This document shows, one piece after another, positions 1 to 39,302 of a stretch of DNA of 39,302 bases. The position numbers and the translations under genes were made by a program. The stretch comes from a virus: the IMG/VR virus record IMGVR_UViG_3300015263_000928, positions 1 to 39,302 of that record; one strand, 5' to 3'. The stretch's first letter is position 1; the number at the start of each line of letters is the position of its first letter. A model generated the notes under the pieces. That model did not search any database. It was not told where the DNA came from and saw only the letters and a program-made list of their open reading frames with translations.

Positions 1-144
1 GTCGATAACACCATTCAGCGGAACGTTCAGCGAACCGCTCTCGAGGCCCGGTTCCGAGCGTGGTGGACAGGAACATATGTGGTACCCACAGCGCGAGCAT
101 GCCGTGCGATGTTCGAGCAAGCTCGCGGCGGGGGTTTCGCCAAC
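1..144. repeat. Left copy of 144-bp terminal direct repeat
   Basis: The first 144 bases are identical to bases 39159-39302. This means either a circular molecule of about 39158 bp written with an overlap, or real terminal redundancy. The 144 bp lie inside one gene whose frame is continuous across the join, which supports circularity or concatemer structure. The repeat is longer than the 61-bp internal repeat it contains, so the join is anchored by unique sequence. Confidence 0.95.
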
Positions 145-243
145 CGGCGCATGAACCTTGCGGGCGGTCGGCGGCTTGTACGTGCGGGAGCGCCAGCTCG
201 CCATATTCCACGGTGTAGCGCTCGCCGGGTCTATCTTGTCCAC
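1..243 (-). CDS. 5' part of a 181-aa protein spanning the circular join
   Basis: This is the first 81 codons of a gene that leaves the left edge and continues at 39158 on the circle, ending at 38856. The chosen start is GTG at 243-241, preceded on the minus strand by GAGGTG five bases upstream and ten bases after the terminase stop. An in-frame ATG at 204-202 is the alternative start. The protein begins MDKIDPASATPWNMASWRSR and carries a cysteine cluster (CSRCGYHICSC, residues about 49-59) that could bind a metal. No family is recognised. A 20-residue segment from residue 62 is repeated near the C-terminus. It lies between terminase and the small genes before the portal, so a packaging or head role is possible but unproven. 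Confidence 0.75.
   Translation of the reverse strand, partial: MDKIDPASATPWNMASWRSRTYKPPTARKVHAPVGETPAASLLEHRTACSRCGYHICSCPPRSEPGLESGSLNVPLNGVID
200..242 (-). repeat. 43-bp direct repeat, copy A
   Basis: Identical to 38825-38867 in the same orientation. In this copy it encodes residues 1-14 of the join-spanning gene, starting at the second base of its GTG codon. The other copy forms the 3' end of the same gene and the leader of the next gene, in a different frame. Confidence 0.95.
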
Positions 244-252
244 TGTCGCACC

Positions 253-1794
253 TCATCTCCATCCGCCCCGACGACAGTCGCCTGCGAATGCATCGCTGAT
301 AACACGTTCCTCCTCCGGCATGCCAGCGTGCCCGCCCGAGAAGAGCACGTTGACATCGTTTCGATCGCGGAATGCCGGAGGCATCGGGTTGGCCGCCCGC
401 ATGGGCGCGCACATCCGCCACGCGTACACCAGGGCGTCCAGCAGATCGTAGTGTCCGTGCACGGCAGACCGCTCGTAATCAGTGCGCTGTTCGTTCCATC
501 TGGCCGCGTTTATGTGCGCGACCGTCGCCGCGCAACGCGGGTGAACCACGATCTTTTTCGCGCGAAACGCCGCGCGGAGCGAGAACAATGCGGCCTCTTT
601 ATCGTCCTTCATCGTCGCGCTCACGAGGATTCCGTAGTCGTTGACCAGATCTCCGATCAGCCGCGCATCCGTGTCGCTGACGCGCATGTACGGGTTCCCG
701 CGGAACTCCCCCCCGTCCCAGTAGCAGAGGCCATCCGGCCTCTTGACCCCAAACCCGCGCTGCGAAGCGCAGTCGCCGTAGAGCTCGCGCTCTGTCTCGG
801 TAATCACCTCGGCCACGACAGACGTGCTCGCGTTGCGCTGACACCAGTCACGCTCGATCACGAGCTGGGCACGATCTGCGTCCCAGTACGCCCACAGCAG
901 CGCGAACAGGTCCCGCATACCAGGGTCCATCGCGACGATCGCCTGCGCGTAACGAGGACGCTCGAGAGCACGCACGTGTCGCGCGTCGTCGAACTCAGGC
1001 ACGACAACACGCTGCCTGTTCCGGGTGCGCTTCCCGTAATACTCGCGCTCTGCGTCGTCCGGATCGATCGCGCGCGCGGCGGCGACGAACTCGTCCTTCT
1101 GCTCCTGCGAGATGGCCGTGTTGTCGTCGATCGTCATGAAAAAGTAGGCGCCTCGCGACTCGCAATCCGGCTTGAAGATCCGATCGAAGTCATGGTCTGC
1201 GTCCTTAGGCGCGCTGCTTTCCAGTAAAAGAGTCGCAGCCCTCCGCCGCTGGAACTGCGGGTAAACAACACTGCTTGAGCAGTACGCGAGTTGCCGAACG
1301 AAGGCTGCTTCCGTGATGTTGGCGCCGCCGAGCGCCGGGCCGCGTAGGCCGTCCGGGTTCTTGTCGATCCCGACTAGCTTCAGCACTGAGTCTGAGCTCG
1401 GGATAAAGTACCCTGCGCGCATCCCCCAACGGCTCGTGAAAAACCGCGGCCGCATATGATCCGGAGCGTCTGCAATCATCGACTGCAACACCGGTAAAAC
1501 CAGCTCTTTTAGTTGCTTCTCGGTCGCGCACGCGATTAGAAACGTCTCGTTCTTGTGCACAAGCGCGTCCTCCAGACGGATCAGCGCGGTGCTGAACGTC
1601 TTTCCTACGCGGCGCCCAGCGTCGAGCATGTAAACGCGGTGAGCGCCTGTCGGCTTCTCGGTGAGCCGCCGCCGCTCCCAGTTGCGGTAATGCGCATAGA
1701 TCAGCTCCTGATGAGCGTCGAGCTTCCAAGCTAGGTCGCCGAGCTCCCACAGCGCAGCGGCGGTCGCTGCGGCGTCGTCAGGGTGCATCACCAT
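253..1794 (-). CDS. terL: Terminase large subunit
   Basis: This 513-aa protein is the packaging ATPase-nuclease that feeds phage DNA into the prohead through the portal. A Walker A motif AGRRVGKT is at residues 59-66. The Walker B position reads GGANITEAAF (157-166), with a Glu but without the usual preceding Asp. A coupling-type LESSAP segment is near 191. The nuclease half shows AIVAMDPG with Asp290 and the typical C-terminal HGHYDLLDALVYAWR with Asp450 and Asp453. Length is normal for the family. The start at ATG 1794 overlaps the end of the zinc-finger gene by 17 bases; ATG 1788 is possible. Its place upstream, round the circle, of portal and capsid fits a late morphogenesis operon. Confidence 0.92.
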   Translation of the reverse strand: MVMHPDDAAATAAALWELGDLAWKLDAHQELIYAHYRNWERRRLTEKPTGAHRVYMLDAGRRVGKTFSTALIRLEDALVHKNETFLIACATEKQLKELVLPVLQSMIADAPDHMRPRFFTSRWGMRAGYFIPSSDSVLKLVGIDKNPDGLRGPALGGANITEAAFVRQLAYCSSSVVYPQFQRRRAATLLLESSAPKDADHDFDRIFKPDCESRGAYFFMTIDDNTAISQEQKDEFVAAARAIDPDDAEREYYGKRTRNRQRVVVPEFDDARHVRALERPRYAQAIVAMDPGMRDLFALLWAYWDADRAQLVIERDWCQRNASTSVVAEVITETERELYGDCASQRGFGVKRPDGLCYWDGGEFRGNPYMRVSDTDARLIGDLVNDYGILVSATMKDDKEAALFSLRAAFRAKKIVVHPRCAATVAHINAARWNEQRTDYERSAVHGHYDLLDALVYAWRMCAPMRAANPMPPAFRDRNDVNVLFSGGHAGMPEEERVISDAFAGDCRRGGWR

Positions 1795-2119
1795 CGTCCA
1801 CGTCGCGACAAGCGCGAGCGTGAACCGTCCGCTCGTGATCGGCGAAATCGCGCCACGTATGGAATGACTCGCCGCATGGGTTGCACTGGAAAATCGCCGG
1901 GCCGCGGGACACGTGGTCGACGAACGCAGTCAGCTTGCCGATCGTCGGCGGGCTGACTGGCTCGCGCCGCAGCACTGCGCGGCGAACGGTGTCGTCTCCC
2001 AGGCCGATCAGACGCACAGTGCTGCTCCACCCGAGGGAGTTGGCGACGGCCCGCACAGTCTGCACGACGGCCTCGCCGATCCTCCGGCCAGGGCGTCCCC
2101 TGCCGCCTGCGCCCCTCAC
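1778..2119 (-). CDS. HTH plus C2H2 zinc-finger protein, candidate small terminase subunit
   Basis: This is a 113-aa protein. Residues about 20-70 look like a small helical HTH (TVRAVANSLGWSSTVRLIGL). Residues 77-100 form a textbook C2H2 zinc finger: Cys79-X2-Cys82-X12-His95-X4-His100, with aromatic residues at the expected places. Start GTG 2119 overlaps the upstream TGA (GTGA), and its 3' end overlaps the terminase start. A DNA-binding protein directly before terL is the usual position of the small terminase subunit, so it may recognise the packaging site; that is inference from position. A transcription regulator of the Ros/MucR kind is the alternative. C2H2 fingers are uncommon in phage packaging proteins. 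Confidence 0.8.
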   Translation of the reverse strand: MRGAGGRGRPGRRIGEAVVQTVRAVANSLGWSSTVRLIGLGDDTVRRAVLRREPVSPPTIGKLTAFVDHVSRGPAIFQCNPCGESFHTWRDFADHERTVHARACRDVDDGDAP

Positions 2120-2328
2120 TTCGTCGCTGCCTCCGCAGCTGCAGCGGCACTAACGACACGCTCCGCCTCCTGCCGCCGCGCCTCGTCTACTGCGTCGTCC
2201 ACGCACTGAGCCAGCCTGATTGCTGTGCCTGCCCGGTCTGCAATCGCATCCGCGGTTCCTAACGATGCGCAGCCACTGGCGGCAGCGGCGGCAATCAGAG
2301 CGAATACCGAGATCATCAATCCTCGCAT
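2116..2328 (-). CDS. Small lipoprotein (70 aa)
   Basis: The N-terminus MRGLMISVFALIAAAAASGC is a typical lipoprotein signal with a lipobox-like A-S-G-Cys20. The remainder is a short Ala/Glu-rich helix. Start ATG 2328 has AGGAGG four bases upstream. It overlaps the previous gene by 13 bases and the next by four. Short phage lipoproteins are often outer spanins that act at lysis, but no inner spanin partner overlaps it here. It could instead be an envelope-modifying protein. The exported nature is well supported; the function is not. Confidence 0.75.
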   Translation of the reverse strand: MRGLMISVFALIAAAAASGCASLGTADAIADRAGTAIRLAQCVDDAVDEARRQEAERVVSAAAAAEAATK

Positions 2329-2558
2329 GTGTCCTCCTGAGCAGGCGCGTCATCCCCTGCATCAACATCTGGCGGCGGGTAGCGCTGCACGCTGGGCCGC
2401 GTCCCCTCGATCGGCGGCGGCGCCGTTGGGCTGCTGCGGCGCGTAAACCCCTCCACTTCGCACGGGTCTGTTTGGAGCGTACAAGCTCCAGAGCACCGGG
2501 GTAGCACGACCCCAAGCCCGAGCAGTAGCACCACGAGGCACGCCGCGCGCCAGGTCAT
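2316..2558 (-). CDS. Small exported proline-rich protein (80 aa)
   Basis: The N-terminal stretch MTWRAACLVVLLLGLGVVLP is a signal peptide or membrane anchor. It is followed by three cysteines (LPRC, GAC, DPC) and a proline-rich tail (SPTAPPPIEG, RYPPPDVDAG) ending in acidic residues. Start ATG 2558 overlaps the upstream stop as ATGA. Exported, short and proline-rich proteins of this shape occur among outer spanins. With the neighbouring lipoprotein it may form a small lysis or envelope cassette at the head of the late operon. No catalytic motif is visible. Confidence 0.65.
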   Translation of the reverse strand: MTWRAACLVVLLLGLGVVLPRCSGACTLQTDPCEVEGFTRRSSPTAPPPIEGTRPSVQRYPPPDVDAGDDAPAQEDTCED

Positions 2559-2872
2559 GACGCCTCGTCCTCGCCCTGCCTACGCAGCAAGCGCCGAGCT
2601 TCGGAGAGCTTCCGCCGCGCCTCCGCGAGCTCTTGGGGTGACTGCAGTAGCCGGAGCGTCCTGTCACCGTCGCCGCCCGCAGGCGCTCGGTACTCGCTCG
2701 CGTACTCGAGTACGAGCCTCGCCGCGGCCATACGCACCGCGGCATTGCGTCCAGTTTTGCGCACGATTTCGCGGATGGCGAAATAGGCGCGTGGCGCGTC
2801 CTTCGCTGCCTGCGCAGCGAGCTCTCCCCTACCCCACGGACCCATAGCGTCTAGTTCGTCGTCTTCTGGCAC
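2555..2872 (-). CDS. Small all-helical protein, alternative small-terminase candidate (105 aa)
   Basis: First gene of the leftward late block. I place the start at GTG 2872 because GGAGG lies seven bases upstream (2880-2884). An ATG at 2890 is in frame but lies inside the control region. The protein is charged and helical, with IREIVRKTGRNAAVRMAAAR followed by LVLEYASEY in the middle and a coiled-coil-like C-terminus (ELAEARRKLSEARRLLRR). The middle segment resembles helical repeats seen in some terminase small subunits, but I do not recognise a family with certainty. It is translationally coupled (ATGA) to the exported protein downstream. Confidence 0.65.
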   Translation of the reverse strand: MPEDDELDAMGPWGRGELAAQAAKDAPRAYFAIREIVRKTGRNAAVRMAAARLVLEYASEYRAPAGGDGDRTLRLLQSPQELAEARRKLSEARRLLRRQGEDEAS

Positions 2873-2896
2873 CGGGCGTCCTCCGATCATAGTGTG

Positions 2897-2909
2897 TGAC
2901 AAAATGTCA
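2897..2909. promoter_or_regulatory. 13-bp palindrome TGACA-N3-TGTCA, operator-like
   Basis: Two 5-bp inverted half sites separated by three bases, in the divergent gap between the late block and the accessory block. The minus strand reads TTGACA (2910-2905) and TATGAT (2891-2886), but their 13-bp spacing is too short for an ordinary sigma70 promoter. Confidence 0.4.
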
Positions 2910-2940
2910 ACCCCCGCAACGGGAGGCGCCACGGCGCGCG

Positions 2941-2970
2941 TCGGTAGGTTTTTTCAAAAAAACCTACCGA
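2941..2970. promoter_or_regulatory. 30-bp perfect palindrome
   Basis: Two 14-bp arms (TCGGTAGGTTTTTT and its complement) around a 2-base CA centre. It lies between divergent genes, ends seven bases before a rightward -35 box and is AT-rich in the middle. A large operator, a packaging or recombination site, or a hairpin acting in either direction are all possible. The U-run is inside the stem, so it is not a standard intrinsic terminator. Confidence 0.6.
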
Positions 2971-2976
2971 ATGCAC

Positions 2977-3005
2977 TTGTACCCTCCACTTCGGCGGAGT
3001 ATGTT
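2977..3005 (+). promoter_or_regulatory. Sigma70-like rightward promoter for the accessory block
   Basis: TTGTAC (2977-2982), a 17-bp spacer, then TATGTT (3000-3005). Transcription would start near 3012, leaving a leader of about 120 nt before the first gene at 3135. It abuts the 30-bp palindrome, which is well placed to regulate it. The rest of 2891-3134 shows no convincing gene. Confidence 0.45.
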
Positions 3006-3134
3006 TCTTTCACGTTGTCGCGAGGGGCGGCAGCGGAGAACTGGGGACTCGACATGTCAGAATTTATTTTTGCCGTCCGCGCTGGGCGCTTATCGGCAGG
3101 CGAGCGCGCGCAGCGCAGTGGAGGGAGAGTAGCG

Positions 3135-3410
3135 ATGGAGGCTGCACACATCTTCTGCCTGGTCCGTCGCGGGCTGACGGACTCCGAGTACTTGCACCGC
3201 AAGTCGGTCGCCGCGAAGCACGGCTGCAAGTTCGTTTACGCCGACTTGCGTGACGGCCCACCTACGTCGTGGTTCGAGGGGCCTACCCCGGGAGAGCCAT
3301 TCGCCGGAGCGAGCGCGGTGCAAGCAGAGCTTGAAGAGCCGGAGGCCGCAATGGAGAAGCGAAACGCGACTCAAACAATCAACACCGTAGGTAAGCGAGA
3401 AGAGGTATGA
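3135..3410 (+). CDS. Hypothetical protein, first gene of accessory block (91 aa)
   Basis: I chose ATG 3135, starting MEAAHIFCLVRRGLTDSEYL, because GGAGGGAG lies seven bases upstream. The longer frame back to 2892 would run through the palindrome and promoter. The first half is compact (CLVRRGLTDSEYLHRKSVAA, then HGCKFVYADLRDG) and the C-terminus is polar and probably disordered. No family is recognised. It overlaps the next gene by four bases (ATGA), so the block is likely translated as coupled units. A role in early takeover of the host is a guess from position only. Confidence 0.7.
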   Translation: MEAAHIFCLVRRGLTDSEYLHRKSVAAKHGCKFVYADLRDGPPTSWFEGPTPGEPFAGASAVQAELEEPEAAMEKRNATQTINTVGKREEV

Positions 3411-3724
3411 AGAATCTGACGATCAACCGGGCCAGGGCGCTCGGCAAAGACATGAACGCCAAAGGCATAGTAATCCTAGCCTTTGGGGACGATGGGGAGT
3501 TCCAGGCGTGCAGCTACGGCCGCACGAAACAGGACTGCGGGCAGCTCGGGAAGTGGCTGGACGGCGTTTACGACGCCATCGAGAGCGGCGAAATGGTGGC
3601 CCCGTTCGTTGAGCAACAATCACCGGAACGGTTAACAGGGCCCAAAAGCAAGTTGCTGTTTAACGACGAGGGCTTCGAGGAGCACCCCGACACTGATGCC
3701 GCATGGCTCCGGGGGCGGCTGTGA
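3407..3724 (+). CDS. Hypothetical protein (105 aa)
   Basis: Starts at ATG 3407, overlapping the previous stop. The core KGIVILAFGDDGEFQACSYG followed by a helical segment (DCGQLGKWLDGVYDAI) looks like a small alpha-beta domain. Sequences of this type recur as uncharacterised proteins in tailed phages, but I cannot name a family. The last third is acidic. Its 3' end overlaps the next gene as GTGA. Confidence 0.75.
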   Translation: MKNLTINRARALGKDMNAKGIVILAFGDDGEFQACSYGRTKQDCGQLGKWLDGVYDAIESGEMVAPFVEQQSPERLTGPKSKLLFNDEGFEEHPDTDAAWLRGRL

Positions 3725-4125
3725 GCATGTGCGGGCGATGCGGTGGCACCGGCATGGCGCCTGCCATCCGAGGGGACAGGGTTGTGCCCGGCGAGACGAT
3801 GCCGTGCCCTGCCTGCCTGCACCGTTCGACGCTGCGGTTTAGCCGCGGAAAGGGCATGGAGGACAGCTACCGGAGGGCGGTGGAAATGGCGGAACAGGTA
3901 GCGACAGACCCGAAGAATTACACGGAAGAGTGTCGAGCCGGCGCGAGCCTTATCGCCGCGGTGGACAGATACCATCGTTACCACCTGGCGAACGTCAACG
4001 ATTATGTGAGCCGCCTGATAGGAGCCGAGCGCGGGCTGTGTAGGTGCTGCGGCCGGGCTCACGCAATCCAGCATGAGGACGATTGCCCGGTGCCGCACCT
4101 GGTCCACCTGACAAGCGGAGCCTAA
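3721..4125 (+). CDS. Zinc-ribbon protein with DnaJ-like cysteine motif (134 aa)
   Basis: Start GTG 3721 overlaps the upstream TGA; ATG 3727 is an alternative. The N-terminus has CGRCGGTGMAP followed by PCPACL, the CxxCxGxG pattern of a DnaJ-type zinc domain. A second cluster (CRCCGRAHAIQHEDDCPVPH) near residue 110 could hold another zinc. The middle is helical with several aromatic and charged residues (SYRRAVEMAEQVATDPKNYT). It probably binds nucleic acid or protein through the zinc domains; no enzyme motif is seen. Confidence 0.75.
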   Translation: MSMCGRCGGTGMAPAIRGDRVVPGETMPCPACLHRSTLRFSRGKGMEDSYRRAVEMAEQVATDPKNYTEECRAGASLIAAVDRYHRYHLANVNDYVSRLIGAERGLCRCCGRAHAIQHEDDCPVPHLVHLTSGA

Positions 4126-4127
4126 AA

Positions 4128-4610
4128 ATGAACGAGGACAAACAGAAAACAGACGAATGGGCGCGCATCGTGGAACGCCTAGACCGAATGGGGGCACGCG
4201 CGCAGGACCATCTGACGCTGCAAGAGGGAGACAAGGTCGTTGTCGTCTTCCTCGGCAAGCCGTGGGCGTACGAGGCGGCATGGCATGACGAGCGCAAGCA
4301 GTGGGTGCCGATCCACCGCTCACCTGTGCCAGTGGACCCAGCACTGCGCATTCGCATCAACGTCTACGTACCTGCCATGGGCAAGCTGAAGTGGTGGGAG
4401 ATGGATACGGCCACGTTTCACTCGCTGTGTGCGTGTCGAGACAAGTACGGCCTCGACAAATGGATGTTCGAGGTTGAAGCGGTGGACGTGTCGCCGGACG
4501 GCACATCTGGCGTGTATTCGATCCTGCCGGAAGAGAAACTGGAAGCAGTTGACCTAGCCCGCATCGCATGCCGTCCACTCTTTCAGTGGCAGGAGCAGGA
4601 CGATGCCTAG
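4128..4610 (+). CDS. Hypothetical beta-rich protein (160 aa)
   Basis: ATG 4128 follows the previous stop by two bases. After a helical N-terminus, the protein has a hydrophobic strand DKVVVVFLGKPWAYEAAWHD, then RIRINVYVPAMGKLKWWEMD and WMFEVEAVDVSPDGTSGVYS, which look like beta strands of a small barrel. The arrangement recalls OB-fold single-strand DNA binding proteins of phages, but I cannot prove membership. The block lacks any other candidate for that job. It overlaps the next gene by eight bases. Confidence 0.7.
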   Translation: MNEDKQKTDEWARIVERLDRMGARAQDHLTLQEGDKVVVVFLGKPWAYEAAWHDERKQWVPIHRSPVPVDPALRIRINVYVPAMGKLKWWEMDTATFHSLCACRDKYGLDKWMFEVEAVDVSPDGTSGVYSILPEEKLEAVDLARIACRPLFQWQEQDDA

Positions 4611-4836
4611 GGTCGGAAAACTCATGGACCGCAAGCGCAACTCGGCGCTGCACCGCAAGTACCTGCTCCAGTTCGGCCTGGACCTCTCCCTGCTCAGCAC
4701 CGGTGACGGCTGGGGCTACGAATGGCGCGACCCGAACACCGGGAAGCGTGTCGCCGAGGGATGGTCACGCGGCACGAAGCGCGAGGGCGAGCAAGAAGCC
4801 GTCCGGGACATCAGGGAGCGAGGGTACGGCAAATGA
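4603..4836 (+). CDS. Hypothetical small basic protein (77 aa)
   Basis: Starts at ATG 4603 inside the end of the previous gene. The protein is basic (MPRVGKLMDRKRNSALHRKY) with a short aromatic segment (GDGWGYEWRDPNTGKRVAEG). No recognised domain. It is coupled by ATGA overlap to the next gene. Confidence 0.6.
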   Translation: MPRVGKLMDRKRNSALHRKYLLQFGLDLSLLSTGDGWGYEWRDPNTGKRVAEGWSRGTKREGEQEAVRDIRERGYGK

Positions 4837-5084
4837 TCTCCAGGGCGCGAATGGTTGGCGAAACCACGCCACTTCCGAAGGAGCGCTATCTACTGATAGA
4901 CATGTGGACAGAGTGCAACTCCTGCGGACGCGCGGCAGGGTTGCGCAACTGGTCCGACGGGGAAGTCGTCGAGCTCAACGACTTCGCGCCCCACGAGAGC
5001 GTAGTGCTCGATGATGAGACGCCATGGGCGATCTGCACCACGTGCAGATCGCAGCGCGAATGCGACGTGGAGGAGGAGAGCTGA
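4833..5084 (+). CDS. Small zinc-finger-like protein (83 aa)
   Basis: Start ATG 4833 overlaps the upstream TGA. Two cysteine pairs, CNSCGRA around residue 30 and CTTCRSQREC near residue 70, are spaced like a four-cysteine zinc ribbon with an acidic loop between. The rest is acidic. It belongs to a row of small cysteine-rich proteins in this block. Function unknown; protein-protein or nucleic acid binding is the natural guess. Confidence 0.7.
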   Translation: MISRARMVGETTPLPKERYLLIDMWTECNSCGRAAGLRNWSDGEVVELNDFAPHESVVLDDETPWAICTTCRSQRECDVEEES

Positions 5085-6346
5085 TGGCTGTCAAACAAGA
5101 CTACATAGACGCATGCGTTGCTGCCGGCGTAGGGCCAGTCGAGTTTGAGGGGAGCTTCTTTATGCGATCACACGACGACCTGCCGAGCGTTGCGCAGGAC
5201 GTGTACGACGGGAAAATCGCCGAGCCGCCCTCAGAATATTGGGATCTGCTGCTCGGGCAGCTCGAAGCCGTGTACTGCGAGTGCGGCGCGGCACTGGGGA
5301 GCAGGTGCGAGTGGGCCGGACATGCTCGTGACACTGTGCTGATCGAGTGGATTCCGCCGAACCAGCGACGGCTTGCCAACGTGGAGGTTTGCGGCATGGG
5401 GGAATACCCGAGCAACGGCGCATCGCGCCTCCGTGTCGAGAAGACGTGCGCGGCGCTGATCGAAGAACAAGACCCGCAGTGTACGCAGCGAATGAACTAC
5501 GTGTCCGGCGCTTGGGGCGAATACGTGTCCGCCCGAGACCCGCGAATGTGGTCTACCGTCGTAGACCCCGCCGAGCCCGAATGCGGGATCCCTGGCGAGA
5601 CATGCGAATGGGTTCGCGCGGATGGCTACTACAGCTCCTACGACGACAGGCATTACGCCGAGGCCTGCACGCGGTGCGCCGCGCTGCGGCACACGTGCCG
5701 CGAGGACGATACAGGCGATTGCGTGGCTCACCGCTGGGTGATGAGATACAGCGCCCCGATGACCGGGAGCTTCCGCGAACTGGCGCGCGATGCGTCGTGG
5801 GTGCCGCACCAAGACGTGCTTGAGGCGCTGGACGGCACTTACGCCCAGCGCAAGATTGCCCGCGCCGCGGTCTTGGCGTGGCTCGAGGCCAGGGCCGCGC
5901 GCGATACCCGCCCAGTCCAGGCAGGGGATGCCGCCCGATGGTACTACGAGTACGGCTGGCACCTAAGCTGCGGCGGCGGCGACGTCCAGCACTCTGACGT
6001 GTTGAGCTTCGACGAAGCGGCAGACCCGAACTACACGCGCGCTGCGCTCGCAGAGCTCGTGCTCGCGCATGACCCGGATCTAACTCTAACTCCGGACGAG
6101 GCCACGGCTCTGGCGTGCAGGGCGGCGGAAATCGCAAAGGCTGCGTCTGAGATTGCCGACATGCTGGGCCTAGCGCGGGAGGCCTGGAAGGCCGGTGACG
6201 TCCGGCAATGCCTCGCTTCCTTGGCCGCGGCGCGGCGCGCCGAGGCCGAGCACGGTGACAGTCCAGACGCGGACCGGCTTGGGTGCGTGCTCCTGACTCA
6301 GCGAGTCTACGACCTGCTTGTCGTGCGGGGGGGAGGGGAGCTATGA
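5084..6346 (+). CDS. Large cysteine-rich protein of unknown function (420 aa)
   Basis: Start ATG 5084 shares one base with the previous TGA (TGATG). The first 240 residues hold several metal-site candidates: CECGAALGSRCEWAGH, CGIPGETCEW, and CTRCAALRHTC followed by DDTGDCVAH, which look like two or three treble-clef or ribbon units. The second half is helical and Ala-rich (LAREAWKAGDVRQCLASLAA) and resembles a repeat-helical scaffold. No catalytic motif is recognised. It is the largest protein in the accessory block. Two long minus-strand frames lie under it, but coupling and ribosome sites favour this strand. Confidence 0.75.
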   Translation: MAVKQDYIDACVAAGVGPVEFEGSFFMRSHDDLPSVAQDVYDGKIAEPPSEYWDLLLGQLEAVYCECGAALGSRCEWAGHARDTVLIEWIPPNQRRLANVEVCGMGEYPSNGASRLRVEKTCAALIEEQDPQCTQRMNYVSGAWGEYVSARDPRMWSTVVDPAEPECGIPGETCEWVRADGYYSSYDDRHYAEACTRCAALRHTCREDDTGDCVAHRWVMRYSAPMTGSFRELARDASWVPHQDVLEALDGTYAQRKIARAAVLAWLEARAARDTRPVQAGDAARWYYEYGWHLSCGGGDVQHSDVLSFDEAADPNYTRAALAELVLAHDPDLTLTPDEATALACRAAEIAKAASEIADMLGLAREAWKAGDVRQCLASLAAARRAEAEHGDSPDADRLGCVLLTQRVYDLLVVRGGGEL

Positions 6347-6798
6347 ACCGGCAGCAACCCAAGACGGCGCGAGTGCGAGAACACGCGCGGTGGCAAGAGC
6401 TGGTCGACGCGCCGCACGGCGCCAAGCGCGCGGCAGCCATCCGGTCTGTCGCGCGGGACCTTGGGCTCACCGTAGACGACGTGCGGAACGCCCTCCGCTC
6501 TGTCACGGGAATCCGCGGCAGGCCGACGGCGCCGCGGTGCTCGCACTGCGGGACGCAGACACGGCATGCTCCCACGCCGATCGCCGTGCCGTGCTTTGGC
6601 GAGATTCCTGGCAGGATCGACCGAATCAAGGCGCTCCGCGAATGGGTCCGTGAAGCGCCGCGCGCGATCACGGGTGACGAGGCTATCTCAGTGATCGACT
6701 ACGCGCTTGCCATCGCGACGGGTACAGACAGCGATGGAAAGCGCCTCTCGCCCATCGACGTGATGCGCCTGGTCACGGAAGACGCGTTCGACCGCTAG
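6343..6798 (+). CDS. HTH protein with a small zinc knuckle (151 aa)
   Basis: ATG 6343 overlaps the upstream TGA (ATGA) and follows a GGGGGAGGGG ribosome site. Residues about 30-55 (SVARDLGLTVDDVRNALRSV) look like a helix-turn-helix. A cysteine pair follows (CSHCGTQTRHAP), then a helical C-terminus. A DNA-binding regulator is plausible. It is the last gene of the rightward block. Its TAG stop lies in the palindrome CTAG (6795-6798), shared with the stop of the gene on the other strand. Confidence 0.7.
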   Translation: MNRQQPKTARVREHARWQELVDAPHGAKRAAAIRSVARDLGLTVDDVRNALRSVTGIRGRPTAPRCSHCGTQTRHAPTPIAVPCFGEIPGRIDRIKALREWVREAPRAITGDEAISVIDYALAIATGTDSDGKRLSPIDVMRLVTEDAFDR

Positions 6799-7166
6799 CG
6801 CACCACACGCGGCTCGTCGGCGGATTGCGTCGGGGCAGGCACCCACGACGTAATCCGCCACTCGGGCGACGCCAGGGCGACTAGCCGCTCGCCATTCGGC
6901 CCGAGCATCTCGGGTGCCCGGAACCCTGCCTGCCCTGGCTGCTGCCCCCCTAACGGGGCCACAGGCGCCGCAACACCCCCCCTGCGGAAGTGCGTGGCGT
7001 ACAGGTGCACGTGCCAGACCACGACCACGAGCCACAGCACCCAGGGGGAGGCCGCAACCACGTGCGCGAGGACAGGGTGACTGCGCTGGACGAGAGTCAC
7101 AGCAGCCTCCGCAGTGATTCGGACAAGCGCTTCATGAAGCGCACACACCCAGCAGCCGTGCTCCAT
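6795..7166 (-). CDS. Small membrane protein (123 aa)
   Basis: Last gene of the leftward early block. One strong hydrophobic segment (VLAHVVAASPWVLWLVVVVW) around residues 32-51 suggests a single membrane span. The N-terminal half is Cys/His-containing and the tail is Pro/Gly-rich and soluble. No family is recognised. ATG 7166 is the first start. A candidate hairpin sits between it and the upstream gene. Its stop overlaps the stop of the convergent gene by four bases, leaving no room for a terminator. Confidence 0.6.
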   Translation of the reverse strand: MEHGCWVCALHEALVRITAEAAVTLVQRSHPVLAHVVAASPWVLWLVVVVWHVHLYATHFRRGGVAAPVAPLGGQQPGQAGFRAPEMLGPNGERLVALASPEWRITSWVPAPTQSADEPRVVR

Positions 7167-7205
7167 TCTAGCCTCCCGCGTCCCCCGTGATACGCGCAGG
7201 GCAGG

Positions 7206-7271
7206 GCGGTTGCGTTTTTGCCCGCCCTACCCTAGACGCCCGGAGGGAGCTCCGCGAGTGGCGGGCGTCTA
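7206..7271 (-). terminator. Hairpins between the HTH gene and the last early gene
   Basis: A 10-bp inverted repeat TAGACGCCCG / CGGGCGTCTA (7233-7242 and 7262-7271) includes the TAG stop of the winged-helix gene. Next to it an AGGGCGG / CCGCCCT stem encloses a loop with five A/T bases. Together they may terminate or attenuate the early message. Neither has a clean U-run after the stem, so this is moderate evidence. Confidence 0.45.
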
Positions 7272-7511
7272 AGCCGCGCAACCCGAGGGCACCCCCCTCC
7301 AAACATATGGCCAGTGCGCCTGCCCGTAGTCGCGGGCGCGAGTGACGCGCCCTTGCCTGAGCAAGCTGCCGAGGACGCCGTGAACCGTCTGCCGGTGCAG
7401 ACCCAATCGGCAGCCGATCTGCTTGGCTGTCAGCGCCGAATGCGACCGCCCCAGTAACTCGACCACGCGGGCAGTCGTGCCGCCGCGCGGCGCGTTCTTG
7501 CACGGTCCCAC
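7269..7511 (-). CDS. Winged-helix DNA-binding protein (80 aa)
   Basis: A clear helix-turn-helix, ALTAKQIGCRLGLHRQTVHG followed by VLGSLLRQGRVTRA and an aromatic wing (YGQAHWPYVW), makes this a small winged-helix regulator. Start is GTG 7511, seven bases after the upstream gene ends. It probably controls transcription of phage genes; the operator is unknown. Its stop codon is the base of the hairpin at 7233-7271. Confidence 0.75.
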   Translation of the reverse strand: MGPCKNAPRGGTTARVVELLGRSHSALTAKQIGCRLGLHRQTVHGVLGSLLRQGRVTRARDYGQAHWPYVWRGVPSGCAA

Positions 7512-7515
7512 GTCG

Positions 7516-7860
7516 TCACCACCTGCTCCGCGGCGGGGCTTTGTCGAGCCCGAGTCGCTCTACCTCGGTGTCCCAGCCCTCCCAGCCTGTCGGCTCGGGC
7601 CGCCTCCGACGCTCGAAGGCGTCGTATGGCTCGCGGGCCGCCGCCCGCGGTTGAGGCTCGAACCCGAGCTCTCGAGCCTGCTGAGACCGGCCTTCGTAGC
7701 GTTCGACGCGCTCGCGCATATATCGCGGCGGCGCGTCGTCGTCCCATCCGATCGTCAGGTGCCACCACGCGGCGGCCAGGACGAGGATCAGGGCGAGTAT
7801 CAGGTTGCGGGACCTAAGCGGAGGCACGGACGACGCCTCCGCTTTCGACCCCTCACTCAC
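7516..7860 (-). CDS. Single-span membrane protein with charged tail (114 aa)
   Basis: GTG 7860 overlaps the upstream stop as GTGA. A hydrophobic segment NLILALILVLAAAWWHLTIG at residues about 19-38 is a membrane anchor; the following 75 residues are strongly charged (RYMRERVERYEGRSQQAREL). The arrangement is anchor plus soluble domain. Function unknown. It is one of several tiny membrane proteins in this block. Confidence 0.65.
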   Translation of the reverse strand: MSEGSKAEASSVPPLRSRNLILALILVLAAAWWHLTIGWDDDAPPRYMRERVERYEGRSQQARELGFEPQPRAAAREPYDAFERRRRPEPTGWEGWDTEVERLGLDKAPPRSRW

Positions 7861-8045
7861 GCCGCACCCCCCCCGCTCTCATCCTCGCACTTACTGCGCC
7901 GCCGAGCCGCAGGCGGCGGCGGCGCGGCAGCTGAGAGCTCCGCTTGCCGCCGATCGCGCTCAGCCAGCCCCCGAGTTAGCTCTCGCACGAGCTCGGAGTG
8001 CGACATCGCACCCCAGTTGATGCCCGCAATAGCTAGTTCACTCAT
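7857..8045 (-). CDS. Hypothetical small protein (62 aa)
   Basis: Starts at ATG 8045 with a GGGG-type ribosome site upstream. The first half (SHSELVRELTRGLAERDRRQ) is helical and charged; the end is Pro/Ala-rich. It overlaps the next gene by GTGA. Nothing identifies a function. The 73-bp gap before it shows no obvious signal. Confidence 0.5.
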   Translation of the reverse strand: MSELAIAGINWGAMSHSELVRELTRGLAERDRRQAELSAAAPPPPAARRRSKCEDESGGGAA

Positions 8046-8118
8046 CGTATCCCCAGTTCACTTTCCGCCGCGAAATGCGGCGCCCGATCTATAACAACGC
8101 GACTGCCCCGCGTCTACA

Positions 8119-8448
8119 TCACGGCAGGAGTTTCCTCGCATTGTCCACGGGCCGGAGCAGCGCCCGCGGCAGCTTGGCCCTGCCACCCCCTAGCCCGGCT
8201 TCGGCAGCCACAATGCCCTCGGCCGCTCGGGCGAGAGCCCACAACGCGATGGCGGCAACGTGGAGCAGAAGCACCACGAGCACGTGCGCTACTGCGCCTA
8301 CCGCCCAGCAGCCGTAGTCTACGAGCCGCAGGCACACGAGAGCCGCGACGCTCGGCGGAGCGTGATCGTACTCCTCCACTACGGCGCGGCTCTCCCCGCG
8401 CCGTAGCGTCATACGTCGTCGTAAGACCTTCTCACTCATCTCGCTCAC
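8119..8448 (-). CDS. Membrane protein (109 aa)
   Basis: Two hydrophobic stretches (LVDYGCWAVGAVAHVLVVLL and HVAAIALWALARAAEGIVAA) suggest two close membrane passes, with a basic N-terminus (VLRRRMTLRRGESRA). Start is GTG 8448 overlapping the previous TGA, or ATG 8439. Its shape would allow a holin, but the early-type block makes that uncertain; an exclusion or host-interaction protein is equally possible. Confidence 0.6.
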   Translation of the reverse strand: MSEMSEKVLRRRMTLRRGESRAVVEEYDHAPPSVAALVCLRLVDYGCWAVGAVAHVLVVLLLHVAAIALWALARAAEGIVAAEAGLGGGRAKLPRALLRPVDNARKLLP

Positions 8449-8684
8449 TCATCTCGCACTATCCCCTTGTGCCCGCACCGTCGGCAGACATACCGCCGCT
8501 CGTGGCCGTCGAGAAACCGTGGGTCATGGCCGTCCCGACAGAGCATCCGACCGAGAGCCTTGGGGTCGAAGTGACCCCACGCTATCAGCGCGAGGTAGAG
8601 CAGCCCGAGTAGCTTGAAAATCCCGATGGCGACTGTCACGGCCACCAACTCACTGTCGTTTGACATGCCGCCTCGCGGCGGCAT
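8445..8684 (-). CDS. Small membrane protein with C-terminal zinc ribbon (79 aa)
   Basis: A hydrophobic segment (LVAVTVAIGIFKLLGLLYLA) is followed by CRDGHDPRFLDGHERRYVC and CRRCGHKG, giving a Cys/His site typical of a short zinc ribbon. Two in-frame ATGs, 8684 and 8666, lie at the two sides of a perfect 12-bp hairpin, so initiation is probably structure-dependent. The GAGG before the second ATG is partly inside the stem. The gene overlaps the end of the methyltransferase gene by 49 bases with the upstream start, or 31 with the downstream one. Confidence 0.65.
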   Translation of the reverse strand: MPPRGGMSNDSELVAVTVAIGIFKLLGLLYLALIAWGHFDPKALGRMLCRDGHDPRFLDGHERRYVCRRCGHKGIVRDE

Positions 8685-9253
8685 GTCAGCGTCACCTCGA
8701 TCGTGCACATAGCCGTGGCGCCGCTGCTAGCGGCGCCGTACTTTGGTCGAGTCGAGCATATATGGAGCGCGTGTAGATTCACGCGCGACCACAGCGACTC
8801 GCGGCGATGTTTCCCTTCCAACGTCGTGAGCGGGCAGTGACACACCACCCGCGGCGCGAACTGAAGCGCGTGCATCACGTGAAGCGCGACCGCTCCGCCC
8901 TCGAAGGTAGGGTTCATGACAGCCACATCCGCGATGGCGTCGGCACGCGGCGGCTCGAGCGCCAAGAAATCAGCTTGCGCGACAGCAACTTCTGGATAGC
9001 CAGCAAACCGCTCTCGCGAGCTGCCGACCATCCTCGGGTCGATGTCATAAGCCTGGACACGGGCAACGCGCCCCGTGTCCAGGCATGCGCGGATGAGCGC
9101 GCCGTCGCCGCAACTCGGCTCGAGCACGTGCACACCTCCCGTCCGCACACCCACTGCGATTTCTGCGATTCTTGCTGCAATCTGCGGCGGAGTGAACCAC
9201 TGCGACAGCTCGTGCTTGCGCTGCTCGAAGCCCGGCAGATCGAGCGGGATCAT
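8636..9253 (-). CDS. DNA adenine-N6 methyltransferase-like protein (205 aa)
   Basis: A class I SAM-dependent methyltransferase. The N-terminus QWFTPPQIAARI is typical of N6-adenine enzymes; motif I is LEPSCGDG (44-51), an acidic SAM-contact follows (YDIDP, 69-73), then ADF (94-96), and the catalytic motif IV appears as NPTF (114-117) where NPPF/NPPY is usual. It probably methylates adenine in DNA, protecting phage DNA from host restriction or marking replication. No restriction partner is nearby. At 205 aa it is short and lacks an obvious target-recognition domain. Start ATG 9253 overlaps the upstream stop (ATGA). Confidence 0.85.
   Translation of the reverse strand: MIPLDLPGFEQRKHELSQWFTPPQIAARIAEIAVGVRTGGVHVLEPSCGDGALIRACLDTGRVARVQAYDIDPRMVGSSRERFAGYPEVAVAQADFLALEPPRADAIADVAVMNPTFEGGAVALHVMHALQFAPRVVCHCPLTTLEGKHRRESLWSRVNLHALHICSTRPKYGAASSGATAMCTIEVTLTCRREAACQTTVSWWP
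8661..8688 (-). promoter_or_regulatory. Perfect 12-bp hairpin over alternative start codons
   Basis: Arms 8661-8672 and 8677-8688 with a 4-base loop. In the minus-strand RNA it lies inside the methyltransferase 3' coding end and contains both candidate ATGs of the following zinc-ribbon gene. It could hide the ribosome site until ribosomes translating the upstream gene open it. Confidence 0.55.
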
Positions 9254-9345
9254 GACAGCACCTCACACGCTCGGCACGCGAGGATGAACGCCACAATCAC
9301 CAACAGCTCGAAGTGCTGCGAGAGCCGCCTGCGGTCGGGGGTCAT
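9250..9345 (-). CDS. Tiny membrane protein (31 aa)
   Basis: An ORF of 31 codons beginning MTPDRRRLSQHFELLVIVAF. The ATG at 9345 has GGAGG seven bases upstream and overlaps the previous stop; its own TGA overlaps the methyltransferase start. A basic N-terminus followed by one hydrophobic stretch with two cysteines fits a single-span peptide. The tight coupling on both sides and the good ribosome site argue that it is real. Confidence 0.55.
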   Translation of the reverse strand: MTPDRRRLSQHFELLVIVAFILACRACEVLS

Positions 9346-9461
9346 CGGCCTACCTCCGCCGCCCCACTGCTGCAATCGTCGGCGAGATCGCTCGCGGACG
9401 ACAGCGCGCAGAGTCCGAGTAGCACTATCACCAGCCAGGCCATGATCGACTGGTCAGACAT
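9342..9461 (-). CDS. Tiny membrane protein (39 aa)
   Basis: Begins MSDQSIMAWLVIVLLGLCAL at ATG 9461, with GGGAG six bases upstream, and ends in TGA overlapping the next ATG. One membrane-spanning segment is followed by a short acidic, cysteine-containing tail (SSASDLADDCSSGAAEVG). It overlaps the upstream gene by eight bases. It is one of two consecutive micro-proteins; role unknown. Confidence 0.55.
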   Translation of the reverse strand: MSDQSIMAWLVIVLLGLCALSSASDLADDCSSGAAEVGR

Positions 9462-9696
9462 TTTGCGCTCCCACCCGCAAAGCTGCGCCGCAGTGCCGCG
9501 TTCGCTCCAGCTCTAACCCGTGGATGAGCGCGCGAACGTTCTCGATCGCTTCGGCCGGGAAACCCAGCCGCGAAAGCGTCCCGGCGAGCTCCGTCAACTC
9601 GATGATTGCTCTACCGTACTCGAGCGCTGCGATGTGAGGCGCAGCCGCAGCTCTATCCCGTGCTCGTTGCCGATCGTCATCTGGCTGTACACGCAT
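9454..9696 (-). CDS. Hypothetical helical protein (80 aa)
   Basis: ATG 9696 has a strong GGGAGG five bases upstream. It starts 103 bases inside the end of the RusA-like gene in another frame. Residues 20-75 (EYGRAIIELTELAGTLSRLG and following) form amphipathic helices. No recognised family. The overlap with the resolvase gene means both are probably made from one message. Confidence 0.6.
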   Translation of the reverse strand: MRVQPDDDRQRARDRAAAAPHIAALEYGRAIIELTELAGTLSRLGFPAEAIENVRALIHGLELERTRHCGAALRVGAQNV

Positions 9697-10136
9697 CGTA
9701 ACCTCCCAGTTCCTATTAGTTGGTCGTCACACCGGCCTATGCCCCGTCGGTTGAACTCATTGGGGCCATGCAGAATCCACGCACATACAGCGTCGCAAAC
9801 GTGCTTGAACGCCTGTGGCAGGTTGTCGTGTGCGTCGAGCCGCCCCGGGCTGACGCGCACGAACTCTACCCCCGCAATCGCGTCACGGTCTACAGCCCGC
9901 AGGTTCGTGCGGAGCAGTAGCAGTGTAGACGCGATCTGCTTGTCTGCAGCGGCGGCGCGCGCATATCTGTTCCCGTTCGCGTTGTCGCTCTCGACGCGAA
10001 TGGGAGCGCGAACGTGCCACACCCCCGCGTCGTACCAGATCTCCTGATCCAACATTCGTCTGGGCGCGGCGGGCGCGCGCAGACGCGCGGCGGAGCGCTT
10101 CCGGGCTCGATTCGGCGGCGGGAATGTCATTCGCAT
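9594..10136 (-). CDS. rusA: RusA-like Holliday junction resolvase (180 aa)
   Basis: The segment SPGRLDAHDNLPQAFKHVCD with Asp101, Asp104-Asn105 and Asp115, followed by GIGRCDDQLIG with Asp137-Asp138, matches the acidic signature of RusA endonucleases, and the end (MTIGNEHGIELRLRL) fits the last strand of the family. Such enzymes cut four-way junctions during recombination or before packaging. It is longer than E. coli RusA (120 aa), with extra sequence at the N-terminus and a Ser-rich end. Start ATG 10136 lies eight bases after GGAGG; ATG 10130 overlaps the upstream stop as the alternative. Confidence 0.8.
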   Translation of the reverse strand: MRMTFPPPNRARKRSAARLRAPAAPRRMLDQEIWYDAGVWHVRAPIRVESDNANGNRYARAAAADKQIASTLLLLRTNLRAVDRDAIAGVEFVRVSPGRLDAHDNLPQAFKHVCDAVCAWILHGPNEFNRRGIGRCDDQLIGTGRLRCVYSQMTIGNEHGIELRLRLTSQRSSTVEQSSS

Positions 10137-10420
10137 GTCGTCTGCCTCCGCGCGCGACGGCACCCGCACGCATGCGAAACGCACCACGTTTCGCCGCCCT
10201 CGGCCGCGCGTCCCATGAGCTTCTCAAACGCAGGCTCACCACACTCCGCGCATGGCCGCTCGTAGGGCCAGAGGCACTCTCTCAGCGCGCCGACGGCTGC
10301 CCTACCCCGCGGAAGTCCCACCGGCCCGAGCTCCACCGAGCCCCACTCGCCGCGCACAGTGAGCACCGGCAGTGCATCGGCCGGCGACGGCTGAGGTTTA
10401 CGCGCTTTCCGCGCTCTCAT
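10127..10420 (-). CDS. Small zinc-binding protein (97 aa)
   Basis: Start ATG 10420 overlaps the upstream TGA; ATG 10432 is an alternative. After a basic N-terminus (MRARKARKPQPSPADALPVL) a C-terminal cluster CAECGEPAFEKLMG, then WCVSHACGC and a last Cys, looks like a four-cysteine zinc finger. It is encoded between the replication genes and the resolvase gene. Nucleic acid binding is a reasonable guess. Confidence 0.65.
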   Translation of the reverse strand: MRARKARKPQPSPADALPVLTVRGEWGSVELGPVGLPRGRAAVGALRECLWPYERPCAECGEPAFEKLMGRAAEGGETWCVSHACGCRRARRQTTCE

Positions 10421-10941
10421 CGCGCCCACCATCTCACTGCAGCCTGAACCTGGCGCTCGCGCGTGTCTGACGCTGGCGACGCTGACGCCGTCATCTGCCA
10501 GCGTGCTGCGTGCCACCTTTTCAACCTCTCCGCGTATTTCGCACACGCCTCGTCGTCGGGATAGCGCCGCAACTCCGACTCAGCCCAGGCAGTGATCCTA
10601 AGCCGCCGCACAGCCTCGCCGATATCACGGCGCCGCTGCGTCTCTGCTGCGAGCCATTCGGCGAACTCCGCGCGGAATTCCTCCGGAACTGCCGCGCCCG
10701 CATGCCAGCGCGGAAGAAATCCGCGGAGCTCGTCTGAGCACGCGAACGGCGGCGCTACTGCAGGCGGCGCCAGGCGCCGCCGCGTGGCTTCGTCTGCGAT
10801 GTATCGACAGACGTCTAGCGCAACCTCGCGAGTGTCCACTCGACAGCCACCGCCCTGCGGCGGCGGCCCTCCTAGCTCGCTCGCGGCGAGCACCGGCTGC
10901 GTTTCAACGGCCCTCTGTTCCTGTCCCCGAAGCTGTCCCAT
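10417..10941 (-). CDS. Hypothetical protein downstream of the replication initiator (174 aa)
   Basis: ATG 10941 has GGGAGG six bases upstream and lies 38 bases inside the initiator gene. The protein is mostly helical and charged (EEFRAEFAEWLAAETQRRRD). Its position after an O-like initiator is that of the lambda P helicase loader, but no ATP-binding or DnaC-like motif is visible, so a loader role is only positional inference. It is coupled to the following zinc protein. Confidence 0.65.
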   Translation of the reverse strand: MGQLRGQEQRAVETQPVLAASELGGPPPQGGGCRVDTREVALDVCRYIADEATRRRLAPPAVAPPFACSDELRGFLPRWHAGAAVPEEFRAEFAEWLAAETQRRRDIGEAVRRLRITAWAESELRRYPDDEACAKYAERLKRWHAARWQMTASASPASDTRERQVQAAVRWWAR

Positions 10942-11944
10942 GTCTTGCCTCCCAGTCCTGTCGGTCGGCGGGCGAAAGGCTCGCCAACCACGCCTGTGTT
11001 TGCTCGCCGAGCACCCCAAGTTTGGGGGGTCGGCATGTGCGCGGGGTACGCCGTGCGTACCGCCGCAGGTTGCTCGCCAGATTCCCCAACCCGGGACGTT
11101 CCGACGGCTCAAGCTTGTTGATCCAGGGGTCTGCCAGCCAAGCGCCTACGAGCCTCTCTACGGCCCGCTCGTACGCTTCCCCGGATGACCCCCCCGCCTC
11201 TACCGCTGCCGCGTCACTGATCGACCGGCAGGCGGGTTCCTCGCGCCCCGGATGGCCGAGCCCGAGCGCAGGGAACCCGCGAAGACGCTCGGCCACCCTC
11301 CAAACGACGAGCCAGGGTTCCCTGATTGGGGACACGTCGGGAGGCGCCAGCCCAGCCGGCTCGGGCGGCACAGGCGGGCGCTCAAAACGATCGCAAGTGA
11401 TCGCGCCCTGGCGCGTCGGCGTAGATCTCTTCTCTTCTCTCTCTTCTTTCTCTTCTTTCTGCAAAACCGAAGTGCCGTGATTACCGGTACTTATGTCAGA
11501 GTAGATCTCGGGTAGATCCGGGGTAGATCGGGGGTAGATCGGTGGTAGATCGGGGGTAGATCGGTGGTGGATCGGGGGTAGATCGGCGGTAGATCGGTGG
11601 TGGATCGGGGGTAGATCGGTGGTGGATGGCGGATGGAACGCGACCCTAATGTAGGAGGGTCCGACTTCGATCAGCCCTGCCCGCGCGGCCTCGTCTAGGG
11701 CTTTCGCCCAATTGCCCCTGTGAGGCCCGTCGATGCACAGGCTACGGCACACGCTGACTCGCCAGTCGCTCCCAGACCACGCGACCAAGTCGCCGCCGCC
11801 ACCCTGCTGCCCGTACGCGAGCGCAAACAGCTCGCTGTAGACAGAGCGCGCGAGGATATGCCGAAGCACGCCCCAGCCCGGGTGACGCACCCGCGGCAAG
11901 GGCACAAAATCGTACCCGACGCGCGCTCTGCCGCCGCGCGTCAT
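10904..11944 (-). CDS. O-like phage replication initiator (346 aa)
   Basis: Start ATG 11944 overlaps the previous TGA. Residues 10-105 (YDFVPLPRVRHPGWGVLRHI and LDEAARAGLIEVGPSYIRVA) look like the winged-helix DNA-binding part of phage replication proteins. Residues 107-150 are four copies of an 11-residue repeat of the type STPDLPPIYPR, encoded by the iterons. After an acidic-basic linker (QKEEKEEREEKR), the C-terminal part ends in a helical region containing LVGAWLADPWINKLEPSE. This is the order of lambda O: DNA-binding domain, origin inside the gene, partner-binding domain. It presumably binds the iterons and recruits the host helicase. No phage helicase or polymerase is seen. Confidence 0.78.
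   Translation of the reverse strand: MTRGGRARVGYDFVPLPRVRHPGWGVLRHILARSVYSELFALAYGQQGGGGDLVAWSGSDWRVSVCRSLCIDGPHRGNWAKALDEAARAGLIEVGPSYIRVAFHPPSTTDLPPIHHRSTADLPPIHHRSTPDLPPIYPRSTPDLPEIYSDISTGNHGTSVLQKEEKEEREEKRSTPTRQGAITCDRFERPPVPPEPAGLAPPDVSPIREPWLVVWRVAERLRGFPALGLGHPGREEPACRSISDAAAVEAGGSSGEAYERAVERLVGAWLADPWINKLEPSERPGLGNLASNLRRYARRTPRTCRPPKLGVLGEQTQAWLASLSPADRQDWEARHGTASGTGTEGR
11426..11632. other. Candidate replication origin inside the initiator gene
   Basis: Twelve tandem 11-bp units (consensus GTAGATCGGGG, variants GTGGATCGGGG and GTAGATCGGTG) fill 11501-11632 with exact 11-bp spacing, so equivalent bases lie near the same face of the helix. A pure pyrimidine run of 35 nt at 11426-11460 sits 40 bp away and is the least GC-rich, strand-asymmetric stretch nearby, as expected for an unwinding element. 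The layout mirrors the lambda origin in gene O. Confidence 0.72.
11501..11632 (+). repeat. 12 x 11-bp tandem iterons
   Basis: Twelve 11-bp units in direct order. The outer units (GTAGATCTCGG, GTAGATCCGGG and the last, GTGGATGGCGG) are the most diverged; the inner ones differ at one or two positions. Because 11 is not a multiple of three, the encoded peptide repeats every 33 bp, giving four 11-residue copies. Confidence 0.95.
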
Positions 11945-12288
11945 GACAGGCTGAGCTCCGTCTGCCTGTCGGCCTGCGTTACGGGTTCGGTCGCAAGGAT
12001 CTCTCCCGTATCCGCGCGATAAAGCGACCACGTCTCGTGTAGCTCGTCGACACTCCACCTACACCGGACGGGCCGCAACTCCCGTTTGCTCTCCACCTCC
12101 GTCGCCAAAACCTTGGCCCTGCGCGTTAGCGCGTCGATCTTCATTTTGAAATCGGCGGCAACGGCCTTTGCCTCGTCGCTGAGATCGTCTCGCTGGTTAC
12201 ACAACGCTGCGAGCTCGGCGCCCTTTACGCGCTGCTCTGCCGGCGTCAGATCCACAAATAGCTGCCGCTCCACATCTGGCCTTTGCAT
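11941..12288 (-). CDS. Conserved-type phage protein with coiled coil (115 aa)
   Basis: ATG 12288 lies six bases after GAGGTG; GTG 12297 is an alternative. The N-terminal two thirds form a coiled coil (GAELAALCNQRDDLSDEAKA). The end VRCRWSVDELHETWSLYRAD followed by TGEILATEPVTQADRQ has the RxDTGE pattern of a common uncharacterised phage protein found near replication and recombination genes. It is coupled to the initiator gene by ATGA. Function unknown. Confidence 0.75.
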   Translation of the reverse strand: MQRPDVERQLFVDLTPAEQRVKGAELAALCNQRDDLSDEAKAVAADFKMKIDALTRRAKVLATEVESKRELRPVRCRWSVDELHETWSLYRADTGEILATEPVTQADRQTELSLS

Positions 12289-12297
12289 CGCAATCAC

Positions 12298-12466
12298 CTC
12301 GTTCTCTGCTGGTTTGTTAAGGCGGACCGCACAGGCCCCTGCGCGCTACGAGAGCAGGGGGGACTGCTCCGGGGCAGCGGGGGCCTGTGCCAGTCCTCGA
12401 GCATGCGCCGCTTGGATGCGCACGCTCGACTCACACCCTGACTGTTCAGGGTGTGAGTCGAGCGTG
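12298..12466 (-). ncRNA. Structured 169-nt non-coding gap after the repressor gene
   Basis: No gene is visible. The gap holds a perfect 21-bp hairpin (12421-12466), a 9-bp outer pairing ACAGGCCCC / GGGGCCTGT (12331-12339 and 12380-12388) and within it a 7-bp stem CCCCTGC / GCAGGGG (12336-12342 and 12354-12360), which partly overlaps the outer pairing. It could be a terminator or antitermination region, a small RNA, or a DNA site. No U-tract follows the large stem in the minus direction. The RNA call is tentative. Confidence 0.4.
12421..12466 (-). terminator. Perfect 21-bp inverted repeat directly after the repressor stop
   Basis: Arms 12421-12441 and 12446-12466 are perfectly complementary around a 4-base loop (CTGT on the plus strand). 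The first arm begins at the base after the repressor TAA. The stem is long and GC-rich, so it should block or slow polymerase and protect the 3' end of the repressor message. The lack of a T-run leaves open a recombination or cruciform site. Confidence 0.55.
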
Positions 12467-12748
12467 TTATCCGCCGTCCGCCTGCGTGGGCGTGGGCTGC
12501 TGTTGCGACTTTCGCCGTACGCGGGCTTGCGCAGCGGCCCACTGCACGGCAGTGACCACAGTAGACGCTCGCATTTTGCGGAGAGTCCGCTCGATAGCTA
12601 CCGCCGTAGCCGTGCCCGCTAGATTCTCCCCCCGCTCCAGCTTCGAGAACTGCGCCTGAGTCACCCCGCACAGCCGTGCGAGCTGTTCCTGGCTCAGTTC
12701 GAGCGACACCCGCGCGCGACGCAGCCGATCTCCCAAGTCGATTTCCAT
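12467..12748 (-). CDS. XRE-family repressor-like regulator (93 aa)
   Basis: A classic HTH_XRE domain: LGDRLRRARVSLELSQEQLA, then RLCGVTQAQFSKLERGENLA, residues 5-44, with the LSQEQLA and TQAQFSKLERG helices of cI/Cro-like proteins. There is no C-terminal peptidase domain, so it would not be RecA-cleaved as lambda CI is. It sits beside divergent promoters and is the first gene of the leftward block, so it probably controls its own promoter and the opposite one. The -10 box ends ten bases before the ATG, so the message is probably leaderless. Confidence 0.85.
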   Translation of the reverse strand: MEIDLGDRLRRARVSLELSQEQLARLCGVTQAQFSKLERGENLAGTATAVAIERTLRKMRASTVVTAVQWAAAQARVRRKSQQQPTPTQADGG

Positions 12749-12757
12749 ATGCGCACC

Positions 12758-12786
12758 ATATAACCGCGCGACTGAGCGCTGGTCAA
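12758..12786 (-). promoter_or_regulatory. Leftward sigma70 promoter of the repressor operon
   Basis: On the minus strand TTGACC (12786-12781), a 17-bp spacer and TTATAT (12763-12758). The predicted start of transcription is near 12751-12750, two or three bases before the repressor ATG (12748), and no ribosome site can fit between. Confidence 0.65.
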
Positions 12787-12795
12787 GCCAACTTT

Positions 12796-12809
12796 TGCTG
12801 CTGGCAGCA
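12796..12809. promoter_or_regulatory. Operator-like inverted repeat TGCTG-N4-CAGCA
   Basis: A 14-bp inverted repeat halfway between the leftward -35 (12781-12786) and the rightward -35 (12813-12818). It is well placed for a dimeric HTH repressor controlling both promoters. Confidence 0.45.
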
Positions 12810-12812
12810 CGT

Positions 12813-12840
12813 TTGTCCTACCTCGTCTCCAGAAAATAAT
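12813..12840 (+). promoter_or_regulatory. Rightward promoter of the recombination block
   Basis: TTGTCC (12813-12818), a 16-bp spacer, then AATAAT (12835-12840), five of six matches to the -10 consensus. Transcription would start near 12847, giving a short leader that contains the isolated iteron copy before the ATG at 12885. Confidence 0.5.
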
Positions 12841-12861
12841 CGCGGACGATTGACGGGCAGA

Positions 12862-12874
12862 TAGATCGGGGGTA
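12862..12874 (+). promoter_or_regulatory. Isolated copy of the origin iteron
   Basis: TAGATCGGGGGTA matches 13 nt of the iteron array exactly and in the same orientation. It lies just downstream of the rightward promoter and upstream of the first gene of that block. The protein that binds the origin repeats could therefore also bind here and affect rightward transcription. Confidence 0.6.
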
Positions 12875-12884
12875 CGTAGTCGAC

Positions 12885-13163
12885 ATGCACCGATTGATCG
12901 AGCTGGCCGCTGAACGGGCGGCCAATAGGTACACGGACGAGCTCCGTTGGATCGTACGCTGCGACAGCTGCGACGAGAACCCACTCAGCGTCACAGCGTG
13001 GGGCGCGTTCCGGCTGTGGGCTATCGGTCAGTGCGGTCGGTTCACCGCACCGGACTCAGGCGCGCGGCGTTTCGATAGGGCGCCTGACGTGGACGACGAA
13101 GACAGCCTCAATAGGCTCGGCCGCGCGGCATGGGCAGCGTTCCAAGCCGCTTACAACGACTGA
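12885..13163 (+). CDS. Hypothetical protein, first gene of recombination block (92 aa)
   Basis: ATG 12885 is the first start after the rightward promoter. No good ribosome site is seen close by, only GGGGG twelve bases upstream. The protein has IVRCDSCDENP in the middle, WGAFRLWAIGQCGRF, and a Trp/Ala helix at the end (LGRAAWAAFQAAYND). No family is recognised. As a divergent partner of the repressor it occupies a Cro-like position, but it has no HTH. Confidence 0.65.
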   Translation: MHRLIELAAERAANRYTDELRWIVRCDSCDENPLSVTAWGAFRLWAIGQCGRFTAPDSGARRFDRAPDVDDEDSLNRLGRAAWAAFQAAYND

Positions 13164-13179
13164 CGAAAGGGAAGCTAAG

Positions 13180-13380
13180 ATGCCGACATACGATGATTGG
13201 AAACTCGCCTGCCCTCCTGAGTTCGACGAGAACGTCGAGGACGACGAGGACGACAACGTCGAGCTGCTGATAGACCGCCTCGGGCGGTCTTTGCATCGCG
13301 CATGCGCGATCGATCTGGTCGGGCTGCGCGAAGCGCTCGACATCGAGCTCGAGTCGCGCGCAGGAGATGACGTGTCATGA
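13180..13380 (+). CDS. Small acidic protein (66 aa)
   Basis: ATG 13180 is preceded by a GAAAGGGAAG-type ribosome site. It is very acidic in the first half (EFDENVEDDEDDNVELLIDR), with a helical second half. It overlaps the RecT-like start by four bases (ATGA). Acidic small proteins near recombination genes can mimic DNA or bind a partner enzyme; that is speculation. Confidence 0.6.
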   Translation: MPTYDDWKLACPPEFDENVEDDEDDNVELLIDRLGRSLHRACAIDLVGLREALDIELESRAGDDVS

Positions 13381-14435
13381 CGCGCGATGCAATCCAGCGA
13401 ACCGCGTCCGGGTCTTGGCTCGTAGCTCCCTCGAGCATGCAAGAAGCCTTCAGGTTCGCCGAGTTGCTGGCCGCCTCCGACTTCGTCCCGCGGGAATACC
13501 GAGGAAAACCGGGCAACGTAATCGTGGCGATCCAGATGGGTGCAGAGCTCGGGCTGTCGCCCATGGCCAGCCTGCAGGGGATCGCTGTAGTAAATGGTCG
13601 ACCCTCTGTCTGGGGCGACGTGCTGCTAGGGCTGCTCCTTGCTCACCCAAGCATGGTCGACCTGACCGAGACTCTGGTCGACGGCAAAACCAAAGCCGTC
13701 TGCTCCATGAGCAGGCGGGTCAACGGCAAGATACGGACAGTGGTCCGCGAGTTCTCGGTCGAGGCCGCCCGCCGCGCCAAGCTCTGGGGGAAGGACGGCC
13801 CGTGGACAGCGTACCCCGATCGTATGCTCGCGATGCGAGCGCGTGCGTGGGCAGCGCGCGACCTGTTCGCGGACGTGCTCCGCGGGATTTCGGTGCGCGA
13901 GGAAATGCAAGACGTCGTGGACGCGCGGAACGTGTCAGCGGACGCGCCGAGCGAGGCGCGTCCCGCCGCCGCGCCCGCACAACCAACGCCGGAAGGTCCC
14001 CGGTTCACACGGAACTATCACGTTGTGGAGCTCCGGTCCCTGCCGATGCACTTGGCGTCGGCGGAGCAGCTAACAGAGTACATCTCGTACTACGAGTCGA
14101 AGTTGCCGGAGGTACAGCAGCCGAACCACCGCGTGGCGATCGAGAGAACGATCGCGGCGGCGAAGACGCATCTCGAGTCGAGACTCGAGATGGAGATCCA
14201 AGCGGCCGCAGACGCGCAGACTACAGAGGGCACGGCGACGACGCCCGCCGTCGACTACGACCCCGAGACAGGGGAGGTAGCCTCGGCCGGGCTTCCGCAC
14301 GACGATTTCGCGGCTCGCCTACAGCATGAGGAGTTTGATTCGAAGCTTCCGAGCATCGACACGGGAGATACGAACGACGACTGGGGGCTAAGTGATGAGC
14401 TCCCTGAAGACGGCAGCAAGGAGAGTTCGAAATGA
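13377..14435 (+). CDS. recT: RecT-family single-strand annealing protein (352 aa)
   Basis: The N-terminal 180 residues match the RecT/Bet-like core. PGNVIVAIQMGAELGLSPMA followed by SLQGIAVVNGRPSVWGD (residues 45-81) is the hallmark of the family, and YPDRMLAMRARAWAARDLFA followed by DVLRGI (146-171) its second conserved block. These proteins pair complementary single strands during replication-coupled recombination. The C-terminal third is acidic and likely disordered (DTGDTNDDWGLSDELPEDGS), a usual SSB-like tail. ATG 13377 overlaps the previous stop. No RecE/lambda-exo-like nuclease is found next to it. Confidence 0.9.
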   Translation: MTRDAIQRTASGSWLVAPSSMQEAFRFAELLAASDFVPREYRGKPGNVIVAIQMGAELGLSPMASLQGIAVVNGRPSVWGDVLLGLLLAHPSMVDLTETLVDGKTKAVCSMSRRVNGKIRTVVREFSVEAARRAKLWGKDGPWTAYPDRMLAMRARAWAARDLFADVLRGISVREEMQDVVDARNVSADAPSEARPAAAPAQPTPEGPRFTRNYHVVELRSLPMHLASAEQLTEYISYYESKLPEVQQPNHRVAIERTIAAAKTHLESRLEMEIQAAADAQTTEGTATTPAVDYDPETGEVASAGLPHDDFAARLQHEEFDSKLPSIDTGDTNDDWGLSDELPEDGSKESSK

Positions 14436-14731
14436 ACGACAACAAAACATGCCTATGTGGAGCGGACATAATGTGGAGACGTACAGCACGCGGCGAGATG
14501 ATGCCGATTGACCGCGCCCCGTCGTCGGACGGCAACATCAAGTTTGCCATCGACCGCGAAGGCGTATACCGAGCTGTAGTGCTCGGCGAATCAGCACGCG
14601 CGCTCGCTGTCGCCTCTGGCGACAAGCTACACAAGAGTCACGTCGCAACGTGCCCCCTTGCCGCGCCGTTCCGCAGCGGCAAGCGCCCGAGCGCTCGCCG
14701 GCAGCAGACGCCTCCGTCGGAGGAGCCGTGA
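14432..14731 (+). CDS. Small zinc-site protein (99 aa)
   Basis: The N-terminus CLCGADIMWRRTARGEMMPI and a later HKSHVATCPLA give a Cys-X-Cys plus His/Cys set. This fits a widespread small phage protein with a CxCG...W...G..mP(I/V)D start and an HxxTCP motif. The tail is basic (RSGKRPSARRQQTPPSEEP). ATG 14432 overlaps the recT stop, so it is co-translated with the annealing protein. Exact function unknown. Confidence 0.75.
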   Translation: MNDNKTCLCGADIMWRRTARGEMMPIDRAPSSDGNIKFAIDREGVYRAVVLGESARALAVASGDKLHKSHVATCPLAAPFRSGKRPSARRQQTPPSEEP

Positions 14732-15420
14732 GCAACACCACCCCAGGCGAACTATTCAACGTCCAGCTGACGGCCGGCGAAGCGGTCAACCTCGTGAGCG
14801 ACCGCCCGGAGGTGCAAGCGGTCGCTGCAGCCGCTAAGGCAGCGCTAGAACTGCAAGGTGAGCTCCCCCCCGCGCTCGCCAAGTTCGTCGCTTCCGCCGC
14901 GGCACGGGCCGTGAAGGACAAAAAACTCCGCTGGCGTGGCGTCTCAGTAGAGTACTGCCCGATATGCGGATGGTCCGGGGAATACCCCAAGTTCAAATCC
15001 GGCCCGCGGCGGGGTAGGCCCAACACAAACAAGCGCCGTAATACACAGTACGGGGTAGATCTCGCCGATAGCCCGGTGACGATCAACGGCTACGCGACAT
15101 TGGGCGGATGCTCGCCCTGCGTCGAGAAGGCGCTGCCATGTCTCAGGCGAGCCCTTTCTGACGTGCGAGCCGAGCTGCCCAGGCAGCTCGCGGGCGCCAA
15201 GTCATATACACGGCACGCCTTGTGCAGGTGCACTTCGTGCGGGTGGTACGGGCACGAGGGGCAACTCGGCAAGTGCCCGACGCTCCTCCCCGGAGGGGTC
15301 TACCCCGGCAAATGTCCGGCGTGCGGGGCCACAAACGAGGTGTTTGGCAAGCGTCCGATTGAGTTCGATAACCGGCAATACGCGCTCGAAGAGCGCCAAA
15401 TAGTAGGGGACCCAGAATGA
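14728..15420 (+). CDS. Multi-zinc-ribbon protein (230 aa)
   Basis: GTG 14728 overlaps the previous TGA, with GGAGGAG just upstream. The N-terminal part is helical (ELPPALAKFVASAAARAVKD). It is followed by YCPICGWSGEYPKF near residue 75, SPCVEKALPCL, then CRCTSCGWYGHEGQLGKCP and GKCPACGATN toward the end. That makes at least two CxxC...CxxC ribbons. The CPxCGW pattern is seen in nucleic acid-binding ribbons. No nuclease motif is evident. The smaller protein at 15794 shares its layout. Confidence 0.75.
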   Translation: MSNTTPGELFNVQLTAGEAVNLVSDRPEVQAVAAAAKAALELQGELPPALAKFVASAAARAVKDKKLRWRGVSVEYCPICGWSGEYPKFKSGPRRGRPNTNKRRNTQYGVDLADSPVTINGYATLGGCSPCVEKALPCLRRALSDVRAELPRQLAGAKSYTRHALCRCTSCGWYGHEGQLGKCPTLLPGGVYPGKCPACGATNEVFGKRPIEFDNRQYALEERQIVGDPE

Positions 15421-15680
15421 CAACGTTCCCTGGGCTGCTGAGCGTCGCCGAAATCGTAGCCGAGTGCTATCGCCAGGCCTTCGAGCTCGACCCGGTGTTA
15501 GGGGCAGCAATCGCTATTGCGGTAGTGCTGCTACTGCGGCACTTCGCCGCCCAACGCGCGTGGCTCGCCGAGTCTCACCGGACAGACAGGGAGGCTGAGG
15601 AGCTTGGGCAGCGAGTCGATCGCATGGTCGACAGCATCCGATCGACTCGCCGGCAGGAGTCCTCGAGGGAATCGCGCTAG
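15417..15680 (+). CDS. Single-span membrane protein with coiled coil (87 aa)
   Basis: ATG 15417 overlaps the previous TGA. A hydrophobic segment PVLGAAIAIAVVLLLRHFAA (about residues 26-45) is followed by a charged coiled coil (ESHRTDREAEELGQRVDRMV). The shape is that of an inner-membrane anchor plus periplasmic or cytoplasmic helix; a spanin-like role is possible but it lies in an early-type block. The following 113 bp have no gene. Confidence 0.65.
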   Translation: MTTFPGLLSVAEIVAECYRQAFELDPVLGAAIAIAVVLLLRHFAAQRAWLAESHRTDREAEELGQRVDRMVDSIRSTRRQESSRESR

Positions 15681-15793
15681 TCGTCCGGGACTAGGACGCG
15701 CGCGGGTTACTCGGTGTTTTGGCTTGAGCTCATCAATCAGCAATGGTAGTCACGGTAGTCGTCTACGACTGAAACGGAACTGGGGAAATCACG

Positions 15794-16216
15794 ATGCAAC
15801 GTCTACACGATACGTACGGGATACGGATGACAGCCCGAGAGCTCGCCTCGCTGGAACTTCCTCCTGCGCTGTCGGGCATTGCGCGCGCCGCAATGCTCGA
15901 GATCGAGCTCAGCGACAGCAAGGCGCTGTCGCCAGCGCAGGCGCACTACGTAGGCTCAGCGCTGGCGCACGCGCTCGAGACCGAGGGGGCCCAGCCAATC
16001 TGGATCCGCGAACCCATCCAGTGGTGCAACCAGGGGTGCCGTACATTACACCCTGTGTATGGCATGCGGCTGTGGCATTACGAGACCGGCCTCTCGTTCG
16101 GCCCGTGCGAGCAATGCGCTGCTACGTTGGCTCCGCACCTGGCTCGGGCGCTGTCGAGCGTTCCCGGGCTCATCCTGCCAGCGGGGCTGAGCGAGCTCGT
16201 CACGCGCGCTGCCTGA
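15794..16216 (+). CDS. Cysteine-containing paralogue-like protein (140 aa)
   Basis: ATG 15794 follows a GGAACTGGGG-type ribosome site. The layout resembles the 230-aa protein upstream: a helical segment SPAQAHYVGSALAHALETEG in place of ELPPALAKFVASAAARAVKD, then two cysteine pairs (CNQGC and CEQC) and a C-terminal helix (LAPHLARALSSVPGLILPAG). It may be a shortened duplicate with one zinc site. Last gene of the rightward block. Confidence 0.7.
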   Translation: MQRLHDTYGIRMTARELASLELPPALSGIARAAMLEIELSDSKALSPAQAHYVGSALAHALETEGAQPIWIREPIQWCNQGCRTLHPVYGMRLWHYETGLSFGPCEQCAATLAPHLARALSSVPGLILPAGLSELVTRAA

Positions 16217-16240
16217 CTGCGCGCGGAGCTCGTACGCCGC

Positions 16241-16316
16241 GCCCCCTAGAAGACGCACCACCGCCCCCTAGAACGCCAGAACTGGGGGGAACTGACCGCG
16301 TGCTAGGGGGCGGTGG
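16241..16316. terminator. Bidirectional terminator region between convergent blocks
   Basis: A perfect 14-bp inverted repeat, CCACCGCCCCCTAG (16258-16271) with its complement at 16303-16316, around a 31-base loop, plus an extra direct copy of GCCCCCTAGA at 16241. It lies where the rightward recombination block meets the end of the late block. The loop is long and no T-run follows, so efficiency is uncertain. Confidence 0.5.
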
Positions 16317-16387
16317 CAAGACACTCGTAGCAGGAGGCGACTATGTAGGCAACAGCTAGCGACCCTCGTCTCAACGAGAGACAGGCT

Positions 16388-16461
16388 ATACGTCCGCGGC
16401 CAGAGTTGCACGTGAAACGACGAAAGGAGATGCCTATTCTTGCCGCTGGTCGCGGACGTAT
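16388..16461. terminator. 16-bp inverted repeat at the end of the late block
   Basis: Arms 16388-16403 and 16446-16461 pair over 16 positions with one G-T mismatch and a 42-base loop. The right arm is inside the last codons of the gene ending at 16434. Together with the stem at 16258-16316 this makes 16217-16461 rich in structure and otherwise gene-free up to 16433. Confidence 0.4.
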
Positions 16462-16694
16462 CTGCCCGTGAACCCAGGCGCCGTGTCGTCGGCAGAGATG
16501 TCTGGCTCCGGAGGCTCGGGGGCAGCTGTGTAGTGTATCTGCCCGAGCCGAAACGCCGCGACCAGCGCAGCAAGGACCTGCGCCCTGACACTGTCTACTG
16601 CCTCCGGGGCGAGCCGGGGTGAGAACTCGAGGGCGATGTCCCGAACAACCGCGTCTGCCATGGCGAGCAGGCGAGCGTGTGCCCGGTGTGTCAC
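16434..16694 (-). CDS. Hypothetical small protein, last gene of late block (86 aa)
   Basis: GTG 16694 lies eight bases after GGAGG. The first 55 residues are helical (MADAVVRDIALEFSPRLAPE and AVDSVRAQVLAALVAAFRLG); the end is Pro- and acid-rich. No recognised family. Its place after two membrane proteins at the end of the late operon would fit a lysis or accessory virion role. Confidence 0.6.
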   Translation of the reverse strand: MTHRAHARLLAMADAVVRDIALEFSPRLAPEAVDSVRAQVLAALVAAFRLGQIHYTAAPEPPEPDISADDTAPGFTGRYVRDQRQE

Positions 16695-16706
16695 TTGGAT
16701 CGCCTC

Positions 16707-16913
16707 CTACTGCATCCGCCTAGGCATGCCCAGTGGCAGCTCTGCGGCGTCTACGTGGTTTGGCGCGCGCCGCATCCATCCGACGAGTGCGCCGCCGACA
16801 GTGGCCAGGACGGTCTGCCACGACCAATCGTCCAAGGTCGCGACCGTGGTGCAGATCAGCCCCACGGCAGTGAGCAGGCTGCGGATAAGAGCTGGGTTCA
16901 TCGCAGGTTTCAT
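16707..16913 (-). CDS. Small membrane protein, holin candidate (68 aa)
   Basis: Two hydrophobic stretches separated by a short turn (RSLLTAVGLICTTVATL and WQTVLATVGGALVGWM) with a basic C-terminus (MRRAPNHVDAAELPLGMPRR) fit a small two-pass holin. The start ATG 16913 overlaps the upstream TGA. It lies directly after the membrane coiled-coil gene, an arrangement like holin plus inner spanin. No endolysin gene is visible next to it, so the holin call is tentative. Confidence 0.55.
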   Translation of the reverse strand: MKPAMNPALIRSLLTAVGLICTTVATLDDWSWQTVLATVGGALVGWMRRAPNHVDAAELPLGMPRRMQ

Positions 16914-17194
16914 CGTGGTGCCCTCTGGTGATGGGGCGGCGCACTGGACTGGCGGCCCTCGACTCTCTCAATTCTGAGCTCCAACGCGTGCACGCGCTCG
17001 AGCATTTCGCGGCTGCGCTCAAGCACGTCGACTCGCTCGCTGACTCCCCGAACCGTGTCGGCCATCTCGGCCATCCAGGCCTGCTGATTGGCGCGGGCTT
17101 CTTCGAGCGCAACGAACCGCGCCCAGATTGCGCCGAGCGCAGACATTGCGGTCACCAGCGCGGCCAGGAGCCCGGAGAGTTTTTGGTAAGTCAT
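16910..17194 (-). CDS. Membrane-anchored coiled-coil protein, inner-spanin-like (94 aa)
   Basis: An N-terminal hydrophobic segment (LSGLLAALVTAMSALGAIWA) is followed by about 60 residues of coiled coil (ALEEARANQQAWMAEMADTV, RVDVLERSREMLERVHALEL). This is the shape of Rz-type inner spanins. ATG 17194 overlaps the fibre gene stop (ATGA). No Rz1 is embedded in it, but lipoproteins occur elsewhere on the same operon at 2116 and 2316. Confidence 0.65.
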   Translation of the reverse strand: MTYQKLSGLLAALVTAMSALGAIWARFVALEEARANQQAWMAEMADTVRGVSERVDVLERSREMLERVHALELRIERVEGRQSSAPPHHQRAPR

Positions 17195-19260
17195 CGAACG
17201 ATGCGCCTACCTGAATAGGCCATAGTCCGCCTTGATACGACAGGTCGGGCAACTCCCGAGGGGGGGCTTGGTGACCCCCCTGACAAAGTTGCGCTGCCGG
17301 CTGTCGTGGTCGCGCCGACTCCGGTCAGCGTTCGAGCGATGGTGAGCGTCGCTGCTCCGGATACGGAGCTGGCTCCTGCGCCGTCCCCGGCAGCTCCCGC
17401 AGTCAGGGTTGCGACGGCTGCAACGACGCTGTCTGCGCTGGCAGCGATGGCTCGAGACACGGACAGCAACGCTGACCCCGCCGCTGACACGTCGCCCTGC
17501 CCTGCGCGCGATACGGATGCGCTAACATCGGCTGCGCCCGCGACAGCGGTAGCGCCCGTCCCTGCGGCCTGCCTCGACTCTGAGATACCGGCAGCGCCGG
17601 CAACGGCTGTGCTGCCGGTCCCCGCCGCTGCTACCGCTGCGTCAAGCGTCGCAGACCCCGCCGCTGACACGTCGCCTGAGCCCACCAGCGGGACCCCGAG
17701 CGTCCCATCAGCAGACACTGTGGTTGCGCCCGTACCTGCCAGCGCGACAGCTACAGACGCTGTGGCAGCGCCTGCCGAGGACGTATCCCCGGACCCTGCT
17801 AGCGCGACAGCACTGACGCCCGTTCCAGCGCCCGCGGACTGGACGGCGCCGGCCCCTGTGAGCGCGGCAGTGGTCGACAGCTGGCCCTGTCCAGCTGTCG
17901 ATGTGTCGCCCGAGCCAGCGAGTGCACGCCCCTCGGTGACAGCGGCCGACGCAGCGACAGAGACGTCCCCCGCACCGCCCAACGCCACGGTCCCCGCGAT
18001 GTCGGCCGAACCCGCAGCCGACGTTGCCCCAGACCCCGTGAGCAGCTGGGCTCGCGTCAGGTCTGCGGCGCCGTCCACAGTCACTGCGCCAGTGCCAACG
18101 AGTGCTACGGCGCGTGTTAGGTCTGCGGCGCCAGCGGCCTGAGTATCGCCCGAGCCAACGAGTGCCACGGCTGCCGCAACGTCGGCAGCGCCTGCACTGG
18201 AGACGTTGCCGGACCCAGCAAGCGCCCGCCCCTCCGACACTGCGGCGTCAGCCGCAGCAGAGGTTGCGCCCGAGCCAACGAGGGCCGCCCCAGCTGCGAC
18301 GTCTGCCGCGGCTTCGGATGATACACCACCCGACCCCGTGAGCAGCTGGGCTCGCGTAAAATCCGCAGCGCCAGCCACCTGCACGGCGCCTGCTCCTACC
18401 AGCGCTACGCCTGCCGTTATGGCGGCGGACGCTGCGACCGACACAGCTCCGCTGCCGCTAAGCGCGCCTCCTGCGTCGAGCGTTCCGACGCCAGCGACCG
18501 ATACGCCGCCTGTTCCGACCAGCTCCACCACAGTCGCGGGGACATAGATTCGTCGCGACGATCTCCCGCCCCATGGCGCCGGAACACCCACGTTGCTAAC
18601 CGCGGGGTTGTTGGCGTCGCTCAACAGGATCGTGGCGTGATTACCGCTGCCGCTCAGATCGTATCCGGCTGTCGTAATCGAGGCCGTGTTAGCCATCGAG
18701 TACCAGGCGAAACAATCGCTGAGCCGGTTGAGCGGGAACCGCTCGTTCGCTAGCTGCTTCATCTCGATCGCGGTCAACGCGCGCGAGAAAAACACCGCAT
18801 CGGCGCTGTCAGCTCGCGCGGGTCCAGTCACCCCAATGACATCGGCTGCGCCCGATGACAGCGACGTGCTCGAGCTCGACGCCGCCGTGCCCGCAACGCC
18901 GTTCAGATACGGCACGACTTGTGAACCGGTGTAGACGAGCCCGACGTGCAGCCACGCTGTAGTGCTGCCGTAGCCGCCGTCGATGGTCGCGGTGTGGAAA
19001 GTGAAAACGCCGTTGTAGCGGTAGTACGACAGCCGCGTGCTCGGGTCGCCGCTGACACGCTCAATGTAGACGCCGCGCCCATTGGCGCTGTTGCTGAGAT
19101 TTACGCCGTATCCATCGCCTGTCGTGCTCGACGACGACCAGCGTATCCGCATCGCGATCGTGTACGTTCCGGTGCGTAGGTCAGGAGCGCCGGTAATCGA
19201 TCCCGAGCGGCCGAGAGCAGACCCGCCAGCCCCCGAGCTGTTGTTTTGCTGGACGGTCAT
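17191..19260 (-). CDS. Tail fibre with LamG-like head and 20-residue repeat stalk (689 aa)
   Basis: Residues 1 to about 215 look like a concanavalin/LamG jelly-roll (RTGTYTIAMRIRW, TTAWLHVGLVYTGSQVVPYL, ERFPLNRLSDCFAWYSM), a common carbohydrate-binding fold in fibres. Residues 246-663 are about 21 tandem copies of a 20-residue unit of the type ALAGSGDTSSAGAATASVAV, with the consensus LxGxGxxxxxGxAxL and one 18-residue copy. A short basic tail (RTMAYSGRRIVR) ends the protein. It is the main candidate receptor-binding protein. The repeat probably forms a slender beta-rich shaft. A 278-codon antisense frame under the repeats is a by-product of their composition. Confidence 0.8.
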   Translation of the reverse strand: MTVQQNNSSGAGGSALGRSGSITGAPDLRTGTYTIAMRIRWSSSSTTGDGYGVNLSNSANGRGVYIERVSGDPSTRLSYYRYNGVFTFHTATIDGGYGSTTAWLHVGLVYTGSQVVPYLNGVAGTAASSSSTSLSSGAADVIGVTGPARADSADAVFFSRALTAIEMKQLANERFPLNRLSDCFAWYSMANTASITTAGYDLSGSGNHATILLSDANNPAVSNVGVPAPWGGRSSRRIYVPATVVELVGTGGVSVAGVGTLDAGGALSGSGAVSVAASAAITAGVALVGAGAVQVAGAADFTRAQLLTGSGGVSSEAAADVAAGAALVGSGATSAAADAAVSEGRALAGSGNVSSAGAADVAAAVALVGSGDTQAAGAADLTRAVALVGTGAVTVDGAADLTRAQLLTGSGATSAAGSADIAGTVALGGAGDVSVAASAAVTEGRALAGSGDTSTAGQGQLSTTAALTGAGAVQSAGAGTGVSAVALAGSGDTSSAGAATASVAVALAGTGATTVSADGTLGVPLVGSGDVSAAGSATLDAAVAAAGTGSTAVAGAAGISESRQAAGTGATAVAGAADVSASVSRAGQGDVSAAGSALLSVSRAIAASADSVVAAVATLTAGAAGDGAGASSVSGAATLTIARTLTGVGATTTAGSATLSGGSPSPPSGVARPVVSRRTMAYSGRRIVR
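17272..18525 (-). repeat. About 21 tandem 60-bp coding repeats of the fibre stalk
   Basis: The unit is 60 bp (20 codons); one copy is 54 bp. Copies differ at many bases but share phased GGCAGCGG- and GCTGG-like blocks, with near-identical neighbours in places, which invites recombination and length change. Confidence 0.85.
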
Positions 19261-19270
19261 CGGTCAGCCC

Positions 19271-19798
19271 CTACGTCGAGCTCCATTCGACAGCCACCCC
19301 ATACACCAGGGCGTCTTGCGTGTACGAGTCGGAGGCGTGCGCCGGGTCGCGGAACAACTTCAGCGTGAACCTATCCCCGCTTGCGAGCGAGTCGAGATTC
19401 GTCGAAGTGATCGTGATTGTCGCACGCTTCGGATAGCCCGCGTCGGACGTGCCAACTGCAACAGCGCTAGCGGCAACGGCAGTGGCGAACGAGTCGGTTA
19501 GGATCGACTGGCTATCGCCAGGGGTTCGGGCGCACACTGCCGCCTGCCAGATGACGTTTTGCGATGCCCCGGGGTTCGTCACTCCGTAGAAGTCCACGAG
19601 GACCACGACATCCGCGCTGGAGCCGTAGTCACCCGCGTACAGCTCGAAATAGATGGCCTCGACAGTCGAGCCTGCTCCATCAAACGCATAACCACTAACT
19701 GGGTAGTTCGTTCCGTTCGCCTGGACGAGCTCCGGAGGCTGCACCGTGGTGAACACCCTAGCCCCGATTGGGTCTATGTCTTGGCGGACCGTTGCCAT
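19271..19798 (-). CDS. Beta-rich virion protein next to the fibre (175 aa)
   Basis: Starts MATVRQDIDPIGARVFTTVQ at ATG 19798 and reads as alternating strands throughout (EAIYFELYAGDYGSSADVVV, RATITITSTNLDSLASGDRF, QDALVYGVAVEWSS), as in jelly-roll fibre-associated proteins. Ends ten bases before the fibre gene. Probably a baseplate, collar or fibre-attachment protein; no enzyme motif. It overlaps the upstream gene by 25 bases. Confidence 0.7.
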   Translation of the reverse strand: MATVRQDIDPIGARVFTTVQPPELVQANGTNYPVSGYAFDGAGSTVEAIYFELYAGDYGSSADVVVLVDFYGVTNPGASQNVIWQAAVCARTPGDSQSILTDSFATAVAASAVAVGTSDAGYPKRATITITSTNLDSLASGDRFTLKLFRDPAHASDSYTQDALVYGVAVEWSST

Positions 19799-20034
19799 CG
19801 CCTTGTCACCTCTCCTTGCCGGCTGGTTGGCCGATCGTGTAGGCCGCCGGCTACGCCGCCCATTTCGACCACCTGAGGCCGAACGACGTCAAAGAGCTCG
19901 GGGATCAGCTCGGGCCGCATCGTGTAGCGCCTACCGCTCGGGTACGTGACGAGTGACACCACTGGCTCGCCGTCCCACGGCGGCAGTCCAGTGATGTCCA
20001 CCTCGATCTTCGTCTCACGCTCGATGTACCTCAT
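19774..20034 (-). CDS. Hypothetical small protein (86 aa)
   Basis: ATG 20034 overlaps the previous TGA. It reads MRYIERETKIEVDITGLPPW, then EPVVSLVTYPSGRRYTMRPE, a small beta-rich N-terminal part, followed by a basic Arg-rich end. It lies among the small fibre-region genes and is probably a virion or assembly protein. No family recognised. Confidence 0.6.
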   Translation of the reverse strand: MRYIERETKIEVDITGLPPWDGEPVVSLVTYPSGRRYTMRPELIPELFDVVRPQVVEMGGVAGGLHDRPTSRQGEVTRRWQRSAKT

Positions 20035-20483
20035 GCGCTGATGCACGTGTACGTCAGAGCCGCAGCGGCGAACGTCAGCGTTACGCCGCTAGAGTTGACG
20101 GCCGTCGGGTTGTTCAGCGACCCGCGGCCCACGTAGACGGCCTCAGTGCTGAGTGTCGACGACGTAAACGTCGCGAAATGGGTTAGGTTAGTCGCTCCGG
20201 TAGACCAAGCGGCGGTCGACTCCGGGAACGATACCGTTCCGGAGTTGGCGCTGACGGCGGCGGCGTCGTTCGATGGATCTGGCGCAGCAGTCCAGCCGCC
20301 TGAAGTCATGTCCGCCGATCGAGTGTAACCGCCCGTCGATGTCGGCTCCGCGAGAGAGGCTCCGTCATCTCCGGGGTTCGCGGTGCTCAGCGCCTGATAC
20401 CAGTTTGCCGGAGCGGTCGGAGCCTTCCCAGCGACGAAGTCCACCATCGTCCGACGCACGCGTTTTCCGTATCCTGTGGCCAT
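20031..20483 (-). CDS. Tail-fibre-family structural protein (150 aa)
   Basis: ATG 20483 follows GGGAGG by five bases. The sequence YQALSTANPGDDGASLAEPT, then TGGYTRSADM, SGTVSFPESTAAWSTGATNL and THFATFTSS has the pattern of a common phage tail protein domain of about 120 residues (short start, 'Y-ALxxxxP.D.G', 'GGY.R', 'F...tasW...ThFa.f'). It is probably a subunit of the distal tail or fibre base. Strong beta content, no enzymatic residues. Confidence 0.75.
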   Translation of the reverse strand: MATGYGKRVRRTMVDFVAGKAPTAPANWYQALSTANPGDDGASLAEPTSTGGYTRSADMTSGGWTAAPDPSNDAAAVSANSGTVSFPESTAAWSTGATNLTHFATFTSSTLSTEAVYVGRGSLNNPTAVNSSGVTLTFAAAALTYTCISA

Positions 20484-20743
20484 TATATCCTCCCTAACTC
20501 CTGCCGGCGCGCCTTGGTTAGACGCGCCTCCTTGATCACATGCGCCACTGCCATGTGTTGGCACAGCGCCTCGAACATCACTGACAGCTCGGGGTTGTGT
20601 TCGAGTAATGTCAGTATCGCGCACGAGAATACACGCGCGTTGTTCTCGCGTCGAAGCACGTCGACGAGCATCGACGTGCATCGGCCGATGCGCTCAGCGA
20701 TCGCATCCTCTGCAGCCGACAGCGGCGGGTCTTTCGTGGTCAC
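20483..20743 (-). CDS. Small helical protein (86 aa)
   Basis: I chose GTG 20743, overlapping the upstream TGA as GTGA; the longer frame to 20893 lies inside the previous gene. The sequence (AEDAIAERIGRCTSMLVDVL, LLEHNPELSVMFEALCQHMA) is helical. Ends TAATG, overlapping the next start. Possibly a chaperone or assembly factor for the tail proteins around it; unproven. Confidence 0.6.
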   Translation of the reverse strand: MTTKDPPLSAAEDAIAERIGRCTSMLVDVLRRENNARVFSCAILTLLEHNPELSVMFEALCQHMAVAHVIKEARLTKARRQELGRI

Positions 20744-21087
20744 CGGCTGCTCACTACGTAAAACAGTGTCCCTGACGCGCTTGCGGAGCGCACGCGGAAA
20801 TACCGGAACCCATCGCAGACCCACTGCTTGTACGCGTACTGCCAGATCGGGTAATCCCCTGCCGCGGCCGCGCCAAGCGAATCGTCGCGCCAAAAGCGGA
20901 TGTAGGCGTCTACGTCAGCGGTGAACTCAACCCACGTGCATTGCGGTAGCGTTATGACGGCGCTGCTGGCCGTGGTGATGGCTACCGAGCGGCACGCGCC
21001 AAGGTCAAGGCTGACGTCGTTTCCGCCCGCGACTTGATCGTTGCCTGTGGGCGGGGTGATCCAAATAGCCTCTTGCTCGTACCGCAT
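20740..21087 (-). CDS. Beta-rich virion protein (115 aa)
   Basis: ATG 21087 follows GGAG by eight bases. It reads MRYEQEAIWITPPTGNDQVA, LDLGACRSVAITTASSAVIT and VEFTADVDAYIRFWRDDSLG, alternating beta strands typical of capsid-decoration or fibre-associated proteins. One of a run of small structural genes between ejection proteins and fibre. Confidence 0.65.
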   Translation of the reverse strand: MRYEQEAIWITPPTGNDQVAGGNDVSLDLGACRSVAITTASSAVITLPQCTWVEFTADVDAYIRFWRDDSLGAAAAGDYPIWQYAYKQWVCDGFRYFRVRSASASGTLFYVVSSR

Positions 21088-21088
21088 C

Positions 21089-21469
21089 TCAAACGCTCCG
21101 CCCGTGCAGCCACGCAAAGAACTGGTTGGCCGCACCGCCTGCTGAGCGCGTGTAGATCAGCTGCACGAACGACGGATGGTCCACGCACACGAGGATTATC
21201 GACCCAGCGGTGCCAGCTGACGGCTGCGCGCCGTGCACTACGGTAGGTGTCAGCGTTGTGATTGAGAGCGCGGAAAGCGCTGGATCTTCGCTCCCGCGGA
21301 GGGCAAGGGTCCCCGCCGTCGATGTCGCAACGCCCCAGCCGATGTTTGCGATCAGCACCTTTGATTTCGAAAAATCGCACCAAGGGCCCGCAATGTCTCC
21401 GGATCCATCTCCGCCCGTCACGCCGAAGTAAGCGGCGTATCGAGAGTTGAAAGGTTGGACTACGGCCAT
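21089..21469 (-). CDS. Beta-rich virion protein (126 aa)
   Basis: ATG 21469 has a strong AAGGAG upstream. Sequence features: VLIANIGWGVATSTAGTLAL, GSIILVCVDHPSFVQLIYTR, GAANQFFAWLHGRS. The VxLxYTRSxGG.AN-type end recurs in small phage structural proteins that follow internal virion genes. Probably a tail or head accessory protein. Confidence 0.65.
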   Translation of the reverse strand: MAVVQPFNSRYAAYFGVTGGDGSGDIAGPWCDFSKSKVLIANIGWGVATSTAGTLALRGSEDPALSALSITTLTPTVVHGAQPSAGTAGSIILVCVDHPSFVQLIYTRSAGGAANQFFAWLHGRSV

Positions 21470-21517
21470 CTTATTATCTCCTTCCCCCCGGCTCGTCCGG
21501 GGGGGTTACTCCTCCAC

Positions 21518-23341
21518 TCAGGGATGCACTGTCAGGTTCTGTATGTGCGGCAGCACCGTTGTTCTGAACTCAGCATCCGACTGCGTCAGCTTGAGCAGTC
21601 GCTGGCTGAGCGTACCGTTCTGCGCGGCGTCCCGCAGCTCGTCGGCATACGGGCCGAGTACTTGCGGCGCGGAGTCGAGGAACTTCGACACTGCCATCTC
21701 AGTCATTTGCCCGCGAGATTCGCCGGCGAGGCGTGACAGCTGTGCCGTCGCCATGCCGGTGAATGCGGCTCCAGTCGCGGCCGCGTCACCCGCGGTGGAA
21801 AGCTCGTTTGAAACCCCACCGAAGCCACGGCTCAGTGAGCCCTGAACACCTGCCAGAGCGCTCGCGCCACGACCCTTGCTCGCCAAGTCGGCAGCCTCTC
21901 CGACAGCGAACGCGCCTGGAGCGCCAGCGAACGCGCCGCCCGCTACACGCCCCGCCCACCTCGCTGGAGTGAACTTCAGCCTTCCGTAGTCGCGAAACAT
22001 CTGCGCCATTGCAGGCTCCTGGACTGCCGCTGCCAGCGCGTAATCATCGCGCCCCTGCCTCCACTGCGCCGCGAGCTCTGGCGGCACTGATGGGTCGTTG
22101 AGCGCCTGGTCGAGGCCTGCGCGGAGATTGCCTGCGACTTCCTTCCGGATGCCCTGCGCGGCACTCTCCGTTCCCGGATTGGCGCCCCAGTTGATGTTCG
22201 CGTCGAGATTGCGCCGTTGCTCGAGAGCGCGCGACCACGGCATTTCGCCGGTGGGTGCCTCGAACGTGGTGTACCGCTGCCCCTCGTTTGCAAGCGGGTG
22301 CTCAATCTGGACAGGGACCGTCGTGTCGGCCTCAAGACCCGCAGCTAGCTCGTCACGCATGGAGGCCTGCGGGAAGTTCGCTGACCGGTCCGCAAGGCCG
22401 CGAAGCCGCTGCGCCTCGGCGCGCTGCGACGCAATCGTGTCTGCGACGTCGACGCTCGGGCCAGGACTCATGCGCCCGAGCTCACCCTCGGCGCTCAGCA
22501 TGTCAGCGAGCGCGCGATCCTCCAACTCGCCAGCGCGTCGGTAGTATGTCTCGGTCGGCTGCGGCCACCGGCTACCGCCGTCGTGAAGGCCTGCGCGCTC
22601 GATTCTCCGCCCGAGCTCCGGGACGTAGTCCGGGCCGTGCAGTCTCGACATCTGGACAATCTGAGGGTCCGTAACTCCGGCAGCTCGGACGCGATTCACC
22701 GCGCTCCGGTTAGCCATCGACTCGGCCATGCTGCCAGCCCAGCGCCCGACGCCTCCAGCAGCCTCCCCAACGCCCTGAAGCCCTCCGCCGAGCGCGGCGC
22801 CCTGAAGCCCTCCACTCCTGGCCGCAACGAGCGCGCTGAGCGCGTCGTGCTCCGGGTCTTGGGCGTACGCGTCAGCACCGGCCGCAATGGCTCCGCTCGC
22901 GCCCTGACGCAAAGCCTGCTCGCCGATCCTGCCGAGTGCCGCTCCCGCCCCTGTCGCCCCCTCCGCCGCCAGGCTGCCGGCTCCTATCGCCCCTCCGATG
23001 TACTTGGCCCCAGCGCTCCCGATCTGGGCGAGGAACTCTAGCGGATCACGCCACATCTGCATGTAGCGGTCGCCGGTGCGCTCAAGCTCCGCCATGCGCT
23101 CATCGCTCACTAGCGGCTCATCGCCGCTGACGGCTGCGCGCGCCGGCGCGCTTGAAATCACGGCGGATTTGTCCTGCGGCTCCGGCTGCGGCTCCGGCTG
23201 CGGGACTTCGATAGCGTCGAACTTCACCCCGCTATCGTCAAGCTCGGACATGGCCTTGAAGGCCACATCCTCGGGCATGTCGTACTGGTCTGCGCCGACG
23301 GTGAGCCGGAGATAGCGCCGCCGCTTGCCTCCGCCGCTCAT
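21518..23341 (-). CDS. Large internal/ejection-type virion protein (607 aa)
   Basis: I chose ATG 23341 (MSGGGKRRRYLRLTVGADQY) because it overlaps the previous stop as ATGA; an upstream ATG at 23386 is less likely. After an acidic Pro/Gln linker (VPQPEPQPEPQ) comes a Gly/Ala-rich region (GGAIGAGSLAAEGATGAGAA) that could insert into membranes, then long helical stretches. Size and order, after the nozzle and two other large helical genes and before the fibre, match the third ejection protein of short-tailed phages. No muramidase motif is recognised. Confidence 0.7.
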   Translation of the reverse strand: MSGGGKRRRYLRLTVGADQYDMPEDVAFKAMSELDDSGVKFDAIEVPQPEPQPEPQDKSAVISSAPARAAVSGDEPLVSDERMAELERTGDRYMQMWRDPLEFLAQIGSAGAKYIGGAIGAGSLAAEGATGAGAALGRIGEQALRQGASGAIAAGADAYAQDPEHDALSALVAARSGGLQGAALGGGLQGVGEAAGGVGRWAGSMAESMANRSAVNRVRAAGVTDPQIVQMSRLHGPDYVPELGRRIERAGLHDGGSRWPQPTETYYRRAGELEDRALADMLSAEGELGRMSPGPSVDVADTIASQRAEAQRLRGLADRSANFPQASMRDELAAGLEADTTVPVQIEHPLANEGQRYTTFEAPTGEMPWSRALEQRRNLDANINWGANPGTESAAQGIRKEVAGNLRAGLDQALNDPSVPPELAAQWRQGRDDYALAAAVQEPAMAQMFRDYGRLKFTPARWAGRVAGGAFAGAPGAFAVGEAADLASKGRGASALAGVQGSLSRGFGGVSNELSTAGDAAATGAAFTGMATAQLSRLAGESRGQMTEMAVSKFLDSAPQVLGPYADELRDAAQNGTLSQRLLKLTQSDAEFRTTVLPHIQNLTVHP

Positions 23342-24891
23342 GGCTGCACCCGTCGACGCCGCCACTCCTCGTAACGCTTCCGCCAATCAGGCACTACTTG
23401 GAGGGTTTCGCCGCCAGCGTCGAACCCGCCGTGATCGTACTCGGGCAAACCAGGTCCTCCCGGAAGCGGAAGCTCGCGGGCTCCTGCGGCAGGACGCTGA
23501 GCCGGTCCTCCCATGGGCAGCGCGTCGCGCAGATCACCTTCGCCGCCGTCAGCTGCAGCCGCGCGTCTACCCCCGCCCAGTGTTCCGCCGTATGGCGATA
23601 GCCAGTCCTCGAAATACTTCGCTAGACCTTGCCGAACTCCGTCTAGCTTCTCGGCCGTTGGGTCGTAAGACGACACTCCCGAGATTAGAGTCGCCAACGG
23701 CGACTTCCAGGCGTCAATAGAGTCTAGGTTTTCGACGAACCGGTGATATTCGTGCTCGTGGAGGACGCCTGTGTTCGCGAGCACGCCCATCGCGCCAAGC
23801 ACTGCGTTTCGGCTCGTGTCGTAATCGGCCGACGGCCCCATATCTCCGCCCCAGTTCGCGCCGTGTTCGGCGCGAAGTGCTTGCATGTGCTCGAGGGCCT
23901 TGCCAGCTGCTCCGATCGCCTGGATTGACCTGGTGATATTGGCGCGCGTTTTTGGGTCAGCGATAGCCGCCTCCCACACCGTCTCTTGTCCGGGGACAGC
24001 CTCGGCGCCTGGGATCGGCGTACGCCCGAGCCTCGCCGCTCTGTCGTCTTTCGCCTGCTGGCGACTCTCGCGTTGCAAGTCTAGCTCATGCCGAGATTGT
24101 GCGAGCTCGTTCTGCAACGACTGCTGCTCAGTCAGTGCGGCGGGGTTCTGCCGCAGGGCGTCGGTGCGCGCGTTTGTCGCAGCAGTCGCGCGCGCGCCCG
24201 ACTCAGCCGCCGCGTTCTCGGTGATCACGTCGCGAAGCTCCTGCATCTCCAGCTCGCGGCCGCGCACGTTTGCTCCGGATCGACCCTCTGCCAGCTGCAG
24301 CTGCGTCTGGTTGACAGCGCTGTTGATGTCGCTCTTGTCCGCGCGCGTTGTATCGAATCGCGTCTGCGTTCCGGCCAAGGCCTTGTCGCGCAGTGCCCGA
24401 TCCGCAGCGCGAGCCTCCAGCTTGTCGAGCTCGAGCATTTGCCGAAACGGATCCATTTTCCGCCCGCGCTCCTGCGCCGCAATCTGCTCGCGCCGCAGCT
24501 GGTGTTGCCTGCGCTCACGCGCGTTGGCTTCCTGGTTGGCCGCGTACGCCCCGAGCATTTGCCCGATCCCCTGCCCGCGATTCAGCCCTGCATCTAGCAG
24601 CAGTGCGAAGATGGTTTGGGCGTCCATCCCGCCGCCGCCTGAACGCTCCCGCGGGGCCACTACGGGCCCCTCATCCATCTCCTGATCGGACAACAGGGCG
24701 CGCGCTCTAGATGTTACGCCGGCATTGCGCGCGGGCGCTTCTGCAGGATCATCGGCCGCCAACGGCTGCGATTCACCTGCCGCAGAGCCCTGGCTCTGAA
24801 GGCTGAGGAACGACTCAAGCAACGCCCGCCGTCTGCGCTCTTCCTCGTCTTCGCCCTGAGAGTCCATGTAGCTCGGCAACGTGTCGCGCAT
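23338..24891 (-). CDS. Large helical internal virion protein (517 aa)
   Basis: ATG 24891 begins MRDTLPSYMDSQGEDEEERR. The middle is long coiled coil (ARERRQHQLRREQIAAQERG, SLQNELAQSRHELDLQRESR) with an Asp/Asn-rich turn region and a Gly-rich C-terminus. Middle member of three consecutive large helical proteins that probably sit inside the head and leave with the DNA. Function inferred from order and composition only. Confidence 0.7.
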   Translation of the reverse strand: MRDTLPSYMDSQGEDEEERRRRALLESFLSLQSQGSAAGESQPLAADDPAEAPARNAGVTSRARALLSDQEMDEGPVVAPRERSGGGGMDAQTIFALLLDAGLNRGQGIGQMLGAYAANQEANARERRQHQLRREQIAAQERGRKMDPFRQMLELDKLEARAADRALRDKALAGTQTRFDTTRADKSDINSAVNQTQLQLAEGRSGANVRGRELEMQELRDVITENAAAESGARATAATNARTDALRQNPAALTEQQSLQNELAQSRHELDLQRESRQQAKDDRAARLGRTPIPGAEAVPGQETVWEAAIADPKTRANITRSIQAIGAAGKALEHMQALRAEHGANWGGDMGPSADYDTSRNAVLGAMGVLANTGVLHEHEYHRFVENLDSIDAWKSPLATLISGVSSYDPTAEKLDGVRQGLAKYFEDWLSPYGGTLGGGRRAAAADGGEGDLRDALPMGGPAQRPAAGARELPLPGGPGLPEYDHGGFDAGGETLQVVPDWRKRYEEWRRRRVQP

Positions 24892-24909
24892 TTATAAACC
24901 TCTCTCTCC

Positions 24910-26994
24910 TCAAACCACGGGAAGCGGCTTGATTCCAAGCAGACCGTTTCTGCTCAAGACCGGCGTGCCGAGTAGCCCCTCGCTGTTGGAGTTCTCCAAC
25001 TGCTGGCGCGCGAAGTCTTCCGCGCGCTGCTGTGACGCGCGCGCCTCGGACGCTCGGCCAGCTTCAATCATCTGCTGCGTGTAGTTTGAGCGCTCGGCGT
25101 TCTGCTGAGACGTCATGTTTCCCCAAAGGGCTTGATTCTGATTCCAGGCGTTGATCGCGTTGATGTTATTGTTCACGCCCAGCTGTTGGGCTGCCTGCTG
25201 GCTCGTCGCAGTGTTGTTGACGAGGTTGCCCTGCAACGTGATCGTGCCTTGTTTTCGACGATCCGCAGAGTCAGTCACCTGCGTGTTTGCGCCGAACAGG
25301 TTCGTCTGATCGGTAGCGAAGTTCCGCCCAACGGTGTTCGCCGCGTTGAAACGGTCGGTCTCGCGCATCCACGCCTGTTGTTGCTGCTGAGCAGCGTATT
25401 CGTCCTGGAACCGCTGAGTGATCTGCGACTGCTCTTTGTTGAACATCGCAACGGTGTCTGCGGCCGTGCCGCGAGAAAACGACTCGTTGAAGCTCTGCGC
25501 GCGCTGCGTGCTCGCTAGCTCGCCCTGCATCCCTGTCGCCTGCAGCTGTTGCGTGTTGTTGAACTGCGCCATCTGGTCCGCTGCAGCTCGCCGCGCGTAC
25601 TCTTCGCTGAAGCCCTGTGCTCGTAGCGTCGCATATGCGTTGTACGCGGCCTCTTGCGCCTGCGCGCGCAGAGCGGAGTTGCTAAGGGCGATCTGGTTCG
25701 CCTGAGAGGACATGGTGTTTGCCATGCCGCCATAGCCCTGCAGCGCGACCATCGATCTGTTGATTGCGTTCGCCTGAGCGCCCAAGTCGCTAAGCAACCT
25801 GTTTTGCGACGTGCGCTGCGCAGCGAGCGCGCTGTCGCCGATCTCGGCGCCGCCGCCCAGCATCCCGCGCATGCGCAGATTCGTCATGGTCGCGGCGCGG
25901 TTCGCGCGGTCGTCCTGCTCTTGTCGCAGCCGGGCTTGCTCGTAAATAAACCGCTCGGCGGCCGTCACCTCCGGAGTTGTGAGCGCGCCGAACTGCCGCA
26001 ACGCATCTTGCTGCGCGGCGTACGCCTCGGGGTCCTCCTGCCCGACATGGACATCGAGCGAGCCTCCTGCGATCTCCTGCAGCGCCGCGGCTGCGTTCCG
26101 CTGGGCGGCTACGTCTCCAGGATCCGCGTAGGCTCCTGCGGCCTGTGAAGTCAGCGCATGGGACCCGTTTGCCCAGCCGCCAAGGCTCGCCAACGCCTGA
26201 TTCTGCGCCGCGATAGCACCGGGGTCTGCCTGGGCGAGAGCGGCTTGTGAGACCACTGGGGCGCCATACCCTCGCGCCTGCAGCTGACCCATCTGCCCGT
26301 AGACGTCGTTGAGCTGGTTGTAGTTCCCCGCGTCCCAAGCGCCTACGGCCTGCAGCGCCTGAGTATATTGTCCCAGCGATTGCTGGTCTGCAGCGTTCGC
26401 CGCGTTCGTCGACTCCCATGACGCGTTCGTAAGCCCGGCGTTTTGTTGACCGAGCCAGTTCGCAACCCCTTGGCTGTTCGAGGCGAACTGATTGTTTTGG
26501 CCCAGCAGTTCCGTCATCTGCCGATCGACGGCCTGCTGACGGTACCTCAGATCATCGAGGGCAGCTTGGTTCTGCTGATATGCGCCCTGGATTCCGTTTC
26601 GTTCCTGCGTGTTCGCCAGAGTGTTCAGATAGGCCTGCGAGGGTGGCCCTGATATCGGCGTGCCATCCGGACGCACACCTGTGATCTGATTCCACTCCGT
26701 GTCCGTGATCCCGCTGCCGCGCAAGGCCTTCGGCATCGGGGGCTGCCCCTGCCCGGTCCAGCTCGAATCCATACCGGTCAGATCTGTCACTCGCTGCGGG
26801 GGGATCGAACGGAAGTAGGCCGCAAGCTCCGCATACTCGGGGTCTGACCGCTCAACGCTCCCGGTGTTCAATCCCTGGAGCGCGGACAAACCGGCGCTCT
26901 GCATTTGCGCCATGTCGTGCGGGTTGCGAGGGTCGAGAATGCGCCCATTCGATAGCTGTAACTTGCCGCCTTCGAGTTCTTTTACCTTGGCCAT
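24910..26994 (-). CDS. Gln/Asn/Ala-rich internal virion protein (694 aa)
   Basis: ATG 26994 overlaps the previous TGA (TGATG). The protein is unusually rich in Gln, Asn and Ala through most of its length (NTQERNGIQGAYQQNQAALD, AADQQSLGQYTQALQAVGAW) and forms long helices with short breaks. It is the first of the three large helical proteins behind the nozzle gene, the location of internal core/ejection proteins in podoviruses. No enzyme motif recognised. Confidence 0.72.
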   Translation of the reverse strand: MAKVKELEGGKLQLSNGRILDPRNPHDMAQMQSAGLSALQGLNTGSVERSDPEYAELAAYFRSIPPQRVTDLTGMDSSWTGQGQPPMPKALRGSGITDTEWNQITGVRPDGTPISGPPSQAYLNTLANTQERNGIQGAYQQNQAALDDLRYRQQAVDRQMTELLGQNNQFASNSQGVANWLGQQNAGLTNASWESTNAANAADQQSLGQYTQALQAVGAWDAGNYNQLNDVYGQMGQLQARGYGAPVVSQAALAQADPGAIAAQNQALASLGGWANGSHALTSQAAGAYADPGDVAAQRNAAAALQEIAGGSLDVHVGQEDPEAYAAQQDALRQFGALTTPEVTAAERFIYEQARLRQEQDDRANRAATMTNLRMRGMLGGGAEIGDSALAAQRTSQNRLLSDLGAQANAINRSMVALQGYGGMANTMSSQANQIALSNSALRAQAQEAAYNAYATLRAQGFSEEYARRAAADQMAQFNNTQQLQATGMQGELASTQRAQSFNESFSRGTAADTVAMFNKEQSQITQRFQDEYAAQQQQQAWMRETDRFNAANTVGRNFATDQTNLFGANTQVTDSADRRKQGTITLQGNLVNNTATSQQAAQQLGVNNNINAINAWNQNQALWGNMTSQQNAERSNYTQQMIEAGRASEARASQQRAEDFARQQLENSNSEGLLGTPVLSRNGLLGIKPLPVV

Positions 26995-27335
26995 CAGTAC
27001 ACCAGCTCGAACGTCAGAAGGTACCGCCCGCCGGCCGTGAGCCCGGCAATAGACTCAATCTGCACCCCGCCGCGATCAGGTGAATACGACCAGGCAACCA
27101 TCCCAGTAGACACGAGGCCCGGTCGCTTGTCCTCCCGCGCGCGGACAACGGTGACGCTGGTCGGGTTCGTTGCGCTACGCAGGTAGAACGGCGGCGCATA
27201 CGTAAAAAGCCCCTCGCGCCGAACAATGCTTGGGGTCTCCCGCTGCCGCGTTGAGATATCCCGCATAGCCTCGCCTACGTCGCGAGACGATACGTCCCCG
27301 GTCCACATCGGCTTACGCAACGTAGTGCGGGTCAT
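26994..27335 (-). CDS. Small tail-associated protein (113 aa)
   Basis: ATG 27335 overlaps the nozzle gene stop (ATGA). It reads MTRTTLRKPMWTGDVSSRDV, GEAMRDISTRQRETPSIVRR, then beta strands to the end (PTSVTVVRAREDKRPGLVST, GGRYLLTFELVY). Probably closes or connects the tail; a needle or plug role is a guess from its place right after the nozzle. Confidence 0.65.
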   Translation of the reverse strand: MTRTTLRKPMWTGDVSSRDVGEAMRDISTRQRETPSIVRREGLFTYAPPFYLRSATNPTSVTVVRAREDKRPGLVSTGMVAWSYSPDRGGVQIESIAGLTAGGRYLLTFELVY

Positions 27336-29857
27336 CGCTTCAACCTTTGGTCGGTCAGGTCCACATACCTGACCGACATGCCAACGATCTTATTGACCGA
27401 GAACCCGTACGCGTTCTCATCTAAGCCTACCGCAATCGAGTTTGCGATCGCAGGGGCATCGCGCGGGACGTCCAGAACCCCTCTCATGTACCCGACATCG
27501 GCGCCAAACTGATAGGTGGCGATGCTCACGCGCGCCGACGTGTTGAAAATGACGTCAGTGCCCCACGTCGAGTTGACCGCTATCGTGGGCTTGTATGCGA
27601 CTACCTCGCAGTCCTGCCAGTGCTTCGCGGTGAACGGGTTTTCCCCGTAGACGGGGTGATACTGAAACGCGTATGGCTCCCAGTAATCCGTGCCGCGGAC
27701 GAAGACGCCGTTCCCAAATGTCCCCGAGGCAGCCACGGCCGCAACGCCTCCATAGATCTTGGAGTGCAAAAACGACTTGAAATCGTATGTGATCGGCGCC
27801 GCCCATTCCACGAACGTGTCCGTGGACACGTTGTATACGAGCACTGACGCAGTGTATGACGTCCCGTCTAAGGACGACTCGCATCGCAGCAGAACCTCGT
27901 CGTTCGGCTCATCCGCAACCATCACGATGCGGGAGCTGCCGGAAAAGTCCGGGGCAGAGAACTGAGCGCCGGCCCAGCGGTTTCCGATGCGCTGCTCGCC
28001 GATCTCGAGGACAGCTCCGGAGCTGTCTATCGCGACGAACCCGCGCGTTGTGTACGCGAATACCCGATCGCGAAACGCGCATGCCGCTTGCGGCCCAGCA
28101 ATCTGCAGCGTCGAATCGACCATATCGAGTCGCCAATCGTACCCATCACCGGCCGTCCCACCCGTACCGCTGAGCCTGCGAAGCCCGTCTGCGCAGAAGA
28201 ACCACAAAGCATCGCGCGTGGCGACCATCGCATGGATTTCGACTGCGCCTGCCGGCGCGAAGTTCAGCGCCGGCACGTTCTCGGGCTGGTTCAGCTCCGA
28301 CCACGCAAACATGTGCGGCGCGGATTCGGTCGTGACACTACGCACCGTAGCGTCGTAGTCAGGCAGAACAGGATCGTAGTTGAGCGGGTTGCTGGCTCTA
28401 ATCGTGAGAGTTGTTGCGCGGCCAGCGGCGAGGAACCATCGCGAGATAACGAGCTGGTCGGCTGGAGTTGTCCCAGGGTTCGAGAATGCCGCGGATATGT
28501 CCGTCGGCAGAACCCTGTCGAGCTGCTGGATCGTTATATCCTTCGACCCGAGCGTGTACCCGATGTCCTCTGGCCTTGCGACAGTGATCTTTGTCCCATC
28601 GATCTCGATCATGTCGGTGAGGTACACCGTAAATGTGCCTGTCGCGGTCGCGTTGGCGCTCATCGTGATCGATGAGGCGCCAACAGCAGTAATGTAATCC
28701 GTGTCGGTCGCGAATGGATTGGTGCCGCCAGCAGTCGGGCCGCCCCAGAACTGGCCCTTCGCGAGTCCCAAAATCTCGGCCGACGAGATTCCCGTGGCTG
28801 TCGGGCTCCCGGACGTCGTTGACAGCGTCACGACTCGAGTCCCGATAGAATGCGTGCGCGCGAAGTCGGAGACGTTTCCGCCGGCACCTAGGTTCTCGCC
28901 CCAGTACACGGGTACCCGGATCCCGAGGCTCGGCGCGTAGGTAAGGTTGGCGTAGAACGTGTGGCCCTGGAACTGCGCTACGCATTTGGCCGTGGGCGGC
29001 GGCAACGCCGCGCTGGCGGCGCCCTGTTGACCCGGGTTCGTGTACAGCGCCTCCCCGAGGCCTTCGTCTGGGCACGAGTCCGTGACGAAGGCATACCCGT
29101 TTGTAACGTCGGTCGACGTTAGGGTGTACGTCGTTGCGAGATAGTAATCAGCGCCAACGTTCGTGCTGAAGTCCTGCGAACGCGTCCTGTACACTTCGAG
29201 CAGGTCTCCCGCCTGCGCCTCACCGGAGCGGAAGTAGCAGTAGTACTGCAGCAATCCGCCGTTTTTGCCCTCCACAGCCTGCGTCGGGGCTGACACGAGT
29301 TCGTAGCCGTCGGAGAACTTGCGCCGCAAAAGCACTGTGATGCACGTGTGGTTAGTCGACGGGTAAGTGTTCCCGGCCGAGTAGTTGGGCGTCACGAGCA
29401 CGTACCTGGGCGGAACGAGTCCGGCTTGCCGTGGAGCACTCGGGTTCGGCGCGTCGAACACGAGCGTCCCGCTGTCACACGTCACGATTAGCCGCCCGCG
29501 GACGACTACCGAGCCCCATCGCCCCGTTGTGTCAATCGACTGAGCATCCCCGTAGTTATTCGTCAGGCTCGTCGGCGACGGATATGCGCTCCCGCTGTCC
29601 CACGAGTACCCCCACACCCCGGAGGCCTTCGAGAGGATGATGGCCGCGTCGTCCGCGTCCAGGAGAATCTGCGCCGTAGGCGCCGTGGACCACCACACCG
29701 TGCGGATCCTGGTGATGCTCTCGGCCTGCTCGATGATTCCAGTATCCCGAATCCAGATATTCCTGGCCGTCTGCAGAGCTCCCGGAGGGTAGTGCCCGTA
29801 CTTGTTTGGCCGCGTGATCAGCCCCAAAGGGTGGAGCAGAACGGTTTGCTGAGTCAT
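27332..29857 (-). CDS. Tail nozzle/tubular-B-like protein (841 aa)
   Basis: ATG 29857 (MTQQTVLLHPLGLITRPNKY) overlaps the adaptor stop as ATGA. The protein is beta-rich throughout, with propeller-like blades such as HAMVATRDALWFFCADGLRR, CAFRDRVFAYTTRGFVAIDS and EVLLRCESSLDGTSYTASVL. Its length and position directly after the adaptor fit the nozzle that extends the short tail and carries fibres. No tape measure or tail tube gene occurs near it. Confidence 0.8.
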   Translation of the reverse strand: MTQQTVLLHPLGLITRPNKYGHYPPGALQTARNIWIRDTGIIEQAESITRIRTVWWSTAPTAQILLDADDAAIILSKASGVWGYSWDSGSAYPSPTSLTNNYGDAQSIDTTGRWGSVVVRGRLIVTCDSGTLVFDAPNPSAPRQAGLVPPRYVLVTPNYSAGNTYPSTNHTCITVLLRRKFSDGYELVSAPTQAVEGKNGGLLQYYCYFRSGEAQAGDLLEVYRTRSQDFSTNVGADYYLATTYTLTSTDVTNGYAFVTDSCPDEGLGEALYTNPGQQGAASAALPPPTAKCVAQFQGHTFYANLTYAPSLGIRVPVYWGENLGAGGNVSDFARTHSIGTRVVTLSTTSGSPTATGISSAEILGLAKGQFWGGPTAGGTNPFATDTDYITAVGASSITMSANATATGTFTVYLTDMIEIDGTKITVARPEDIGYTLGSKDITIQQLDRVLPTDISAAFSNPGTTPADQLVISRWFLAAGRATTLTIRASNPLNYDPVLPDYDATVRSVTTESAPHMFAWSELNQPENVPALNFAPAGAVEIHAMVATRDALWFFCADGLRRLSGTGGTAGDGYDWRLDMVDSTLQIAGPQAACAFRDRVFAYTTRGFVAIDSSGAVLEIGEQRIGNRWAGAQFSAPDFSGSSRIVMVADEPNDEVLLRCESSLDGTSYTASVLVYNVSTDTFVEWAAPITYDFKSFLHSKIYGGVAAVAASGTFGNGVFVRGTDYWEPYAFQYHPVYGENPFTAKHWQDCEVVAYKPTIAVNSTWGTDVIFNTSARVSIATYQFGADVGYMRGVLDVPRDAPAIANSIAVGLDENAYGFSVNKIVGMSVRYVDLTDQRLKR

Positions 29858-30819
29858 GGGTACCGCACCTGCCACCCGCGTCGGGTGCCGCGGTACAGCT
29901 GCGGGGCCACGATTACTCGACCGGAGTTTTGAACCCGTGGGTCCAGTAGGTCGCCTAGCATCGACAGCGCGCGCGCCAGGTCACGCTCGACCTCAGCGTT
30001 GCTCTGCCTTCGAATCCCCAACACCTTCAACGCTGTGGCGTCTGCGAGGGCTTGGTGGAAATCAGCCGGCAGAGCTGGCCAATCGGTCTGATCTGCTGCG
30101 CGTACGTAGTCTCCGACTTCGATCGTCGACATGTCCCCAGAGCCGGTGCAGGTGAACACTGCCCCGGATAGCGTTTGCGACTCCCCGACGAGCTGAGCCT
30201 CGTACCAGCCGCTTGCGCCCACGACATCGATCGGAGTGGATCCGCTCGTGATTGCCGTCTTGGCGCCAGAGGTAGTTACCGACTCTGGAACAGCAGACAC
30301 CGTGATTGTCCGAGCCGCCGTGTCGACAGCGGTGATCAGTCCATACGTCGCTGGGGTCGTCTGCGCGGCTGCGATGCGCGCTGGGCGCAGGTAGTAGTGG
30401 ATCCGCAGCTGCATCGACACGCTATTCGGCGTCGGGAGCAGGACGAGGTTGTCGCCACGAACGCAGAACCGCTCGACCCACCCAGTCTGCCCGCTTGGTA
30501 GCTCGTGCATGGCCGCGGTTGCCTCGTCTACCTCGTCGAGATCTCTCCACTCACCCGTCCCGAGGTAGCTGATCTGCACGCGCTCGAGGCCTCCGGAGCA
30601 CGCGCGTGCAGGGATGCGGTAGCTAGCCTTCCCTTCGACAGCGGACACGATCGACTGCTTGAGCCAATACCCCTGCCTGGCCTTGACGATCGCGCGCTCG
30701 AACACTTGCTGTTGCTGCGCGTTCGCCAGGCGCAGCAACACGCTGTCGGTCCAGTCTGCCGTTGTGGTCGGCAGAAAGGCGGCTTCTCGAATCGCAGCGA
30801 GTAGCTCAGTCTGATTCAA
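29854..30819 (-). CDS. Head-tail adaptor / tubular-A-like protein (321 aa)
   Basis: ATG 30819 follows the previous stop directly. The N-terminus MNQTELLAAIREAAFLPTTT with LRLANAQQQQVFERAIVKAR begins a helical domain, then strands with ASYRIPARACSGGLERVQIS and LVLLPTPNSVSMQLRIHYYL. The 'Y.IP.ra....l..v.i' and 'HYYLRP' segments are typical of podovirus gatekeeper/adaptor proteins. It joins the portal to the nozzle. Confidence 0.8.
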   Translation of the reverse strand: MNQTELLAAIREAAFLPTTTADWTDSVLLRLANAQQQQVFERAIVKARQGYWLKQSIVSAVEGKASYRIPARACSGGLERVQISYLGTGEWRDLDEVDEATAAMHELPSGQTGWVERFCVRGDNLVLLPTPNSVSMQLRIHYYLRPARIAAAQTTPATYGLITAVDTAARTITVSAVPESVTTSGAKTAITSGSTPIDVVGASGWYEAQLVGESQTLSGAVFTCTGSGDMSTIEVGDYVRAADQTDWPALPADFHQALADATALKVLGIRRQSNAEVERDLARALSMLGDLLDPRVQNSGRVIVAPQLYRGTRRGWQVRYP

Positions 30820-31140
30820 CTAGAACTCCGTTATTCGCATGCGGACCCCGCTCCGGGGCTGGACTCCGCGCCTCCGCCGCTCCTCATAGTCGTTGACGTC
30901 CTCGTCGTCGCCTGAGTCGAACTCGCGCCCAATCAGGCTCAGCATTTGGGGGCTGTAATCCGCCCTAATGGCGCCGATCTCCCGCGCCGCGTTCATCAGC
31001 TCCGCCATGTCGGTGTTGCCGCCCTGCCGCTGCGCGCTGCTACGCAGCTGCGCGCCGTACAACTCTTCGGCAGCCTTCCGCCTCTTTTGCATTGCGGCGA
31101 GCTCGCTTGCCGCCGCAGCGATTATCCAGGGCAACGCCAT
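30820..31140 (-). CDS. Small virion or assembly protein (106 aa)
   Basis: ATG 31140 overlaps the previous TAA (TAATG). It has a hydrophobic start MALPWIIAAAASELAAMQKR, a helical middle with RADYSPQMLSLIGREF, and an acidic-basic tail. It lies between the Gly/Met-rich protein and the adaptor. Possibly a head completion factor; no family recognised. Confidence 0.65.
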   Translation of the reverse strand: MALPWIIAAAASELAAMQKRRKAAEELYGAQLRSSAQRQGGNTDMAELMNAAREIGAIRADYSPQMLSLIGREFDSGDDEDVNDYEERRRRGVQPRSGVRMRITEF

Positions 31141-31694
31141 TAGCGCCGCTGCCCCCAGCGGTCCCCGAGGATTCCGCCAGTTGAACGCCCGACGCCGGGC
31201 ATCATCATGCCGCCACCGTTTCGCCTAGCCGCAATCGCGGCCGCGATGCGTTGCTGCATCTGCTGCAGCCACGGGTTGGCGCGTCCGCCGCCGAGAGGCA
31301 TCCCACCGCCGCCCGTGCCGAACTGGGGGCGCTGCATGGGCTGTGCCTGCGCGCCGCCAAAGCGGGCCTGCAGGGCCTCCCAGTTAGGCTGCATCCCGCC
31401 GCCTGCGCCCTGCGCCTGGCTCGACATCATCGGGCCTGGAGCCGGAGCGCCTGGCGGCGCCTGAACGGCCTGTGCCCAAGGCGTTGGCCCGCCGTCGCCG
31501 CCCATCTGGCTTGCGCCAGACCAAGGCATCCGAGACCGCTGGTCCGGTACGCCAGGGTTAGGCGCCTGGAACGTACGCATATAGCCATCGCCATCAGCTG
31601 CAGCGTCGAGCCTGCGCATGGGCATGCTCCCGCCTTGCTGCGGGGCAGGCCGCATCCTTTTCTTTTGCTCGTCGTCGTCCTCGGGCGCAAACAC
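31140..31694 (-). CDS. Gly/Met/Gln-rich low-complexity protein (184 aa)
   Basis: GTG 31694 follows AGGAGG by four bases. The sequence is rich in Gly, Met, Pro and Gln (GGAQAQPMQRPQFGTGGGGM, RRNGGGMMMPGVGRSTGGIL) with no apparent folded domain, except one helix (NPWLQQMQQRIAAAIAARRN). First gene after the capsid gene and its hairpin. Probably a minor head protein or assembly factor that stays disordered. Confidence 0.65.
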   Translation of the reverse strand: MFAPEDDDEQKKRMRPAPQQGGSMPMRRLDAAADGDGYMRTFQAPNPGVPDQRSRMPWSGASQMGGDGGPTPWAQAVQAPPGAPAPGPMMSSQAQGAGGGMQPNWEALQARFGGAQAQPMQRPQFGTGGGGMPLGGGRANPWLQQMQQRIAAAIAARRNGGGMMMPGVGRSTGGILGDRWGQRR

Positions 31695-31712
31695 GTGGCC
31701 TCCTAACTTCGT

Positions 31713-31752
31713 TCCCTGCCGCCGCCAGGTGCGACGCTGACGGCGGCAGGGA
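31713..31752 (-). terminator. 12-bp hairpin after the capsid gene
   Basis: Perfect arms 31713-31724 and 31741-31752, with a 16-base loop, in the gap between capsid stop and the next gene. It could be a partial terminator or RNA-stabilising stem that raises capsid expression over the genes downstream. No T-run. Confidence 0.5.
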
Positions 31753-31760
31753 CAGAACTA

Positions 31761-33047
31761 TCAGGCTCCAGAGGTGGAGCTGTTCACGATGTTGCTGATG
31801 ATCGCGCAGCGGTAGGGCATCCGCAGCACTGGGCTCTGGTTGCTCATGATCCGCAGCTGGCAGCCTGCGTTGCTCGGCAGCTCGAGGAAAAACCAGTCCT
31901 GACCCTCGCCGCGGAACGTGATGTCTGTCGACCCGACACGCTTACCGATGCCCTTCGGGAAGAACATCGCCTCACCCTGTTTCATGTACTTGTGCAAGGC
32001 GACGTTGATCACGCCAGATGGCGACTTGTACTCCAGGTTATTCGCGCCCTGCCGCTTCACCTCGTCGGTATTGCCCGTGTACCGCTGCAGAGAGTCGGCT
32101 TCCTCGGCCAGATCGCCGAACGTAGGCGCCGAAACGAACAGCTTACCGCCCATGTCCAGGCCGTTCGGGAACAGCTTGGCCGCCATGCCGAGGACGCGTG
32201 CCCGGGTCAGCGCAGCAGAACCAGCGCTGAAGTTCACGCTCTTCCACATCGGATACGTGGCGGCGTCAATCCCGAATAGCGACCCAGTGTTAGTCAGGAT
32301 CGACTCGACACCTACGCAGGTCGTCGTGCGCCATCCCGTCGGGATGAGCACGTCTCCAGCGACCGGGACGACAGCCGAACCCGTCAGGAACAGAGTGAGC
32401 AGCTTGCTGTCAGCGACCGCGGCGGTAACGGACACTCCTTCCGCTCTGACGGTCGAGCCATCGGACTGGTAGATGTCGACCTTGGCGCCGATCATGTTGT
32501 TCCAAACGCCGGGTGCCCACGACGCGGTCGTGATCGTGACGGTCATGCCCGAGCCGGTACCGAGATCCGTGCCCGAGATCGGTGCCTGAAGCACGCCGAC
32601 GTTGGCCGCGATCGTGCTGCCAGAGCCGCAGCCGTAGAGCAGCGAAATCTCCCGATAGAACTCCATCGACTGCATGAGCAGCGACGTTTTGAGCTCGAAC
32701 GCGCTTCGGAAGGCCCCGCCGTTGCTCCCGTTGCCGGACCCGTTGCGACCCTTGAAGGTTACGTCGTAAGGGATGTTCCCGACGAGCGCGAGCGTGCTCC
32801 CGTCAACGGACGCGTTCTTCAAAACCGAGTCGACGGCAGAGTTAAGTGCGAACGCCGTTCCCGAGTTATCGGCAGTCATGCCGTGCTCGAGCGAGACGAC
32901 TACCGGGAAGTCAAACGACTTGCCGGGTCGCTGGTCCTGGCCGACGAAGTCGAACCAATCAGCGATCGTGTTTTCCTCGGGAAGGGGATTCGTAAAATCC
33001 CCGTACCGAACCTTGTAGTCTGGTAGCCAGTTTGCGAGTGCGGACAC
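31761..33047 (-). CDS. Major capsid protein (428 aa)
   Basis: GTG 33047 (MSALANWLPDYKVRYGDFTN) has GGAG five bases upstream. The length and mix of helix and strand, with KTSLLMQSMEFYREISLLYG as spine-like helix and a beta-rich C-terminus (VGSTDITFRGEGQDWFFLEL, PYRCAIISNI), fit a HK97-fold capsid. It follows portal and scaffold in the usual order and is set off by hairpins on both sides. Capsid identity is inferred from position, size and fold-like features, not a catalytic motif. Confidence 0.8.
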   Translation of the reverse strand: MSALANWLPDYKVRYGDFTNPLPEENTIADWFDFVGQDQRPGKSFDFPVVVSLEHGMTADNSGTAFALNSAVDSVLKNASVDGSTLALVGNIPYDVTFKGRNGSGNGSNGGAFRSAFELKTSLLMQSMEFYREISLLYGCGSGSTIAANVGVLQAPISGTDLGTGSGMTVTITTASWAPGVWNNMIGAKVDIYQSDGSTVRAEGVSVTAAVADSKLLTLFLTGSAVVPVAGDVLIPTGWRTTTCVGVESILTNTGSLFGIDAATYPMWKSVNFSAGSAALTRARVLGMAAKLFPNGLDMGGKLFVSAPTFGDLAEEADSLQRYTGNTDEVKRQGANNLEYKSPSGVINVALHKYMKQGEAMFFPKGIGKRVGSTDITFRGEGQDWFFLELPSNAGCQLRIMSNQSPVLRMPYRCAIISNIVNSSTSGA

Positions 33048-33123
33048 CGTTGCTCCGAAATGGTTGGGAGATCCCAGCCGCGTTTCGATTGCCGGTGACC
33101 GTCTGCACGCTTCACTTGGCCGC

Positions 33124-33153
33124 CGTCAGCTGCACCGATAACAGTGGCTGACG
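33124..33153 (-). promoter_or_regulatory. Hairpin in the leader before the capsid gene
   Basis: CGTCAGC / GCTGACG (33124-33130 and 33147-33153) with an extra CAC/GTG pairing inside. It lies in the 179-bp gap 33048-33226, which has no gene, and may mark an mRNA processing or terminator site before the capsid gene. Confidence 0.35.
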
Positions 33154-33226
33154 CGAGGCTGCTGGCGCCGTCGGGCGGTTCTACTTGCGTAGGTTACTGA
33201 CCATGATCCAGACCGGGATAGGTCGG

Positions 33227-33412
33227 TCAATGGTTTTGCTGAGCGCGCACCATGATTTTTGCCCCGTCGGGGCTGAACTCGACCACGAGCTGGGCAAGGT
33301 CGAGCGACCGAAGCTCGTCAGCGGCGAAGGTCACGGGCTCATCTCCGTCCTCCGCCATCGCACGCTTGCTCACGTAATGGGTCCGGGCAGGACGCCTGGC
33401 ATTCGCGGTCAT
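33227..33412 (-). CDS. Small hypothetical protein (61 aa)
   Basis: ATG 33412 overlaps the previous TGA. The sequence (TANARRPARTHYVSKRAMAE, then DELRSLDLAQLVVEFSPDGA) has one beta-hairpin-like segment and a basic start. It lies between scaffold and capsid genes; such small genes can be head decoration or scaffold helpers. No recognised family. Confidence 0.6.
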   Translation of the reverse strand: MTANARRPARTHYVSKRAMAEDGDEPVTFAADELRSLDLAQLVVEFSPDGAKIMVRAQQNH

Positions 33413-33651
33413 TGTCCGGGCCGTCCGGGGCGCACGCCGGGGGTAAACGTGATGGTCACGTCGACGTTGTCTGTCTCGATCGTCAGCTCGGCATCGAGCA
33501 GAGCGTCGATTGCCTCCACCTCGGCAACTGGAATCGTGATAACGCCGCCCCCCGGAGGGCCTCCGCCAGGGTTGAAATTGCGCTCAGTGAGCGCGTGGAT
33601 AAGAAGCGCCAGTGCGCGTTGTGAAGTCGCCATATTCAGGACCCTGGCCAT
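33409..33651 (-). CDS. Small hypothetical protein (80 aa)
   Basis: Only the C-terminal end of a longer frame is credible as a gene. ATG 33651 or ATG 33633 begins the protein (MATSQRALALLIHALTERNF). It has a Pro/Gly linker, then VITIPVAEVEAIDALLDAEL and a Thr-rich strand end. The preceding scaffold gene stops two bases before. Probably a virion component or assembly aid. Confidence 0.6.
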   Translation of the reverse strand: MARVLNMATSQRALALLIHALTERNFNPGGGPPGGGVITIPVAEVEAIDALLDAELTIETDNVDVTITFTPGVRPGRPGQ

Positions 33652-33652
33652 C

Positions 33653-34894
33653 TCAGCCCATACCCATTCGCCGGAGGAAGTCGCTCGGACGTCTCCCCTG
33701 ACCGCCACGCGGCTGCTGGCCGCCGCCTCCGCCGAACTGCCCCAGCTGCATGGGCTGCAGCTGCTTGTACGGCCCAGACGCCAGCCTGCGCGCTCCAAGC
33801 GGGTAGCCTCCTGGGTTCTGCGGCGGAGCCTGGTACACCTGCTGCTGTCCCGCAGGTTGCCCCCCTGCGGCGCCGCTATACCGGGCCATGTCCTGGAGCA
33901 TTTCCTTGGTCGCCAACGCGGCCTCGTCGCACCGCTGCGCGTCAACGTTCCCGTCGGGGCAAAAGGCCTGCAGTTGCTGCAGGAACAGCTTGTGGGCCAG
34001 CGGGTACTGGCCGATTGAGTGCCTCCGCAGCGCAGCGGGCATAAGCTGTTCGATCTGCTTAGCCACGTGCTGGGTAACAGGGTCAGGCCCAGCGTTCTGC
34101 TGAGCCTGCATCTGCTGCTGGCGCATCGCGTCCTGCATCCGAGCGCGCTCATCCTGCTCGGCTTGGAGACGATCCATCAGAGCACGCTCGGACTGCGGCA
34201 GGCGCATGTACGCAACGCGTTCCTCCGCGTAGGCGTGGGCGGCTTGTACGAACGACTCCTCAAGCCCTAGCAGCTTGAGCCCGTGGCGAAGCTGCCTGTG
34301 GTCTCGCCATTCATTATTTCTCGCCCGTTCCAGCTGCAGGATGTGCTGTGCCTGTCGCGACAGGGCATGCGATTCCTCGAGCTTGCGCGTGTAGTCCGCG
34401 CGTCGCTGATAGCCGCCGATGGCTTCCTCGAGCGATACCTGCCTTTTCTCGCCGCCGACCGATACCTCGACAGGGAAGTGACGCAACTCGTCCAGAGGGA
34501 GTTGCCCCCGGTCCAGAGCGGATTGGATCCGTTCGAAGGATTCGGCGCGCTGCCTCTGATAGGCCGCTTCCTCGTCGGCATCGACGGGCTCGCCGGTCTC
34601 CGGGTCTACCTGCGGCTCCGTTGGCGGCTGCTTCTCGTCTCCGACGGCCGCCGCCCCGTGCTCGTCCACCTGCGGCATGGACTCGCCGCCAACGTGCCGC
34701 GGGGCACCTTGGCTAGGGTCGTACCCCGCAGGCTGCGGAGGAGCCTTCCAGACGCCGCCATCTCCGGCATTTGGCTGGGCCAGGCCGCCGCTGTCTCCGC
34801 CTACCTGAGCCGCACGAGACGCCACCACGGCGCCGAAGTTGCTCGGTGTTGCCGGGAGCGCCGCCGCTCCCGCTTCAGGTGCTTCGAGTGCCAT
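33653..34894 (-). CDS. Scaffolding-type protein (413 aa)
   Basis: ATG 34894 begins MALEAPEAGAAALPATPSNF. The N-terminal half is disordered and acidic (EPQVDPETGEPVDADEEAAY). The middle is long coiled coil (HILQLERARNNEWRDHRQLR, RLQAEQDERARMQDAMRQQQ). The C-terminus is Gln/Gly/Arg-rich with a basic end (RGGQGRRPSDFLRRMGMG), the usual shape of a scaffold that binds the capsid through its C-terminus. It lies between portal and capsid. Confidence 0.78.
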   Translation of the reverse strand: MALEAPEAGAAALPATPSNFGAVVASRAAQVGGDSGGLAQPNAGDGGVWKAPPQPAGYDPSQGAPRHVGGESMPQVDEHGAAAVGDEKQPPTEPQVDPETGEPVDADEEAAYQRQRAESFERIQSALDRGQLPLDELRHFPVEVSVGGEKRQVSLEEAIGGYQRRADYTRKLEESHALSRQAQHILQLERARNNEWRDHRQLRHGLKLLGLEESFVQAAHAYAEERVAYMRLPQSERALMDRLQAEQDERARMQDAMRQQQMQAQQNAGPDPVTQHVAKQIEQLMPAALRRHSIGQYPLAHKLFLQQLQAFCPDGNVDAQRCDEAALATKEMLQDMARYSGAAGGQPAGQQQVYQAPPQNPGGYPLGARRLASGPYKQLQPMQLGQFGGGGGQQPRGGQGRRPSDFLRRMGMG

Positions 34895-34901
34895 ACATTA
34901 C

Positions 34902-37127
34902 CTACCCCTGCGATTGGACGTTTGCGCCTGGCGGCGGCTCCGATTGATTCGGCAGCTTCACGCCGCTGGAGTCGCGTTCCTGTGGTGTTGCTGAGCCAGA
35001 CTGGCCGCTGCCGCTGCCGCTGCCGCTGCCGCCGCCGCCGCTGGTGTTCTGTTGCTGCGATGATGCTCCAACTCCGCCTTGCTGCGGCTGCGTCGCTGTA
35101 GGCGCCCCCATTGCCATCCCCAGCATGGCAGTAGGTGAGCCGAATATCGGCGGCGGGAGCGGAATGCCGAGCGTGCTCGCGAGCCGCGGGTCGATCCATT
35201 GCCAGGTCATCAGGTGATCGTTGATGTGCGACAGCACCTGATAGATGACATTCGGGTCAGCATCCGGGCTCGAGCTGAGCTTTTCGAATAGCGCCCAGTG
35301 CGCGGGGATATGCCGGAATGGGTGGTCGCCGGCTCCCGCTCTGCACTCAACCCCGTTGCTTAGCTGCTCGTTCTCCCATTGGATCCGCAGGTCACGCGCC
35401 TTCGAGTCGTCGACGAAGCCGGACCAGTTGCCAGTCGTTAGGCCGCGGATCACAGCGTCGCGCCTGTCGGGCTCGACGTCTTTCAGCGCCTGGAACATTT
35501 CGAATCTACCGGCCTGCGAGCGCATGAGAGGGTTGGTTGTCTCGACGCGGACCTTTCTGACGCCAGCCAGCGATTGCCTGCTGAACGATCGCAAGTAAGG
35601 GCGCTCGCCTACCCCAGCAACCTCGACCAGAAACTCGCTGTCGGCGTTCGCTCGAACCATGTCGAGCATCATGTTCGCCATCTGCTCGCGAAACCAATCA
35701 AGCGCCGCCTGCCGCGCGCTCTGGAACTCGATCGCAATCGCGTGGAACAGCGCGGCCATTTGCCCAGACTTGATATTCGCGCCCGGATTGCCGCGAGCGA
35801 CGCTGTTCATTCCCGAGATCGACTCATGCCGCGAGTGCAGGTACGTCAGGAACCACTGCACCGAGTCTGGCATTTGCGCGTAGTTGATCACGCTCGGCGC
35901 CTCGCTTCCCGGCAGCTTGGCAAGAGCGCGCAACCCCATCGCGATCATTTTCGGGTCTAGGCTCGACCCCTTGTCATAGACGATCGTGTTGCGGCCAAAC
36001 GTCGACAAGTTGCTAGCCGTGTCGCTGCACAACTGGTCGATCATCTCTTGAATGGCAATCAGGTCCCAGGAATCCGCATAGCCGAAGGCCGACCCGAAGA
36101 ACTTCCCGGAGGCCATCTCCACGAGCGGCAGACCGCTCTTTACCGGGCACGGCAGATCCCACAGGACAACGTCCCCGCATATTCCGACGTAGCGGCCGCC
36201 TTCTATCGCTCGGCAGCGCGAGTGATAGAAGTGGTGGACGACGCAATCGTCGTCGTCGTCGATGTCGTAGTTGTGACCGAACAGGCGCTCTGGGATCCAC
36301 TCGTCGAGCCCGGCGCTGTTGAGAATGTCCTCTGCCCGCTCGGGGTAGGTGGCGGCGAGCTCCCACTTGCTAACGCGTTCGCGAACAATCGCCCACCGCA
36401 TCTCTTTCGACGACGGATCTAGTGCGACGTCCCATGGAGCGCACACGTTGACGTATGGCGCGCCGGACATCTGAACGCTAGGCACCTTGGCAGGAGTGCC
36501 GTTTTCGTCAAGCACGGGCCCTCTGGTCTGCGGATCAACCGCATCGACCGATACCTGCACCTCGTCGCCGCCTTCGGAATCCCACCTCAGGTGCCCATAC
36601 GCAGCGCCCCAAACGCCTTCGGCCTCCAAGATCTCGCGCTCTCGACCCTCGCCGATGGCCTGCTTGTAGATGTACCCGACTACCGCGTCTGAGATCTCGC
36701 ACGAGCTGAGCGCGTCGTAGTCCGAGTTGAGCGCCAAACACTGGAATGCTGGGCGCTCCCCCTGGGCTATAACGTTCTGCTGCCGAATAAAGCTGCGAAC
36801 CTCGTTGATTCTGAAGCGCGTGAACTCCGCTTCTGGCCCAGTACGCGACAGCGTCTGCGTCGCCATGTCGTTCGGATTCGACGGGTCGGTGCCGTAGTAC
36901 TGCGCCCACGCGATCGACCACATGGCCCGCAACCCACGGCGCACGGCGGCCTCGAAATATCGACGCTCCTTTCGGTCGATCTCGGACCGGAGCTCGTCGG
37001 CTGGCCGCGCCGCCCAGTACGTCTGCTGCGATTCACTACCGTTGCCGGTTCTTCCCTCGAACATGTGCGACACGCTCCCCCATGCAGCCAATAGCTGCAT
37101 GGCCAGGTCCATCCATGGCGGTCGCAC
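34902..37127 (-). CDS. Portal protein (741 aa)
   Basis: The ring at the unique vertex through which DNA enters and leaves. GTG 37127 is the first start; ATG 37112 and 37100 are alternatives. The core contains FEMFQALKDVEPDRRDAVIR, MASGKFFGSAFGYADSWDLI, QEMIDQLCSDTASNLSTFGR and VARGNPGANIKSGQMAALFH, features of long podovirus-type portals. Near the C-terminus a Gly/Ser repeat (GGGGSGSGSGSGQSGS) forms a flexible tail, encoded by a simple repeat around 35003-35042. Position before scaffold and capsid agrees. Confidence 0.85.
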   Translation of the reverse strand: MRPPWMDLAMQLLAAWGSVSHMFEGRTGNGSESQQTYWAARPADELRSEIDRKERRYFEAAVRRGLRAMWSIAWAQYYGTDPSNPNDMATQTLSRTGPEAEFTRFRINEVRSFIRQQNVIAQGERPAFQCLALNSDYDALSSCEISDAVVGYIYKQAIGEGREREILEAEGVWGAAYGHLRWDSEGGDEVQVSVDAVDPQTRGPVLDENGTPAKVPSVQMSGAPYVNVCAPWDVALDPSSKEMRWAIVRERVSKWELAATYPERAEDILNSAGLDEWIPERLFGHNYDIDDDDDCVVHHFYHSRCRAIEGGRYVGICGDVVLWDLPCPVKSGLPLVEMASGKFFGSAFGYADSWDLIAIQEMIDQLCSDTASNLSTFGRNTIVYDKGSSLDPKMIAMGLRALAKLPGSEAPSVINYAQMPDSVQWFLTYLHSRHESISGMNSVARGNPGANIKSGQMAALFHAIAIEFQSARQAALDWFREQMANMMLDMVRANADSEFLVEVAGVGERPYLRSFSRQSLAGVRKVRVETTNPLMRSQAGRFEMFQALKDVEPDRRDAVIRGLTTGNWSGFVDDSKARDLRIQWENEQLSNGVECRAGAGDHPFRHIPAHWALFEKLSSSPDADPNVIYQVLSHINDHLMTWQWIDPRLASTLGIPLPPPIFGSPTAMLGMAMGAPTATQPQQGGVGASSQQQNTSGGGGSGSGSGSGQSGSATPQERDSSGVKLPNQSEPPPGANVQSQG
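35003..35042 (-). repeat. Simple repeat in the portal C-terminus
   Basis: A run of CCGCTG-type hexamers and CCG triplets codes for the Gly/Ser linker. Likely to vary in length by slippage. Confidence 0.7.
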
Positions 37128-37153
37128 GCGCCACGGACCGGACTACAGAAACG

Positions 37154-37684
37154 TCAGACGAAAGACAGCCGAAGCTCGTCCTGCCTGCCGACGTGTATCT
37201 TAGCGCATACGGGGCTGGCGCTCTGCCCCATAGCAGAAACGAACGTCGAGCGGTTGATTTCGCCGCCGAACCCGTCCCACTCGTCTGCCTTGGATCGCCA
37301 GTGGTCCTCGACCGCCACTGGCCTGCACACACGCACTTCCAGGGCCAGGTCCCTCGTAGGAACGTGCTCGACGTGCGGAGCTCCGTGGATGTCGCGGATC
37401 GCCTTGGACGCCGGGCTGCGATCTTCGCCGCGGATGATCGGGACGATAGTTGCTCGCCGATTCAGCCTGGACAACGGGATACGCGACGTGATGCACGGCC
37501 AATCTTGCTCCTTGAGAGCAGCGCGCGGGAACTTCGCCCTGAACCACGCGGAGGCAATCCGTAGCTCGGTGGGCTCGTCGATGGCCAGGTAATACACGCC
37601 TTCGCCAGATGGATACTGCGACTCGCTGTCAGCCGATGCTGCCGGGCTGCCGCCGCTCCTAGCGGCTGCTGATGAAGATGTCAT
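37154..37684 (-). CDS. Hypothetical protein (176 aa)
   Basis: ATG 37684 overlaps the previous stop (ATGA). A Ser/Ala-rich start is followed by a mixed fold: GEGVYYLAIDEPTELRIASA, KEQDWPCITSRIPLSRLNRR, ATIVPIIRGEDRSPASKAIR. It lies immediately upstream of the portal. I looked for lysozyme, protease or nuclease motifs and saw none. Possibly a head or portal assembly protein. Confidence 0.65.
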   Translation of the reverse strand: MTSSSAAARSGGSPAASADSESQYPSGEGVYYLAIDEPTELRIASAWFRAKFPRAALKEQDWPCITSRIPLSRLNRRATIVPIIRGEDRSPASKAIRDIHGAPHVEHVPTRDLALEVRVCRPVAVEDHWRSKADEWDGFGGEINRSTFVSAMGQSASPVCAKIHVGRQDELRLSFV

Positions 37685-38034
37685 ATCGGTCTACCTCCAC
37701 GGCGCTGCTGTTGCATGTATGCAGCGGTTGTTTCTGTCCTAAGCTCCTGGATTTCCTCGAGCCATTTCGAGGCCAGGTCCCCGAGTGTTCGCTTGGTCTC
37801 GCTGTCCAGCTCATTGACGCGCGCTACCAGGCGCTCGTGCGCCTCCAGCAGATTGCTCGAGCGCGCTTCCGTGCCCTCGAGCGAGGCGACCCGCTTCCAG
37901 ACTGCGTCTTCTAAAGCGATTACCCTGTCGAGGACGTCGTTACGACGCCGGAAAGAGTCGAGCCAGCGTAGCGCGACGAATGCCGCAATGAGTACGCAGC
38001 TGACGGCTGCGACGCTTTCCGGGACGTTGTTCAT
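37681..38034 (-). CDS. Membrane-anchored coiled-coil protein (117 aa)
   Basis: ATG 38034 overlaps the previous stop. One hydrophobic helix (VAAVSCVLIAAFVALRWLDS) is followed by continuous coiled coil (NLLEAHERLVARVNELDSET, LASKWLEEIQELRTETTAAY). The shape suits an inner spanin or membrane tether, and its location before the portal would make it the second such protein in the late block. Not linked to any lytic enzyme. Confidence 0.65.
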   Translation of the reverse strand: MNNVPESVAAVSCVLIAAFVALRWLDSFRRRNDVLDRVIALEDAVWKRVASLEGTEARSSNLLEAHERLVARVNELDSETKRTLGDLASKWLEEIQELRTETTAAYMQQQRRGGRPI

Positions 38035-38495
38035 CCTGCCGACCCCCCAGCCGGGAACCGGGCCTCCAGTTCTCGATCGAGCTGATGGCGGTCATAAGCG
38101 CCTCTGAGCTCGGCCAACCGCTGGTCGATCATACTTCCGCCAGACGGCGTGCGATGCTCCATCGCAGCGGTGAGCACGGCGGTTTCCTCGCTCGACTCGC
38201 TCCTAATAGCGTGACCGGCGTCGTCGAAGATCGACCGAAGACGCAACAGCAGCTGCTCCCTAACAGCAGCGTCTTCGATCGACAGAGCCAGCTCATTCCC
38301 GAACTCAACGAGGCGATCGAGTAGCGATCCAATCTTTACGTCCTGCATCTTATTCGGGCGTCCCCAAAGGTGCAGGAATACCTGGCGTACCGTTTCCATC
38401 CTGCCGAGCAGCCTTTGTTCGGCTCTCTGCACCGCATCCACCGCATCCACCGCATCCACAACATCCTCGTTCGTTGTAACGTCTGGCGTTTTCAT
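38031..38495 (-). CDS. Helical protein with Asp-Ala-Val repeat (154 aa)
   Basis: ATG 38495 overlaps the previous TGA, with a CGGAG ribosome site eight bases upstream. Near the N-terminus a DAV repeat (VVDAVDAVDAVQRAEQ) is encoded by 9-bp tandem units. The rest is amphipathic helix (DVKIGSLLDRLVEFGNELAL, EQLLLRLRSIFDDAGHAIRS). Near its 3' end it contains one copy of a 34-bp repeat also present in the gene upstream, in another frame. No family recognised. Confidence 0.65.
   Translation of the reverse strand: MKTPDVTTNEDVVDAVDAVDAVQRAEQRLLGRMETVRQVFLHLWGRPNKMQDVKIGSLLDRLVEFGNELALSIEDAAVREQLLLRLRSIFDDAGHAIRSESSEETAVLTAAMEHRTPSGGSMIDQRLAELRGAYDRHQLDRELEARFPAGGSAG
38072..38105 (-). repeat. 34-bp direct repeat, copy A
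   Basis: Identical to 38576-38609 in the same orientation. Here it is read as part of RGAYDRHQLDRE in the 154-aa gene; in the other copy it is read as EALMTAISSIELE in the 109-aa gene, so the two copies are in different frames. Confidence 0.9.
38431..38457 (-). repeat. Three tandem 9-bp units
   Basis: ACCGCATCC three times, coding for the Asp-Ala-Val repeat of the 154-aa protein. Confidence 0.9.
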
Positions 38496-38821
38496 GTCGT
38501 TGGCTCCGTTTCGTTTGTCTTCGGTCGTTCTCCGAAACACTCGGCGAAATGCCTCGCCGAGGCATCGTCCTCAAGCTCGATCGAGCTGATGGCGGTCATA
38601 AGCGCCTCTCGCAGCAGTCGTATGGCGGCTGACTGGTCTGCGCCTAGGGGCGTGCATCTCGCGATCGAGGCGGCGAAGCATGCCGCCGCGGAACGCAGAA
38701 GCGTCTTGCGCTCGTCATGCCCATCGCGAGATTCGGCGGCCTCGAAATACCTGGCGTACCCGCGCCCAGGCTCGTACATCAGCCGCGCAACCCGCCTGTC
38801 TTCGTCCGTAGGTCCGTTCAT
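38492..38821 (-). CDS. Hypothetical small helical protein (109 aa)
   Basis: I chose ATG 38821 (MNGPTDEDRRVARLMYEPGR) since the longer frame runs through the 43-bp repeat. Helical and Ala-rich (LLRSAAACFAASIARC, SAAIRLLREALMTAISSIEL). The 34-bp repeat lies in its 3' third. It overlaps the next gene by ATGA. Its leader is formed by copy B of the 43-bp repeat. Confidence 0.6.
   Translation of the reverse strand: MNGPTDEDRRVARLMYEPGRGYARYFEAAESRDGHDERKTLLRSAAACFAASIARCTPLGADQSAAIRLLREALMTAISSIELEDDASARHFAECFGERPKTNETEPTT
38576..38609 (-). repeat. 34-bp direct repeat, copy B
   Basis: Exact match to 38072-38105 but read in a different frame, within the 109-aa gene. Confidence 0.9.
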
Positions 38822-38824
38822 TTT

Positions 38825-38867
38825 GCCATATTCCACGGTGTAGCGCTCGCCGGGTCTATCTTGTCCA
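38825..38867 (-). repeat. 43-bp direct repeat, copy B
   Basis: Same 43 bases as 200-242. Here it supplies the final codons and TAG stop of the join-spanning gene and the leader of the 109-aa gene. It therefore brackets the gene with its own 5' end sequence. Confidence 0.95.
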
Positions 38868-39302
38868 GTCGATGTCGATAACACCATTCAGCGGAACGTT
38901 CAGCGAACCGCTCTCGAGGCCCGGTTCCGAGCGTCGCTCTCTCCGTAGCCGTTCTGCCCGGAGGAAATGGTCAGCCTCCCCCGTGCTCTTGCATGCCCAA
39001 TTGCGCCGAGAGATCCAGTCGTCCCCGTGGGTAGACCCTGCCACGGGGAAATAGGCCTGTCTTTCCTCGTTCCAAACGAAGTCTGTAGACACAACAGCAG
39101 CGCGGGGCGCCGCAACCTCCCGCCCGCGGGGGCCTTCCGCAGCTTTACGGGATGCGGCGTCGATAACACCATTCAGCGGAACGTTCAGCGAACCGCTCTC
39201 GAGGCCCGGTTCCGAGCGTGGTGGACAGGAACATATGTGGTACCCACAGCGCGAGCATGCCGTGCGATGTTCGAGCAAGCTCGCGGCGGGGGTTTCGCCA
39301 AC
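38856..39302 (-). CDS. 3' part of the 181-aa protein spanning the circular join
   Basis: The rest of the gene that starts at 243 on the circle; bases 39159-39302 duplicate 1-144. This part holds a copy of SEPGLESGSLNVPLNGVID, a middle region with aromatic residues (STDFVWNEERQAYFPVAGST, DDWISRRNWACKS) and a second identical copy of that segment just before the stop IDWTR. Removing one repeat unit and the 224 bp between the copies would delete 285 bp (95 codons) in frame, leaving an 86-aa protein. No recognised family. Confidence 0.75.
   Translation of the reverse strand, partial: VGETPAASLLEHRTACSRCGYHICSCPPRSEPGLESGSLNVPLNGVIDAASRKAAEGPRGREVAAPRAAVVSTDFVWNEERQAYFPVAGSTHGDDWISRRNWACKSTGEADHFLRAERLRRERRSEPGLESGSLNVPLNGVIDIDWTR
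38874..38934 (-). repeat. 61-bp direct repeat, second copy
   Basis: Identical to 39159-39219 (and 1-61), 285 bp apart and in the same reading frame of the join-spanning gene, so it produces two identical 20-residue peptides in one protein. Confidence 0.95.
39159..39302. repeat. Right copy of 144-bp terminal direct repeat
   Basis: Identical to bases 1-144. Its first 61 bases also occur at 38874-38934, so this segment is present once as a terminal repeat and partly again 285 bp away. Confidence 0.95.

Follow-up and report, generated by a model that had tools for sequence, protein, structure and literature searches.

Twelve contiguous 11-bp iterons inside a putative initiator gene form a probable replication origin in an unclassified small phage

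The window analyzed here is the whole of IMG/VR record IMGVR_UViG_3300015263_000928 (39,302 nt), from an unclassified small phage. An early gene cluster on its minus strand runs from a gene for an XRE-type helix-turn-helix regulator (12467 to 12748; recognized by reading the translation by eye), through a 118-aa gene of unknown function that matches phrog_12688 (11941 to 12297), to a 346-aa open reading frame (ORF) that we call the putative replication initiator gene (10904 to 11944, ATG at 11944). The start of the initiator gene overlaps the 118-aa gene in an ATGA, and codon-position GC in its N-terminal part (0.68/0.55/0.80) is gene-like. The recT gene lies just beyond the initiator gene and is divergently transcribed. 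A perfect 21-bp inverted repeat with a 4-nt loop (12421 to 12466) lies after the regulator gene, upstream of the initiator operon; since no T-run follows it, it could be an operator or attenuator just as well as a terminator.

The ends of the record carry an exact 144-bp direct terminal repeat (1 to 144 and 39159 to 39302), so the record probably represents an entire phage genome, circular or terminally redundant, of ~39.2 kb and 64% GC. Genes for a terminase, a portal protein, a major head protein, and a RecT-like protein were recognizable; many other scanned genes had no match at all, and the early genes were mostly matchless. Walker-A motifs were found in two long ORFs, one of which is the terminase; the other is found opposite the portal gene, on the complementary strand, and is probably not a real gene. 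Because the terminase is the only convincing Walker-A ORF in the genome, the phage is presumed to rely on a host helicase and loader. A small DNA methyltransferase-like gene (205 aa; 8636 to 9253, minus strand) is much shorter than the phage methyltransferase families that it matched. No Rfam families or tRNA genes were found in the window.

Twelve contiguous 11-bp iterons with the consensus GTAGATCGGGG (CCCCGATCTAC on the gene strand) lie within the initiator gene at 11501 to 11632 (given on the plus strand). Tandem Repeats Finder reported a period of 11 with 11.5 copies and zero indels (11501 to 11627), and a second repeat search kept the 11-bp register throughout. Reading by eye gave 12 units, with GTRGATC in units 1 to 11 and a degenerate unit 12, GTGGATGGCGG. 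The sequence-only reading had counted exactly 12 contiguous direct units, and this count was borne out; its wider range, 11426 to 11632, also took in a 35-nt pyrimidine tract and a spacer, which are not repeat units. The array contains 11 consecutive GATC sites at 11-bp spacing; 300 dinucleotide-block shuffles gave at most 3 in a row, and no other tested spacing gave so long a chain except 22 bp, the double of 11. The genome holds 19 GTRGATC sites, 12 of them in or beside the array. Hairpin formation was rejected, as the array folds worse than its shuffles. Among the initiator genes of the present survey, this array is the longest.

The array interrupts the 346-codon gene with the frame open, starting at codon 101 to 104. 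The 11-bp DNA period gives a peptide period of 11 residues, and translation of the gene confirmed the previously noted 4 x 11-residue repeat (STTDLPPIHHR-STADLPPIHHR-STPDLPPIYPR-STPDLPEIY).

Directly abutting the array, 3′ in gene orientation, is a candidate DNA unwinding element (11421 to 11500) that is the lowest-GC 80-bp window of the genome (42.5% GC against 64.4% overall). Within it is a 35-nt homopurine tract on the gene strand (11426 to 11460, minus strand), which codes for KEEKEEREEKR. No other homopurine/homopyrimidine run in the genome is as long as this one, which is pyrimidine on the plus strand; the second longest has 14 nt. The order in gene orientation is therefore N-terminal domain, iterons, AT-rich/purine tract, and C-terminal domain. 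A lone copy of the unit, GTAGATCTC (11421 to 11429, plus strand), additional to the 12 counted earlier, lies across the AT-rich tract from the array, at a distance of 80 bp from unit 1; as part of an origin it is suggestive only and could be due to chance. GC skew, which had been put forward as a check on where replication starts, showed no switch or turn at the array and gave no origin signal.

The ~104-aa N-terminal domain (11633 to 11944, minus strand) is presumed to bind DNA, and the C-terminal domain (10904 to 11425, minus strand) is predicted to be helical. Single-sequence AlphaFold models, made without an alignment, were poor (pLDDT, 41 to 44). The N-terminal order of elements, H-H-E-E-H-H-E-E, in a low-confidence model (pLDDT, 41) is compatible with a putative winged helix. 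The C-terminal domain was modeled as helices only, also with low confidence, and presumably contacts the host helicase or its loader.

No homolog of the protein was found in phages or plasmids by tblastn or in viral contigs, and no family match was found in Pfam, PHROGs, or PDB sequences. The C-terminal sequence AWLADPWINKLEPS was likened to the O/DnaD motif DWASKDSFWHRNILSP, a resemblance that profile tests rejected. For O-like homology in the C-terminal W..FW..NILSP..LR region, 97 of 500 shuffles outscored the window protein against a hidden Markov model of ten O/DnaD-like C termini, and hhalign against the O/DnaD-like C-terminal profile returned a probability of 0.2%. Ranked among its own shuffles, the protein came 278th of 835 (C-terminal part) and 670th of 816 (N-terminal part) for DUF1376/primosomal proteins, 271st of 590 (N-terminal domain) for DnaD-like helicase loaders/replisome organizers, and 555th of 794 (N-terminal part) and 831st of 991 (C-terminal part) for actinophage replication-initiation (HNH) proteins. 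By these tests the protein appears to belong to none of the DUF1376, DnaD-like, O-like, or actinophage families and to resemble them by architecture only. Since it has no detectable similarity to any tested initiator family, the label "initiator" rests on context and architecture and is putative. The proposed lambda-O-style origin is well supported as anatomy but not supported as a sequence relationship to lambda O.

Viral contigs were scanned, ignoring genes, for five GATC sites at 11-bp spacing. This main scan returned 74 loci, 48 of them distinct, and 26 of the 48 lay in ORFs of at least 120 aa. Control scans returned 48 loci for GATC at 10-bp spacing (6 of 28 distinct loci in ORFs) and 52 for GTAC at 11-bp spacing (12 of 38). 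The existence of period-11 GTAC arrays indicates that the GATC core itself is not required. Ten array ORFs were checked singly, nine from the GATC/11-bp scan and one (L005) from a TAGATC scan. All matched PHROGs annotated as primosomal, DnaD-like, O-like, replication initiation, or, for two of actinobacterial type, HNH plus replication initiation, a ratio that is no estimate because the ORFs were chosen for their initiator-like look; five contained Pfam DUF1376. When array ORFs were scanned in bulk, replication families were many in the GATC/11-bp set and few in the pooled controls. The array starts at codon 105 to 130 in most array-bearing genes (73 to 262 overall). In 15 of 17 array-bearing genes, no more than about 140 bp separates the end of the array from the start of the most AT-rich 80 bp. 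This set includes the window gene, and some of its loci are relatives, so that it does not represent 17 independent events.

Arrays of other kinds were also encountered. Several viral contigs carry 11-bp TAGATC arrays outside long ORFs (L006 8083 to 8176, L012 199 to 301, L010, L018, L020, and L022), possibly stand-alone origins or partition sites. A scan of bacterial genomes for GTRGATC gave mostly intergenic arrays and no relative of the window initiator. Within single bacterial genomes, an 11-bp array (GTAGATCAACC or GTAGATCCTTT) is found at numerous separate loci, where it forms part of a longer conserved sequence, in Bacteroidetes MEOA01 contigs (L196, L203, L212, L215, L222, L235, L236, and L247) and Tannerellaceae JAIRYL01 contigs (L208, L210, L213, L239, L246, and L253); these are a dispersed repeat family with no assigned function. 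A relative of the phage by terminase (L090, record G001; 48% identity) has no match to the window initiator. At 9720 to 10030, in the gap before a DnaB-like helicase gene, it has numerous 11-bp GGGAACCGATC units that run in both orientations, a further cluster of one-turn repeats within a different replication module.

Taken together, the DNA-level constraint on the units described below, the adjacent AT-rich/homopurine tract, the early-gene position, and the independent recovery of initiator genes of the same design give good support to an in-gene origin. We conclude that the array is very probably the binding-site block of a replication origin inside its own putative initiator gene. By its sequence features the locus would belong to the functional class of in-gene iteron origins: tandem iterons lie in frame inside the 346-aa ORF, and the AT-rich element expected beside such iterons is present.

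A site of another kind, bound by a repressor or a ParR/ParB-like protein, could instead control the early operon or segregate the genome in a centromere-like manner, with replication starting elsewhere. Tandem short direct repeats do serve in partition, as with the iterons of a Bacillus phage to which a ParG-like adaptor has been proposed to bind (PMC6669507), and many of the 11-bp arrays from the scans are noncoding. However, the array lies deep within a gene rather than at a promoter and adjoins the strongest AT-rich tract of the genome, relatives embedded in ORFs are often initiator genes, and no partition gene was recognized among the genes scanned. We therefore consider a regulatory or partition role unlikely.

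The repeat might also be a by-product, either of selection for the 11-residue peptide STxDLPPIxxR as a linker or protein-binding region or of neutral tandem expansion. The frame is open through the array, four regular peptide units are encoded, mutation by tandem expansion is common, and the near identity of 33-bp blocks points to recent duplication. The pattern of changes argues against this explanation. The 13 deviations from the unit consensus are confined to columns 3, 7, 8, 9, and 10 (5 of 11 columns), a clustering with a P value of about 0.004 to 0.006 by simulation. Each unit is read in three frames, and which DNA columns are fixed does not depend on the frame. Of the 13 deviations, 4 are synonymous (31%, compared with 28.5% expected for random change), so that changes are mostly nonsynonymous at a neutral ratio, and none of the 28 wobble sites in the seven core columns has changed. 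Similar arrays are known, moreover, with stop codons or without an ORF. Because deviations track DNA columns and not codons, the synonymous share is near random, and the wobble core is intact, the repeat is a DNA signal and the constraint acts on the DNA unit, although recent duplication could explain part of the uniformity of the units. An origin in the peptide or in neutral expansion is very unlikely on this evidence.

That the array is an origin whose units are bound by a host protein or another phage protein, such as a DnaA-like or GATC-sensing factor, is most improbable: GATC cores do recur in arrays of unrelated phages, but GATC was the search criterion, so this recurrence is partly selection, and the core varies (GTAC in some arrays, further cores in named phages), which would be expected were each initiator to recognize an iteron of its own.

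If the array is the origin of the phage, protein binding, melting, helicase recruitment, and firing would, we infer, all occur there. Molecules of the putative initiator would occupy neighboring 11-bp units in a row, and the units should lie on one face of the helix, since 11 bp is about one turn. The nucleoprotein block would strain the adjacent 80-bp AT-rich, purine-asymmetric tract until it melts, and the C-terminal domain would then recruit the host replicative helicase.

More tentatively, contiguous one-turn 11-bp arrays near codon 105 to 130, followed by an AT/purine tract, may be a recurrent, convergent origin design of several unrelated initiator families, with the orphan initiator of the window as the extreme case; we consider this view somewhat less likely than not. 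If it holds, these origins would share a common mode of assembly, a continuous same-face initiator filament unlike the spaced dimer sites of lambda, and how initiators open DNA on one-turn arrays as opposed to spaced iterons becomes a testable question. In the present case a likely origin and a likely initiator were located from DNA anatomy alone, in a phage whose early genes are mostly matchless. The same rule (a one-turn tandem array near codon 100 to 130, followed by an AT/purine tract) retrieved several unrelated initiator families without a protein search and could aid origin annotation in uncultured phages.

Published work supports an origin within the initiator gene in lambda, in SPP1, and, through genetics, in 80alpha (PMC7466680, PMC5499656). 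Initiators of named phages were picked by protein similarity, blind to repeats, and then tested for an internal period. Tandem repeats were found in a codon range similar to that of the window gene, several with period 11: Staphylococcus phages 2339 (6 units) and JS01 (8 units), and Listeria phage P9 and Pseudomonas phage Orisa03 (4 to 5 units). Period 11 was weaker in the O genes of HK620 and HK022. Other periods were near 21 to 24 (phi80, Vibrio phages, and GF-2), 12 (Mulock), and 15 (TP901-1 and Tuc2009), and the period test detected no significant internal repeat in several Paenibacillus phage and actinophage initiators. Since contiguous 11-bp spacing recurs in initiator genes of named and many metagenomic phages, it is one of a few recurring arrangements and is not unique to the window. 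The contrast drawn earlier between contiguous units and those of lambda was correct, but the novelty that it implied was not supported. A literature search largely confined to open-access papers found no description of an 11-bp iteron class as such.

In lambda, the origin lies midway along gene O and comprises iterons and an AT-rich tract (PMC7466680), and the order seen here, with iterons and then an apparent unwinding element between the halves of the initiator gene, matches the lambda ori layout. Gene O of lambda and gene 15 of phi80 resemble the window gene in that iterons occupy the middle of the gene, near a comparable codon, and precede an AT-rich tract (PMC7466680). They differ in having four 15- to 18-bp iterons spaced 20 to 24 bp apart, about two turns (20, 24, and 23 bp for the 18-bp iterons of lambda), where the window has 12 contiguous 11-bp units, and their proteins have no homology to the window protein.

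In Staphylococcus phages 2339 and JS01, 6 and 8 contiguous 11-bp units at codon 114 to 115 are directly followed by an AT/purine-rich tract, as in the window. Unlike those of the window, their units are AT-rich (GACAACAAATC and CAACATCAATC), their initiators are recognizable by sequence similarity, and their lone extra unit is located on the 5′ side of the array, not across the AT-rich tract. Two initiator genes of staphylococcal phages (L309 1167 and L311 1169) have one extra unit 78 to 79 bp upstream of the array, compared with 80 bp on the opposite side in the window. P9 and Orisa03 likewise have 4 to 5 units spaced by 11 bp in the initiator gene, and the HK620 and HK022 O genes have a pair of neighboring 11-bp-spaced units, repeated once, that overlaps the annotated rep_origin of HK620; in all four the units are fewer or interrupted and differ in sequence, and the initiators are recognizable.

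Metagenomic DUF1376/primosomal genes and actinophage HNH/replication-initiation genes (for example, L024, L054, L058, and L080) carry 5 to 8 contiguous 11-bp GATC units, usually with an AT-rich or purine tract nearby, as in the window, but their arrays are shorter and their proteins have no sequence homology to the window protein. In 80alpha (ORF20) and in TP901-1 and Tuc2009 (rep in both), the origin also lies within the initiator gene; it is annotated so for 80alpha and Tuc2009, and for 80alpha, genetics indicated an origin within the replisome-organizer gene (PMC5499656). Their repeats are spaced by 15 bp (TP901-1), 10 and 15 bp (Tuc2009), and 15 and 30 bp (80alpha), compared with 11 bp in the window. 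The layout is a known one used by many phages, and what sets this locus apart is the length of the array and the orphan initiator that carries it.

Follow-up and report, generated by a model that had tools for sequence, protein, structure and literature searches.

In the initiator genes of lambda (O), phi80 (gp15) and P22 (gp18), the iterons lie in the middle of the gene, following the codons of a DNA-binding domain at the N terminus and adjoining a tract that unwinds easily, and lambda-type O proteins bind single iterons in vitro (PMC7466680). The initiator of plasmid F, RepE, binds repeats between the promoter and repE, and one of these operator iterons shares the direction of the oriS iterons (PMC13028717). 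The open literature that we searched held nothing pertinent on phage initiators acting on early promoters.

We analyzed a viral sequence of 39,302 nt (positions 1 to 39,302 of the IMG/VR record IMGVR_UViG_3300015263_000928), referred to below as the window. The window carries an exact 144-bp direct terminal repeat (1-144 and 39159-39302) and therefore probably represents the whole genome. A third occurrence, at about 38874-38922, covers some 50 bp of the terminal repeat.

An iteron array with an 11-bp period, 11.5 copies and the consensus TAGATCGGGGG occupies 11501-11627 on the + strand, as found with Tandem Repeats Finder; a table of the units and the occurrence of the unit in an unrelated contig (L020, described below) support it. 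The array lies inside a gene on the - strand (10904-11944, likely start ATG at 11944) for a putative replication initiator of 346 aa, a designation based on the translation, on homologues in two relatives and on an AF2 model. As in the lambda, phi80 and P22 genes, the direct repeats are found in mid gene, after the N-terminal domain, and next to a tract that may be easily unwound, here a pyrimidine/purine tract (11426-11460, + strand) that is a candidate unwinding region by its sequence and has a matching purine tract in the initiator genes of both relatives. The units are 11 bp long, non-palindromic and joined head to tail with no spacer, unlike the iterons of the three described genes. The position of the gene also differs: here it is on the side and the strand of the repressor, whereas lambda-type initiator genes lie downstream of the rightward promoter. 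Three units make up 33 bp, so the translated array consists of 11-aa repeats such as RSTPDLPPIYP, and the DNA unit is read in all three frames within the array, which fits a constraint on the DNA or a recent duplication. The purine tract at 11426-11460, a candidate unwinding element in a GC-rich phage, encodes KEE/REE-rich residues and is kept in place in both relatives despite their different iterons.

The putative initiator could not be assigned to a family. PHROG, Pfam and NCBIfam gave no match, nor did tblastn against the phage collection, and the same searches detected no homology to the O, gp18 and gp15 families. In the AF2 model of its N-terminal part, which is of low confidence (mean pLDDT 58), the elements follow the order H-H-E-H-H-E-E, as in a winged helix. 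Foldseek returned weak winged-helix matches for this model, some of them viral initiators (best E 0.02).

Both relatives (IMGVR_UViG_3300046812_000341 and 3300005439_000007) were found via the portal protein, which is 65-68% identical over the alignment. Their initiator homologues are 37% identical over the matched part and are built in the same way, with an N-terminal domain followed by a linker that bears the repeats and by a purine-rich tract, and the block of HTH regulator, 118-aa gene and initiator is syntenic in both. The divergent gene encodes an HTH regulator in the two relatives, whereas here it encodes a 92-aa orphan. The repeats in their initiator genes are weak and differ from the 11-bp iteron of this phage, which is absent from both. 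In neither relative do the linker repeats recur close to the control region: the linker of one (G001) shares no words of at least 11 nt with the remaining sequence, and the linker of the other (G002) shares a few 11-12-mers, none of which was judged to be in the control region (in G002 beyond its first 15 kb). When the initiator and the 118-aa gene were searched in viral contigs, only these two relatives matched. The portal had no match in genome contigs, and the annotated phage collection yielded no related DNA or protein except a portal of 22% identity.

A search with the array pattern did match an unrelated, GC-rich contig, L020 (IMGVR_UViG_3300025030_001271), in which five copies of CTACCACCGAY form two clusters (6625-6723) inside an unclassified 402-aa gene. 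This is the same 11-bp iteron; it lies on the coding strand, oriented with respect to its gene as it is here, and DnaB is encoded directly downstream of the iteron-bearing gene (PF03796, E 2e-72). No stray iteron copy was found in the 11.8 kb of L020 examined, and no control region was seen there. Because the initiators of the relatives share this layout and the L020 iteron lies in a gene upstream of DnaB, the array very probably serves as the phage's origin of replication, with the layout known from lambda O, phi80 gp15 and P22 gp18 and without detectable homology to them; the original prediction, which had called these repeats origin iterons, agrees with this. The strongest support for an origin is the iteron itself, recurring beside DnaB in L020, which suggests an undescribed phage initiator family with CTACCnCCGAY iterons. 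The same pattern search also matched two AT-rich genome contigs, whose arrays of 11-bp period lie in no listed gene: CTACCTCCTAT at 6801-6827 of L021 (Bacteroidota MAG) and CTACCCCCAAT at 4961-4987 of L022 (Nostocaceae MAG).

The control region, which separates the XRE gene from the divergent gene, spans 136 bp, or 0.35% of the genome. The leftward genes are, in order, an XRE-family (HTH_3) regulator of 93 aa (12467-12748, - strand), the 118-aa gene (11941-12297, - strand; phrog_12688, E 6e-7; 42% identity to both relatives) and the initiator. The XRE identity is firm, as judged from its protein matches (Pfam HTH_3, E 1e-9; PHROG repressors). The rightward operon begins with the 92-aa orphan (12885-13163, + strand), which belongs to no family and has a third-position GC of 0.75 like the other genes, and continues with a RecT-like single-strand annealing protein (13377-14435, + strand; phrog_561, E 5e-40). 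A leftward promoter-like site, TTGACC-18-TATATG (12757-12786, - strand; 9/12 consensus positions), precedes the XRE gene, and its implied start point is about at the XRE start codon. The rightward promoter-like site, TTGTCC-16-AATAAT (12813-12840, + strand), also matches the consensus at 9/12 positions and predicts a transcript start near 12847; such a match occurs once in 921 bp, against 0.1 expected. Two dyads are candidate XRE operators with weak statistics: TGCTG-CTGG-CAGCA (TGCTGctggCAGCA, 12796-12809), the only exact TGCTGN4CAGCA in the window, and AATCG-CGGA-CGATT (AATCGcggaCGATT, 12838-12851), which overlaps -10/+1.

An isolated 13-nt iteron copy, TAGATCGGGGGTA, is found in this control region at 12862-12874 (+ strand), 1.2 kb away from the origin array. 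It matches two array units (at 11524 and 11546) exactly and in the same orientation; the identity covers exactly 13 nt, and the flanking bases diverge from the array on both sides. Beyond the array itself, no other copy of array sequence reaches 12 nt anywhere in the 39,302-nt window. All remaining sites beyond the array differ from TAGATCGGGGGTA at three or more positions, and those with three mismatches are at chance level. The match claimed in the original prediction was thus confirmed, and the motif does not recur in many scattered copies, a possibility that the prediction had itself raised. Its placement just downstream of a rightward promoter also holds, with the promoter taken as a 9/12 consensus match: the 13-mer follows the end of this site (12840) and precedes the start codon of the first rightward gene (ATG at 12885), which places it at roughly +16 to +28 in the predicted transcript. 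The window contains 216 GATC sites where 226 are expected, so that GATC is neither depleted nor enriched outside the iterons, and this genome-wide count gives no sign either way of a Dam-type use of the iteron GATC.

An origin-related repeat between a promoter and the first gene is also the arrangement of the RepE operator of plasmid F (PMC13028717), and we regard the repE operator as the nearest working parallel, by analogy, to the site at 12862-12874. The operator in plasmid F is an inverted repeat and controls the gene of the initiator itself, whereas here a lone direct copy precedes a different, divergent operon. The initiator is encoded leftward, on the strand opposite to the rightward operon, and the genes downstream of the 13-mer are the 92-aa orphan and then RecT, so the site does not show autoregulation of the RepE type. 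Four reference phages (lambda, P22, phi80 and TP901-1) had no iteron or rep-gene words of at least 11 nt in their repressor control regions.

We assessed how readily such a copy arises by chance with three measures, and they disagree. Under an order-3 Markov model, 0.13 exact outside copies are expected for the 69 distinct array 13-mers jointly, and 0.0005 for the consensus 13-mer alone. By empirical count, 1.05% of the 13-mers in the genome recur elsewhere, and 26% of comparable 69-word stretches hold at least one 13-mer with an exact copy elsewhere in the genome; a 13-nt exact repeat is unremarkable here. For the third measure, an 11-bp profile derived from the array was used to score sites in any register, and the scores were compared with simulated genomes (Markov orders 1, 3 and 4). 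The 12862 site reached 23.4 bits, the top score outside the array (runner-up, 17.6), and 1.2%, 1.8% and 2.5% of the simulated genomes, respectively, reached this value. We take the profile simulation as the fairest of the three because it rewards the match to the consensus. The original prediction had called the match unlikely by chance; this stands for the consensus score and fails for the mere repetition of 13 nt. The position in the control region adds weight to the match, although the case was chosen after being seen and the profile P and the position figures should therefore not be multiplied without caution. The second-best array-like site, at 15051-15064, was rejected: it has a background score and lies inside a coding frame.

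We favor, with a probability of about 0.38, the explanation that the phage's initiator uses the 13-mer as an auxiliary site, which acts as an operator. The accumulating initiator would fill the array, and replication would start; it would also occupy the single 13-mer in the rightward leader, and this occupancy would damp the RecT operon or, less likely, assist the promoter. We favor this explanation because the copy is unique, matches the full consensus in the same orientation and lies after a predicted promoter and before a start codon, and because the array is very probably an in-gene origin and plasmid F RepE and lambda-type O provide precedents. Binding of the initiator at the 13-mer is plausible on this anatomy of the sequence, on which the proposed role rests throughout. 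Three steps are inferred: that the putative initiator recognizes the repeat, that a single copy suffices, and in which direction the effect goes. Several points argue against an operator. This is one short match, with no copy in the syntenic relatives, though their iterons differ too, and with no such copy in the lambda, P22, phi80 and TP901-1 control regions; 13-nt repeats are common in the genome; the GGGGGT may be owed to a ribosome-binding site; and a lone 11-13-bp site could be too weak for a protein that may bind the array cooperatively. Since neither the relatives nor the reference phages have a copy, the site, if it works, would be local to this phage lineage and no general rule. The fuller proposal, that the initiator doubles as a regulator of the divergent recombination operon via a single leader iteron, with origin filling and the early-gene switch (off or on) read from one protein level, is tentative and in our view rather doubtful.

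The match might also be a coincidence, which we consider nearly as likely as an operator. In that case GGGGGTA would serve the gene at 12885 as its ribosome-binding site, TAGATC would match by chance, and no protein would use the site. A possible ribosome-binding site, CGGGGGT (12867-12873, + strand), does overlap the isolated iteron, and the anti-SD pairing of CGGGGGTA is the strongest among 11 starts sampled (-10.0 kcal/mol, GGGGGU against the 16S 3' end), but the run of G ends 12 nt before the ATG, which is long for such a site. The absence of the site from the relatives and the reference phages agrees with coincidence, as do the 26% of comparable stretches with a copy elsewhere and the Markov expectation of 0.13 for any array 13-mer. 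The copy is nevertheless one of the consensus unit in array orientation (P 0.012-0.025 genome-wide), and it falls within 0.35% of the genome.

Two other explanations give the site to a protein. The initiator might bind it for replication and not for transcription, by titration, by pairing (handcuffing) or as part of a secondary origin. Plasmid extra-origin iterons with such roles are known, for instance incC of F (PMC13028717), and the annotation of lambda lists an 'ice' replication signal separate from the O-gene iterons. This is unlikely here, as loci of the incC and 'ice' type hold several iterons and the 12862 locus holds one, a single site would titrate little against the 11 in the array, and no unwinding tract lies beside the 13-mer. 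The original prediction had also suggested that the XRE repressor might bind the motif; if it bound the 13-mer, and perhaps the array, immunity would directly gate the origin. The regulator is firmly of the XRE family and the 13-mer lies within its control region, but an XRE/CI operator is a dyad repeated in the control region, and the 13-mer is a single copy with no dyad. The 5-4-5 dyads at 12796-12809 and 12838-12851 suit an XRE dimer better and appear to be better operator candidates, although short dyads also arise by chance. Moreover, the XRE gene has no array of the motif beside it, and in L020 the iteron is tied to a gene in the initiator position and to DnaB. We consider this suggestion highly improbable.

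If, as we favor, the initiator uses the 13-mer as an operator, the start of replication and early transcription would share one protein signal in this phage. Such an arrangement is known from plasmids and was not seen in the lambda, P22, phi80 and TP901-1 repressor control regions examined. If the site is unused, the case warns against reading much into an exact repeat of 13 nt when a genome is GC-rich and 39 kb long. The better-supported finding is the origin of 11-bp iterons inside the initiator gene, which an unrelated DnaB-linked phage shares.

Three further segments can fold. Directly behind the XRE stop, a hairpin of about 21 perfectly paired bp (12412-12470; fold about -49 kcal/mol with flanks) lacks a clear T run and may be a terminator that separates the XRE gene from the initiator operon. 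A second large hairpin (12301-12405; fold -52.9 kcal/mol), with its arms on ACAGGCCCC and GGGGCCTGT, is in the leader of the operon that encodes the 118-aa protein and the initiator. Folding is also possible in the predicted rightward leader (12847-12900), where it would place the start codon of the 92-aa gene in a stem formed at the CGATTGA repeats (12847 and 12891).
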